DNA of 64,000 nt from Leptothrix discophora. Its GTDB lineage: Bacteria > Pseudomonadota > Gammaproteobacteria > Burkholderiales > Burkholderiaceae_C. Where the stretch lies: NCBI RefSeq assembly GCF_030705305.1, contig NZ_JAUZEE010000002.1:501794-565793 (forward strand). Reading direction: 5' to 3'. The translations under genes and the position numbers were made by a program. Shown here one piece after another: positions 1 to 64,000 of this stretch (the stretch's first letter is position 1; each line of letters starts with the position of its first letter). Under the pieces are notes generated by a model. It searched no databases. It was not told the DNA's origin and saw only the letters and a program-made list of their open reading frames with translations.

Positions 1-1
1 G

Positions 2-556
2 GGGCTCGTCGCGGCCTGGACGGGGCTGAAAGGACGCCTGTCCGGCTCCGCATCGCCCGACGGCACGACGGTGATCGAGGCGCCGGTGGCCGTCGATGCG
101 GCCGCCAGCAGCGGCATGGCCTCCGCCGATGGTGGCGACAGCGGCGGCGCGGTCGCGGTCTCGGGCGCACCGAGCGCGGTCATCGAGACCGTGCACTCGG
201 CGCCTCGCGAGGACCTGCAGCCGGTGCCGGTCGCCGCGCCGGCGTCGGCCAGCGGCAAGGCCGGTGCCAAGGCGACGGCTCCGGCGGCCGCAGCCAGCGA
301 GCCCGCACGCGCGGCCTATGCCCGCACCGTCGTGCTGCGCACGCGCGCCGAATCCTGGATCGAGGCCCGTGACGCCGCCGGTGCCATCCTGCTGTCGCGC
401 ATGCTGCCGGCCGGCGAGACGGTCGGGCTCGAAGGCAGCCTGCCGATCCGGCTGAAGATCGGCAATGCCGAAGGCACCGAGGTGCTCTTCAAGGGCGCGC
501 CGGTCGACCTCGCGCCGCTGACCCGCGAGAACGTCGCCCGGGTCGAACTCAACTGA
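2..556 (+). CDS. rodZ: RodZ-like protein, C-terminal part (5' end outside window)
   Basis: The frame is open from the first bases of the window, so the start lies upstream. The visible 184 residues are a low-complexity Ala/Ser/Pro/Val linker followed, in the last ~80 residues, by a compact beta-rich domain ([16 protein letters not shown], then [15 protein letters not shown]) typical of the DUF4115 domain that ends RodZ/YfgA proteins. RodZ is a bitopic membrane protein linking MreB to cell shape. Its N-terminal helix-turn-helix and membrane helix are not visible here. The stop TGA overlaps the ispG ATG by one base (TGATG), which suggests translational coupling; rodZ followed by ispG and hisS is a common proteobacterial order. 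The name rests on the C-terminal domain and context only. Confidence 0.8.
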
Positions 557-1866
557 TGGGTAGCCGCATGGCCAACGAGATCTCGAAGACCGACCTGGAC
601 CTCGACCGCGAGCCGATCGCGCTCGGAGAGCCCGCACCGCGCTGCAGCCTGCAGGCCCGCGTGGTCTGGGGCGAGCGCGTCGTGACCATCGGCGGTGATG
701 CGCCGGTGCGCGTGCAGTCGATGACCAACACCGACACCGAGGACGTGATCGGCACGGCCATCCAGGTCAAGGAACTGGCGATCGCCGGCTCCGAGCTGGT
801 GCGCATCACGGTCAACACGCCCGAGGCGGCGGCTGCCGTGCCGGCGATCCGCGAGCAGCTCGACCGCATGGGCATCGACGTGCCGCTGGTGGGCGACTTC
901 CACTACAACGGCCACCGCCTGCTGACCGACTTCCCCGAGATGGCCCAGGCGCTGTCGAAGTACCGCATCAACCCCGGCAACGTCGGCAAGGGCGACAAGA
1001 AGGACCGCCAGTTCGCGATGATGGTCGAGGCCGCCGTCAAGCACGACAAGGCCATCCGCATCGGCGTGAACTGGGGCAGCCTGGACCAGGAACTGCTGGC
1101 CCGCCTGATGGACGAGAACCAGCGCCGCGCCCGGCCCTGGGAGGCCCGCCAGGTCATGTACGAGGCGCTGATCCAGTCGGTGCTGGAGTCGGCCGCCGCC
1201 GCCGTCGAGCTGGGCATGAACCCGGCCCAGATCATCCCGAGCTGCAAGGTCAGCGGCGTGCAGGACCTGATCGCGGTCTACCGGGCCCTGCGTCCGCGCT
1301 GCGACTACCCGCTGCACCTGGGCCTGACCGAAGCCGGCATGGGCACCAAGGGCACGGTGGCCTCGGCCGCTGCGCTGTCGGTGCTGCTGCAGCAGGGCAT
1401 CGGCGACACCATCCGCGTCAGCCTGACGCCGCAGCCCGGCGAAGCCCGCATCCAGGAGGTCGTGGTCGCCCTGGAGATCCTCCAGGCGCTGGGCCTGCGC
1501 AGCTTCGTGCCCAGCGTCACCGCCTGCCCGGGCTGCGGCCGCACGACCAGCACGACCTTCCAGGAACTCGCCAAGCAGATCGACGACTTCCTGCGCGCCC
1601 AGATGCCGGTCTGGCGGGTGCGCTATCCCGGCGTCGAAACCATGAAGGTCGCGGTGATGGGCTGCATTGTCAACGGCCCCGGCGAGAGCAAGCATGCCGA
1701 CATCGGCATCAGCCTGCCCGGCACCGGCGAGGCCCCGGCCGCGCCCGTGTTCATCGACGGCGAGAAGGCCCTGACGCTGCGCGGCGAGGGCATCGCCACC
1801 GAGTTCCAGGCCATCGTCGAGCAATACATCGAGCGCCGCTACGGCGCCGCAGCGGCACACGCCTGA
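556..1866 (+). CDS. ispG: 4-hydroxy-3-methylbut-2-en-1-yl diphosphate synthase (IspG/GcpE)
   Basis: IspG carries out the penultimate step of the MEP isoprenoid pathway, reducing MEcPP to HMBPP with a [4Fe-4S] cluster. The 436-residue protein has the TIM-barrel start ([16 protein letters not shown] near residues 47-61) and the C-terminal cluster domain with cysteines C324 and C327 in [10 protein letters not shown]370 in [10 protein letters not shown], and the conserved E377. Length fits the proteobacterial single-domain type. The ATG at 556 overlaps the upstream stop; a second in-frame ATG at 568 is also possible. dxr and uppS of the same or a dependent pathway lie further along the window. 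Confidence 0.97.
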
Positions 1867-1927
1867 AGCCGGCACCTGACCCGCTGGCGGCGGCTCGATG
1901 CCGCCGCTTTCACTTGGACGAGAAGAC

Positions 1928-3265
<1,338 letters not shown>

Positions 3266-3370
3266 TCTTGGGTTCGGTCCGGCGCCCGGACCGACCTCCT
3301 TCCATTCACCGGTGCGTGCGGCTGCGGCTGCCGCACCGGTGCCGCAATCCGAACGTCCCTCAGGCACTGC

Positions 3371-4045
3371 ATGGCCACGCACCTCGACCTCGAAGAACAG
3401 GAACAGATCGATCAGCTCAAGCACTTCTGGAAGCGCTGGGGCAACGTCATCAGCTGGGGCCTGGTGCTCGTGCTGGGCGCCTATGCCGGCTGGAACGGCT
3501 GGCAGTGGTGGCAGCGCGACCAGGCCAGCAAGGCCAACGGCATCTACGACGAGGTCGAGCGCGCCGTGCTGGTCGGTGATGCCGACCGCGCCGGCAAGGT
3601 CTTCGAGGACCTGAAGTCGCGCTACCCCGGCACGCCGATCGCCGGCCAGGCTGGCCTGCTGACCGCCAAGGTCCAGGCCGACAAGGGCCAGGCCGAGGCC
3701 GCCCGCGCCACGCTGGCCTGGGTTGCCGACAAGGCCAGCGTGCGCGAGTACCAGGTCGGTGCGCGCCTTCGACTGGCCGCGCTGCTGCTCGACGCCGGCA
3801 AGGCCGACGAGGCGCTCAAGTCCCTGCCGACCGACCTGCCCGAAGGCTACGAGGCCCTGGTGGCCGACCGCCGTGGCGACATCCAGGTCGCGCTGGACCA
3901 GAAGGCCGATGCCATCAAGTCCTACGAGCAGGCCTACAAGGCGATGGACCCGACGCTGGACTACCGTCGCCTGATCGAGGCCAAGCTGATCGCGCTGGGC
4001 GCCGCCCCGGCGGCCGACGCTGCCGCGTCCGGAGCGCAGCCGTGA
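3371..4045 (+). CDS. yfgM: YfgM-family SecYEG-associated tetratricopeptide protein
   Basis: The 224-residue protein begins with a short cytoplasmic stretch (ATHLDLEEQEQIDQLKHFWKR), one membrane helix at about residues 24-43, and a periplasmic helical region of TPR-like repeats ending in an Ala-rich tail. This matches the YfgM/DUF2133 family, an ancillary subunit of the Sec translocon that works with periplasmic chaperones. Its place between hisS and bamB is conserved in many proteobacteria. The stop overlaps the bamB GTG start (GTGA). There is no strong Shine-Dalgarno before ATG 3371, but the start agrees with family length. Confidence 0.88.
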   Translation: MATHLDLEEQEQIDQLKHFWKRWGNVISWGLVLVLGAYAGWNGWQWWQRDQASKANGIYDEVERAVLVGDADRAGKVFEDLKSRYPGTPIAGQAGLLTAKVQADKGQAEAARATLAWVADKASVREYQVGARLRLAALLLDAGKADEALKSLPTDLPEGYEALVADRRGDIQVALDQKADAIKSYEQAYKAMDPTLDYRRLIEAKLIALGAAPAADAAASGAQP

Positions 4046-5169
4046 GGTCGCTGACCCGCGCCGCGTGCGCTGCGGCCGTGATGGCGGCGGCGGCGCTGCT
4101 GTCCGGCTGCGGCTCGTCGCCGCCCAAGCCGGCGCCGCTGGAGGTCGTCACGCCGCGCATCGCCGGCAAGCAGGTCTGGCGCCAGAGCCTGGGCGGCGCG
4201 CCACTGCCGGGCCTGAGCGTGGCGGTGCAGGGCGACCGCTTCATCGTCGCCTCGCGCGACGGTGTGATCCTCGCGCTGGACGCCTCGACCGGTGCCGAGC
4301 GGGCCCGCATCGCGGTCGGCGAGCGGCTGACCGCCGGCGTCGGCAGCGACGGCCGTTTCCTGGCGGTCGTCGGCGCGAGCAACGACCTGATCGTGCTCGA
4401 AGGCGGCAAGGTGCGCTGGCGCAGCCGGCTCGGCTCGCGCGCGGTGACCGCGCCTCTGGTGGCCGGCGAGCGTGTCTTCGTGCAGCGCGTGGACCGCACC
4501 ATCGAGGCCTACGACGTGCTCGACGGTCGCAAGCTGTGGAGCCTGTCGCGCAGCGGCGAGCCGCTGGCACTGGCCCAGCCGGGCGTGCTGCTGCCCTTCA
4601 AGGACACGCTGCTGGCCGGGCAGGGCGCCCGCCTGCTGCAGATCGACCCGCTGCTGGGCACGCTGCGCCAGGAACTGGCCCTGCCGGCCCAGCGCGGCAC
4701 CAACGAGGTCGAACGTCTTGCCGACCTGGTCGCGCCGGCGGTGCGCAGCGGCGAGGTGCTGTGCCTGCGCGCCTTCCAGTCCTCGGTCGGCTGCGTGCAG
4801 GTCGAACGCAACCAGCTGCGCTGGAGCCGCAACTTCGGTGGCTACCAGGGCGTCGCCGCCGATGCCGACGTGCTGGTCGCGGCCGATGGCAGCGACCGCG
4901 TCAGTGCCTGGAAGGCGTCGACCGGTGACCTGCTGTGGAGCCACGAGCGCCTGCGCAACCGCGGCCTGAGCGCGCCGCTGATCAGCGGCAGCACGGTGGT
5001 CTTCGGCGACTTCGAAGGCTGGCTGCATTTCTTCGGCCGCGAGCGGGGCGACAGCCTGCTGCGCCTGCCCACCGACGGCAGCGGCATCGCCGCGCCGCTG
5101 GTGCGTTCGGGCACCACGCTGCTGGCCATCACCCGTTCGGGCGGCGTCCACGCCTTCCGGCCTGAATGA
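4042..5169 (+). CDS. bamB: Outer membrane protein assembly factor BamB (lipoprotein)
   Basis: BamB is the beta-propeller lipoprotein of the BAM complex, which inserts beta-barrel proteins into the outer membrane; bamA of the same complex lies at 29702. The 375-residue product begins with GTG, has an Ala-rich signal peptide and a lipobox LLSGC with the lipidated cysteine near residue 24. The body is built of repeated PQQ-type blades (for example [61 protein letters not shown]). The GTG overlaps the yfgM stop by four bases, so the two are probably coupled. Confidence 0.95.
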
Positions 5170-5206
5170 GCGCGCGCGTCGCCGCGGGCTTGCGAGAGAG
5201 AACACC

Positions 5207-6553
5207 ATGAAACCGGTCATTGCCCTCGTCGGACGACCCAACGTCGGCAAGTCCACCCTGTTCAACCGACTCACCGGCAGCCGCGACGCGATCGTGGCCG
5301 ACTACGCCGGCCTGACCCGCGACCGCCACTACGGCGACGGCAAGGTCGGCCGGCAGGAATTCATCGTCATCGACACCGGCGGCTTCGAGCCGGAATCGAC
5401 GGCGGGCATCTTCAAGGAGATGGCCAAGCAGACCCGCCAGGCCGTCGCCGAGGCCGACGCGGTGATCTTCGTGGTCGACGTGCGGGCCGGCCTGTCGGCC
5501 CAGGACCACGACATCGCGCGCTACCTGCGCGGTGCCAACAAGCGCGTGCTGCTGGCGGCCAACAAGGCCGAGGGCATGCAGGAATCGCCGTTGCTGGCCG
5601 AGTTCTACGAGCTGGGCATCGGCGATCCGCACCCGATCTCCTCGGCCCACGGCCAGGGCATCCGCAGCCTGATCGAGGCCGCGCTCGAGGACTTCATCTC
5701 GCCCGATGACGAGGACGACGATGACGCCACGTCCGACGAGGACCGGCCGGTCCGGCTGGCGGTCTGTGGCCGTCCCAACGTCGGCAAGTCCACGCTGATC
5801 AACACCTGGCTGGGCGAGGAACGGCTGGTCGCCTTCGACCTGCCGGGCACGACGCGCGACGCCATCACCGTGCCCTTCGAGCGCGACGGCAAGCGCTACG
5901 AGATCATCGACACGGCCGGCCTGCGTCGCAAGGGCAAGGTGTTCGAGGCGATCGAGAAGTTCTCGGTGGTCAAGACGCTGCAGGCCATCGGCGATGCCAA
6001 CGTCGTGCTGCTGCTGATCGATGCGCTCGAGGGCGTGTCCGACCAGGACGCGCACATCGCCGGCTACATCCTCGAGTCAGGTCGCGCGGTGGTCATCGCG
6101 GTCAACAAGTGGGATGCGATCGACAGCTACCAGCGCGAGATGCTCGAGCGCTCGATCGAGTCGCGCCTGTCCTTCCTGAAGTTCGCGCCGATCGTGCACA
6201 TCTCCGCCAAGCGTCGCCAGGGCCTGGGCCCGCTGTGGCAGGCGATCGATGCGTCGTGGGCCTCGGCCACGCGCAAGATGCCGACGCCGCAGCTGACGCG
6301 CCTGCTGCAGGATGCGGTGTCCTACCAGCAGCCCAAACGCGCGGGCGCCTTTCGCCCCAAACTGCGATATGCGCACCAGGGCGGCCAGAACCCCCCGATC
6401 GTGGTGGTCCACGGCAATGCGGTCGAGCACGTCACGGACGTCTACAAGCGCTACCTCGAAGGCCGCATCCGCGAGCACTTCAAGCTGGTCGGCACGCCCC
6501 TGCGCATCGAGATGCGAAGCTCGCACAACCCCTTTGCAGACGAAGAACGCTGA
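5207..6553 (+). CDS. der: Ribosome-associated GTPase Der (EngA)
   Basis: Essential GTPase of 50S ribosome assembly, 448 residues, with the diagnostic pair of GTPase domains and a C-terminal KH-like domain. P-loops GRPNVGKST occur near residues 9 and 187. The second domain has a standard NKWD motif; in the first domain the G4 motif reads NKAE (about residues 119-122) where NKxD is usual. An acidic linker ([15 protein letters not shown]) joins the domains. GAGAGAG precedes ATG 5207 by a few bases. The gene sits 37 bases after bamB, in the usual bamB-der order, with hfq following. Confidence 0.97.
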
Positions 6554-6665
6554 GGCCTGAAAAGGCCTGCCATGTCTCTGTGACCGGGCGATGGCCGGGG
6601 CCCGCGATGGGCGGAAACCCTGTGTTATGGTCCAGTCTTCCGAACTTTTCAACACGGAGAATATC

Positions 6666-6905
6666 GTGAGCAACAAAGGGCAACTCCTGCAGGATCCCTT
6701 CCTGAACCTGCTGCGCAAGGAGCATGTGCCGGTGTCGATCTACCTCGTCAATGGCATCAAGCTTCAAGGCCACATCGAGTCCTTCGATCAATACGTGGTC
6801 CTGCTGCGCAACACGGTCACCCAGATGGTCTACAAGCACGCGATCTCCACCGTCGTGCCGGGGCGTCCGGTGAACTTCCACCCGAACGACACCCCGGAAG
6901 CCTGA
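6666..6905 (+). CDS. hfq: RNA chaperone Hfq
   Basis: Hfq is the Sm-like hexameric chaperone that pairs small RNAs with mRNAs. The product is 79 residues: [19 protein letters not shown], then the Sm1 region ([23 protein letters not shown]) and Sm2 ([14 protein letters not shown]). The start is GTG at 6666, with GGAG (6655-6658) at suitable spacing; the upstream in-frame extension is not Hfq-like and is rejected. The C-terminal tail is short, as in many betaproteobacteria. hflX, hflK and hflC follow as in the classical hfq-hflX-hflKC cluster. A small GAAA-loop hairpin (6553-6568) sits at the der stop codon. Confidence 0.97.
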
Positions 6906-6958
6906 GCCATCCAGCTGCCCCCGACCGGTACCCTCCACTCCCAGATTCTTCGATCATC

Positions 6959-8248
6959 TTGACCGACACGGAAGTTGTCGCATGTCCTCGGGCTGTGCTC
7001 GTTGGCGTCGACCTGGGTACCGGTTCCTCCTTCGACCCGACCCTCGATGAATTGGCGCTGCTGGCCGAATCGGCCGGTGACGAGCCGGTGGCTCGGCTGA
7101 TCTCGCGCCGCAAGGCGATCGATGCCGCGCTCTACGTGGGCAGCGGCAAGGCCGACGAGATCAAGGAACTCGTCGTGCTGCACCAGGCTCACTGCGTGAT
7201 CTTCGACCAGGCCCTGGGCCCGGCGCAGCAACGCAACCTGGAGCGCCACATCGGCGTCGAGGTGCTCGATCGCACCGGCCTCATCCTCGAGATCTTCGCT
7301 GCACGTGCCCGCAGCCACGAGGGCAAGCTACAGGTCGAGCTGGCCCGGCTGCAATACCTCGCCACGCGACTGGTTCGACGCTGGTCCCACCTTGAGCGCC
7401 AGCGCGGCGGCTTCGGCCTGCGCGGGGGACCGGGCGAGACCCAGATCGAGCTGGACCGCCGCATGATCGATGCGCGCATCAAGTCCGTGAAGGAGCGCCT
7501 GGCCAAGGTCAAGCGCCAGCGCAACACGCAGCGCCGCTCGCGCGAGCGCCATGGCACCTTCCGGGTCTCGCTGGTGGGCTACACCAACGCCGGCAAGAGC
7601 ACGCTGTTCAACGCGCTGGTCAAGGCCCGTACCTATGCGGCCGACCAGCTGTTCGCGACGCTCGACACGACCACGCGGCAGATGTACCTCGAAGCGGCGC
7701 AGCGCAGCGTCTCGCTGTCCGACACGGTCGGCTTCATCCGCGACCTGCCTCACGGACTGGTCGAAGCCTTTCAGGCTACGTTGCAGGAAGCCGCCGAGGC
7801 TGACCTGCTGCTGCATGTCGTCGACGGTGCCAGCCCGACCTGGCTGGAGCAGGTGCAGGAAGTCCAGCGCGTGCTGCGCGAGATCGGTGCGGACGACCTG
7901 CCGCAACTGCTGGTCTTCAACAAGCTCGACCTGATCGATGAAGAGGCGCGACCGCGCCACACCGCCGATCACTACGAACTGGAGCCCGGCCGCGTCGTGC
8001 CGCGACTGTTCATCAGCGCTGCCGCCGGCGTGGGTCTTGCCGACCTGCGTGCAGCCATCGCGCAGGCCTCGATCGACGCCGACAACCCGCGCGATGCGGG
8101 CCCGGCGGATGTCCGCTTTACCCGGATCGACGAGGCGATGGAACCTCCAGATGAAGTGCCGCTCGAAGCTGCGCCCGAGGACCTCGCGGAACGCGAGCCC
8201 GAGGATGCAAACGATGTCGAACATCGTTCCCGCCCACGCGCTGCCTGA
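6959..8248 (+). CDS. hflX: GTPase HflX
   Basis: Ribosome-binding GTPase that splits stalled ribosomes, especially after heat stress; 429 residues. The N-terminal HflX domain is followed by a coiled region (MIDARIKSVKERLAKVKRQ) and the GTPase domain with P-loop GYTNAGKST near residue 207, DTVGFIRDLPH (G3) and FNKLDL (G4). No in-frame ATG exists near the 5' end; the most likely start is TTG at 6959, with GTG near 6994 as an alternative. The gene lies 53 bases after hfq and before hflK. Confidence 0.94.
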   Translation: MTDTEVVACPRAVLVGVDLGTGSSFDPTLDELALLAESAGDEPVARLISRRKAIDAALYVGSGKADEIKELVVLHQAHCVIFDQALGPAQQRNLERHIGVEVLDRTGLILEIFAARARSHEGKLQVELARLQYLATRLVRRWSHLERQRGGFGLRGGPGETQIELDRRMIDARIKSVKERLAKVKRQRNTQRRSRERHGTFRVSLVGYTNAGKSTLFNALVKARTYAADQLFATLDTTTRQMYLEAAQRSVSLSDTVGFIRDLPHGLVEAFQATLQEAAEADLLLHVVDGASPTWLEQVQEVQRVLREIGADDLPQLLVFNKLDLIDEEARPRHTADHYELEPGRVVPRLFISAAAGVGLADLRAAIAQASIDADNPRDAGPADVRFTRIDEAMEPPDEVPLEAAPEDLAEREPEDANDVEHRSRPRAA

Positions 8249-8272
8249 TCGCCAGCCATTAGCATTCAGCCC

Positions 8273-9565
8273 ATGACATCCATGCCCCTTTCCATGAGCC
8301 TGGGAACCCGGCTGGCCCGGACGGCCGCTGCCGCCCGCGCCCTGCTGGCAGGCGCCGGCCGCCGCGCGCTGAACCTCGCCGGCGTCGGCCTGATGGCCAA
8401 CGGTCGCAACGACGGCCCGCCTGATCTCGACGAGCTCTGGCGCGACTTCAACCAGAAGCTCGGCGGCCTGTTCGGAGGTCGCAACCCTGGCAACCGCGGC
8501 GGGGGCGCAGGCGGTGGCGGCGGTGACCCGTCGGACGCCCGCATGCTGGGCATCGGTGGTGGCCTGATCGCCGGCATCGTCGCCCTGCTGTGGCTCGGCA
8601 GCGGCTTCTTCATCGTGCAGGAAGGCCAGCAGGCGGTGGTCCTGACCTTCGGCCGCTACGCTCGCACGGTCGACGCCGGCATCCAGTTCCGCTGGCCCTA
8701 TCCCTTCCAGGCTCACGAGACGGTCTCGGTTACCCAGACCCGCTCGACCGAGGTCGGCCGCAACAACGTCGTTCAGGCAACCGGTCTGCGTGACTCGTCG
8801 ATGCTGACGCAGGACGAGAACATCGTCGACATCCGGTTCACGGTCCAGTGGCGCCTCAAGGAGGTCAAGGACTTCCTGTTCGAGAACCGCAACGTCGAGG
8901 AGGCCGTGCAGCAGGCCGCCGAATCGGCCGTGCGCGAGATCGTCGGCCGCAGCAACATGGACTCGGTGCTGTACGAGCAGCGCGACGCCATCGCGGTCGA
9001 CCTCGTCAAGTCGATCCAGGCCCAGCTCGACCGCCTCAAGGCCGGCATCCTGGTGGTCAACGCCAACGTGCAGAGCGTGCAGGCGCCCGAGCAGGTCCAG
9101 GCCGCCTTCGATGATGCCTTCAAGGCTGGCGCCGACCGGGAGCGCCTGAAGAACGAGGGCCAGGCCTACGCCAACGACATCCTGCCCAAGGCGCGCGGTG
9201 CCGCCGCCCGCCTGAACGAGGAAGCCCAGGGCTACCGCGCCCGCGTGATTGCGCAGGCCGAGGGCGATGCCGAACGCTTCCGATCGGTCCTGACCGAGTA
9301 CCAGAAGGCGCCGGCCGTGACCCGCGACCGCCTCTACATCGACACGATGGCCCAGGTGTACGCCAACGTGACCAAGGTGATGGTCGATTCGCGCAGCAAC
9401 GGCAACCTGCTGTACCTGCCGCTGGACAAGCTGGTCCAGCAGACCGCGCCGGCCAGCAGCGCGCCGACGCTCAATGCACCGGTGCCGCCGACCGTCGAGA
9501 CCGCGCCCGCGCCGGTCACCGACGTGCGTTCCCGTGACGGCCAGCGCAGCCGCGACGGCCGCTGA
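8273..9565 (+). CDS. hflK: FtsH protease modulator HflK
   Basis: HflK and HflC form the stomatin/prohibitin-like complex that surrounds and modulates the membrane protease FtsH (encoded at 60036). The 430-residue protein has a Gly-rich N-terminal segment (residues ~70-88), one membrane helix (~91-115), an SPFH/Band 7 domain and an Ala/Pro-rich tail. The first 40 residues before MANGRNDGPPDLDELW are rich in Ala/Arg and poorly conserved in character, so a later ATG at 8393 cannot be excluded. It lies 24 bases after hflX and 26 before hflC. Confidence 0.94.
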   Translation: MTSMPLSMSLGTRLARTAAAARALLAGAGRRALNLAGVGLMANGRNDGPPDLDELWRDFNQKLGGLFGGRNPGNRGGGAGGGGGDPSDARMLGIGGGLIAGIVALLWLGSGFFIVQEGQQAVVLTFGRYARTVDAGIQFRWPYPFQAHETVSVTQTRSTEVGRNNVVQATGLRDSSMLTQDENIVDIRFTVQWRLKEVKDFLFENRNVEEAVQQAAESAVREIVGRSNMDSVLYEQRDAIAVDLVKSIQAQLDRLKAGILVVNANVQSVQAPEQVQAAFDDAFKAGADRERLKNEGQAYANDILPKARGAAARLNEEAQGYRARVIAQAEGDAERFRSVLTEYQKAPAVTRDRLYIDTMAQVYANVTKVMVDSRSNGNLLYLPLDKLVQQTAPASSAPTLNAPVPPTVETAPAPVTDVRSRDGQRSRDGR

Positions 9566-9591
9566 GCCCGAGCCCACAAGGATCCGTATCC

Positions 9592-10485
9592 ATGAATCGA
9601 ATCGGACTCATCGTCGTTGGCGTGCTGCTGGTCCTGATGACCGCCATGTCGACGCTCTTCGTGGTCGACCAGCGCTTTGTCGCAGTCGTCTATTCGCTCG
9701 GCGAGATCAAGGAAGTCATCGCCGAACCGGGCCTGAAGTTCAAGCTGCCACCGCCGCTGCAGAACGTCATCCTGATCGACCGCCGCACCCAGACGCTGGA
9801 CAGCCCGGAGACCCGACCGATCTTCACGGCCGAGAAGCAGAGCCTGGTGATCGACTGGCTGGTCAAGTGGCGCATCGTCGAACCGCGCCAGTTCATCCGC
9901 AACACCGGCATCGACCTGCGCAATGCCGAGGCACGCCTGACGCCCATCGTGCAGGCCGCGTTCAACGAGGAAGTGACCAAGCGCAGCGTGCGCTCGATGC
10001 TGTCGGGCGAGCGCGAGAAGGTCATGCAGGACGTGATGGCACGCATGGCCGATGACGCCAAGAACTTCGGCATCGAGATCGTCGACGTGCGCATCAAGCG
10101 CGTGGACTTCGCCTCGACCGTGACCGAGTCGGTCTACCGCCGCATGGAGTCCGAGCGCAAGCGCGTCGCCAACGAACTGCGTTCGCAGGGCTCAGCAGAG
10201 GGCGAGAAGATCCGCGCCGATGCCGACAAGCAGCGCGAGGTGATCCTCGCCGAGGCCTACCGCGACGCCCAGAAGCTCAAGGGCGAGGGCGATGCCAAGG
10301 CGTCGGCCCTGTATGCCGATTCCTTCGGGCGCGATCCGCAGTTCGCGCAGTTCTATCGCAGCCTCGAGGCCTATCGCTCCAGCTTCCGCAGCAAGAGCGA
10401 CGTGATCGTGGTCGACCCGGGCAGCGAATTCTTCAAGGCCATGCGTGGTTCGCCGGGCGGTGCACCGGCGGCGGCGCGAAAGTGA
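9592..10485 (+). CDS. hflC: FtsH protease modulator HflC
   Basis: Partner of HflK in the SPFH-domain complex that controls FtsH. The 297-residue product has an N-terminal membrane anchor (residues ~4-24) and a Band 7 domain with the characteristic VDVRIKRVDF segment, followed by a helical region rich in charged residues (SERKRVANELRSQGSAEGEKI). AAGGA lies just ahead of ATG 9592. Length and order match the family. The small DUF2065 gene follows after 43 bases. Confidence 0.96.
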   Translation: MNRIGLIVVGVLLVLMTAMSTLFVVDQRFVAVVYSLGEIKEVIAEPGLKFKLPPPLQNVILIDRRTQTLDSPETRPIFTAEKQSLVIDWLVKWRIVEPRQFIRNTGIDLRNAEARLTPIVQAAFNEEVTKRSVRSMLSGEREKVMQDVMARMADDAKNFGIEIVDVRIKRVDFASTVTESVYRRMESERKRVANELRSQGSAEGEKIRADADKQREVILAEAYRDAQKLKGEGDAKASALYADSFGRDPQFAQFYRSLEAYRSSFRSKSDVIVVDPGSEFFKAMRGSPGGAPAAARK

Positions 10486-10528
10486 TCGGCCGGCCCACCG
10501 GGCGGTCGATGATGTGCCGGGCCCTGCC

Positions 10529-10711
10529 ATGAGCGAGACGCTGCTGGCAGCGCTGGCGCTGATGCTGGTCTTCGAGGGGCTGCTGCCCTTCCTCAGCCCG
10601 CAGCGCTGGCGCCAGGTCTTCGAACAGGTCCTCAAGCTCCAGGACGGCCAGATCCGTTTCTTCGGACTCTGCAGCATCCTGATCGGCCTGTTGCTCTTGG
10701 CCGTCACCTGA
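10529..10711 (+). CDS. DUF2065 small membrane protein
   Basis: A 60-residue protein with two hydrophobic helices (residues ~3-20 and ~44-60) separated by the basic/polar segment SPQRWRQVFEQVLKL and then QDGQIRFFG. This is the DUF2065 (YjeT-like) family, which is regularly found directly after hflC in proteobacteria. Its function is not established; position suggests a link with the HflKC/FtsH membrane complex, but that is inference. The start is ATG 10529; the upstream in-frame region is not family-like. Confidence 0.88.
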   Translation: MSETLLAALALMLVFEGLLPFLSPQRWRQVFEQVLKLQDGQIRFFGLCSILIGLLLLAVT

Positions 10712-10787
10712 GCCGGGCGCCTCCGCGGGGCTCGCGCTTCCCTCCATTCCCCGCGCCGGTGTCGGCCGGCAGCAAGGTGCCGGCCGC

Positions 10788-10793
10788 TAGAAT
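10788..10793 (+). promoter_or_regulatory. Possible -10 element before hisZ
   Basis: TAGAAT ends 26 bases before the hisZ ATG and is followed by CCGTCG. No convincing -35 hexamer is present at the usual distance, so this is only a candidate. The same TAGAATC pattern recurs before ppsA, ompH, ftsH and purU. Confidence 0.35.
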
Positions 10794-10819
10794 CCGTCGT
10801 TTTGAGTCCACGAAACGCC

Positions 10820-11983
10820 ATGTCCTCAGCTTGGCTGCTGCCCGAGCACATTGCCGATGTCCTGCCGCATGAAGCGCGCCGCATCGAAGAACTGCGCCGC
10901 CTCATGCTCGATGCGGCGCGAGCCCATGGCCATGAGCTGGTCATGCCGCCGCTGCTCGAACACATCGAGTCGCTCTTGTCGGGCACCGGGCATGCGCTCG
11001 ACCTCAAGACCTTCAAGCTGGTCGACCAGCTCAGCGGCCGCACCCTGGGTGTGCGCGCCGACACCACGCCACAGGTCGCCCGCATCGATGCCCACCTGCT
11101 CAATCGCGTCGGACTGACCCGTCTGTGCTACTGCGGCCCGGTGCTGCACACCCGCCCGAGCGGCCTGCATGGCAGCCGGGAACCGCTGCAGTTCGGTGCC
11201 GAGACCTACGGTCATGCCGGCCTGGAGGCCGATCTGGAGATCATCGAGCTGGCGCTCGACTGCCTCGGTCGTGCTGGCATCGGCGGGCTGCTGCTGGACC
11301 TGTCGGACGCCCGCCTGCTGCGCGGTGTGCTGTCCTGTGGCGAGGTCTCGGCCGAGACCCGCGCGGCGGTCGAATCCGCCATGGCCGCCAAGGATCGCAC
11401 CGCCATCGAGGAACTGGGCGACGCGCTGCCGGTGACTGTGCGCAACGGTCTTCTGTCACTGGTCGAGCTCTACGGTGGCGCCGACCTGCTGGCCCAGGCC
11501 CGCACCCGCCTGCCCGACGTGCCACTGGTGCGTGCCGCGCTGGACGACCTGGAATGGTTGGCGCGTCACTTGCACGCGCTGCAACCCGAGCTGTCGCTGG
11601 GTTTTGACCTGGGCGACATGTCTGGCCAGAGCTACTACAGCGGTGCCCGCTTCGCCGTCTACGGACGCGGCTGCACCGATGCGCTGGCCCGAGGCGGCCG
11701 CTACGACGACGTGGGCGCGGTGTTCGGCCGCAAGCGTCCCGCGGTGGGCTTCAGCCTGGACCTGAAGGCGGTGGTGGGTGGCGTCGGTTTCGATGGCCGT
11801 CGCGCCGCGATCCGCGCGCCCTGGAGCGAAGACCCCGACCTGCGCGCCGCCGTGCGCCGTCTGCGCCGAGATGGCGAGACGGTGGTGTGCGTGCTGCCGG
11901 GCCATGAACACGAGGCCGATGAATTCGACTGCGACCGCGAGCTGGTCGCCGAACAAGGCCGGTGGTGCGTGCGGGCCCGCTGA
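10820..11983 (+). CDS. hisZ: ATP phosphoribosyltransferase regulatory subunit HisZ
   Basis: HisZ is a HisRS-like protein without tRNA-charging activity that forms an octameric complex with short-form HisG, the first enzyme of histidine synthesis. The 387-residue product starts [25 protein letters not shown] and keeps class II motif-2-like sequence ([16 protein letters not shown], then [14 protein letters not shown]) but lacks an anticodon-binding domain. The start ATG 10820 was chosen over an upstream TTG. hisG itself is not in the window. The order hflC-DUF2065-hisZ-purA is typical of Burkholderiales. Confidence 0.95.
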
Positions 11984-13369
<1,386 letters not shown>

Positions 13370-13450
13370 GCCGCACCCCGTGCCGGCCGTGGTCCCATGC
13401 GACCGGACCGGCATGTCTCCCGAAGAACTCCGCTGACGAGGTAAAGACCG

Positions 13451-13972
13451 ATGCTCACCGACGATGGCAAGCACCTGTATGTGTCCTGGGACGAGTACCA
13501 CCTGCTCACCGAGCGCCTGGCGCTCAAGGTGCACAACTCGGGCTGGGAGTTCGACCAGATCCTGTGCCTTGCGCGTGGTGGCATGCGGCCGGGCGACGTG
13601 CTGTCGCGCGTGTTCGACAAGCCGCTGGCGATCATGTCGACAAGCTCCTACCGAGCCGAAGCCGGCACGATCCAGGGTCGTCTGGACATGGCCAAGTACA
13701 TCACCATGCCCAAGGGCGAACTGGCTGGTCGCGTCTTGCTGGTCGATGACCTGGCCGATTCGGGCGTGACGTTGCAGGCGGTGGTCGAGCGGCTGCGTGG
13801 CATGCCGGCGATCCGCGAGCTGAAATCGGCCGTGCTGTGGGTCAAGGGCGTGTCGAGCTACGTGCCCGACTACTACGTCGAGATGCTGCCGACGAGTCCA
13901 TGGATCCACCAGCCCTTCGAGGAATACGACGGCCTGCGGCCTGACGGACTGGCGCGCAAGCTGTCGGTCTGA
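13451..13972 (+). CDS. Phosphoribosyltransferase (purine PRTase-like)
   Basis: A 173-residue type I phosphoribosyltransferase. The PRPP-binding motif VLLVDDLADSGVTL lies at about residues 95-108, and the PPi loop region is LARGGMRPGD (residues ~38-47). The closest known groups are hypoxanthine/xanthine-guanine PRTases, which salvage purine bases; following purA supports a purine role, but the exact base is not readable from the sequence. It starts with ATG 13451 preceded by GAGGTAAAG. A terminator follows, so this ends the hisZ-purA unit. Confidence 0.85.
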   Translation: MLTDDGKHLYVSWDEYHLLTERLALKVHNSGWEFDQILCLARGGMRPGDVLSRVFDKPLAIMSTSSYRAEAGTIQGRLDMAKYITMPKGELAGRVLLVDDLADSGVTLQAVVERLRGMPAIRELKSAVLWVKGVSSYVPDYYVEMLPTSPWIHQPFEEYDGLRPDGLARKLSV

Positions 13973-13999
13973 TCGAAGAATGGCCGGATCAGGAGATGA

Positions 14000-14024
14000 A
14001 AACGCCCGGCACGCCCGGGCGTTT
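14000..14024 (+). terminator. Rho-independent terminator after the phosphoribosyltransferase gene
   Basis: A perfect 10-bp stem (14000-14009 with 14015-14024; AAACGCCCGG/CCGGGCGTTT) with a 5-base loop, ending in TTTGTCTTG. The stem carries its own A- and T-rich ends, so it could act in both directions. It lies 28 bases after the stop codon. Confidence 0.75.
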
Positions 14025-14160
14025 GTCTTGAGCGGGCCAGCGATACGCTGGGCATGTGTTCCAAGGGAGTCCCAAGGGAGCCTCGCATAACTTGCCGGAT
14101 CGACCGACATGCGCAACGATCTCGTCATGCTCATTCAGCGCTTCGATCTTGCCGTCCGCA

Positions 14161-14198
14161 AAACAAAACGGCCGACAGCTTGTGGCTGTCGGCCGTTT
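14161..14198 (-). terminator. Rho-independent terminator of tRNA-Leu
   Basis: A perfect 14-bp inverted repeat (14166-14179 with 14185-14198; AAACGGCCGACAGC/GCTGTCGGCCGTTT) with a 5-base loop. Read on the minus strand it stands just after the tRNA CCA end and is followed by a T-rich run (TTTTGTTT), as expected for the tRNA terminator. Confidence 0.85.
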
Positions 14199-14203
14199 GA
14201 TGA

Positions 14204-14288
<85 letters not shown>

Positions 14289-14331
14289 TTGACCTGTCGT
14301 TTTCTTGTTCTTTTTCTTCTGTCTTTCTTTC

Positions 14332-14361
14332 GTTGATTGCTGCTGTGTTGCAGTGATCAAC
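14332..14361. repeat. Inverted repeat between tRNA-Leu and rnr
   Basis: Left arm 14332-14343 and right arm 14350-14361 pair over 12 positions, 10 Watson-Crick and two wobble pairs in RNA, with a 6-base loop. It sits in an unusually A+T-rich stretch in the divergent region. Neither strand has a T-run right after it, so it is not an intrinsic terminator. Its role is unknown: operator or processing signal are both possible. Confidence 0.5.
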
Positions 14362-14371
14362 CGAGAAAGAA

Positions 14372-14401
14372 AGTGTAGCATCCATCGAATTCGAAAAGCA
14401 A
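14372..14401 (-). promoter_or_regulatory. Candidate promoter of tRNA-Leu
   Basis: On the minus strand TTGCTT (14401-14396) and TACACT (14377-14372) are separated by 18 bases, a reasonable sigma-70 promoter pointing toward the tRNA about 84 bases away. The rest of 14289-14411 holds the inverted repeat above and pyrimidine-rich sequence; no gene is seen in it. Confidence 0.4.
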
Positions 14402-14411
14402 GAGGTATTGT

Positions 14412-16781
14412 TTGAACGCCACACTCATGAGTGAGATCGAGGGCACGGTGCAGGGGCACCGCGATGGACACGGGTTCGTGATCCGGGAAGACGGGGAGCC
14501 AGACATTTATCTGGCACCGCAGGAGATGCGGGCGGTGCTGCACCGTGACCGCGTCAAGGTCCGGGTGATCCGCCTGGACCGCAAGGGGCGGCCAGAGGGC
14601 CGCGTGCTGGAGATCATCGAGCGCAAGCGCGCACCGATCATTGGCCGGCTGCTGCTCGAGGGCGGCGCGTGGATCGTGGCGCCGGAAGACAAGCGCTACG
14701 GCCAGGACATCCTGATTCCGAAGAACGCGACCGCCAAGGCCGAGGCTGGCCAGGTCGTCGCGATCGAGTTGACCGAGCCGCCGTCGCTGTATTCGCAGCC
14801 GGTGGGCCGGATCACCGAGGTGCTCGGTGACATCGACGATCCCGGGATGGAGATCGAGATCGCGGTGCGCAAGTACGAGGTGCCGCATCGCTTCTCGACC
14901 GAGACGCTGGCGCAGACCGCCAAGCTGCCCGACCGCCTGCGGGCTGTCGACCTCAAGGGCCGCGTCGACCTGCGCGACGTGCCGCTGGTGACGATCGACG
15001 GTGAGGACGCCCGCGACTTCGACGACGCCGTCTATTGCGAGCCCGCCAAGGTCGGACGCGCCAAGGGCTGGCGTCTGCTGGTGGCGATCGCCGACGTGAG
15101 CCACTACGTCAAGCCGGGCGAGGCCCTCGACGGCGACGCCTTCGAGCGCGCCACCTCGGTCTACTTCCCGCGCCGGGTCATCCCGATGCTGCCGGAGAAG
15201 CTGTCCAACGGCCTGTGTTCGCTGAACCCGGACGAGGAACGCCTGTCCATGGTCTGCGACATGCTGGTCGACCCGATCGGCGAGGTGCAGGCCTACCAGT
15301 TCTACCCGGCGGTGATCCTGTCGCACGCGCGCTTCACCTACAACGAGGTGGCCGCGATCCTCGCCAACACGCGCGGACCCGAGGCCCGCAAGCGCGCGGC
15401 GCGGGTCAACGACCTGATCAACCTGCACGAGGTCTATCGGGCCTTGCTCAAGCAGCGGGCGACGCGCGGTGCGGTCGACTTCGAGACCACCGAGACCCAG
15501 ATCGTCTGCGACGACAACGGCCGCATCGAGAAGATCGTGCCGAGAACGCGCACCGAGGCGCACCGCCTGATCGAGGAAGCGATGCTGGCGGCCAACGTCT
15601 GCGCCGCCGACTTCATCCACGGCGCCAAGCACCCGAGCCTCTTCCGGGTCCATGAAGGCCCGACGCCGGAGAAGCGCCAGACGCTGCAGAACTACCTGCG
15701 CTCGATGGGTCTGGGCTTCGTGCTGAGCGAGGACCCGAAGCCTTCCGAGTTGCAGACCATCGCGCAGCAGACGCGCGACCGGCCCGATGCGGCGCAGATC
15801 CACCAGATGCTGTTGCGCGCGATGCAGCAGGCCATCTACACCCCCACCAACAGCGGCCACTTCGGACTCGCCTACGAGGCCTACACGCACTTCACCAGCC
15901 CGATCCGGCGCTACCCGGACCTGCTGGTGCATCGCGTGATCAAGGCCATCCTGGGCGGCAAGAAGTACACGATCGACCTGCCGCGCCCGCCCAACACGGG
16001 CAGCGACCGGCGCGGCCTGGCCCAGGCGGCCAAGAACGCCAAGGCCGCGCGCGAGCAGGAGTCGCATGCGCACCTCAAGCCCGCCAAGGGCGGTGCGGCG
16101 AAGTTGTCGCAGGCACAAGGCAACTGGGAAGCCGCCGGCATCCATTGCAGCGCCAACGAGCGCCGCGCCGACGAGGCCTCGCGTGACGTCGAGGCCTGGC
16201 TCAAGTGCAAGTTCATGCGCGACCGCCTCGGCGAGGAATACGCCGGCACGATCAGCGCGGTCACCAGCTTCGGCCTGTTCGTGCAGCTCAACGACCTGTA
16301 CGTCGAGGGCCTGGTGCACATCACCGAACTGGGTGGCGAGTACTACCGTTTTGACGAGGTGCGACAGGAACTGCGCGGCGAACGCACCGGCGTGCGCTAT
16401 GCCGTCGGTGGCCGCATCCGCGTGCAGGTCAGCCGGGTCGACCTGGACGGCCGCAAGATCGACTTCCGGCTGGTCCGCGAAGGCGGTGCGACGGCGCCCG
16501 GTGCGTCGCAGCGCAGCCCGCGCGAGCGCACGCCCAAGACCGGTGGTGCTCCCAAGGCGGGCAGCGCGCAGGACGAACTGGCCAGCGTGCAGGAGACCGA
16601 TCGCGAGGTCCGCAAGGCCGCGCGCAAGGCCGCCGGCAGCGCGACCCGCAAGGCCCGACCGGCCAAGGCGTCCAAGGCCGGCAAGGGCAAGGCGACCGCA
16701 GCGGGCAAGGGCGCCAGCGCGGCCGCCGGCGATGGCAGCGCGGTCACGCGCAGCGCCAAGCCGCGTCGATCGCGCAGCTGA
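14412..16781 (+). CDS. rnr: Ribonuclease R
   Basis: Processive 3'-5' exoribonuclease that degrades structured RNA. The 789-residue protein has an N-terminal cold-shock-like OB domain (GTVQGHRDGHGFVIRED), the RNB catalytic domain with the acidic cluster DGEDARDFDDAV near residues 196-207, and an S1 domain (about residues 610-690, GTISAVTSFGLFVQLNDLYV). A basic linker of ~55 residues (about 519-572) separates RNB from the region before S1, and the last ~90 residues are Lys/Arg/Ala-rich. TTG 14412 has AGAGGT five bases upstream and is my preferred start; ATG 14427 is the alternative. Confidence 0.95.
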   Translation: MNATLMSEIEGTVQGHRDGHGFVIREDGEPDIYLAPQEMRAVLHRDRVKVRVIRLDRKGRPEGRVLEIIERKRAPIIGRLLLEGGAWIVAPEDKRYGQDILIPKNATAKAEAGQVVAIELTEPPSLYSQPVGRITEVLGDIDDPGMEIEIAVRKYEVPHRFSTETLAQTAKLPDRLRAVDLKGRVDLRDVPLVTIDGEDARDFDDAVYCEPAKVGRAKGWRLLVAIADVSHYVKPGEALDGDAFERATSVYFPRRVIPMLPEKLSNGLCSLNPDEERLSMVCDMLVDPIGEVQAYQFYPAVILSHARFTYNEVAAILANTRGPEARKRAARVNDLINLHEVYRALLKQRATRGAVDFETTETQIVCDDNGRIEKIVPRTRTEAHRLIEEAMLAANVCAADFIHGAKHPSLFRVHEGPTPEKRQTLQNYLRSMGLGFVLSEDPKPSELQTIAQQTRDRPDAAQIHQMLLRAMQQAIYTPTNSGHFGLAYEAYTHFTSPIRRYPDLLVHRVIKAILGGKKYTIDLPRPPNTGSDRRGLAQAAKNAKAAREQESHAHLKPAKGGAAKLSQAQGNWEAAGIHCSANERRADEASRDVEAWLKCKFMRDRLGEEYAGTISAVTSFGLFVQLNDLYVEGLVHITELGGEYYRFDEVRQELRGERTGVRYAVGGRIRVQVSRVDLDGRKIDFRLVREGGATAPGASQRSPRERTPKTGGAPKAGSAQDELASVQETDREVRKAARKAAGSATRKARPAKASKAGKGKATAAGKGASAAAGDGSAVTRSAKPRRSRS

Positions 16782-16814
16782 GCGATCGGCCGATCGGGCG
16801 CGGGAGCCGCCGCC

Positions 16815-16862
16815 TGATCAGCCGCGTGGTCAGTCGCGTGATCGGCCGCGTGATCAGCCGAG
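16815..16862. repeat. Four tandem 12-bp imperfect repeats
   Basis: Four adjacent units of the form TGATCAGCCGCG (16815-16826, 16827-16838, 16839-16850, 16851-16862) differ by one to three bases from each other. They fill the gap between the convergent rnr and nnr genes, and the last unit overlaps the end of nnr. TGATCA and CGCG make each unit locally palindromic. Confidence 0.8.
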
Positions 16863-18527
16863 GTGACCCGGGCCGCGCCGCCTGAGCGCGTCGCCCAGTC
16901 CGCTTGCCAGCCAGGAGGCTGGCAAGGCCTCGCCCGACAGGCTCATCGACTGGGCCACCCGGCCGTGCAGGTCGACCGCCGCGCGGGTTGCCAGCGTTGC
17001 GCACCTGTTGGCGTCGATCCTGTCGGCATCGCATGACGCGGCGGCCGCGCGGCTCCACAAGGCGCCCAGCGCACCGGCCAGCACGTCGCCGCTGCCGGGC
17101 GTCGCCAGGGCGGCGTTGCCACTGCCGTTGATCGAGGGCACCGCGTCATCCTGAGGTCCGCAGACGATCGTCCCGGAACCCTTGAGCAGCGCCGTGCAGC
17201 GGTAGCGGCTGGCGAGCGCGCGCGTCGCGGCCAGACGGTCACGCTGGACCTCGGCGATCGTGCAGCCGAGCAGCCGTGCGGCTTCGAGTGGATGCGGCGT
17301 CAGCACGCTGGGCAGGCCCTGGTGGGCGCGCGCCAGCAGGCCGGCCTGCAGGACGGCATCGGTGGAGACGGCGTTCAGCGCATCGGCATCGAGCACCAGC
17401 CGCGCACTGGCCGACAGCAGTTCGCCCAGGCGCGCGGCGATGGCCGGACCGCCACCACATCCGGCCACCACCGTGCTGCGTGCCAGTTCCGCCGGGTCGG
17501 CGCGGCGGCCCACCATCAGCTCGGGCTGCCCGGGGTCAAGGCAGAGTCCGGCGGCGTCCAGACGGTCAACGTGGACACGGCCGGCACCCAGATGCAGGGC
17601 GGCCCGGGCCGCGAGCCAGGCCGCGCCCTGCATCGCGGCATCGCCACCGACCACCCAGAGGTCGCCGACGCTGCCCTTGTGCTGACGGTGCGGACGCGGC
17701 TGCAGCAGCGTCGACAGGGCCTCGCCCCGCTCCAGGCGGGCCTGCGCCGGCACGTTCGCGACCTGCGCGAGCGACGCCGTGTCGAGGTCATGCCACCACA
17801 GTTCCCCGACCGCGTCGCGCCCGTCGCCGGTGAACAGGCCGGGCGACGGACTCAGCAGCGCCAGCGTGGCATCGGCACGCACGATTGGCGCCCTGCGTCC
17901 TTCGCGGCGCTCGGGCCAGGTGCCGGTGTCGCCATTCAGGCCGGACGGCAGGTCGACGGCCAGCACGCGGGCCGCGCCGGCGGCGAGTGCCTCGATCAGC
18001 CGTGCCAGATCGCCGTCGGCCGGCCGGTTCAGGCCGCGGCCGAGCAGGGCGTCGATGACGATCGTGTCGGCGTCGGCTTCGGCCAGCGTGGCGCAGAGCG
18101 CGTCGAGCGTGGTCGCGGTGCTGGCCGTGTCGATCGGCGCGATCGCGACACCGGCCGCCTCGGCCCGCAGCCGCGCGGCATGCGCATCGGCCGGCTGCGC
18201 GGCGCCCCGGCCCAGCCAGAACAGCGCCAGGTCCAGGGATGGATGGCTTGCCCGCAGCCTGGCCGCCGCCTCGAAGCCATCGCCGCCGTTGTTGCCCGGG
18301 CCGGCCAGCACGATCACGCGGTGGGCATGCGGCGCCAGCGCCCGCGCCAGCCGGGCCACCGCCAGGCCGGCCGTCTGCATCAGTCGATGCGGAGGCAGCG
18401 TGGCGGCGAGCGCGCGTTCGAGCGCGGCGGCATGGGCCGCGTCATGCAGGTCGATGGACGTCGTGTCGTCCGTCGGGGGCAGCAGCCGTCGCGGCGCGGC
18501 ATCGGGCGTGAACGCAGGCTGGGGCAT
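16854..18527 (-). CDS. nnr: Bifunctional NAD(P)H-hydrate epimerase / ADP-dependent NAD(P)H-hydrate dehydratase
   Basis: Repairs hydrated NAD(P)H. The 557-residue protein fuses the YjeF N-terminal epimerase (GPGNNGGDG at residues 76-84, DALLGRGLNRP later) to the ribokinase-like dehydratase domain (from about residue 250; VVGGDAAMQGAAWLAAR, TPHPLEAARLLG and the NGSGNAALATPGSGDVLAG motif). Domain order and length fit the fused bacterial form. It is the last gene of a minus-strand run, 20 bases after the PIN-domain gene, and converges on rnr. Confidence 0.94.
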   Translation of the reverse strand: MPQPAFTPDAAPRRLLPPTDDTTSIDLHDAAHAAALERALAATLPPHRLMQTAGLAVARLARALAPHAHRVIVLAGPGNNGGDGFEAAARLRASHPSLDLALFWLGRGAAQPADAHAARLRAEAAGVAIAPIDTASTATTLDALCATLAEADADTIVIDALLGRGLNRPADGDLARLIEALAAGAARVLAVDLPSGLNGDTGTWPERREGRRAPIVRADATLALLSPSPGLFTGDGRDAVGELWWHDLDTASLAQVANVPAQARLERGEALSTLLQPRPHRQHKGSVGDLWVVGGDAAMQGAAWLAARAALHLGAGRVHVDRLDAAGLCLDPGQPELMVGRRADPAELARSTVVAGCGGGPAIAARLGELLSASARLVLDADALNAVSTDAVLQAGLLARAHQGLPSVLTPHPLEAARLLGCTIAEVQRDRLAATRALASRYRCTALLKGSGTIVCGPQDDAVPSINGSGNAALATPGSGDVLAGALGALWSRAAAASCDADRIDANRCATLATRAAVDLHGRVAQSMSLSGEALPASWLASGLGDALRRRGPGHLG

Positions 18528-18547
18528 GCGCCGATGCTAGCGAGGGA

Positions 18548-19054
18548 TCAGCCTGGCAAGGGCGTCGGCAAGGCAGGCTGCAGGGACGCCGGCCAGGCGA
18601 CGTTCCACTGCGCCGGCGTGACCACCTGCACGCCGTGCGGGCGGGCGCGCTTGGCGAGCTTGAGCAGCGCCCGGTCGCGGCTCAGCAGCCAGGGGATGCG
18701 CCGGTGCAGCGCCAGGTCGATGAAGACCTGGTCATCCGGATCGACGCTGCGCAAGCGCATCGGCCAGGGCAGCGGCGGCGGTGACTCGACCGGCTGCATC
18801 CAGCGCGCGACGGCCTCGAGCGCGCCCGCACGACGCTCGTCCCAGCGCTGCAGGTGGGCATGGGTGCGCAGGCGGTCGAGCACCTCGATGGACTCCTCGC
18901 GCATCGCCTCGGTCGCCAGCCAGGCGAGGCGGCCGGACATGACGGCCGCGCCCAGGGCGAGCGTGTCGTCGCTGCGGAAGACCAGCCAGTCCAGCACGAC
19001 GTTGGTGTCGATCACGACCGGCACCGGCGCGACGGGCGACGTCGCCGTGTTCAT
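18548..19054 (-). CDS. PIN-domain protein (putative ribonuclease)
   Basis: A 168-residue protein with the PIN fold signature: VVIDTNVVLDWL (D16), a central acidic pair E53/E54, DPDDQVFIDLAL (D107/D108) and SRDRALL (D127), which together could form the Mg2+-binding nuclease site. It resembles the COG1569 group often called toxin-like PIN proteins. No antitoxin-like gene is adjacent; its ATG overlaps the dadA stop by four bases (ATGA) and nnr follows closely. A toxin role is therefore not supported by context; a housekeeping RNase is as likely. Confidence 0.82.
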   Translation of the reverse strand: MNTATSPVAPVPVVIDTNVVLDWLVFRSDDTLALGAAVMSGRLAWLATEAMREESIEVLDRLRTHAHLQRWDERRAGALEAVARWMQPVESPPPLPWPMRLRSVDPDDQVFIDLALHRRIPWLLSRDRALLKLAKRARPHGVQVVTPAQWNVAWPASLQPALPTPLPG

Positions 19055-20352
19055 CGGACCTGCCAGCGCGACAGCGCGAAGGGCACCGTGTCGATCGAGG
19101 GCTCGCCCTCGGAGATCTGCTCGGCCAGCAGCCGGGCGCTGCCGCAGGCCAGGGTCCAGCCGTGCGCGCCGTGGCCGACGTTGAGCCAGACCCCGGGCAT
19201 CGGCGCCGGCCCGACGATGGGCGGACCGTCCGGCAGCATCGGCCGTGCGCCTTGCCAGATCTGCGGCGAGCGGCGGTCGGTGGCATGGCCGAACCAGCGG
19301 TCGAGCGCGCCGTAGAGCGGTCGCAACGCCTCGTCCGAGCCGGCCGCGCCGCGATCGCCCAGGGTGTAGCCGCCGGTCACGCGCAGGCGTTCGCCCAGGC
19401 GGGTCAGCGTGATGCCGTCGCGCGCGTCGATCACGCCGGATTGCAGCGCCAGGCTGTCGGGCCGCAGCCGCAAGGTCAGCGACTGGCCCCAGACCGGCAT
19501 CAGCGGGATGCGCACGCCCACGCCCTGCAGCAGGCCGGTGTCGGCACCGCCGCACAGCACGACGGCATCGTGGCGGACGACGCTTTCGGCCATCGGGCTG
19601 GGCTCTCCGGCCAGCCGCATGCGACCGGCCGGGCGGCTGGCCAGCGTCAGCTCGACGCCGTGGCCGTCGCCAGCCGGCCGGATCGCGCGGACCTCGCTGC
19701 CCAGCCGCAACGGCACGCCATGCCGGCGCACCAGGCCGTCGCGCAGGCGCTGGATCCACAGCCGGCAGTTGCCCACCGCGTCCAGCGGCAGCAGCAGGCC
19801 GCCGGCGATGTCGCTCGGACCGAGGTGCGGCTCGATCTCGCGGCATTCCTGTGGACTCAGCTCGCGCGCCGACCAGCCCAGCTCGCGCAGCATCTGTGCA
19901 TGGCGATGGGTCGGTGCCAGCTCGCTGGCGTGGCGCAGCAGCACGAGCACGCCGGGGCTGCGCTCGTAGTCGATGGCGAAGTCGCGGCTGATGCGGTCGA
20001 GCCGGCGCATGCTGAGCAGGGCCAGTTCGGTCATCGCGCGCACGTCGTCGCCATGGCCGCGACGGCTGGCGCGCCACCAGCGCCACAGCCATCGGTAGGC
20101 GGCCGGTGACTGCATCGGATGCCAGCGCAGCGCCGCCGAGTGGTGGCGCAGGCCACGCCAGAGCCAGCGCCGCAGGCCCGGGGCAGCGGCCGGCGACACC
20201 AGGCCCGGCGTCAGCAGGTTGGCGTGGGCGAAGCTGGACGCCTCGGCAACGCCGTCGTGGCGGTCGTAGACGACGACCTCGTGGCCCATCTCGACAAGCT
20301 CGCACGCGCTCGCCATGCCGGCCACGCCGGCGCCGATCACCGCGATGCGCAT
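19051..20352 (-). CDS. dadA: D-amino-acid dehydrogenase-type FAD oxidoreductase
   Basis: The 433-residue protein starts [20 protein letters not shown], an FAD-binding Rossmann motif (GAGVAG at 7-12), followed by an acidic strand end (VVVYDR). The C-terminal WLNVGHGAHGWTLACGSARL closely follows the DadA pattern. DadA oxidatively deaminates D-amino acids, feeding electrons to the respiratory chain. The ATG overlaps the amidase stop by one base (TGATG); the stop overlaps the PIN start. Substrate is not readable from the sequence, and a related amino-acid oxidase is the main alternative. Confidence 0.85.
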   Translation of the reverse strand: MRIAVIGAGVAGMASACELVEMGHEVVVYDRHDGVAEASSFAHANLLTPGLVSPAAAPGLRRWLWRGLRHHSAALRWHPMQSPAAYRWLWRWWRASRRGHGDDVRAMTELALLSMRRLDRISRDFAIDYERSPGVLVLLRHASELAPTHRHAQMLRELGWSARELSPQECREIEPHLGPSDIAGGLLLPLDAVGNCRLWIQRLRDGLVRRHGVPLRLGSEVRAIRPAGDGHGVELTLASRPAGRMRLAGEPSPMAESVVRHDAVVLCGGADTGLLQGVGVRIPLMPVWGQSLTLRLRPDSLALQSGVIDARDGITLTRLGERLRVTGGYTLGDRGAAGSDEALRPLYGALDRWFGHATDRRSPQIWQGARPMLPDGPPIVGPAPMPGVWLNVGHGAHGWTLACGSARLLAEQISEGEPSIDTVPFALSRWQVR

Positions 20353-21782
20353 CAGGCGCTCCGGGCGACCGCGTCGCGCAGGGTGGCCTCGACCGCGAGC
20401 GCGGCATCGAGCAGGACATCGTCGTCGCCATGTCCGGCCCACAGCATCAGGCCGACCGGCGCGGCATCGGCGGGAACGGGGGCAGGCAGGCTGAGCGCGC
20501 AGCCGTCGAACAGGTTGATCACGGCGGGGTTGCGCAGCAGCGCGGCGTTCAGGTCGAAGAAGGCGTCGTCGTCGTCGACCACCATCTCGGCGATCGACGG
20601 CGCAGGGCGGGCGTGGGTCGGCGCCAGCATCACGTCGACATCGGCGATCTGGGCGCGCAGCCGGGCGATCCAGTCAGACCGCAGGTCGCGCAAGGCCGCC
20701 AGCGTCGCGGCGTCGATCGCCTGCCCGCGCAGGATGCGCGACAGCACGCGCGGGTCGTAGTCGGCGGCATGGACGTTCAGGTGCGGCGCGTGCCAGGCCC
20801 AGGCCTCGGCGGCCGTGATGCCGCCGCGTTCGGTCAGGCGCGGCAGATCGGCGAGCGTGTCCAGGTCAAGTTCCACCAGCTCGGCGCCTGCCGAGGACAG
20901 CGCGTCGAGGCTGCATTGCCAGGCCGCGCCGATCGACGGCTCGATCGCATCGAGGAACAGGCGCCGGGTCCAGCCCAGCCGCAGGCCGCGCACCGGCCGG
21001 CCAGCCAGCGCGACGCGGCGATCGGCCAGGACCTCGTGCAGCACGATGGCATCGCGCACGCTTCGGGTGATGGCGCCGACGGTGTCGAGGCTCGCAGACA
21101 GCGGCACGCTCCCGGCCAGGGGCACGAGCGTCTGGCTGCACTTGTATCCGACCAGGCCATGCAGCGCGGCGGGGATGCGCAACGAGCCGCCGGTGTCGCT
21201 GCCCAGGGCCGCCCAGCTCGCGCCACTGGCGACCGACACGGCGCCGCCGGAGGTCGATCCGCCCGGCACGCGGCCGGCCAGCCCGAGCCGTGCCAGCGCC
21301 ACGTTGGCCGGTGTGCCGGTGTGGGGGTTGATGCCCACGCCCGAGAACGCGAACTCGGTCATCTGCGTGCGGCCGATCAAGGCCGCCCCGGCCGCACGCA
21401 GGCGGGCCACGGCGGGTGCGTCGAATGAGGCTGGGCGTCCCTCGTTCAGCCAGGTCGAACCGGCACTGGTCACCTGGCCATGGACGTCGAACAGGTCCTT
21501 GATGCTGACGGCCAGACCGGCCAGTGCGCCGGGATCGGCGCCGTGGACGATGCGTTCGTCGGCCCGCCGAGCGGCGGCGCGGGCCTCGTCAAGGTCGAGC
21601 AGCACGTGGGCGAGGGCGGCCTCGGGCGCTTGCGCGCGGCGCATCGATGCGTCGAGGTGGTCGACCGCGGTGACGCGCCGCGCCAGCACCTCGGTGCGGG
21701 CGTCGACCAGATCGGGGGAAGCAGGGGCTGGACCGGGCGGGCAGGGCGCCTGCAGTGGATCGGGCTCGGGACGGCTCTTCAC
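20352..21782 (-). CDS. Amidase-signature family hydrolase
   Basis: A 476-residue amidase-signature protein with the full Ser-cisSer-Lys triad: K95 in [13 protein letters not shown]176 in [12 protein letters not shown] and nucleophile S200 in [13 protein letters not shown]. The 24-residue spacing of the two serines fits the family. Substrate is unknown; no gatB/gatC is near, so a GatA role is unlikely. I chose GTG 21782; the frame remains open to an ATG at 21860, but that would overlap the rpsB promoter. Upstream of dadA and translationally coupled to it, it may supply amino acids by amide hydrolysis (inference). Confidence 0.85.
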
Positions 21783-21785
21783 GGC

Positions 21786-21794
21786 TGCTATACT
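21786..21794 (+). promoter_or_regulatory. Extended -10 promoter of rpsB
   Basis: TGC followed by TATACT (21789-21794) forms an extended -10 element; no good -35 is seen. CTTTGGGTTTTTT follows. The rest of the 21783-22048 interval is a ~250-base leader of rpsB with no separate gene. Confidence 0.55.
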
Positions 21795-22048
21795 CTTTGG
21801 GTTTTTTCGTGAACACCTTCGACTGGGTCGTGATGACCGGGTCGGCAGGTGCAGCGTCAAGACGACTTGTGTCTCAAACGCGAGTCCGGCAGCTGAACTG
21901 GATAGGCCAGCGAAGCGAACTGAAGGTGTTGCGACTGCAGAGGATGCGGGCAGCGACGGCGGAGAAATCCTTGTCGTGTGTGCCGCGTGTTTCTCTTGTC
22001 ACTGCGTGCAATTCGAGCCGGATTCTAGATCCAACCTTTGGAGCAACC

Positions 22049-22795
22049 ATGTCCTTCACCATGCGTGACATGCTGGAAGCGGGCGTCCATTTCGGACACC
22101 AGACGCGCTTCTGGAACCCCAAGATGGCCCCGTTCATCTTCGGCCACCGCAACAAGATCCACATCATCAACCTCGAGAAGACGGTTCCGCTCTTCCACGA
22201 GGCCACCAAGTTCGCCCGCCAGCTGGCTTCGCGCCGCGGCAACATCCTGTTCGTCGGCACCAAGCGCCAGGCGCGTGATGTCGTCGCCATGGAAGCGGCT
22301 CGCGCCGGCATGCCCTATGTCGACCAGCGCTGGCTCGGCGGCATGCTGACCAACTTCAAGACCGTCAAGGGTTCGCTGAAGAAGCTCAACGAGATGCAGG
22401 CCATGGTCGAGGCCGGCACCCAGCCGTCGATCAAGAAGGAAGCGCTGATGTTCCAGCGCGAGATCGACAAGCTGCAGAAGGACATCGGCGGCATCGCCGC
22501 GATGAACGCGCTGCCTGACGCGCTGTTCGTCATCGACGTTGGCTACCACAAGATCGCCGTCGCCGAAGCCCGCAAGCTGGGCATTCCGGTCATCGGCGTG
22601 GTCGACACCAACCACTCGCCCGAAGGCATCGACTACGTCATCCCCGGCAACGACGACTCGGCCAAGGCCGTGGCGCTGTATGCCCGCGTGATGGCAGACG
22701 CCGTGCTCGAAGGCAAGGCGAACTCGGTCAATGAAGTGATCGAGGCCGTGGCCTCCAACGGCGACGAGTTCGTCGAGGTCAACGACGCCGCCTGA
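22049..22795 (+). CDS. rpsB: 30S ribosomal protein S2
   Basis: A 248-residue S2 protein beginning [20 protein letters not shown] and containing the usual RWNPKM-like ([14 protein letters not shown]) and [21 protein letters not shown] segments. TTTGGAGCAACC precedes ATG 22049. The frame stays open about 98 codons upstream, but that region is the untranslated leader and not S2-like. rpsB heads the translation/envelope cluster; tsf follows after a terminator hairpin. Feedback by S2 on its own leader is known in other proteobacteria and could apply here. Confidence 0.98.
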
Positions 22796-22815
22796 GTCCT
22801 TCGGGACCGGTGAGC

Positions 22816-22841
22816 AAGGGGCTGCTACAGCCCCTTTTTTT
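22816..22841 (+). terminator. Intrinsic terminator/attenuator between rpsB and tsf
   Basis: A 9-bp stem AAGGGGCTG/CAGCCCCTT (22816-22824, 22828-22836) with a 3-base loop runs straight into seven T residues (22835-22841). It lies in the rpsB-tsf gap and probably lowers read-through into tsf. Confidence 0.85.
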
Positions 22842-22896
22842 CGAGATTTCTTGACGGTCGCAACGGTTGCGGCCGCAACGTGACAGGAGTTGAACG

Positions 22897-23787
22897 ATGG
22901 CTGCAATCACCGCCAGCATGGTCGCCGAACTGCGCGCCAAGACCGACGCCCCGATGATGGAGTGCAAGAAGGCACTGACCGAGGCCGAGGGCAACATGGA
23001 CAAGGCCGAGGAGATCCTGCGGGTCAAGCTCGGCAACAAGGCCAGCAAGGCCGCCAGCCGCGTGACGGCCGAAGGCGTCATCGCCGCAGCAGTCAACGGC
23101 GACGTCGGCGCGCTGGTCGAGGTCAACTGCGAGACCGACTTCGTCTCGAAGAACGACACCTTCCTGAGCTTCGTGCAATCGGTCGCCCAGCTGGTCGCCG
23201 ACCACAACCCGGCCGACGTGGCCGCGCTGTCGGCCCTGCCGCTGGCCATGGAGGACTTCGGCCCGACGGTCGAGGACGTGCGCAAGGGCCTGATCGGCAA
23301 GATCGGCGAGAACATGTCGATCCGCCGCTTCAAGCGCTACGCGGGCGGTGGCCAGCTGGCCCACTACCTGCACGGCGTGCGCATCGGCGTGGTGGTCGAG
23401 TACACCGGCGACGGCGCGGCAGCCAAGGACGTGGCGATGCACGTCGCGGCCATGAAGCCGGTCGCGCTGGCCCAGGCCGACGTGCCCGCCGACCTGATCG
23501 AGAAGGAGCGCTCGGTCGCCACGGCCAAGGCTGCCGAGTCGGGCAAGCCGGCCGAGATCGCCGCCAAGATGATCGAAGGTTCGGTGCAGAAGTACCTCAA
23601 GGAGGTCTCGCTGTTCAACCAGCCCTTCGTGAAGAACGACAAGCAGACCGTCGAGCAGATGCTCAAGGCTGCGGGCACCTCGGTGGCCTCGTTCACGATG
23701 TTCATCGTGGGTGAAGGCATCGAGAAGAAGCAGGACGACTTCGCGGCCGAAGTGGCCGCCCAGGTCGCCGCCGCCAAGGGCCAGTAA
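22897..23787 (+). CDS. tsf: Elongation factor Ts
   Basis: EF-Ts, the nucleotide exchange factor of EF-Tu, 296 residues. The N-terminal UBA-like domain ([20 protein letters not shown]) and the core TDFVSKND motif (about residues 80-87) are clear. ACAGGAG stands ahead of ATG 22897. It is 101 bases after rpsB and 100 before pyrH; the latter gap holds a strong G+C-rich hairpin (23797-23820) without a T-run. Confidence 0.98.
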
Positions 23788-23887
23788 GACGGTCCCGGAC
23801 CGGTCCCGACGGGCCGGTCCCCAGGCCGGGGCGGTGACGCCTTGGCCTACACTCGAACGCTGTTTTTGCCACCCCCGAGGATCCTGC

Positions 23888-24598
23888 ATGCCGGCCTACA
23901 AGCGCATCCTGCTGAAACTTTCCGGAGAGGCCCTGATGGGCGACGATGCCTATGGCATCAACCGCGCGACCATCGTCCGGATGGTCCGTGAAGTCCAGGA
24001 AATCACTCAGCTCGGCTGCGAGGTCGCGGTGGTCATCGGCGGGGGCAACATCTTCCGCGGCGTCGCTGGCGGCTCGGTCGGCATGGACCGCGCGACGGCC
24101 GACTACATGGGCATGCTCGCCACCGTGATGAACGCGCTGGCGCTGGCCGACACGATGCGCCAGGAAGGCATGACCGCCCGCGTGATGTCGGCCATCAGCA
24201 TCGACCAGGTGGTCGAGCCCTACGTGCGGCCCAAGGCGCTGCAGTACCTCGAAGAAGGCAAGGTCGTGGTGTTCGCCGGCGGAACCGGCAACCCCTTCTT
24301 CACGACCGACACCGCCGCCGCACTGCGCGGCGCCGAGATGGGCGCCCAGATCATGCTGAAGGCCACCAAGGTCGACGGCGTCTACACCGCCGATCCGAAG
24401 AAGGACCCGAGCGCCACGCGCTACCCCTCGTTGACCTTCGACGAGGCCATCACCCAGAACCTGCAGGTGCTCGACGCCACCGCGTTCGCGCTGTGTCGCG
24501 ACCAGAAGCTGCCCATCAAGGTGTTCTCGATCTTCAAGCCGGGCGCGCTCAAGCGCGTGGTGATGGGCGAGGACGAGGGCACGCTGGTCCACGTCTGA
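23888..24598 (+). CDS. pyrH: Uridylate kinase
   Basis: UMP kinase of pyrimidine nucleotide synthesis, 236 residues, amino-acid-kinase fold. It begins [19 protein letters not shown] and shows GGGNIFRG and the C-terminal [27 protein letters not shown] precedes ATG 23888. TACACT at 23848-23853 may be a weak internal -10 element. Standard order tsf-pyrH-frr. Confidence 0.98.
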
Positions 24599-24678
24599 GC
24601 CAGCGACCGAGCGGCCGCCCGAGTACCGCGCCCGCCTGCCCCGACGCCTGAGCAGAGCGTCTCCCGAGGAGCCCCACG

Positions 24679-25239
24679 ATGAGCATCGCCGACATCAAGA
24701 AGACCGCTGAAGCCAAGATGGCCAAGTCCATCGAGTCCTTCAAGAACGAACTCCAGAAGATCCGCACCGGCCGTGCCCACCCCGGCATCCTTGACCAGGT
24801 GCAGGTCGAGTACTACGGCTCGATGCTGCCGATCAGCCAGGTGGCCAACGTGTCGCTGATCGACGCGCGCACCATCAGCGTCCAGCCCTGGGAAAAGGGC
24901 ATGGGCCAGAAGATCGAGAAGGCCATCCGCGAGTCCGACCTGGGCCTGAATCCGTCGACCATGGGCGACCTGATCCGCGTGCCGATGCCTGCGCTGACCG
25001 AAGAGCGCCGCAAGGAGCTGACCAAGGTCGTGCGCCATGCCGGCGAGGACGCCAAGGTGGCGGTGCGCAACCTGCGTCGCGATGCCAACGAGCATGCCAA
25101 GAAGCTGCTCAAGGACAAGCTCATCACCGAGGACGACGAGCGCCGTTCGGTCGACGAGGTCCAGAAGCTGACCGACCGCACCGTCGCCGAGATCGACAAG
25201 CTCGTGCAGGGCAAGGAAGCCGAGATCATGGCCGTCTGA
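24679..25239 (+). CDS. frr: Ribosome recycling factor
   Basis: Splits post-termination ribosomes together with EF-G. The 186-residue protein has the RRF signatures [20 protein letters not shown] near the start and [15 protein letters not shown] in the long helical domain. Length is the family standard of about 185. CCCGAGGAGCC lies ahead of ATG 24679. Confidence 0.98.
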
Positions 25240-25264
25240 CGGCCGTCCTCTCGCCTGCGGTCCG

Positions 25265-26029
25265 ATGAGCTCCTCCCCCACCGGCGCTGCCGCGCGCGTG
25301 CCGCGCCACCTCGCCATCGTCATGGATGGCAACGGCCGCTGGGCCAACCGCCGGCTCATGCCCCGGGTCATCGGCCACAAGTTCGGCGTCGACGCGCTGG
25401 TGCGCGTCATCCATGCGTGCCGCGAGCGCGGCATCGAGCACCTCACGGTCTTCGCCTTCTCGTCAGAGAACTGGAAGCGGCCGCAGGAAGAGGTTTCGGG
25501 GCTGATGAACCTCGTGCTCGTCGCCGTCTCGAAGTACCTCACGCGCATGGCCAACGACGGTGTGCGCATCCGCATCATCGGCGACCGTGCCCGGGTGGCC
25601 GCCAAGGTCCGCGAGGCCTGGGACCACGCCGAGGCGCTGACCGCTGGCAACCGCGCCATCACCGTCAACGTCGCCTTCAACTACGGCGGTCGTTGGGACA
25701 TGGTGCAGGCTTGCCAGGCCCTGGTGCGTGACGGGGTCGCGCCCGAGGCGATCGACGAGGCGGCCATCGCGCAGCGCCTGTCGCTCGCCGATGCGCCGGA
25801 GCTGGACCTGTTCATCCGCACCGGCGGCGAGGTCCGGATCTCGAATTTCCTGCTCTGGCAGGCGGCCTACGCCGAGCTGTACTTCACCGACTGCCTCTGG
25901 CCCGACTTCGACGAGCTTGCGCTCGACGCGGCCCTGGCAGACTACGCCGCCCGCGACCGTCGATATGGCCGGGTCAAGAAGGACGTCAAGGCCGACGGCA
26001 CGCCCGTCAGCTTCGCCCCCGAAACCTGA
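25265..26029 (+). CDS. uppS: Isoprenyl transferase (undecaprenyl diphosphate synthase)
   Basis: Makes the C55 lipid carrier for cell-wall and surface polysaccharide synthesis from IPP. The 254-residue cis-prenyltransferase has HLAIVMDGNGRWANRR (catalytic Asp in MDGNGRW) at residues ~17-32, FAFSSENWKRP, and the C-terminal substrate motif ELDLFIRTGGEVRISNFLLWQ, which I note has VRISNF where many homologues have the same or R-S. It is 25 bases after frr and 11 before cdsA. Confidence 0.97.
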   Translation: MSSSPTGAAARVPRHLAIVMDGNGRWANRRLMPRVIGHKFGVDALVRVIHACRERGIEHLTVFAFSSENWKRPQEEVSGLMNLVLVAVSKYLTRMANDGVRIRIIGDRARVAAKVREAWDHAEALTAGNRAITVNVAFNYGGRWDMVQACQALVRDGVAPEAIDEAAIAQRLSLADAPELDLFIRTGGEVRISNFLLWQAAYAELYFTDCLWPDFDELALDAALADYAARDRRYGRVKKDVKADGTPVSFAPET

Positions 26030-26040
26030 GGCTGCGGACC

Positions 26041-26877
26041 ATGCTCAGAACGCGCGTCATCACGGCCCTGGTCCTGCTTGCCGTGCTGCTGCCGGCCCTG
26101 CTGGCGGCCAGCCCCTGGCCCTTCCAGCTGCTGACCCTGGTGATGATCGCCGCGGCTGGCTGGGAGTGGTCCCGCCTCAACCAGCTGCCGGGCGCCGGCG
26201 CGCTGGGCCTGGCGGCGGTCGTTGCCGCCGGCTGCGGCCTTGCGCTGGCGCAGGGCTGGGTCGGCCACGCGCCGGCCCGCCTCTGGCAGGTCGCCTTGCT
26301 GCTGTGGGTCATGGGCGGTGCCTGGGCGCTGTCCCAGGGCGTCACCGGCTGGCCCAAGGTGCCGTCGGCCGCGCGCCTGCTGCTGGGCCTGGCCTTGCTG
26401 TGGCTGGCCTGGCTGGCGATCGCCGAGGCGCGGCTGCGCGGGCTGAACTTCCTGCTGTCGCTGTTCTGCCTGGTCTGGATGGCCGACATCGCCGCCTACT
26501 TTGGCGGCCGGGCTTGGGGCAAGCGCAAGCTCGCGCCCGCGATCAGCCCGGGCAAGAGCTGGGCGGGCGTCTACACCGGCATGGCCGGCGTGCTGCTGCT
26601 GGCGCTGGGCTGGATCGCCTGGGATGCCGCCCATCCGGACGCCGGCACCAGCCTCTACACCGCGCTCCTGCTGCGGGCCGGCTGGCCCGGGCTGGTCGTG
26701 GCCTGTCTGTTCCTGGCCTCGCTGAGCGTGGTCGGCGACCTGTTCGAGTCGATGGTCAAGCGCAGTGCCGGCGCCAAGGACAGCAGCGCGCTGCTGCCCG
26801 GTCATGGCGGCGTGCTCGACCGCATCGATGCCCTGCTGCCGGTCTGCCCGCTGGCCCTCGCCCTGTTGACGACATGA
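26041..26877 (+). CDS. cdsA: Phosphatidate cytidylyltransferase
   Basis: Inner-membrane enzyme making CDP-diacylglycerol for phospholipid synthesis. The 278-residue protein has about seven or eight hydrophobic helices and the C-terminal signature with SVVGDLFESMVKRSAGAKD then PGHGGVLDRID. Its stop overlaps the dxr ATG by four bases (ATGA). Confidence 0.96.
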   Translation: MLRTRVITALVLLAVLLPALLAASPWPFQLLTLVMIAAAGWEWSRLNQLPGAGALGLAAVVAAGCGLALAQGWVGHAPARLWQVALLLWVMGGAWALSQGVTGWPKVPSAARLLLGLALLWLAWLAIAEARLRGLNFLLSLFCLVWMADIAAYFGGRAWGKRKLAPAISPGKSWAGVYTGMAGVLLLALGWIAWDAAHPDAGTSLYTALLLRAGWPGLVVACLFLASLSVVGDLFESMVKRSAGAKDSSALLPGHGGVLDRIDALLPVCPLALALLTT

Positions 26878-28100
26878 ACGCTGCTGCCACCCCGAACCGC
26901 CCGACCCCGGCCTCCGGCCGGCTGCGGGTGTGCATCCTCGGTTCGACCGGCTCGATCGGCACCAGCACGCTGGACGTGCTGGCCCGCCATCCCGATGCCT
27001 ACGAGGTCACCACGCTGACCGCGCACAGCCGCATCGACGCGTTGGCCGCGCAGTGCCTCGCCTGGCGTCCGCGCCAGGCCGTGGTGGCACGGCCCGAGCA
27101 GGCCACCGACCTGCAGGCACGCCTGCGCGCGGCCGGTCTCGCGACCGAGGTGCTGCACGGCGCCGCCGCGCTGGAGCAGGTCGCCGCCGACCCGGGCACC
27201 GATGCGGTCATGGCGGCCATCGTCGGCGCGGCCGGCCTGCCGCCCTGCCTGGCCGCCGCACGCGCCGGCAAGCGGCTGATGCTGGCCAACAAGGAGGCGA
27301 TCGTGCTGGGCGGCGCACTCTTCATGGGTGCGGTGAAGTCCGGCGGCGCGATGCTGCTGCCGATCGACAGCGAGCATTCGGCGATCTTCCAGTGCCTGCC
27401 GGAGGACCGTTCGGCCTGGGCCTCGCGCATCGACCACATCGTGCTGACCGCCTCGGGCGGGCCGTTCCGCGACCGCGATCCGGCCACGCTGCACAGCGTC
27501 ACGCCCGACCAGGCCTGCGCGCATCCGAACTGGGTCATGGGCCGCAAGATCTCGGTCGATTCGGCCACGATGATGAACAAGGCACTCGAGGTGATCGAGG
27601 CACGCTGGCTGTTCGACCTGCAGCCCGAGCAGGTCCGCGTCGTGCTGCATCCGCAGAGCATCATCCATTCGATGGTCGTCTGCCGCGACAACTCGGTGCT
27701 GGCACAGTTGGGCACGCCCGACATGCGCGTGCCGATCGCCTATGGCCTGAGCTGGCCGGCGCGCATCGAGTCCGGCGCGGCACGGCTGGACTTCCTCGGC
27801 CTCAAGCCGCTGACCTTCGAGACCGCCGACGCGCACCGCTACCCGGCGCTGCCGCTGGCCTGGCAGGCGCTGCGCGCCCGCGAGGGCAGCACGGCGGTCC
27901 TGAACGCCGCCAACGAGGTGGCGGTCGAGGCCTTCCTCGGCGGTCGACTGCGCTACGACCGCATCGCCACGCTGAACGCCGACGTGCTGGCGCGCCTGGC
28001 GGTGCCCGAAACCGCGGCTGCCTCGGTCGAGGGCCTGCTGGCGCTTGACCAGGAAGCCCGCGCGCTGGCCCGCCAGTGCCTGGCCGAGCTGTCGGCCTGA
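26874..28100 (+). CDS. dxr: 1-deoxy-D-xylulose 5-phosphate reductoisomerase
   Basis: First committed enzyme of the MEP pathway, the same pathway as ispG. The 408-residue protein has the NADPH motif LGSTGSIGTSTLDV (residues ~22-35), the metal and substrate motifs LLPIDSEHSAIFQCL and TASGGPFRD, and WVMGRKISVDSATMMNK. It starts inside the cdsA stop (ATGA). Family length is about 400. Confidence 0.97.
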   Translation: MNAAATPNRPTPASGRLRVCILGSTGSIGTSTLDVLARHPDAYEVTTLTAHSRIDALAAQCLAWRPRQAVVARPEQATDLQARLRAAGLATEVLHGAAALEQVAADPGTDAVMAAIVGAAGLPPCLAAARAGKRLMLANKEAIVLGGALFMGAVKSGGAMLLPIDSEHSAIFQCLPEDRSAWASRIDHIVLTASGGPFRDRDPATLHSVTPDQACAHPNWVMGRKISVDSATMMNKALEVIEARWLFDLQPEQVRVVLHPQSIIHSMVVCRDNSVLAQLGTPDMRVPIAYGLSWPARIESGAARLDFLGLKPLTFETADAHRYPALPLAWQALRAREGSTAVLNAANEVAVEAFLGGRLRYDRIATLNADVLARLAVPETAAASVEGLLALDQEARALARQCLAELSA

Positions 28101-28119
28101 TGTCCTCCACCGAGCGCGC

Positions 28120-29670
28120 ATGAACACCTTGCTGTCCTTCCTGTTGACGCTGGCGGTGCTGATCGCCGTGCACGAATGGGGCCACTACCGAGCCGCCCGG
28201 GCCTGCAACGTCAAGGTGCTGCGCTTCTCGATCGGCTTCGGCCGGCCGATCTGGCGACGCCTGCGCGGCGAGACCGAATGGGTCGTCGGACTGCTGCCGC
28301 TGGGTGGCTACGTGCGCATGCTCGACGAGCGCGAGGCGCCGGTCGCGCCCGAGGAGCGGCACCGCGCCTTCAACCTCAAGCCGCTGCGGCAGCGTGCCTT
28401 CATCGTCGTGGCCGGACCGCTGGCCAACCTCGTGCTGGCGGTGCTGCTGTATGCCGCCGCCCACTGGGTCGGCACCGACGAGCCGCTGCCGCTGCTGGGG
28501 ACGCCGGTGGCCGGATCGCCCGCAGAACAGGCTGGCGTGATGGCCGGAGACCAGGTGCTGCGCCTGGGCGACGTCGGCAGCGCCGGCCGGCCGGTGCTGT
28601 CCTTCACCGAGCTGCGCTGGCAGCTGACGCGCGCCGCGCTGGACGGCCGCGACGTCGTGCTGCAGGTGCGCCGCAGCGATGGCAGCGACGCCGAGCTGCA
28701 CATCGGCCTGGCCGCGCTGGGCGTGACCGATGCCGACCCCGGCCTGATGCGCCGCATCGGCCTGCCCGGGCCGCTGTCCGAACCGGTGCTGGGTGACATC
28801 GTCGCCGGCGGGGCGGCCGAGCGGGCCGGACTGCGCACCGGCGACCGGGTCCTCAGCGTCGACGGCCATCCGGTGACCGACGGTGCCGCGCTGCGCGCCA
28901 TGATCCGCGCCGCTGCGCGCGACGTGGATGCACGTCCGGCCACGTCGGCGGCCGCGTCGGCGGCAAACCCGACGGCCGTCCACGCGGCGTCGACCTCAGG
29001 TCCCGCCGCTTCGCCGGCCTTCGGCACGGCTTCTGCGCCGTCCATCACCGAATTGGCACCGGCCGCCGAGATCGCCGATCCGCTGCAGGCTGCGGCCGCA
29101 CCCGCGCCGGCCGAGTTGCCGCCTGGCAGCCAGCTCTGGCATGTCGACCGGGCCGGGCAGCGGCTCGAGATCGTCGTGACGCCGGCGATCGTCGATGACC
29201 GCGGCCAGCGCGTCGGCCGCATCGAGGCGGTGGTCGGCTCGGGCGTGAAGATGGCGCTGGTGCGGCTTGGTCCGGTCGATGGCCTGACGCGGGGCGTCGA
29301 GCGCACCGGCGAGATGGCGATGTTGACGCTGAAGATGCTTGTTCGCATCGCCACCGGCGAAGCCTCGCCGCGCAACCTCAGCGGCCCGCTGACCATCGCC
29401 GAATACGCCGGCCAGTCGGTCCAGCTCGGCCTGGCCTACTACCTCGGCTTCCTGGCCGTCGTCAGCGTCAGCCTGGGCGTGCTCAACCTGCTGCCGCTGC
29501 CGATGCTCGACGGTGGCCACCTGCTGTTCTATGCGGTCGAGGCGGTGTTCGGGCGACCGATCCCCGATGCCTGGATCGAACGCCTCCAACGCGGCGGCCT
29601 GTTCATCATCCTGGTGATGATGTCGCTGGCGCTCTACAACGACGTCGCCCGGCTGTTCGGGCAGATGTGA
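28120..29670 (+). CDS. rseP: Site-2 intramembrane metalloprotease RseP
   Basis: Cleaves membrane anti-sigma factors such as RseA and removes signal-peptide remnants. The zinc motif is HEWGH (H18, E19, H22) in the first membrane helix and the third ligand region is PLPMLDGGHLLF near the C-terminus. Two PDZ domains lie between. At 516 residues it is longer than the usual ~450: an Ala/Pro/Ser/Thr-rich insert at about residues 268-333 interrupts the second PDZ domain. Start ATG 28120 is 19 bases after dxr; bamA follows 31 bases later. Confidence 0.95.
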   Translation: MNTLLSFLLTLAVLIAVHEWGHYRAARACNVKVLRFSIGFGRPIWRRLRGETEWVVGLLPLGGYVRMLDEREAPVAPEERHRAFNLKPLRQRAFIVVAGPLANLVLAVLLYAAAHWVGTDEPLPLLGTPVAGSPAEQAGVMAGDQVLRLGDVGSAGRPVLSFTELRWQLTRAALDGRDVVLQVRRSDGSDAELHIGLAALGVTDADPGLMRRIGLPGPLSEPVLGDIVAGGAAERAGLRTGDRVLSVDGHPVTDGAALRAMIRAAARDVDARPATSAAASAANPTAVHAASTSGPAASPAFGTASAPSITELAPAAEIADPLQAAAAPAPAELPPGSQLWHVDRAGQRLEIVVTPAIVDDRGQRVGRIEAVVGSGVKMALVRLGPVDGLTRGVERTGEMAMLTLKMLVRIATGEASPRNLSGPLTIAEYAGQSVQLGLAYYLGFLAVVSVSLGVLNLLPLPMLDGGHLLFYAVEAVFGRPIPDAWIERLQRGGLFIILVMMSLALYNDVARLFGQM

Positions 29671-29701
29671 TCCGCTGACCTGACCCGCTGACCTGATCCG
29701 C

Positions 29702-32014
29702 ATGCCATCACCTGCACCCCTCCGTTCCACTTCCCGCCTGGTCGCGGCCATCGCCGCCGGCTGGCTCGGCCTGGGCCTGCCGGCCTGGGCGGTGTCGCCC
29801 TTCGTGTTGCAGGACATCCGCATCGAGGGCCTGCAGCGCACCGAGGCCGGCACCGTGTTCGCGTCGCTGCCTTTCCGCGTCGGCGACACCTACAACGACG
29901 ACAAGGGCGCCGCCGCGCTGCGCGCGCTGTTCGCCACCGGCCTGTTCAAGGACGTGCGCCTGGAGGTCACCGGCCAGGTCGTCGTGGTGGTGATCGAGGA
30001 GCGCCCGATCATCGCCAGCGTCGACTTCACCGGCACCAGCGAGTTCGACCGCGACACGCTGGTCAAGGCTCTGAAGGACGTCGGCATCGGCGAGGGCCAG
30101 CCCTTCGACCGCGGCCTGGCCGACCGCGCCGAGCAGGAGCTCAAGCGCCAGTACCTGACCCGCAGCTACTACGGCGCCGAGGTCGTCACCACCATCACCC
30201 CGATCGAGCGCAACCGCGTCAACGTGAGCTTCGCGGTGACCGAGGGCGGCATCGCCCGCATCGGCGAGATCCGCATCACCGGCAGCAAGGACTTCTCCGA
30301 GAGCACGCTGCTGTCCGAGCTGGACCTGACCGCCGGTGGCCTGATGACCTGGTACACGAAGAGCGACCGCTATTCGCGCGCCAAGCTCAACGCCGACCTG
30401 GAGACGCTGCGGGCCTGGTACCTCAACCGCGGCTACCTCGAGTTCGTGGTCGAGTCGACCCAGGTGGCGATCTCGCCGGACAAGCAGTCGATCTCCATCA
30501 CCATCAACATTCGCGAAGGCCAGCAGTACACCGTCACGGCGGTGCGGCTGTCGGGCGACTACCTGGGCAAGGACGACGAGTTCAAGTCGCTCATCACGAT
30601 CAAGCCCGGCGAGCCCTACCGCGCCGAGGCCGTCAACGAGACCCAGCGTGCCTTCACCGACCGCTTCGGCCTGTTCGGTTTCGCCTTCGCGCGGGTCGAG
30701 ACGGTGCCGCAGGTCGACCGCAACACCGGCCGCGTGCAGGTGCAGCTCAACGCCGATCCGGGCCGACGCGCCTACGTGCGCCGCATCAACGTGGCCGGCA
30801 ACTCGCGCACCCGCGACGAGGTCATCCGGCGCGAGCTGCGCCAGCTCGAATCGGCCTGGTACGACGGCGCACGCATCCAGCTCTCGCGCGACCGGGTCGA
30901 CCGCCTGGGCTACTTCAGCGAGGTCGAGTTCGACACCAGCGAGGTGCCGGGCACGTCCGACCAGGTCGACCTGACGCTCAACGTGACCGAGAAGGCCACC
31001 GGCAGCCTGCTGCTGGGCGCGACCTTCTCCAGCGCCGAGAAGCTGTCGTTCAACTTCGCGGTCAAGCAGGACAACGTCTTCGGCACCGGCAACTACCTGG
31101 GCGTCGAGCTCAACACCGGCAAGCTCGCGCGCACGCTGGTGCTGACGCACGTGAACCCCTACTTCACCGAGGACGGCATCTCGCGCACGCTGGATGTCTT
31201 CTACCGCACCAACCGGCCGCTCAACAGCCAGGGCGAGGACTACCAGCTGGTCACGCCGGGTGCGTCGGTGCGCTTCGGCGTGCCCTTCACCGAGCTGGAC
31301 ACGGTCTTCTTCGGCATCGGCGCCGAGCGCACCACGATCAAGGCGGCCAACGCGCTGCCCGAGGTCTACTTCCGCCAGCGCGCCCAGTTCGGCGACAGCA
31401 GTTCGTCGGTGCCGCTGACGCTGGGCTGGCAGCGCGACGGCCGCGACTCCGCGCTGGTGCCCAATCGCGGCCTCTACCAGCGCCTGAACGTGGAGTGGGG
31501 CGTCGCCGGCGACACCCGCTACGTGCGCAACAACTACCAGATCCAGCAGTACATCCCGCTCAACAAGCGCTTCACGCTGGGCCTGAACGGCGAGTTCGGC
31601 TGGGGCCAGGGCCTGAACGGCCGCAGCTACCCGGTGTTCAAGAACTTCTACGGCGGCGGCCTGGGCACGGTGCGTGCCTTCGACCAGAACTCGCTGGGGG
31701 CGGTCGACGTGACCGGCGCCTACCTCGGCGGCAACCGGCGCCTGAACCTCAATGCCGAGCTGTACGTGCCCTTCCCGGGCGTGGGCAACGACCGCACGCT
31801 GCGCATCTTCGGCTATGCCGACGCCGGCAATGTCTGGCGCGAGGGCGAGAAGATCGGTGACTCGAAGGAGAACCCGATCCGCATGTCGGCCGGCGTCGGC
31901 CTGTCCTGGGTCTCTCCGGTGGGGCCGCTCAAGCTGTCCTGGGGCCAGCCTTTGCGCTATGCCCGTACGGATAGAATCCAGCGCTTCCAGTTCCAGATCG
32001 GTACCGCATTCTGA
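29702..32014 (+). CDS. bamA: Outer membrane protein assembly factor BamA
   Basis: Essential Omp85 protein that inserts beta-barrels into the outer membrane. The 770-residue precursor has a signal peptide ending near LPAWA (residue ~30), five POTRA domains (to about residue 430) and a 16-strand barrel ending in phenylalanine (FQFQIGTAF), as barrel proteins do. The conserved loop-6 motif, usually VRGF or VRGY, reads VRAF at residues 657-660. The stop codon overlaps the ompH ATG by one base. BamB of the same complex is at 4042. Confidence 0.97.
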   Translation: MPSPAPLRSTSRLVAAIAAGWLGLGLPAWAVSPFVLQDIRIEGLQRTEAGTVFASLPFRVGDTYNDDKGAAALRALFATGLFKDVRLEVTGQVVVVVIEERPIIASVDFTGTSEFDRDTLVKALKDVGIGEGQPFDRGLADRAEQELKRQYLTRSYYGAEVVTTITPIERNRVNVSFAVTEGGIARIGEIRITGSKDFSESTLLSELDLTAGGLMTWYTKSDRYSRAKLNADLETLRAWYLNRGYLEFVVESTQVAISPDKQSISITINIREGQQYTVTAVRLSGDYLGKDDEFKSLITIKPGEPYRAEAVNETQRAFTDRFGLFGFAFARVETVPQVDRNTGRVQVQLNADPGRRAYVRRINVAGNSRTRDEVIRRELRQLESAWYDGARIQLSRDRVDRLGYFSEVEFDTSEVPGTSDQVDLTLNVTEKATGSLLLGATFSSAEKLSFNFAVKQDNVFGTGNYLGVELNTGKLARTLVLTHVNPYFTEDGISRTLDVFYRTNRPLNSQGEDYQLVTPGASVRFGVPFTELDTVFFGIGAERTTIKAANALPEVYFRQRAQFGDSSSSVPLTLGWQRDGRDSALVPNRGLYQRLNVEWGVAGDTRYVRNNYQIQQYIPLNKRFTLGLNGEFGWGQGLNGRSYPVFKNFYGGGLGTVRAFDQNSLGAVDVTGAYLGGNRRLNLNAELYVPFPGVGNDRTLRIFGYADAGNVWREGEKIGDSKENPIRMSAGVGLSWVSPVGPLKLSWGQPLRYARTDRIQRFQFQIGTAF
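31972..31977 (+). promoter_or_regulatory. Possible internal -10 element before ompH
   Basis: TAGAAT followed by CC lies within the last codons of bamA, 36 bases before the ompH ATG; TTTGCG (31951-31956) is a poor -35 at 15-base spacing. It could drive ompH-lpxD transcription independently of bamA. Confidence 0.3.
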
Positions 32015-32535
32015 TGAAGAAGCTCACGCTCTTGATGCTGGCCACTGCGGCCATGCTGACCTTGTCCGCCCCGATGCTGCGGGCCCAGGAACTCAAGATC
32101 GGCTACGTCAGCAGCGATCGCGTGCTGCGCGACGCCGTGCCGGCCAAGGCAGCGCTAGCCAAGCTCGAGACTGAGTTTGGAAAGCGAAAAAAGGATCTTG
32201 ATGACTTTGCGGCACGCATTAAGACTGCGGGCGATAAGTTGAACAAGGATGCACCTACCTTGTCGGAGTCTGAACGAGATCGGCGACAGCGCGAGCTTGT
32301 TGATCAGGAACGTGAACTCAGCCGAAAGCGTCGTGAGTACCAAGAAGACGTGACTCAGCGCCAAAACGAAGAGCTGACTGCTGTTATCGAGCGTGCAAAT
32401 AAAGCAATCAAGCAGATCTTTGAGCAAGAAAAGTACGACCTTATTGTTCAAGATGCGATTCATGCGAGCGCCCGCGTCGACATCACCGACAAGGTGATCA
32501 AGGCCCTGAACGCACAGGCCCCCGCGGCCAAGTGA
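32014..32535 (+). CDS. ompH: OmpH/Skp-family periplasmic chaperone
   Basis: Skp-like chaperone that holds unfolded outer-membrane proteins on the way to BAM. The 173-residue precursor has a signal peptide with cleavage expected after LRA (residue ~24), then the conserved [15 protein letters not shown] and a long charged coiled coil (about residues 45-130), ending [22 protein letters not shown]. The protein is ordinary, but codons between about 32155 and 32465 are quite unlike the rest of the window: AAA, GAT, ACT, CTT, CGA and TTG are frequent and G+C is about 48%. Reading frame and length are intact. lpxD begins on the stop codon (GTGA). Confidence 0.95.
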
Positions 32536-33587
32536 ACACGCCTCACGCCCCGACCTTCACCACCACGCTGCACGAAATCCACGCGGCGCTGGGCGGTGAA
32601 CTGCTGGGCGACCCGGCTCTGGTGATCCACCGCATCGCCGCCATCGGCCAGGCCGATGCGCACGCGATCACCTTCATCGCCAACCCGCGCTACCGCGCGC
32701 AGATCGAGTCCACCGCCGCCGGCTGCGTGATCGTCGCCCCGGCGCTGGCCGAGGCGGCGGCCCAGCGCGGCGCAGCGATCGTCACGCCCGATCCCTATCA
32801 CCACTACGCCCGCCTGACCCAGTGGTGGGCGGCCCGCCTGCGTTCGGCCGTGCCGACCGGCGTGCATGCCTCGGCCGTGATCGGCGCGGGCGTCACGCTC
32901 GGTGACGGCGTCACCGTCGGTCCGCTGGCGGTGATCGAGGCCGGCGCGGTGATCGGGCCGGGCGCGACGGTCGGCGCGCAGTCCTACATCGGCGCCGGCG
33001 TGGTGGTCGGCGCGCACACCCGGCTGGCACCGCATGTCACGCTGATGCACGGCACCACGATCGGCGCGCGCGGCATCGTGCATGGCGGCGTGGTGGTCGG
33101 AGCCGATGGCTTCGGCTTCGCGCCGCACCAGGGCCGCTGGGACAAGATCGAGCAGCTCGGCGGCGTGCACATCGGCGATGACGTCGAGATCGGCGCGAAC
33201 ACCTGCATCGACCGCGGTGCACTCGGCGACACGGTGATCGGCAACGGCGTCAAGCTCGACAACCTGATCCAGGTCGGCCACAACGTCCACATCGGCGAGC
33301 ACAGCGCCATGGCCGGTTGCGTGGGCATCGCCGGCAGCGCGAAGATCGGCCGCGGCTGCACCGTCGGTGGCGGCGCGATCGTGCTGGGCCACCTTGAACT
33401 GGCCGACGGTGTGCACATCTCGGCGGCCAGCGTGGTGATGCGCTCGATCACCCGGCCGGGCCAGTACAGCGGCGTCTTCCCGATCGACGACAACGCGTCG
33501 TGGGAAAAGAACGCCGCCACCTTGCGTCAACTCCATACGCTGCGCGATCGCCTGCGTGGCCTCGAAAAGAAGATCGACACACCATGA
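32532..33587 (+). CDS. lpxD: UDP-3-O-(3-hydroxyacyl)glucosamine N-acyltransferase
   Basis: Third step of lipid A synthesis. The 351-residue protein has an N-terminal uridine-binding domain, then a left-handed beta-helix of hexapeptide repeats ([20 protein letters not shown] and on), and the LpxD-typical [14 protein letters not shown] and [13 protein letters not shown] with the catalytic histidine. Start is GTG 32532 overlapping the ompH stop; the stop overlaps the fabZ ATG. The four genes ompH-lpxD-fabZ-lpxA are clearly co-transcribed. Confidence 0.96.
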
Positions 33588-34078
33588 ACACGACCTCCAC
33601 GAACGACGCCCAGACGCCCGAGGCCGCCTTCCCGACCACGATGGACATCCATCAGATCGTCAAGAAGCTGCCGCACCGCTATCCCTTCCTGCTGGTCGAC
33701 CGCGTGGTCGACATGAAGAAGAACACCTGGATCAAGGCGATCAAGAACGTCACGATCAACGAGCCTTTCTTCACCGGCCACTTCCCGCACCGTCCGGTGA
33801 TGCCGGGCGTGCTGATCCTGGAAGCGCTGGCGCAGGCCTCGGCGCTGCTGTCCTTCGCGTCGATGGACGAGGATCCGGGCGACGACTCGGTTGTCTACTT
33901 CGTGGGCATCGATGGCGTGCGCTTCAAGCGTCCGGTCGAGCCGGGCGACCAGCTGATCCTGGAATCGACCATCGAGCGCCACAAGGCCGGCATCTACAAG
34001 TACAAGACCCGCGCCTCGGTCGACGGCGAGACCTGCACCGAGGCCGAGCTGATGTGCACGATGCGCCGCATCTCGTGA
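33584..34078 (+). CDS. fabZ: 3-hydroxyacyl-[acyl-carrier-protein] dehydratase FabZ
   Basis: Hot-dog-fold dehydratase of fatty acid elongation, competing with the Lpx acyltransferases for 3-hydroxyacyl-ACP. In the 164-residue protein the active-site histidine and glutamate lie in [14 protein letters not shown] and [24 protein letters not shown] is the N-terminal signature. The first ~20 residues are a variable Thr/Asn-rich tail. ATG 33584 overlaps the lpxD stop. Confidence 0.97.
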
Positions 34079-34148
34079 GCGCGCGCTGAACCGTCCCGTC
34101 CCCATTCCAGCTCCCGCTCCCGTTCCCGTTCCTCAGCCCGCACCCGCC

Positions 34149-34937
34149 ATGGCGCAGATCCACCCCACCGCGATCGTCGATCCAGGCGCCCGACTGCACG
34201 AGTCCGTCAGCGTCGGCCCCTACACGATCATCGGCCCGCACGTGGTCGTCGGCGAAGGCACCACCATCGGTCCGCACTGCGTGATCGAGGGCCACACGAC
34301 CCTGGGCCGTGACAACCGCGTCTTCCAGTTCTGCTCGCTCGGCGCCGTGCCGCAGGACAAGAAGTACGCCGGCGAGCCGACCGAGCTGCGCATCGGCGAC
34401 GGCAACACCATCCGCGAGTTCTGCACCTTCAACCTTGGCGTCGTCGGTGCCGGCGGGCTGACCCAGGTCGGTCATCGCAACTGGGTGATGGCCTATGTGC
34501 ACGTCGCGCACGACTGCCGCATCGGCGACGACAACGTCATCGCCAACGCGGTCCAGTTCGCCGGCCATGTCGAGGTCGGCAACGCCACGCTGATCGGTGG
34601 CATCACCGGCGTGCACCAGTTCGTGCGCATCGGCGACTTCGCCATGGTCGGCTTCCAGACCCGGTTGTCGCAGGACCTGCCGCCCTTCATGGTCGCGGCC
34701 GGCAACCCGGCCGAGGCGCAGAGCGCGCACCTCGAAGGCCCGCGCCGCCGCGGCTTCAGCGCCGAGCGCCTGGCCCAGCTCAAGCAGATGCACCGCATCC
34801 TCTACCGCAAGGGCCTGACGCTGGAAACCGCGCGGGCCGAGCTGGTCGAGCTGCGGGGCAGCGTCGAAGGCGGCGATGCCGACCTCGACATGATGCTGAC
34901 CTTCCTCGACCAGGCGCAGCGCGGCATCGTCCGCTGA
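34149..34937 (+). CDS. lpxA: UDP-N-acetylglucosamine acyltransferase
   Basis: First step of lipid A synthesis. The 262-residue protein is a left-handed beta-helix with hexapeptide repeats ([20 protein letters not shown]), the catalytic-histidine segment [13 protein letters not shown] and the GVHQFVRIG region, then a C-terminal helical domain. Length is the family norm. The 70-base gap after fabZ contains short CCCGTTCC direct repeats and nothing else recognisable. Confidence 0.97.
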
Positions 34938-34999
34938 GCCTGCCGCCGTCGCCGCCTGCGGACCGGTCGGCGGTCCCCGTTCCTGCGAGCACCGCCACC

Positions 35000-36208
35000 A
35001 TGTCGAACGCTGCCGATCCGCGCCTTGCCCTGGTGGCTGGCGAAACCTCCGGAGACCTGCTCGCCGGCCTGCTGCTGGGCGGGCTGCGCGCGCGCTGGCC
35101 GCAGCTGGTCGCGCAGGGCATCGGCGGGCCGCGCATGATCGCCGGCGGCTTCGAGAGCTGGTGGCCGCAGGACAAGCTGGCCGTGTTCGGCTACGTCGAC
35201 GCGCTGCGCCACTACCGCGAGATCGCCGCCATCCGCCGCCAGCTGGGTGACCGGCTGCTGGCCGAGCGGCCGGAAGCCTTCATCGGCGTCGACGCGCCCG
35301 ACTTCAACCTCGGCCTCGAAGAGCGCCTGAAGAGCGCCGGCATCCGCACGGTCCACTTCGTCAGTCCGTCGATCTGGGCCTGGCGTGGCGGCCGGATCGA
35401 GAAGATCCGCCGCTCGGCCGACCGCGTGCTGTGCCTGTTCCCGTTCGAGCCGGCGATCTACGCCCAGGCCGGCATCGCCGCGACCTATGTCGGCCATCCG
35501 CTGGCCGACCACATCCCGCTGGACGTGCCGCGTGCCCAGGCCCGCGCTGCGCTGGGCCTCGACGAGGCGGTGCCGCTGGTCGCGCTGTTGCCGGGCAGCC
35601 GGCGCGGCGAGATCCGCCACATCGCCGCGCCGCTGCTGCAGGCCGCCGCGCGGCTGGCACGGCGCCGGCCCGAGCTGCGCTTCGTGCTGCCGGTCGCGCC
35701 GGGGCTGCGCGGGCTGATCGAGCCGTTGCTGGCCGAACATGCGCCCGACCTGCCGCTGCAGCTGATCGACGGCCAGTCGCACACCGCGCTGGCCGCCTGC
35801 GACCTGACGCTGATCGCCAGTGGCACCGCGACGCTGGAAGCCGCGCTGTTCAAGCGTCCGATGGTGATCGTCTACCGCCTCAGCGGCCTGAGCTGGCAGC
35901 TGATGAAGCGCATGTCCTACCAGCCTTGTGTCGGCCTGCCCAACATCCTGCTGCGCATGGACGCGGCGACCGCGCCCGGTCCGTTGCGCCAGGTCAGGCT
36001 GGGCGAGGGTGCCGAGACCTTCGCCGTGCCCGAGCTGCTGCAGGACGCCGCCACGCCCGAGGCCATCGCCGCCGCCGCGCTGCGCTGGCTCGATGACCCG
36101 GCCGCCTGCGCCCGCCTGTCGGCGCGCTTCGCCGAACTCCACCAGACGCTGCGCCAGGACACCGCGCGGCGTGCCGCCGATGCGATCGCGCAAGTCCTCG
36201 GCCGCTAG
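35000..36208 (+). CDS. lpxB: Lipid-A-disaccharide synthase
   Basis: Glycosyltransferase family 19 enzyme that joins lipid X and UDP-diacylglucosamine at the inner membrane. The 402-residue protein starts with [15 protein letters not shown] and carries [17 protein letters not shown] and [10 protein letters not shown], all LpxB signatures. It is 62 bases after lpxA; rnhB begins four bases after its stop. Confidence 0.96.
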
Positions 36209-36212
36209 CGCG

Positions 36213-36872
36213 ATGCCGGTGCAGATCCCGCTCGTGTTCGACCGCCCGGGCCTGATCGCCGGCGTCGACGAGGCCGGCCGTGGCCCGCTGGCCGGGCCGG
36301 TCGTGGCCGCGGCGGTGATCCTCGACGAGCTGCAGCCCATCGCCGGCCTGGCCGACTCCAAGAAGCTGACCGCACGGCGGCGCGAACGGCTGTTCGACGA
36401 GATCCGGGCCCGGTCGCTGGCCTGCTGCATCGCCGAGGCCAGCGTCGAGGAGATCGACCGCCTCAACATCCTGCAGGCGACCCTGCTGGCGATGCGCCGC
36501 GCCGTCGAAGGCCTGCGGCTGAAGCCGGCCAAGGTGCTGGTCGACGGCAACCGCGTGCCGGTGCTGCGCATCCCGGCCGAGGCGATCGTGCAAGGCGACG
36601 CCAAGGTGGCGGCCATCAGCGCGGCGTCCATCCTGGCCAAGGTCCACCGCGACCGGCTCTGCGTGGACCTGGATGCGCGCTACCCGGCCTACGGCTTCGC
36701 GGTCCACAAGGGCTACCCGACGGCGGCCCACCAGGCGGCCCTGCAGGCGCATGGCCCGTGCCCGGAACACCGCCGCAGCTTTGCGCCGGTGCGCGAGGCC
36801 GAGGCGGCGTGCGGGTTGCGCCACGGCGGGCACGGCGGCTTGAAGGGCAGCTTGCACGAGGATTCACGATGA
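36213..36872 (+). CDS. rnhB: Ribonuclease HII
   Basis: Removes ribonucleotides from DNA:RNA hybrids. The 219-residue protein has [20 protein letters not shown] with the catalytic Asp-Glu pair at the start, [17 protein letters not shown], and [17 protein letters not shown]. The last ~20 residues are Gly/His-rich. The stop overlaps the next ATG by four bases. lpxB-rnhB is a common order. Confidence 0.96.
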
Positions 36873-37680
36873 CCGACGACATCGAACGCCCAGGCGCCCC
36901 GTCGCCCCGGGTCCGAGAGATCAGCTCGCGCACCCACCCGCTGCTCAAGGACCTGCGCCGGCTGGTCTCCGATCCGGGCGCCTACCGCAAGCTCGGCCGG
37001 GTCTGGCTTGAAGGCGACCACCTTGCCAGGGCGCTGGCCGCACGCGGCGGCGTGCCGTCGCTGGCCGTGGTCGGTGCCAGCGCCTGGCTGCAACCGCGCT
37101 GGCGCGAGCTGGCGCTGGCCGCGCCCGAGGTGGCCGTGCTGGCCGATGCGCTGCTGGGCGAGGTCAGCTCGCTGGGCACGCCCGGCCCCTTCGGCCTGCT
37201 GATGGATCTGCCGGACGTGCCGGCCCCGCCGCGCGCGGGCGTGGCCACGCTGGTGCTGGACCGGCTGCAGGACCCCGGCAACGTCGGCACGCTGCTGCGC
37301 AGTGCGGCTGCGCTGGGCGTGCCGCAGGTCGTCGCGCTCAAGGGCTGCGCCGCGCTGTGGTCGCCCAAGGTGCTGCGTTCGGCGATGGGCGCGCATTTCG
37401 CGCTGCACCTGGTCGAAGGCGTCGAGGCCGATGTGCTCGACGGGCTCGGCGTGCCGCTGCTGGCGACCAGCTCGCATGCGGCGCAGTCGCTGCACGCGAC
37501 CCGCCTGCCGTGGCCTTGCGCCTGGGTGCTGGGCCATGAAGGCCAGGGCGTCGCCGACGAGCTGCTGGCGCGCTGCGCGCTGACGCTGACCATCCCGCAG
37601 CCCGGCGGCGAGGAGTCGCTCAACGTCGCCGCCGCCGGTGCGATCTGCCTTTACGAGTCGGCCCGCCAGAGGCTCACGCC

Positions 37681-37684
<4 letters not shown>
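36869..37684 (+). CDS. TrmH/SpoU-family RNA 2'-O-methyltransferase
   Basis: The 271-residue protein has an N-terminal substrate-binding domain ([18 protein letters not shown]) and the SPOUT methyltransferase motifs: motif 1 [20 protein letters not shown], motif 2 [15 protein letters not shown] and motif 3 [20 protein letters not shown]. It should transfer a methyl group from SAM to a ribose 2'-OH of rRNA or tRNA; the target nucleotide cannot be read from the sequence. Coupled to rnhB upstream and to the SNF2 gene downstream (GTGA). Confidence 0.92.
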
Positions 37685-42000
<4,316 letters not shown>

Positions 42001-42021
42001 GCCGGCGTCGCCTCGGGCTGG

Positions 42022-42843
42022 TCAGTAGATGAGGCGGTCCGGGCGGATGTCGCTGAGGATGGTCGTCGCGATCTCCTCGATCGACTTGTGCGTCGACGAC
42101 AGCCAGTGGATGCCTTCACGCTTCATCAGGCGCTCGGCCTCGTTGATCTCGTAGCGGCAGTTGGCCAGCGCGGCGTACTTGCTGCCGGGGCGTCGCTCGT
42201 TGCGGATCTGGCTCAGGCGGTCGGCGTCGATGGTCAGGCCGAAGCACTTGCGCTTGTAGGGCAGCAGGCTCGACGGCAGCGCGTCGCGCTCGAAGTCGTC
42301 CGGGATCAGCGGGTAGTTGGCCGCCTTGATGCCGTGCTGCATCGCCAGGTACAGCGAGGTCGGCGTCTTGCCGCAGCGGCTGACGCCGACCAGGATCACG
42401 TCGGCCTCGGCGAGGTTGCGCGAGGACTGGCCATCGTCGTGGGCGAGCGAGAAGTTGATCGCCTCGATCCGGTCGTGGTACTCCTGGCTCTTGGCGACGT
42501 CCGAGAAGCGGCCCACGCGGTGGTTGCTCTTGATGCCCAGCTCGGCCTCGATCGGCTCGACGAAGGTGCGGAACATGTCCATCACCAGCGCGTTGCAGCG
42601 GCTGGCGATGCGGTCGCGCACGGTGTCGTTGACCAGCGTGATGAAGACGATCGGCCGCTTGCCCTCGACCACCGCCGTGCCGTTGATCTCGGCGATCACC
42701 TGGTCGGCCTTCTCGGCGGTGTCGATGAAGGGGCGGCGCACATGCCGGTGGCGCGAGGAAAACTGCGCCAGGATCGAGTTGCCGAAGGTCTCGGCGGTGA
42801 TGCCGGTGCCATCGGAGACGAAGAAGACGGTGCGGTTGGGCAT
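42022..42843 (-). CDS. ppsR: PEP synthase regulatory protein (kinase/pyrophosphorylase)
   Basis: DUF299 family enzyme that inactivates PEP synthase by ADP-dependent phosphorylation and reactivates it by Pi-dependent dephosphorylation. The 273-residue protein starts [20 protein letters not shown] and has the P-loop GVSRCGKT at residues 153-160. Divergent from ppsA, its target, with 247 bases between; this arrangement is typical. It ends 21 bases from the SNF2 gene stop. Confidence 0.95.
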
Positions 42844-42913
42844 GGTGGTGATCGGCGTCCCGCCGGCGTGCGTTCGTGTCGAAAAAGGTTCCCGCAAACG
42901 AGGAACAAGGGCG

Positions 42914-42942
42914 TTACATGATAGGGGCCCGACCCTTAGAAT
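42914..42942 (+). promoter_or_regulatory. Candidate sigma-70 promoter of ppsA
   Basis: TTACAT (42914-42919) and TAGAAT (42937-42942) are separated by exactly 17 bases and point at ppsA about 150 bases downstream. This is the best two-box promoter in the window. The rest of 42844-43090 holds a 6-bp hairpin (GCCACA/TGTGGC) and no gene. Confidence 0.65.
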
Positions 42943-43090
42943 CCGCCGCAATTCGCCCGACGCCAGCGCCTCGAAACATGCACCCCGCCACCCCGCCACG
43001 CCAAGAAGAACAGCCACAAGCGTGCTGTGGCCGGGTCGCCGCGAGCGCGCCGCCCAGGGCTCCCGGTTTCTTACTTCACGGAGCTTTCCC

Positions 43091-45505
<2,415 letters not shown>

Positions 45506-45537
45506 TCGCGGCGTCGGCCACGACGTGCACGGCCTCG

Positions 45538-45565
45538 GGGCCGGGCCTCTCGCGGGGTCCGGCCC
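45538..45565 (+). terminator. Possible terminator after ppsA
   Basis: GGGCCGG (45538-45544) pairs with CCGGCCC (45559-45565) across a 14-base loop and is followed by TGTTCGTTTCC. The stem is short and the T-run broken, so termination is uncertain. Confidence 0.45.
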
Positions 45566-45640
45566 TGTTCGTTTCCGGGTGTGTGCCGCGCCTGAAACTG
45601 GGTGACACCCCGATGGTGAGTGCCCGCTGCGGCCCGCAAA

Positions 45641-46015
45641 ATGACGCACATGCAGCATGACCTTCCCGATCCCCTTGCCGGGCGTGCCGAGTCCGGCCGC
45701 CAGGAGGCGGTCCGCGAGCATGCACAGGCCCGCCGCGACCAGCGGCACTACTGGCGCGGCGTCGTGCGCTGGACCTGGCTCGGCCTGGCCACCTGGCTGT
45801 TCGTGACCTGTGTGGTCAGCTGGTTCGCCGGCAGCTTCAACCAGTGGACCGTGGCGGGCGCGCCGGCCGGCTTCTGGCTGGCGGCGCAGGGCGCGATCGT
45901 GGCCTACCTGGTCATCATCGTGGTCCATGGCTGGGTGATGGATCGCCTGGAAGTACGGCTGGAGCAGCAGCATCGCGACCGTGCGAGGCCTGCCTCGACG
46001 TCTGCCCCGTCCTGA
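45641..46015 (+). CDS. DUF4212 small subunit of a sodium:solute symporter
   Basis: The 124-residue protein has a charged N-terminus and two membrane helices (LGLATWLFVTCVVSWFAG and AAQGAIVAYLVIIVVHGWV), as in the DUF4212/TIGR03647 family that is found beside a large SSS-family symporter. Starts at ATG 45641 or 45650; the frame is open to a GTG at 45620. The symporter gene begins four bases after its stop, so the two are probably translated together. Substrate unknown; acetate-like carboxylates are a guess from relatives. Confidence 0.85.
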   Translation: MTHMQHDLPDPLAGRAESGRQEAVREHAQARRDQRHYWRGVVRWTWLGLATWLFVTCVVSWFAGSFNQWTVAGAPAGFWLAAQGAIVAYLVIIVVHGWVMDRLEVRLEQQHRDRARPASTSAPS

Positions 46016-46019
46016 GCCG

Positions 46020-48173
46020 ATGGCCAGCGGCCACGGTCGACCCGACCGGATTTCGCGTCCCACCGAGGCCACCCGCGTCTTCACGCAGGTGCTGCACCGG
46101 CGCTATGCCTGGTACACGCTGGGGCTGCTGTGCTTCATCGCGCTGATGGCGACGCTGGAGCGCATGGGCTGGCCGCGAACCTGGATCGGCGGCACCTTCC
46201 TGATCGGCACCGTGGCGGTCTACGCGGCGATCGGGCTGATGTCGCGCACGACCGACGAGGCCGAGTACTACGTTGCCGGTCGACGTGTGCCGGCGATCTA
46301 CAACGGCATGGCGACGGCGGCCGACTGGATGTCGGCGGCGTCCTTCATCGGCACCGCCGGGGTGCTCTACCTGCAGGGTTTCGCCGGATTGGCCTACATC
46401 CTCGGCTGGACCGGCGGCTACTGCCTGGTGGCGCTGCTGCTGGCGCCCTACATGCGCCGGCTCGGCTTCTTCACCGTGCCCGAGTTCCTCGGCGCACGCT
46501 ACGGTGGCGTGTTGCCGCGCGTGGTCGGCGTGATGGCGGTGGTGGTGGTGTCCTTCGTCTACGTCGTGGTGCAGATCTACGGCGTCGGCCTGATCACCTC
46601 GCACCTGACGGGCTTCAGCTTCGAGATCGGCATCTTCGTCGGCCTGGGCGGCGTGCTGGTCTGCTCCTTCCTCGGCGGCATGCGCGCCGTCACCTGGACC
46701 CAGGTGGCGCAGTACATCGTGCTGATCGTGGCCTACCTGACGCCGGTGTTCTGGCTCTCGATCAACCAGACCGGCAGCCCCTTCCCGCTGTTCTCCTATG
46801 GCCGTCAGCTCGAGCAGGTCGGTCTGCGAGAGCAGAAGCTGCTGGACGACCCGCGCGAGGCGCTGGTGCGCCACCAGTTCGCGGTGAGGGCCGAGGACGC
46901 CCGCCGCAAGCTGGCCGACGTGCCGCAGGCCATGGTCGATGACGCCGAGACGCTGTCGGCCCACGTGCGTGCGCTGCAGGCCGCCGATGCGCCGCTGGCC
47001 CGTATCCAGCAGGCCGAGCGCCGCTACCTGGACCGCCCGCGCACCGTCGAAGAGGCCGAGGTCCGCTACCGCCGCGAGGCCGAACTGTCCGAGGAGCGCG
47101 CCCGGCCGCTCGGCGGCATGCCGCGCCAGGCCCAGGCCTACCCGTCGCGCGCGTCGGCGACGCCGGCCACCGGCGCAGCCGATGCGCCGACCCCTCCGCC
47201 ACCTGCCAACCACGCCGCGCAGCGCAACTTCCTGGCCCTGGTGCTGTGCCTCATGCTCGGCACCGCCGCGATGCCCCATGTGCTGACGCGCTACTACACG
47301 ACGCCGTCTGCGACCGAGGCGCGCAAGTCGGTCGGCTGGTCGCTGTTCTTCATTGCGCTGCTCTACCTGGCCGCGCCGGCGCTGGCGGTGATGGTCAAGT
47401 ACGAGGTCTTCACCAACCTCGTCGGCACGCCCTTCGACCAGCTGCCGGGCTGGATCCGGCGCTGGTCCAAGCTCGACTCGTCGCTGGTCTCGGTCGAGGA
47501 CATCAACGGCGACGGCCTGCTGCAACTGGCCGAACTCAAGCTGGCCGGCGACGTCATCGTGCTGGCCGCCCCGGAGATCGGCGGGCTGCCGCTGGTGGTC
47601 ACCTACCTGGTCGCTGCCGGCGGGCTGGCCGCCGCGTTGTCGACCGCCGACGGGCTGCTGCTGACGATCTCGAACGCGCTCTCGCATGACCTCTACTTCG
47701 GCCTGGTCAACCCGCGCGCGCCGGCAATGCGGCGCGTGATGCTGTCGAAGTTCCTCGTGCTGGTGATCGCGCTGCTGGCGGCCTTCATTGCCTCGATGCG
47801 GCTGACCGACATCCTGCAGTTCGTCACGGCGGCCTTTTCGCTGGCGGCGTCCGCCTTCTTCCCGGCGCTGGTCTTCGGCATCTTCTGGGGGCGGGCCAAC
47901 CGCATCGGCGCGACGCTGGGCATGCTGGCCGGACTGGGCACCTGCGTGGCCTACATGGTGGTCGCCCACCCCCTGCTGCGCAGCTTCTTCGGCGTCACGC
48001 TGCCACTGGAACAGGCACGCCTGCTGGACGTCGATGCGGTCGCTGCCGGCGTCTTCGCGGTGCCGGTCGGCGCGCTGGTGCTGTTCGTCGGCAGCCTGCT
48101 GACCGCGCCGCCCGGCGCACAGCAGCTGGCACTGGTCGAACGTGCTCGCAACCCCGATTCCGAGTCCGACTGA
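46020..48173 (+). CDS. Sodium:solute symporter (VC_2705 subfamily)
   Basis: A 717-residue SSS-family transporter related to ActP. Membrane helices carry the family segments EAEYYVAGRRVPAIYNGMAT, ADWMSAASFIG and AALSTADGLLLTISNALSHD. Between helices lies a long hydrophilic, coiled-coil-like insert (about residues 265-400) rich in Glu/Arg/Ala, then LGTAAMPHVLTRYYTT. A further loop has a perfect EF-hand consensus, DINGDGLLQLAE (D494-E505), suggesting Ca2+ binding. Paired with the DUF4212 gene. Substrate is not known. Confidence 0.9.
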   Translation: MASGHGRPDRISRPTEATRVFTQVLHRRYAWYTLGLLCFIALMATLERMGWPRTWIGGTFLIGTVAVYAAIGLMSRTTDEAEYYVAGRRVPAIYNGMATAADWMSAASFIGTAGVLYLQGFAGLAYILGWTGGYCLVALLLAPYMRRLGFFTVPEFLGARYGGVLPRVVGVMAVVVVSFVYVVVQIYGVGLITSHLTGFSFEIGIFVGLGGVLVCSFLGGMRAVTWTQVAQYIVLIVAYLTPVFWLSINQTGSPFPLFSYGRQLEQVGLREQKLLDDPREALVRHQFAVRAEDARRKLADVPQAMVDDAETLSAHVRALQAADAPLARIQQAERRYLDRPRTVEEAEVRYRREAELSEERARPLGGMPRQAQAYPSRASATPATGAADAPTPPPPANHAAQRNFLALVLCLMLGTAAMPHVLTRYYTTPSATEARKSVGWSLFFIALLYLAAPALAVMVKYEVFTNLVGTPFDQLPGWIRRWSKLDSSLVSVEDINGDGLLQLAELKLAGDVIVLAAPEIGGLPLVVTYLVAAGGLAAALSTADGLLLTISNALSHDLYFGLVNPRAPAMRRVMLSKFLVLVIALLAAFIASMRLTDILQFVTAAFSLAASAFFPALVFGIFWGRANRIGATLGMLAGLGTCVAYMVVAHPLLRSFFGVTLPLEQARLLDVDAVAAGVFAVPVGALVLFVGSLLTAPPGAQQLALVERARNPDSESD

Positions 48174-48202
48174 TCGGTCGACCCGGGCGGGCGTCGCTCT
48201 CC

Positions 48203-48211
48203 TGCTATAAT
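48203..48211 (+). promoter_or_regulatory. Extended -10 promoter of the rpsF operon
   Basis: TGC followed by a perfect TATAAT (48206-48211), then TTTTGGCTTTCCC. No good -35 is present. The leader to rpsF is about 70 bases and contains a small TTCC/GGAA hairpin just before the Shine-Dalgarno; S6:S18 feedback sites are known in such leaders, but I cannot confirm one here. Confidence 0.65.
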
Positions 48212-48288
48212 TTTTGGCTTTCCCTTGCCGCACCTGTGTCTTGACGCGACGGGGCGGCTTCCTCAACTGGAAACCACAAGGAGTTGTG

Positions 48289-48657
48289 ATGCGTCACTAC
48301 GAAATCGTGCTGCTGGTCCACCCGGACCAGAGCGAACAGGTTCCGGCCATGCTGGAACGCTACAAGACCCTCGTCACCAGCAATGGCGGCAAGGTGCACC
48401 GCGTTGAAGACTGGGGCCGCTTCCAGCTGGCCTACATGATCAACAAGCTGGCCAAGGCGCACTACCTGTGCATCAACATCGAGTGCAGCAAGGAGACCCT
48501 GGCTGAGATCGAGACCGGCTTCCGCTTCAACGATGCCGTCCTGCGTCATCTGACGGTGAAGAAGGACAAGGCCGATACCGCTCCGTCGTCGATGATGAAG
48601 CGTGTCGAGAAGGAAGAAGCGCGCAAGTCGCAGCAGCAGCAGGAGACGGCGGCCTGA
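48289..48657 (+). CDS. rpsF: 30S ribosomal protein S6
   Basis: A 122-residue S6 starting [21 protein letters not shown] with [22 protein letters not shown] and a Gln-rich C-terminal tail. AAGGAG is at ideal distance from ATG 48289. First gene of rpsF-priB-rpsR-rplI. Confidence 0.98.
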
Positions 48658-48710
48658 GTGTCTGAACCCCTGCGTGCGCCCCGGCGCCCGGATGCAGCGA
48701 CCTCGTCGAC

Positions 48711-49019
48711 ATGAACGACGTCCAGCTCTCCGGCCGCATCGTGGAACGCGCTGCCCTGCGCTACACCCCCGCCGGCTTGCCGGCACTGGACATCCGCCTG
48801 GCCCATGAGTCTGAACTCATGCACGCTGGGGCGCCCCGCAAGGTCTCCCTGGAGATGCATGCGACGGCGATCGGCGATCTCGCCCTCGACCTGGCCCGCG
48901 TGCCGGTCGGCGACGCGATCGACATCCGCGGATTCCTGGGCAAACAGCGCAATGGCAAGGGGGTGATGCTGCACATCAGCGCCTTCGTTCCCACGTCCCT
49001 GTCACCCATATCGAGTTGA
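48711..49019 (+). CDS. priB: Primosomal replication protein N (PriB)
   Basis: A single-stranded-DNA-binding OB-fold protein of replication restart, working with PriA. The 102-residue product has [20 protein letters not shown] and the late strand [18 protein letters not shown]. Its place between rpsF and rpsR is diagnostic for beta- and gammaproteobacteria. Confidence 0.94.
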
Positions 49020-49029
49020 AGAGGTCACT

Positions 49030-49314
49030 ATGGCTCCGCCCCGTGGCAAGTTTTCCAAGGATCGCAAGACCAAGCGCAATCAGCAATCGCTGCTGTTCAA
49101 GCGCAAGCGCTTCTGCCGTTTCACCGTCGCCGGTGTTCAAGAGATCGACTACAAGGATCTCGACGTGCTGCGCGATTTCGTCGGTGAGAACGGCAAGATC
49201 ACCCCGGCCCGCCTGACCGGCACCCGTGCCTACTTCCAGCGCCAGCTGACCACCGCCATCAAGCGCGCCCGCTTCCTGGCCATGCTGCCGTACAGCGACC
49301 AGCACAAGGTCTGA
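49030..49314 (+). CDS. rpsR: 30S ribosomal protein S18
   Basis: A 94-residue S18 with the basic N-terminus and the family core [36 protein letters not shown] and [11 protein letters not shown]. It binds next to S6 on the 30S platform. Lies 10 bases after priB and 11 before rplI. Confidence 0.98.
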
Positions 49315-49325
49315 GGAGTAGAAAC

Positions 49326-49778
49326 ATGCAAGTGATCCTGCTTGAAAAAGTGGCCAACCTCGGCGCCCTGGGCGACGTGGTCAAGGTCAAGGACGGCTAC
49401 GCCCGCAACTTCCTGATCCCGACCGGCGCTGCCCGTCGTGCGACCGAGAAGGCGATCGCCGAGTTCGAGGCCCGTCGTGCCGAACTGGAAAAGGTCCAGG
49501 CCGAAAAGCTCGCCGGCGCCCAGGCGCAAGGTGACAAGCTCGGCGGCAAGACGATCACCGTGACCCAGAAGGCCGGCGTGGACGGTCGCCTGTTCGGTTC
49601 GGTGACCAACGCCGACATCGCCGAGGGCATCAAGGCCCAGGGCTTCGACGTCGCCAAGTCGCAGATCCGCCTGCCGAACGGCCCGCTGAAGCACATCGGC
49701 GAGTTCCCGGTTTCGGTCGCTCTGCACCACGATGTCGTCGTCGACATCACGGTGGCGGTGGTCGGCGAGACGGACTGA
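49326..49778 (+). CDS. rplI: 50S ribosomal protein L9
   Basis: A 150-residue L9 of standard length: N-terminal [19 protein letters not shown] and [16 protein letters not shown], the long connecting helix (residues ~40-75), then the C-terminal rRNA-binding domain. GGAG precedes ATG 49326. A strong terminator follows, ending the operon. Confidence 0.98.
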
Positions 49779-49827
49779 TCCTGAACCAGGGATCGGCGTC
49801 GCGGCTCCCGCAGCCGTGACCGCCCCG

Positions 49828-49859
49828 AGAGGCCGGCACCCGCCGGCCTCTTTCTTTTT
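49828..49859 (+). terminator. Rho-independent terminator of the rpsF-rplI operon
   Basis: A perfect 10-bp stem AGAGGCCGGC/GCCGGCCTCT (49828-49837, 49842-49851) with a 4-base loop runs into TTTCTTTTT. It separates rplI from dnaB. Confidence 0.9.
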
Positions 49860-49946
49860 GGGCTGCGCACTTTTCCCCCGAGTTTCCCGGACTTGTCCCC
49901 AGGTCTGTCCACAAGCCGGGCCGGACCCCCGACCTATCATCGATCG

Positions 49947-51368
49947 ATGTCTGCCCTGCTCTCCGGAACCACGCCCCTGCCTCGCGGCACCGATGACGAG
50001 GTCGCCCGCCTGCGCGTCCCGCCCCACTCGGTCGAGGCCGAGCAGAGCGTGCTCGGCGGTCTGATGCTCGACAACAGCGCGTCCGACCGCGCCGGCGATC
50101 TGCTGACCGACAGCGACTTCTACCGCTACGAGCACAAGCTGATCTACGCGGCCATCATGGCGCTTATCTCGACCAACAAGCCGGCCGACGTCATCACCGT
50201 GTTCGAGCAGCTGACCAGCCTTGGCAAGGCCGAGGAGGTCGGTGGCCTGGCCTACCTGAATGCGCTGGCCCAGAGCGTGCCGAGCGCGGCCAACCTGCGC
50301 CGCTACGCGGAAATCGTTCGCGAGCGCGCGATCCTGCGCAAGCTCGTGGCGGCCAGCGACGAGATCGCCACCAACGCCTTCAATCCGCAGGGGCGGGCGG
50401 TGTCGACCATCCTGGACGAGGCCGAGGGCAAGATCTTCCGCATCGGCGAGGAGGGCTCGCGCAACAAGCAGGGCATGCACTCGATGGAATCGCTGGTGGT
50501 CCAGCTGATCGACCGGGTCCAGGAGCTGGCCGAGAACGGCGCCGGCGAGGTGACCGGCGTGCCCTCGGGCTTCGTCGATCTCGACCGCATGACCGCTGGC
50601 CTGCAGCCGGGCGACCTGATCATCCTGGCCGCTCGCCCGTCGATGGGCAAGACCGCCTTCGCGCTGAACATCGGCGAGCACGTGGCGGTCAAGGAACAGC
50701 TGCCGGTGCTGGTCTTCTCGATGGAAATGGGCGCCTCGCAGCTGGCGCTGCGGATGGTCGGCTCGCTCGGCCGCATCGACCAGCAGCACCTGCGCACTGG
50801 CGCGCTGCGCGACGAGGAATGGGGGCGGCTGTCCGAGGCGGTCGACCAGCTGCGCAACATCAGCCTGCACATCGACGAAACGCCTGCGCTCAACCCGACC
50901 GAGCTGCGGGCCCGCTCGCGCCGGCTGGCGCGCCAGTGCGGCAAGCTCGGCCTGATCATCGTTGACTACCTGCAGCTGATGAGCGGATCGTCGGCCTCCA
51001 GTGGCGAGAACCGCGCCACCGAGATTTCCGAGATCTCGCGTGGCCTGAAGGCATTGGCCAAGGAGCTGCAATGCCCGGTGATCGCGCTGTCCCAGCTCAA
51101 CCGCTCGGTCGAGACCCGCACCGACAAGCGCCCGATGATGAGCGATCTGCGCGAATCCGGCGCCATCGAGCAGGACGCGGACGTCATCATGTTCATCTAC
51201 CGCGATGAGTACTACAACAAGGACTCGAAGGAGCCCGGCGTGGCCGAGATCATCATCGGCAAGCAGCGCAACGGCCCGGTCGGCACGGTCAAGCTGGCCT
51301 TCCTGCGCCCGCTAACCAAGTTCGAGAACCTCGCGCCCGGCAGCTACGGCGGCGGCAGCGAGTACTGA
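49947..51368 (+). CDS. dnaB: Replicative DNA helicase DnaB
   Basis: Hexameric fork helicase, 473 residues, without intein. The N-terminal domain (VPPHSVEAEQSVLGGLMLDN) interacts with primase; the RecA-like domain has Walker A AARPSMGKTAFALN, Walker B LIIVDYLQLM and the arginine-finger region RESGAIEQDADVIMFIYRDE. ATG 49947 was chosen over in-frame upstream sequence because it begins the conserved protein. The 87 bases between the rplI terminator and the start hold no clear promoter. Confidence 0.97.
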   Translation: MSALLSGTTPLPRGTDDEVARLRVPPHSVEAEQSVLGGLMLDNSASDRAGDLLTDSDFYRYEHKLIYAAIMALISTNKPADVITVFEQLTSLGKAEEVGGLAYLNALAQSVPSAANLRRYAEIVRERAILRKLVAASDEIATNAFNPQGRAVSTILDEAEGKIFRIGEEGSRNKQGMHSMESLVVQLIDRVQELAENGAGEVTGVPSGFVDLDRMTAGLQPGDLIILAARPSMGKTAFALNIGEHVAVKEQLPVLVFSMEMGASQLALRMVGSLGRIDQQHLRTGALRDEEWGRLSEAVDQLRNISLHIDETPALNPTELRARSRRLARQCGKLGLIIVDYLQLMSGSSASSGENRATEISEISRGLKALAKELQCPVIALSQLNRSVETRTDKRPMMSDLRESGAIEQDADVIMFIYRDEYYNKDSKEPGVAEIIIGKQRNGPVGTVKLAFLRPLTKFENLAPGSYGGGSEY

Positions 51369-51402
51369 CATCGGCGCGGCGGCTGCCGCGTCCGCGCATG
51401 AA

Positions 51403-51427
51403 CAAGGCCCGGCATGACCGGGCCTTG
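51403..51427. terminator. Hairpin terminator between dnaB and the convergent BI-1 gene
   Basis: A perfect 10-bp stem CAAGGCCCGG/CCGGGCCTTG (51403-51412, 51418-51427) with a 5-base loop. It is flanked by AA on the left and TCC on the right, so the T-run is poor; it may serve both converging genes. Confidence 0.55.
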
Positions 51428-51479
51428 TCCTCCGCGGGGCCGACCGGATCCGGGCGGGATCCGGTCGTGGCGTCGGCGC

Positions 51480-52175
51480 TTACTCGCGTTCGCCGCCCAC
51501 CAGGCCGAAGATGGCCAGCAGGCTCTGGAACACGTTGTAGATGTCCAGGTAGATGGCCAGCGTGGCGCTGATGTAGTTGGTCTCGCCGCCGTCGAGCACG
51601 CGCTTGATGTCGTAGAGCATGAAGGCCGAGAACAGGCCCACGCAGATCACCGACAGCGTCAGCATCAGGGCCGAGGACTGCACGAACATGTTGATGATGC
51701 CGGCGATCAGCACGACCACGGCGCCCACGAACAGGAACTTGCCCATGCCACTCAGGTCACGCTTGATGACCGTCGCCAGCGTCGCCATGGCGAAGAAGAC
51801 GCCGGCGGTGCCGCCGAAGGCCATCATGATCAGCGAGCTGCCGTTCTTGAAGCCCAGGACCATCGCCAGCATGCGCGACAGCATCAGGCCCATGAAGAAC
51901 GTGAAGGCCAGCAGCACGGCCACGCCGGTGCCCGATTCCTTGGTCTTCTCGATGGCGAACATGAAGCCGAACGCACCGACCAGGAACAGCACCATCGACA
52001 GCCCGTTGCCCATGGCCGCCATCACGCCGGTCGTGACGCCCACCCAGGCGCCCAGCACCGTCGGGATCATCGACAGCGCGAGGAGGGCGTAGGTGTTGCG
52101 CAGGACGCGTTGTTGCTGCAGGCCCAGCGCACCCGTGCCGGCGTGGCCGGAGTAGGTCGACAGGTCAGGGGTCAT
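51480..52175 (-). CDS. Bax inhibitor-1 (YccA/YbhL) family membrane protein
   Basis: A 231-residue protein with seven hydrophobic helices and the family pattern: N-terminal LQQQRVLRNTYALLALSM, and the C-terminal LYDIKRVLDGGETNYISATLAIYLD with conserved acidic residues, which in bacterial relatives act in pH-sensitive Ca2+ leak or in FtsH modulation (YccA). The strong GGAGG lies before ATG 52175. The presence of ftsH and hflKC in the window makes a YccA-like link worth noting, but that is inference. Confidence 0.9.
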   Translation of the reverse strand: MTPDLSTYSGHAGTGALGLQQQRVLRNTYALLALSMIPTVLGAWVGVTTGVMAAMGNGLSMVLFLVGAFGFMFAIEKTKESGTGVAVLLAFTFFMGLMLSRMLAMVLGFKNGSSLIMMAFGGTAGVFFAMATLATVIKRDLSGMGKFLFVGAVVVLIAGIINMFVQSSALMLTLSVICVGLFSAFMLYDIKRVLDGGETNYISATLAIYLDIYNVFQSLLAIFGLVGGERE

Positions 52176-52343
52176 GAATCCTCCAGAGAGTGGTTGAAGA
52201 CGGTGTCTGTGACACCGGAAAAATGATTCTAGTTCCCGGGTTCCTGAAGGAAATCCACAGCTTCCCGGTGGCAGAGCGGCATGAGGCTTGCGGGGAGAAT
52301 GCGCCTCCCGAACCAACGACACGGTCACCAGACCGCCCTGAAC

Positions 52344-52751
52344 ATGAAGACCCGCTCCGCCCTGACCCATGAAGACCTGCGCCGCATGGCTGCTGCCGCC
52401 GAAGCCGAGGCGGTCAAGAACAACTGGGCCGTGACCTTCGCCATCGTCGACGACGGCGGTCACCTGCTGTGGCTCCAGCGCCTGGACGGTGCCGCGCCGC
52501 TGTCCTCGCACATCGCACCGGCCAAGGCACGCACCGCCGCGCTGGGTCGCCGCGAGAGCCGCATCTACGAGGAGATGATCAACCAGGGCCGCGTCTCCTT
52601 CGTGACCGCGCCCGAGGTCGATGCGCTGCTCGAAGGCGGCGTGCCCATCATCATCGACGGCGACTGCATCGGAGCCATCGGCGTGAGCGGCGTGAAGTCC
52701 ACCGAGGACGCCCAGATCGCCAAGGCGGGCATCGCCGCGCTGACGGCCTGA
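52344..52751 (+). CDS. GlcG/HbpS family heme-binding-like protein (DUF336)
   Basis: A 135-residue protein with the DUF336 pattern: TFAIVDDGGHLLWLQRLDGA, AKARTAALGRRES, and the Gly-rich end GVPIIIDGDCIGAIGVSG. Members bind heme (HbpS) or accompany glycolate utilisation genes (GlcG); neither glc genes nor heme-uptake genes are near. ATG 52344 lacks a clear Shine-Dalgarno; an in-frame ATG at 52281 would add 21 residues. It diverges from the BI-1 gene; the 168 bases between hold no gene. Confidence 0.85.
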   Translation: MKTRSALTHEDLRRMAAAAEAEAVKNNWAVTFAIVDDGGHLLWLQRLDGAAPLSSHIAPAKARTAALGRRESRIYEEMINQGRVSFVTAPEVDALLEGGVPIIIDGDCIGAIGVSGVKSTEDAQIAKAGIAALTA

Positions 52752-53059
52752 TCGAAGGCCGGATCGGGCGCCAGGCCCGATCGGCACGCACGATCCGGGG
52801 CGCTGCGGCACCGCCAACAGCCCTTCTGCGCACCGGGAACGGGCGGCGGGAAAACCCGCAGACGTTATACTTTCACGGTTTGTCTGCCAACAACGCCGCC
52901 CGGCCCGCCCGGGCCACCGTGACACCCTGATGAAGGGTGTTGCGAGAGGCCCGGTTCGTGTTGCAACCCACCCCCAGTGTTGTGCCTGATGCGTCCCTTG
53001 CGGGGCGGGTCGAGCCGCACCGGTCTGCGTCGGGCGAGCGTCCACCTATCGGAGAACCC
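52752..53059 (+). promoter_or_regulatory. carA promoter and leader region
   Basis: This 308-base gap holds a -10-like TATACT (52866-52871), a GCGGG-AAAA-CCCGC hairpin just upstream, and a ~190-base leader. In the leader ACACCCT (52922-52928) pairs with AGGGTGT (52934-52940), and a 19-codon open frame (52930-52989, [19 protein letters not shown]) begins in its loop. Control of carAB by a leader is plausible but not shown. Confidence 0.45.
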
Positions 53060-54233
53060 GTGCTGCCCGTCCTGCCCCCCGCTCTTCTCGCACTCGCAGA
53101 CGGCACGGTCTTTCAAGGCACCTCGATCGGCGCTGCCGGTCAGACGGTGGGTGAGGTGGTGTTCAACACCGCGCTCACCGGCTATCAGGAAATCCTCACC
53201 GACCCGAGCTACTGCCGGCAGATCGTCACGCTGACGTATCCGCACATCGGCAACTACGGCGTCAATCCGCAGGATGTCGAAGCCTCGAAAGTCCATGCCG
53301 CCGGCCTGATCATCAAGGACCTGCCGGTTCGTTCGTCCAACTTCCGCCAGTCGGTCACGCTGACCGAGTACCTCGTGGCCGAAGGCACCGTGGCGATCGC
53401 CGACATCGACACCCGCCGCCTGACCCGCCTGCTGCGCACGAACGGCGCGCAGAACGGCGCGATCGTCGCCTTCCCGGCGGGCACCGTGATCACCGAGTCC
53501 CACCGCGACGCGGCCGTCGCTGCCGCCCGCTCGGCTCCCAGCATGGCCGGGCTGGACCTGGCCCAGGTCGTCAGCCGCACCGAGGCGGTCGAGTGGACCG
53601 AGACCGAGTGGCGCCTGATCGGCGACGACGGCCTGCCCGGCTTCGGCCAGCAGACCGCGCCGCGCTTCCACGTCGTGGCCTACGACTTTGGCGTCAAGAA
53701 CAACATCCTGCGCATGCTCGCCGAACGCGGCTGCCGTGTCACGGTGGTGCCGGCGAAGACGCCCGCCGCGGCCGTGCTGGCGCTCCATCCGGACGGCATC
53801 TTCCTGTCCAACGGCCCTGGCGACCCGGAGCCCTGCGACTACGCGATCGACGCCGCGCGCACGCTGATCGAGACCGGCATCCCGACCTTCGGGATCTGCC
53901 TGGGCCACCAGATCATGGCGCTGGCCTCGGGCGCGAAGACCTTCAAGATGAAGTTCGGCCACCACGGCGCGAACCATCCGGTCAAGGACCTCGACGACGG
54001 CCGCGTCTCGATCACCAGCCAGAACCACGGCTTCGCGGTCGACGCCGCCAGCCTGCCGGCCAACCTGCGGCCGACCCACGTCAGCCTGTTCGACGGCACG
54101 CTGCAGGGCCTCGCCCGCACCGACCGTCCGGCGTTCTGCTTCCAGGGTCACCCTGAAGCGTCGCCCGGCCCCCACGACATCGCCTATCTGTTCGACCGCT
54201 TCACCGCGCTGATGGAAAAGATGGAGAAGAACA

Positions 54234-54241
<8 letters not shown>
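53060..54241 (+). CDS. carA: Carbamoyl-phosphate synthase small subunit
   Basis: Glutaminase subunit giving ammonia to CarB for arginine and pyrimidine synthesis. The 393-residue protein has the class I amidotransferase triad: C280 in [14 protein letters not shown]364 and E366 in [13 protein letters not shown]. The N-terminal domain starts [16 protein letters not shown]. The start is GTG 53060 with GGAGAACCC in front. The stop TAA lies inside the carB start region (8-base overlap). Confidence 0.96.
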
Positions 54242-57521
<3,280 letters not shown>

Positions 57522-57545
57522 GGCCAGGTGGGACGGCGGTTCGAA

Positions 57546-57551
57546 TAGACT
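57546..57551 (+). promoter_or_regulatory. Possible -10 element of greA
   Basis: TAGACT stands 12 bases before the leader hairpin and about 126 bases before the greA start. No good -35 hexamer is visible. Confidence 0.35.
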
Positions 57552-57562
57552 GCCGTTCCAGA

Positions 57563-57612
57563 CGCCGCCGCGGCGCGTTCCCTCGGGGACAGGCCGCGGC
57601 GGCGCAGTTTTT
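57563..57612 (+). terminator. Hairpin with T-run between carB and greA
   Basis: A perfect 12-bp stem CGCCGCCGCGGC/GCCGCGGCGGCG (57563-57574, 57593-57604) with an 18-base loop is followed by CAG and TTTTT. It can be the carB terminator or, because a -10-like TAGACT lies just upstream, an attenuator in the greA leader. Confidence 0.7.
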
Positions 57613-57677
57613 GGCCCGTCCGCTTTCCACCCGGAACCCCCGATCCGATCCTCCGCGATCCCACCAGACCGAATCCC

Positions 57678-58154
57678 ATGGCCACCATTCCCCTGACCAA
57701 GCGCGGCGCCGAACTGCTCAAGCAGGAGCTCCAGCGCCTCAAGACCGTCGAGCGTCCGGCCGTCGTCAACGCCATCGCCGAAGCCCGCGCGCAGGGCGAC
57801 CTGTCCGAGAACGCCGAATACGACGCGGCCAAGGACAAGCAGGGCTTCATCGAGGGCCGCATCCTCGAGATCGAGAGCAAGCTCGCGCAGGCGCAGATCA
57901 TCGACCCGGCTGCGCTGAACGCCGGCGGCAAGGTCGTGTTCGGTTCGACCGTCGAACTGGAGGAAGAGGAAAGCGGCGACGCCGTCACCTACCAGATCGT
58001 CGGTGAGGACGAGGCCGACCTGAAGCAGGGGCGCATCTCGGTCGGTTCGCCGATCGCGCGGGCGCTGATCGGCAAGGAAGCCGGCGACGTCGCCGAGGTC
58101 CAGGCCCCGGGCGGCGTGCGCCGTTACGAGGTCGTCGACGTGCGCTACATCTGA
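57678..58154 (+). CDS. greA: Transcription elongation factor GreA
   Basis: Rescues backtracked RNA polymerase by stimulating transcript cleavage. The 158-residue protein has the N-terminal coiled coil with the catalytic acidic tip ([20 protein letters not shown], acidic pair in the turn) and the C-terminal FKBP-like domain ([20 protein letters not shown]). Length is standard. Follows carB, as in many proteobacteria. Confidence 0.97.
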
Positions 58155-58159
58155 TCGCG

Positions 58160-58612
58160 ATGCTCGCGCGCATCGCGAAACTGCTGGCCGCCCTGTGGCT
58201 GGGCCTGGTCGTCACGCTGGGCGGCGTCGCCGCGCCGATGGCCTTCCAGGTGCTGGAACGCACGCTGGCCGGCCAGTTCGCCGGCGCTTGCTTCCGGCTT
58301 GAAGCGCAGGTGTCGCTGGGCCTGGCGATGCTGCTGTTCATGCTGCACCGCAAGCTCGCGCAGCAGCAGGCCGAAGCGGGCCTGGGCTCGCGGTTGTCGA
58401 CCGATCTGCTGCTCGTGCTGGGGGCGCTGTTCTGCACCGTGCTCGGTTACTTCGCGCTGCAGCCGATGATGGCAGCGGCTCGCGCGGGCACCGGCATGTA
58501 CAGCTTCGGCACGCTGCACGGCGCGTCGAGCCTGATGTTCCTGCTCAAGGGTGGGATGCTGCTGGCGCTGGTCTGGCGAGGCACTGCCACGCCGCAGCGA
58601 CGAGCGGGCTGA
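58160..58612 (+). CDS. DUF4149 membrane protein
   Basis: A 150-residue protein with four hydrophobic helices (near residues 5-27, 50-63, 83-104 and 122-140). The pattern LWLGLVVTLGGVAAPMAF and late HGASSLMFLLK fits the DUF4149 family, often found after greA in betaproteobacteria. Function unknown. It begins five bases after greA. A 9-bp hairpin (58624-58646) separates it from the convergent yhbY. Confidence 0.8.
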   Translation: MLARIAKLLAALWLGLVVTLGGVAAPMAFQVLERTLAGQFAGACFRLEAQVSLGLAMLLFMLHRKLAQQQAEAGLGSRLSTDLLLVLGALFCTVLGYFALQPMMAAARAGTGMYSFGTLHGASSLMFLLKGGMLLALVWRGTATPQRRAG

Positions 58613-58657
58613 ACGGCGTTCGCGCTGGCGGCCTGGCGCCGCCAGCCGATCGACGCT

Positions 58658-59140
58658 TCAGCCGCCCAGCGAGCGCTTCTTGCTGCTGGTCGCGCGCTTC
58701 TTGGCGCGCTTGACGAGGCCACCGGCCGAGATGCGCTCGTTGCCCAGCACGGTCAGCTTCTTGACCTGGGCGCGCTGCGTGCCGCTCTTCGAGAACTTCA
58801 GGATCTTGACGACCCGCGGTCCGGGCCGGCGGCTGTCGTCGACCACGACCGGCGCTGCCTTCTGCTCGACCGGCTTCCACAGCACCAGCAGCTTGCCGAT
58901 GTGCTGGATCGGCGCGGCCTCGAGCTGGTCGGCCAGCGTCGCGAGCAAGGCTTCGCGCGCGGCCCGGTCGTCGCTGAAGACCCGGATCTTGATGAGGCCG
59001 TGGGCCTTGAGGGCGGCCTCGGCCTCCTTCAGGACGGCGGGCGTGAGGCCCTCGCCACCGATCATGACGACCGGGTCGAGGTGGTGGGCCGCAGCGCGGT
59101 GTTCCTTGCGCTGGGCGGGGGTCAGTTGAATCGCGGGCAT
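58658..59140 (-). CDS. yhbY: YhbY-family RNA-binding protein (CRM domain)
   Basis: A 160-residue protein whose first ~95 residues are a CRM/YhbY domain ([37 protein letters not shown], then GKLLVLWKP), associated with 50S precursors. The remaining ~60 residues are a Lys/Arg-rich extension not present in the short E. coli form. It diverges from rlmE with only 20 bases between starts, as is usual for yhbY/rlmE-ftsH. Confidence 0.92.
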
Positions 59141-59160
59141 CCCTCTATTATCGGTGCGAC

Positions 59161-59835
59161 ATGAAGATCAACACGAAAAGCAAGAAGGTCAACAAGGCGT
59201 GGCTCAACGACCACGTCAACGATCCCTGGGTCCGGCTGGCGCAGAAGGAGGGCTATCGGGCCCGCGCAGCCTACAAGCTCAAGGAGATCGACGAGACCCT
59301 CGGCCTGGTCAAGCCCGGCCAGGTGGTCGTCGACCTGGGTTCCACGCCGGGCGCCTGGAGCCAGTACGTGCGGCGGCGCTTCGCGCCCAAGGAGGCGGGC
59401 GCGGGCGGCGCGGCGGTCGGCTCGCTCAACGGGACCATCATCGCGCTGGACCTGTTGCCGATGGAGCCGATCGAGGGCGTGGTCTTCCTGCAGGGCGACT
59501 TCCGCGAGGATGCGGTGCTGCAGCAGCTGGTCGACCAGCTCGCCGGCCGGCCGGTCGACGTGGTGGTCTCGGACATGGCGCCCAACCTGTCGGGCATCGA
59601 GGTCTCGGACGCCGCACGCATCGCCCACCTGGTCGAGCTGGCGATCGAGTTCGCGCAGGCCCACCTTCGGCCACAGGGCGCGCTGGTCTGCAAGGTCTTC
59701 CACGGCAGCGGCTACAGCCAGCTGGTCGACGCCTTCCGGCAGGCCTTCCGGGTGGTCAAGGCGATCAAGCCCAAGGCCTCCCGCGACAAGTCTTCTGAAA
59801 CCTTTCTGGTGGGCATCGGTCTCAAGGTTTCTTGA
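59161..59835 (+). CDS. rlmE: 23S rRNA (uridine2552-2'-O)-methyltransferase RlmE
   Basis: FtsJ/RrmJ heat-shock methyltransferase that modifies U2552 of 23S rRNA. The 224-residue protein has [15 protein letters not shown] (SAM site), the catalytic K-D-K-E elements with [13 protein letters not shown] and [10 protein letters not shown], and the N-terminal basic tail. It carries a Gly/Ala-rich insert ([10 protein letters not shown]) after the SAM motif. The family name rests on sequence and on ftsH following. Confidence 0.95.
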
Positions 59836-60035
59836 CAAGGGCGTGCACCGCAAGCCGAACTCGGTGCGACAGTGCACGATCCTTGAATTTGACAGGTCTG
59901 CTCCAAGGTGTTTCGGGCCGGTTCGGGTGTAGGGGCTGCACTAGAATCGATCGAAGCTACCGCGTCAGACGCAGTCCGAGTCGGCCCCGGCCGCATGACC
60001 CTCCCGGGTCTTCATGAACGTTAGAAGGAGCCGCG
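59836..60035 (+). promoter_or_regulatory. ftsH upstream region
   Basis: This 200-base gap holds CTTGAA (59882-59887) overlapped by a perfect TTGACA (59889-59894), and TAGAAT at 59942-59947, but no pair of boxes at correct spacing. A short inverted repeat around GTGCAC lies near its start. AAGGAG stands before the ftsH GTG. Confidence 0.35.
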
Positions 60036-61940
60036 GTGAACAATCAATGGTTCTCCAAAGTCGCTGTGTGGTTGGTGATCGCCCTGGTGCTGTTCACCGT
60101 GTTCAAGCAGTTCGACCGCACGTCGACCGCGGGCAACCAGATCGGGTATTCGGAGTTCCTCGAAGAGGTCCGCGCCAAGCGGATCCGCGAGGTGGTCCTC
60201 CAGGAGAACCCCGGCGGTGCCGACATCGAAGCCCTGACGACCGACGACAAGCGCATCCGCACCACCGCGACCTACCTGGATCGCGGCCTGGTCGGTGACC
60301 TGATCAACAACGGCGTCAAGTTCCGCGTCAAGCCGCGCGAGGAGCCGTCGGTCCTGACCAGCCTGCTGATCTCCTGGGGCCCGATGCTGCTGCTGATCGG
60401 CGTGTGGGTCTACTTCATGCGCCAGATGCAGGGCGGCGGCAAGGGCGGTGCCTTCAGCTTCGGCAAGAGCCGCGCCCGCATGCTCGACGAGAGCAACAAC
60501 TCGGTGACCTTCGCCGACGTGGCCGGCTGCGACGAGGCCAAGGAAGAGGTCAAGGAACTGGTCGACTTCCTGAAGGATCCGCAGAAATTCCAGAAGCTCG
60601 GCGGCCGCATCCCGCGTGGCGTGCTGATGGTCGGCCCGCCCGGCACCGGCAAGACGCTGCTGGCGAAGTCCATCGCCGGCGAGGCCAAGGTGCCGTTCTT
60701 CTCGATCTCCGGTTCCGACTTCGTCGAGATGTTCGTCGGCGTGGGCGCGGCCCGCGTGCGCGACATGTTCGAGCAGGCCAAGAAGAACTCGCCCTGCATC
60801 ATCTTCGTCGACGAGATCGACGCGGTCGGCCGCCACCGCGGTGCTGGCCTCGGCGGCGGCAACGACGAGCGCGAGCAGACGCTCAACCAGATGCTCGTCG
60901 AGATGGACGGCTTCGAGACCAACCTCGGCATCATCGTCGTGGCCGCCACGAACCGCCCGGACATCCTCGACCCCGCGCTGCTTCGCCCCGGCCGCTTCGA
61001 CCGCCAGGTCTACGTGACGTTGCCGGACGTGCGTGGCCGCGAGCAGATCCTCAACGTGCACATGCGCAAGGTGCCGGTCGGCCAGGACATCCGGGCCGAC
61101 ATCCTCGCGCGCGGCACGCCGGGCTTCTCCGGTGCCGATCTGGCCAACCTGGTCAACGAGGCTGCCCTGTTCGCCGCCCGCCGCAACGGCCGGGTCGTCG
61201 AGATGGTCGACTTCGAGAAGGCCAAGGACAAGATCATGATGGGCCCCGAGCGCAAGTCGATGATCATGCCGGAGGAGGAACGCAAGAACACTGCGTACCA
61301 CGAGGCGGGTCATGCGCTGGTCGCCCGGCTGCTGCCCAAGACCGACCCGGTCCACAAGGTGACGATCATCCCGCGCGGTCGTGCGCTGGGCGTGACGATG
61401 CAGTTGCCCGAAGGTGACCGCTACAGCATGGACAAGGAGCGCATGCTCTCGACCATCTCGGTGCTGTTCGGCGGCCGGATCGCCGAGGAGGTCTTCATGA
61501 ACCAGATGACCACCGGCGCCAGCAACGACTTCGAGCGCGCGACCCAGATTGCCCGCGACATGGTCACCCGCTACGGCATGACCGAAGAACTCGGCCCGAT
61601 GGTCTACGCCGAGAACGAGGGCGAGGTCTTCCTGGGCCGCTCGATCACCAAGCAGGTCAACGTCTCGGAAGAGACGATGCAGAAGGTCGACAAGGAGATC
61701 CGCAAGATCATCGACACCCAGTACCAGCTGGCGCGTCGCCTGATCGAGGATCACCAGGACAAGATGCACGCGATGGCGCGCGCACTGCTCGACTGGGAAA
61801 CCATCGACGCGGACCAGATCGAGGACATCATGAACGGCCGTGAGCCGCGTCCGCCCAAGGACTGGGTGCCGCCGGCTTCGCGTCCCCCGGGTGGCCCGAG
61901 CAATCCGACGGTGACACCGAACGCGACCGCGACGGTCTGA
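60036..61940 (+). CDS. ftsH: ATP-dependent zinc metalloprotease FtsH
   Basis: Membrane-bound AAA+ protease for membrane proteins and regulators such as sigma-32 and LpxC. The 634-residue protein has two N-terminal membrane helices (about 6-23 and 107-126) around a periplasmic domain, Walker A GPPGTGKT from residue 200, Walker [13 protein letters not shown], the second region of homology ([20 protein letters not shown]) and the zinc site HEAGH from H422. Starts with GTG 60036 after AAGGAG. HflK and HflC, its modulators, are encoded at 8273-10485. Confidence 0.98.
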
Positions 61941-61983
61941 GCACGGCGGGTCCGGCCCAGCGTCCGGACAGCGTCAGACAAAG

Positions 61984-62007
61984 GAAAGGGCCCGCAAGGG
62001 CCCTTTC
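61984..62007 (+). terminator. Rho-independent terminator after ftsH
   Basis: A perfect 10-bp stem GAAAGGGCCC/GGGCCCTTTC (61984-61993, 61998-62007) with loop GCAA, followed by TGCTTTCC. Its A- and T-rich ends mean it may also stop the convergent anti-sigma transcript. Confidence 0.8.
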
Positions 62008-62059
62008 TGCTTTCCGGTTCCGATGACGAGTTGCCGGACCCCGGCCCGGACGGTCGGGC

Positions 62060-62773
62060 TCAGCTGTCGATCTTGCCGACCGACACCACCGGCCCGGTCG
62101 GCGCACCGGTGGGCGAGCCGCCCGGTGGTTCGATGCTGACGGCGAAGGCCGCGGTGTCCTTGAGCAGCTGGGCGCGTTGCACCGTCGTGCCGCCGCGCGC
62201 GGAGACCAGGCCCAGCGAGCGCGGCGCGCCGCTCGGCGGCAGGGCCCACAGCTCGTAGGCCTGGCTGGCGGTCAGCTGCACGCCGTCGATGGGCTTGAGC
62301 ACGAGGCTGCGGCCATCGGCGCTGACGCTGGCGACGAAGCGGGTTTCGCTCTGGTTGGGCGACAGCACCACGACGACCGGCGGCTGGATCGGCGCGGGCA
62401 GGCTCAGCGCCACGCCCAGCCCGATCGCGGCGACGCTGGCCGCCGCGCTCAGGCCCTGCCACAGGCCCAGGCGCTCCCACCAGCGCTGAACCGCACGGGT
62501 GACGGCAGCGGCCGACGGTTGGGGGGCAGCGCCTCGGCGCGCGGCGCCGAACAGGTGCTGGTCGATCGCGGTCCAGACGCGCTCCGGCGGCCTGACCGGC
62601 GGCAGCGCCTGGGTGAGCGGCATCAGGCGGACCTGCCACGAGCGCACCGCGCCCCGCAGCACCGGGTGCGCCGGCAGCAGCGATTCAAAGCGGCGGCGTG
62701 CGCCACCGCGCAGCGTGCCCACGACGTAGTCGGCGGCCAGTCGGTCGGCCAGGTTCGAGCGGCTGTAGTCCAT
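62060..62773 (-). CDS. RskA-like anti-sigma factor
   Basis: A 237-residue membrane anti-sigma factor. Its N-terminal ~75 residues (NLADRLAADYVVGTLRGGAR, then PPERVWTAID) match the RskA type without a zinc motif; one membrane helix lies at about 107-130; the periplasmic part (ETRFVASVSADGRSLVLKPI, AYELWALPPSGAPRSLG) is the anti-sigma-K domain. It follows the sigma gene by three bases, so it should hold that sigma factor at the membrane. The release signal is unknown. Confidence 0.9.
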   Translation of the reverse strand: MDYSRSNLADRLAADYVVGTLRGGARRRFESLLPAHPVLRGAVRSWQVRLMPLTQALPPVRPPERVWTAIDQHLFGAARRGAAPQPSAAAVTRAVQRWWERLGLWQGLSAAASVAAIGLGVALSLPAPIQPPVVVVLSPNQSETRFVASVSADGRSLVLKPIDGVQLTASQAYELWALPPSGAPRSLGLVSARGGTTVQRAQLLKDTAAFAVSIEPPGGSPTGAPTGPVVSVGKIDS

Positions 62774-62776
62774 GGC

Positions 62777-63454
62777 TCAGCTCTCCTGCGTCGCGCCTTG
62801 ACGCATGCCCAGACGGTCCAGGCAACCCTTGAGCGCCTGCAGGCCACGCCGCAGCCAGCTCTTGACGGTGCCCAGCGGCTGGCTCAGGTGGTCGGCCACC
62901 TCGGCATGGCTCAGGCCCTGGTAGAAGGCCAGTGCCAGGCTCTGCTGCTGCTCGGCACTGAGCTGGTCCATGCAGCCCTGGATGGACTGCGCCTGGGCCG
63001 CCTGCATCAGCAGTTGCTCGGGGCCGGGTTCTTCACTTGCGACTCGTTCCAGCATGTCGTCGTTGTCGGGATCGCCATCGCCATGCCAGGTCTGGCTCGA
63101 CACGGTGTCGGGCTCGGCCTGGCGCCTCCGCAGGCTGTCGATGGCCCTGTTGCGGGCCACGCTGGTCATCCAGGTCAGAGCCTGGGCCCGATGCACGTCG
63201 AAGCTGGAAGCACTGCGCCAGATGTTGACGTAGACCTCCTGCAGCACGTCCTCGGCCAGCGCGCGGTTCTTCTGGATACGCAGCACGACCGCGAACAGAT
63301 GCGGGCTGCTGCGTTCGTAGAGCGTCTGGAAGGCGCGCCGGTCGTGCAGGGCGACCCGCGAGAGCAGGGCGGCGAGTTCGGCGGCACGTTCGGCGGCGCG
63401 GGCCTGGGCGGCATCGCTGGCGGACGAGGGGGAGGCGGAGGGCGTCTGGGGCAT
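62777..63454 (-). CDS. ECF RNA polymerase sigma factor (SigK-like)
   Basis: A 225-residue ECF sigma factor with region 2 (AFQTLYERSSPHLFAVVLRI, then ALTWMTSVARNRAIDSLRRR) and region 4 (LSAEQQQSLALAFYQGLSHA, LGTVKSWLRRGLQALKGCL). The N-terminal ~30 residues are an Ala/Ser-rich tail. It is partnered by the anti-sigma gene just downstream. It diverges from purU with 66 bases between starts; a self-regulated promoter is likely there, but I cannot define it. Confidence 0.93.
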   Translation of the reverse strand: MPQTPSASPSSASDAAQARAAERAAELAALLSRVALHDRRAFQTLYERSSPHLFAVVLRIQKNRALAEDVLQEVYVNIWRSASSFDVHRAQALTWMTSVARNRAIDSLRRRQAEPDTVSSQTWHGDGDPDNDDMLERVASEEPGPEQLLMQAAQAQSIQGCMDQLSAEQQQSLALAFYQGLSHAEVADHLSQPLGTVKSWLRRGLQALKGCLDRLGMRQGATQES

Positions 63455-63520
63455 GTCGTCAGGGGGTATCGGTCCATTCTAGGAGGGGGCCGCGACAGGG
63501 CGCTGCGTAGAATCTCGCGC

Positions 63521-64000
63521 ATGTCGTCGCCCGCATCCGCCCAGTTCGTCCTCACCCTTTCCTGCCCCGACGTCAAGGGCATCGTCCATGCGGTTTCCGG
63601 CCTGCTCTACCAGGCCGGCTGCAACATCATCGACTCCCAGCAGTTCGGCGACGTGCTCGGCGAGGACGCCACCGGCCTGTTCTTCATGCGGGTCCATTTC
63701 GAGGCCCCCGATCACCTGGCCGACGCGCTGACGCTGGAGAAGCTGTTCGGCCCGATGCGCGAGCAGTTCCGCATGGATGCCCGCGTGCATGCGCTGGCGC
63801 GCCGGCCGCGCGTGCTGCTGATGGTCAGCCAGCACGGCCACTGCCTGAACGACCTGCTGTTTCGCTGGAAGAGCGGGCAGCTGGCGATCGACATCCCGGC
63901 CATCGTCTCCAACCACCCCGACTTCGCGGCACTGGCCGACAGCTACGGCGTGCCCTTCCACCACCTGCCGCTGAAGGCCGGCTCCAGCGCCGAGACCAAG
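63521..64000 (+). CDS. purU: Formyltetrahydrofolate deformylase, N-terminal part (runs off window)
   Basis: The open frame from ATG 63521 has no stop before the window ends; 160 codons are visible. It begins with an ACT domain (FVLTLSCPDVKGIVHAVSGL then YQAGCNIIDSQQFGD) and continues into the formyltransferase-like catalytic domain (RVLLMVSQHGHCLNDLLFRW, IPAIVSNHPDF), a pattern specific to PurU, which hydrolyses 10-formyl-THF to THF and formate. TAGAAT at 63508-63513 could be a -10 element, giving a nearly leaderless transcript. Confidence 0.93.
   Translation, partial: MSSPASAQFVLTLSCPDVKGIVHAVSGLLYQAGCNIIDSQQFGDVLGEDATGLFFMRVHFEAPDHLADALTLEKLFGPMREQFRMDARVHALARRPRVLLMVSQHGHCLNDLLFRWKSGQLAIDIPAIVSNHPDFAALADSYGVPFHHLPLKAGSSAETK

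Follow-up and report, generated by a model that had tools for sequence, protein, structure and literature searches.

Why does one part of a chaperone gene look foreign to the genome that carries it? The 64,000-nt stretch of DNA analysed here (the window) includes ompH (skp), a gene for a periplasmic chaperone, and the middle of this gene is low in G+C (hereafter the patch). We asked whether the patch is real and bounded, and whether it was brought in from elsewhere or changed in place.

A bounded low-G+C patch in ompH

The start of ompH overlaps the stop of the preceding gene, which we take to be bamA; the downstream gene is presumably lpxD. The home assembly measures 4.65 Mb in 31 contigs, and ompH lies within a contig of 605 kb (C22) as the only copy found. 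The OmpH family PF03938 covers residues 28–165 of the protein along the entire profile (positions 1–141 of 141), placing an OmpH domain over the mature protein, and solved OmpH chains align with residues 28–167. By family and by this alignment the protein resembles known Skp/OmpH chaperones, and it differs from them solely in the apparent origin of its middle segment.

Table 1. Positions, in the window, of ompH and of the features recognised within it
Feature	Positions	Strand	Basis
Gene ompH (skp) for a periplasmic chaperone of 173 aa	32014–32535	+	Pfam OmpH PF03938, E 7.9e-31
Patch of foreign appearance in the coiled-coil part, approximately codons 46/53–150/151	32149–32465	+	GC3 and mismatch change points, codon comparison
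Left edge range, fuzzy	32148–32196	+	2-lnL range of mismatch scan; GC3 range codons 43–55
Right edge range, sharp	32464–32472	+	2-lnL range of mismatch scan; GC3 range codons 149–153
Conserved DNA adjoining right edge, codons 152–168	32467–32517	+	Exact runs common to relatives
Antisense open frame, 102 codons, judged chance	32155–32463	-	ORF list; no Pfam family

The 309-nt stretches beginning at 32158 and 32161 contained 48.9% and 48.5% G+C, and the window as a whole contained 69.3%. The G+C content at third codon positions (GC3) was 0.90 in codons 1–48 of ompH, 0.49 in codons 49–151 and 0.95 in codons 152–173, with values of 0.94 in the last 250 codons of bamA and 0.92 in the first 250 codons of lpxD. 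A scan for two change points in GC3 selected codons 46–150 (32149–32463) as the best segment, a result reached by none of 500 shuffles, confirming the abrupt patch of low G+C and alien codons that had been reported from the letters alone. A second scan followed mismatches to Sphaerotilus mobilis from 300 nt upstream of ompH through codon 165; it placed change points at 32178 and 32465 (0/300 shuffles), with a mismatch rate of 0.309 inside them versus 0.082 outside. The two scans differ but are partly dependent, and the change points of composition and divergence were concordant. Both edges had been described as sudden; this held for the right edge, which is precise to a few bases, and not for the left edge, which is blurred over about 50. 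Thus, two divergence change points bound the block, the left one fuzzily, and its composition is foreign to the genome while its flanks are native, as in a mosaic gene.

Divergence of the patch from its nearest relative

The nearest relative found was S. mobilis DSM 10617, at 82% over the whole of OmpH (twelve other genomes of the genus were searched; the whole-protein search took in 13). A similar codon bias in relatives, which the sequence-only reading had named as evidence against it, did not appear in S. mobilis, where 90 of the 103 codons at positions 49–151 end in G or C, compared with 50 of 103 in the window. The GC3 drop of 0.42 in the window was the largest in a set of 149 ompH rows, made up of this gene and its counterparts in 148 relatives, with some genomes represented twice; the others had a mean of 0.019 with an SD of 0.067, and the next largest drop was 0.23. 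We also compared G+C between C22 and contig 1 of S. mobilis in 66,791 overlapping windows of 300 nt that covered 211,592 aligned bases, counting alignments of 1,200 bases or more and thus DNA that has a counterpart in S. mobilis. In this comparison, the patch was the only 300-nt stretch with a difference of at least 0.08 in either direction (z -10.2).

DNA identity to S. mobilis was 0.91 and 0.88 in two parts before the patch, 0.71 in the patch and 0.93 on its 3' side (gaps allowed; 121 rows, plus-strand matches only). The protein has diverged too, and not the codons alone: 26 of 103 residues are changed in the patch, where protein identity was 0.745, compared with 0.916 in bamA and lpxD together. 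In 37 other pairs whose flanks were similarly or more closely related, identity in the patch was at least 0.888 throughout, although 10 of these pairs are one genome entered twice and others also repeat a genome. S. mobilis was nearer than the window to 63 outgroup rows: the mean difference was 0.005 for the flanking genes (seen in 49/63), 0.012 for the ompH ends (36/63) and 0.057 for the patch (57/63). Together, these results show that the foreign-looking patch is real, bounded and lineage-specific, and that the ends of ompH and the neighbouring genes are ordinary and were inherited jointly with S. mobilis.

Replacement by homologous DNA or change in place

At residues shared with S. mobilis, the same codon was used in 29 of 73 cases in the patch and 35 of 42 in the ends of ompH. 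Codon agreement of the patch with 146 other relatives had a mean of 0.43 and a maximum of 0.56, and S. mobilis did no better. At residues offering a choice of G/C-ending codons, the ones retained by the window were usually those of S. mobilis in bamA (220 of 267) and in the ends of ompH (29 of 36) but seldom in the patch (3 of 11; binomial P 9e-5, in a small test designed after the data were seen). Since drift toward A+T would spare the remaining G/C-ending codons, this mismatch favours replacement. Changes polarised to the window branch fell at 57 of 236 sites in the patch, 42 of them at third positions; the S. mobilis branch had 19 of 198, and the left end had 4 of 72 on each branch. The window-branch changes spanned all six strand-symmetric classes and nine of the 12 directed types, which speaks against a single deaminase-type hypermutation, and this spectrum together with the share of third positions suggests a long history of divergence with purifying selection at work.

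We consider it probable that in this Sphaerotilus-group bacterium the coiled-coil part of ompH was replaced, by gene conversion, with homologous DNA of an unsampled relative of lower G+C. Gene conversion from a low-G+C relative was the first of two causes proposed in the sequence-only reading, and it is the one best supported by the codons and change points, although the proposed donor was not found. In such an event, the cell would have taken up donor DNA, which paired with conserved sequence at the ends of its own ompH and displaced some 290–315 bp without disturbing either the frame or the OmpH domain; the third positions of the donor ompH would be about half G+C. The right edge adjoins a conserved stretch, and support of this kind for pairing is weaker at the left edge: exact runs of at least 20 nt with the window occurred in codons 148–168 in 75 of 147 relatives, in codons 26–56 in three of 147 and in codons 60–147 in none. 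Copying from a second template within the genome was rejected, as the assembly has no second ompH copy. Homologues of comEC and dprA (PF03772 and PF02481) were matched in the home genome; they were also matched in 10 of 14 and 11 of 14 controls, including E. coli, and being so common say little about the route of entry.

The phylogenetic evidence is less uniform. The flank tree (65 rows) joined the window and S. mobilis with an SH-aLRT value of 100. In a protein tree of codons 49–150 (90 rows), the window was again sister to S. mobilis (89/87), though its branch was long (0.50 versus 0.11), and a tree of codons 65–148 (110 rows) placed the window elsewhere without support and did not reject the S. 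mobilis pairing (p-AU 0.44). Three residues in the block, T53, D63 and H150, are common to the window and S. mobilis and uncommon elsewhere, as counted on plus-strand loci only; T53 occurs in 13 of 110 others and D63 in one of 110, and the third bases of both codons differ from those of S. mobilis. Residue rarity and nearest-patch identity were taken from 112 distinct rows out of 121, all plus-strand matches; the composition and identity counts were rerun on 149 rows, and the residue counts were also repeated. The patch protein trees do not place the donor firmly.

The patch trees and shared residues, together with the failure to find a donor, the position of S. mobilis as still the nearest patch and the unsharp left edge, count against replacement, as does the fact that the middle of ompH is more variable than its ends in another pair of relatives (L051 and L036). 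The tree of codons 49–150 and the shared T53 and D63 are in line with an alternative in which a native segment, without any import, gained many A+T-directed changes through a local mutation hotspot or through relaxed and then renewed selection on the coiled coil, and the direction of the polarised changes agrees with it, 44 of the 57 running from G/C to A/T and four the reverse. We nevertheless regard such acceleration in place as unlikely, given the few retained G/C-ending codons that match S. mobilis, the spread of changes over all classes, the sharp right edge and the lack of any comparable place in the aligned bases. A donor that was itself a lower-G+C relative of Sphaerotilus, or a mosaic left edge, would reconcile replacement with the contrary tree and residue data. 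The other cause suggested from the letters, selection on the RNA (recoding driven by a transcript from inside the gene or from its opposite strand, or by a need for slow codons ahead of export), has in its favour the antisense frame, which has a start codon and is open across the patch. This frame was judged to be open by chance because codons 49–150 lack an antisense stop in that frame in 131 of 149 rows, and selection on the nucleic acid also gained no support from searches for known RNAs, folding, promoters, terminators or protein families. Rfam gave eight weak matches in 31500–33200, none reaching the gathering score and none overlapping the patch; folding of the patch was unremarkable on the two strands (z -0.84 and -0.27); there were no sigma-70-like promoters and no terminators in 31900–32800; and the antisense frame matched no Pfam family. 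With no family, structure or promoter signal of a small-RNA gene in the patch, and with 26 of 103 residues changed, which recoding by itself would not bring about, we hold this cause to be very improbable. An artefact of assembly or contamination seems just as remote: the patch was seen in one genome only, for which the genome table gives a contamination value of 0.12, but it keeps frame and family inside a long contig in the sole ompH found, and a chimaera would presumably require exact overlaps with a diverged contaminant at both edges.

The proposed donor, known parallels and other unusual stretches

No donor with a matching patch was found among 1,151 genomes, the home genome included. The best patch identity in the family (399 genomes) was 74% among the matches listed, and the best outside the family in the order (399 genomes) was 60% among the matches listed. 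S. mobilis was the nearest patch over codons 49–150, at 75% (112 distinct plus-strand rows), and another locus (L104) reached 76% over codons 65–148 alone. Searches with a strict cut-off, covering 389 relatives of genome G057 (which contributed no new genome), 360 genomes of the class, six genomes in the genus of G202 and five in that of G351, returned only genomes already met and one sibling at 73%. A contig scan retained 80 of 458 relatives, so that a donor there may have been missed. Plasmid donors (six records, best 42%), phage donors (no match found) and viral contigs (20 stretches fitted a pattern, none of them a relative) were rejected.

In Skp, both ends of the chain form the beta core of the trimer, and the helical tentacles between them surround unfolded outer-membrane proteins (PMC3458824, PMC9820271). 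The patch would contain most of the tentacles, and the ends would form the core. It is conceivable, though we put it forward tentatively, that the client-holding arm moved whole from one genus to another and the trimer-forming body remained native, giving a working hybrid Skp, with an undescribed lower-G+C lineage near Sphaerotilus as the donor.

Homologous replacement is a known kind of event, of which ompH is probably an unusually legible example. Recombination within genes between lineages produces mosaic genes, as described in a survey of 1,462 prokaryotic gene sets, according to which regions coding for domains do not serve as modules of transfer (PMC2639706). The mosaic genes of that survey are alike in that a sub-gene segment was replaced with breakpoints within a conservative core gene; the ompH block differs in roughly spanning one structural part and in that its donor was not found. 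Natural transformation likewise yields short mosaic imports in Bacillus subtilis (PMC13344027) and Helicobacter pylori (PMC2582958, PMC2650093). Those cases share the short replaced segments, but they are experimental, and the ompH case would be a natural one, judged from composition and divergence. Among the titles listed from the open-licence literature, none concerned recombination inside ompH or skp. Genes central to outer-membrane assembly are commonly treated as vertical markers; if the replacement is true, ompH is here a mosaic, phylogenies built on its middle part would be misleading, and it offers a natural hybrid for asking whether Skp arms interchange between genera.

Divergence by itself is not unique to the patch. 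Ranked by identity to S. mobilis alone, it stands 123rd among 20,440 overlapping windows; identity is lower than 0.78 at seven further places in the window, none of them with low G+C. At 28624–29307, identity to S. mobilis drops to 0.69 at high G+C; this stretch lies inside an ORF (28045–29670) that has an Ala/Pro-rich stretch and reads like the protease RseP.

Two other ompH genes also show unusual middles. A milder case is seen at about codons 50–110 in the L051/L036 pair, with identities of 0.946 in the flanks and 0.888 in the patch; GC3 in the L051 patch is 0.19 under that of its ends, and the differences lie mainly in the arm, with unclear edges. An Aquabacterium MAG (L048) has the longest terminal branch of the patch protein tree (0.73), its flanking genes are also long-branched (0.40), and GC3 is 0.60 in its ompH arm versus 0.79 in the ends.

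Low G+C also occurs elsewhere on the contig, the first 400 kb of which contain 28 low-G+C clusters. Long low-G+C regions, down to 0.39, at 242351–282803 (loci L165–L167) and 159544–166314 (L160–L161) of C22 are perhaps genome islands. The other stretch of the window below 52% G+C, 14081–14530, contains a tRNA-Leu (cag) at 14204–14288 on the minus strand and extends into the start of an ORF (14412–16781) whose product probably resembles RNase R.
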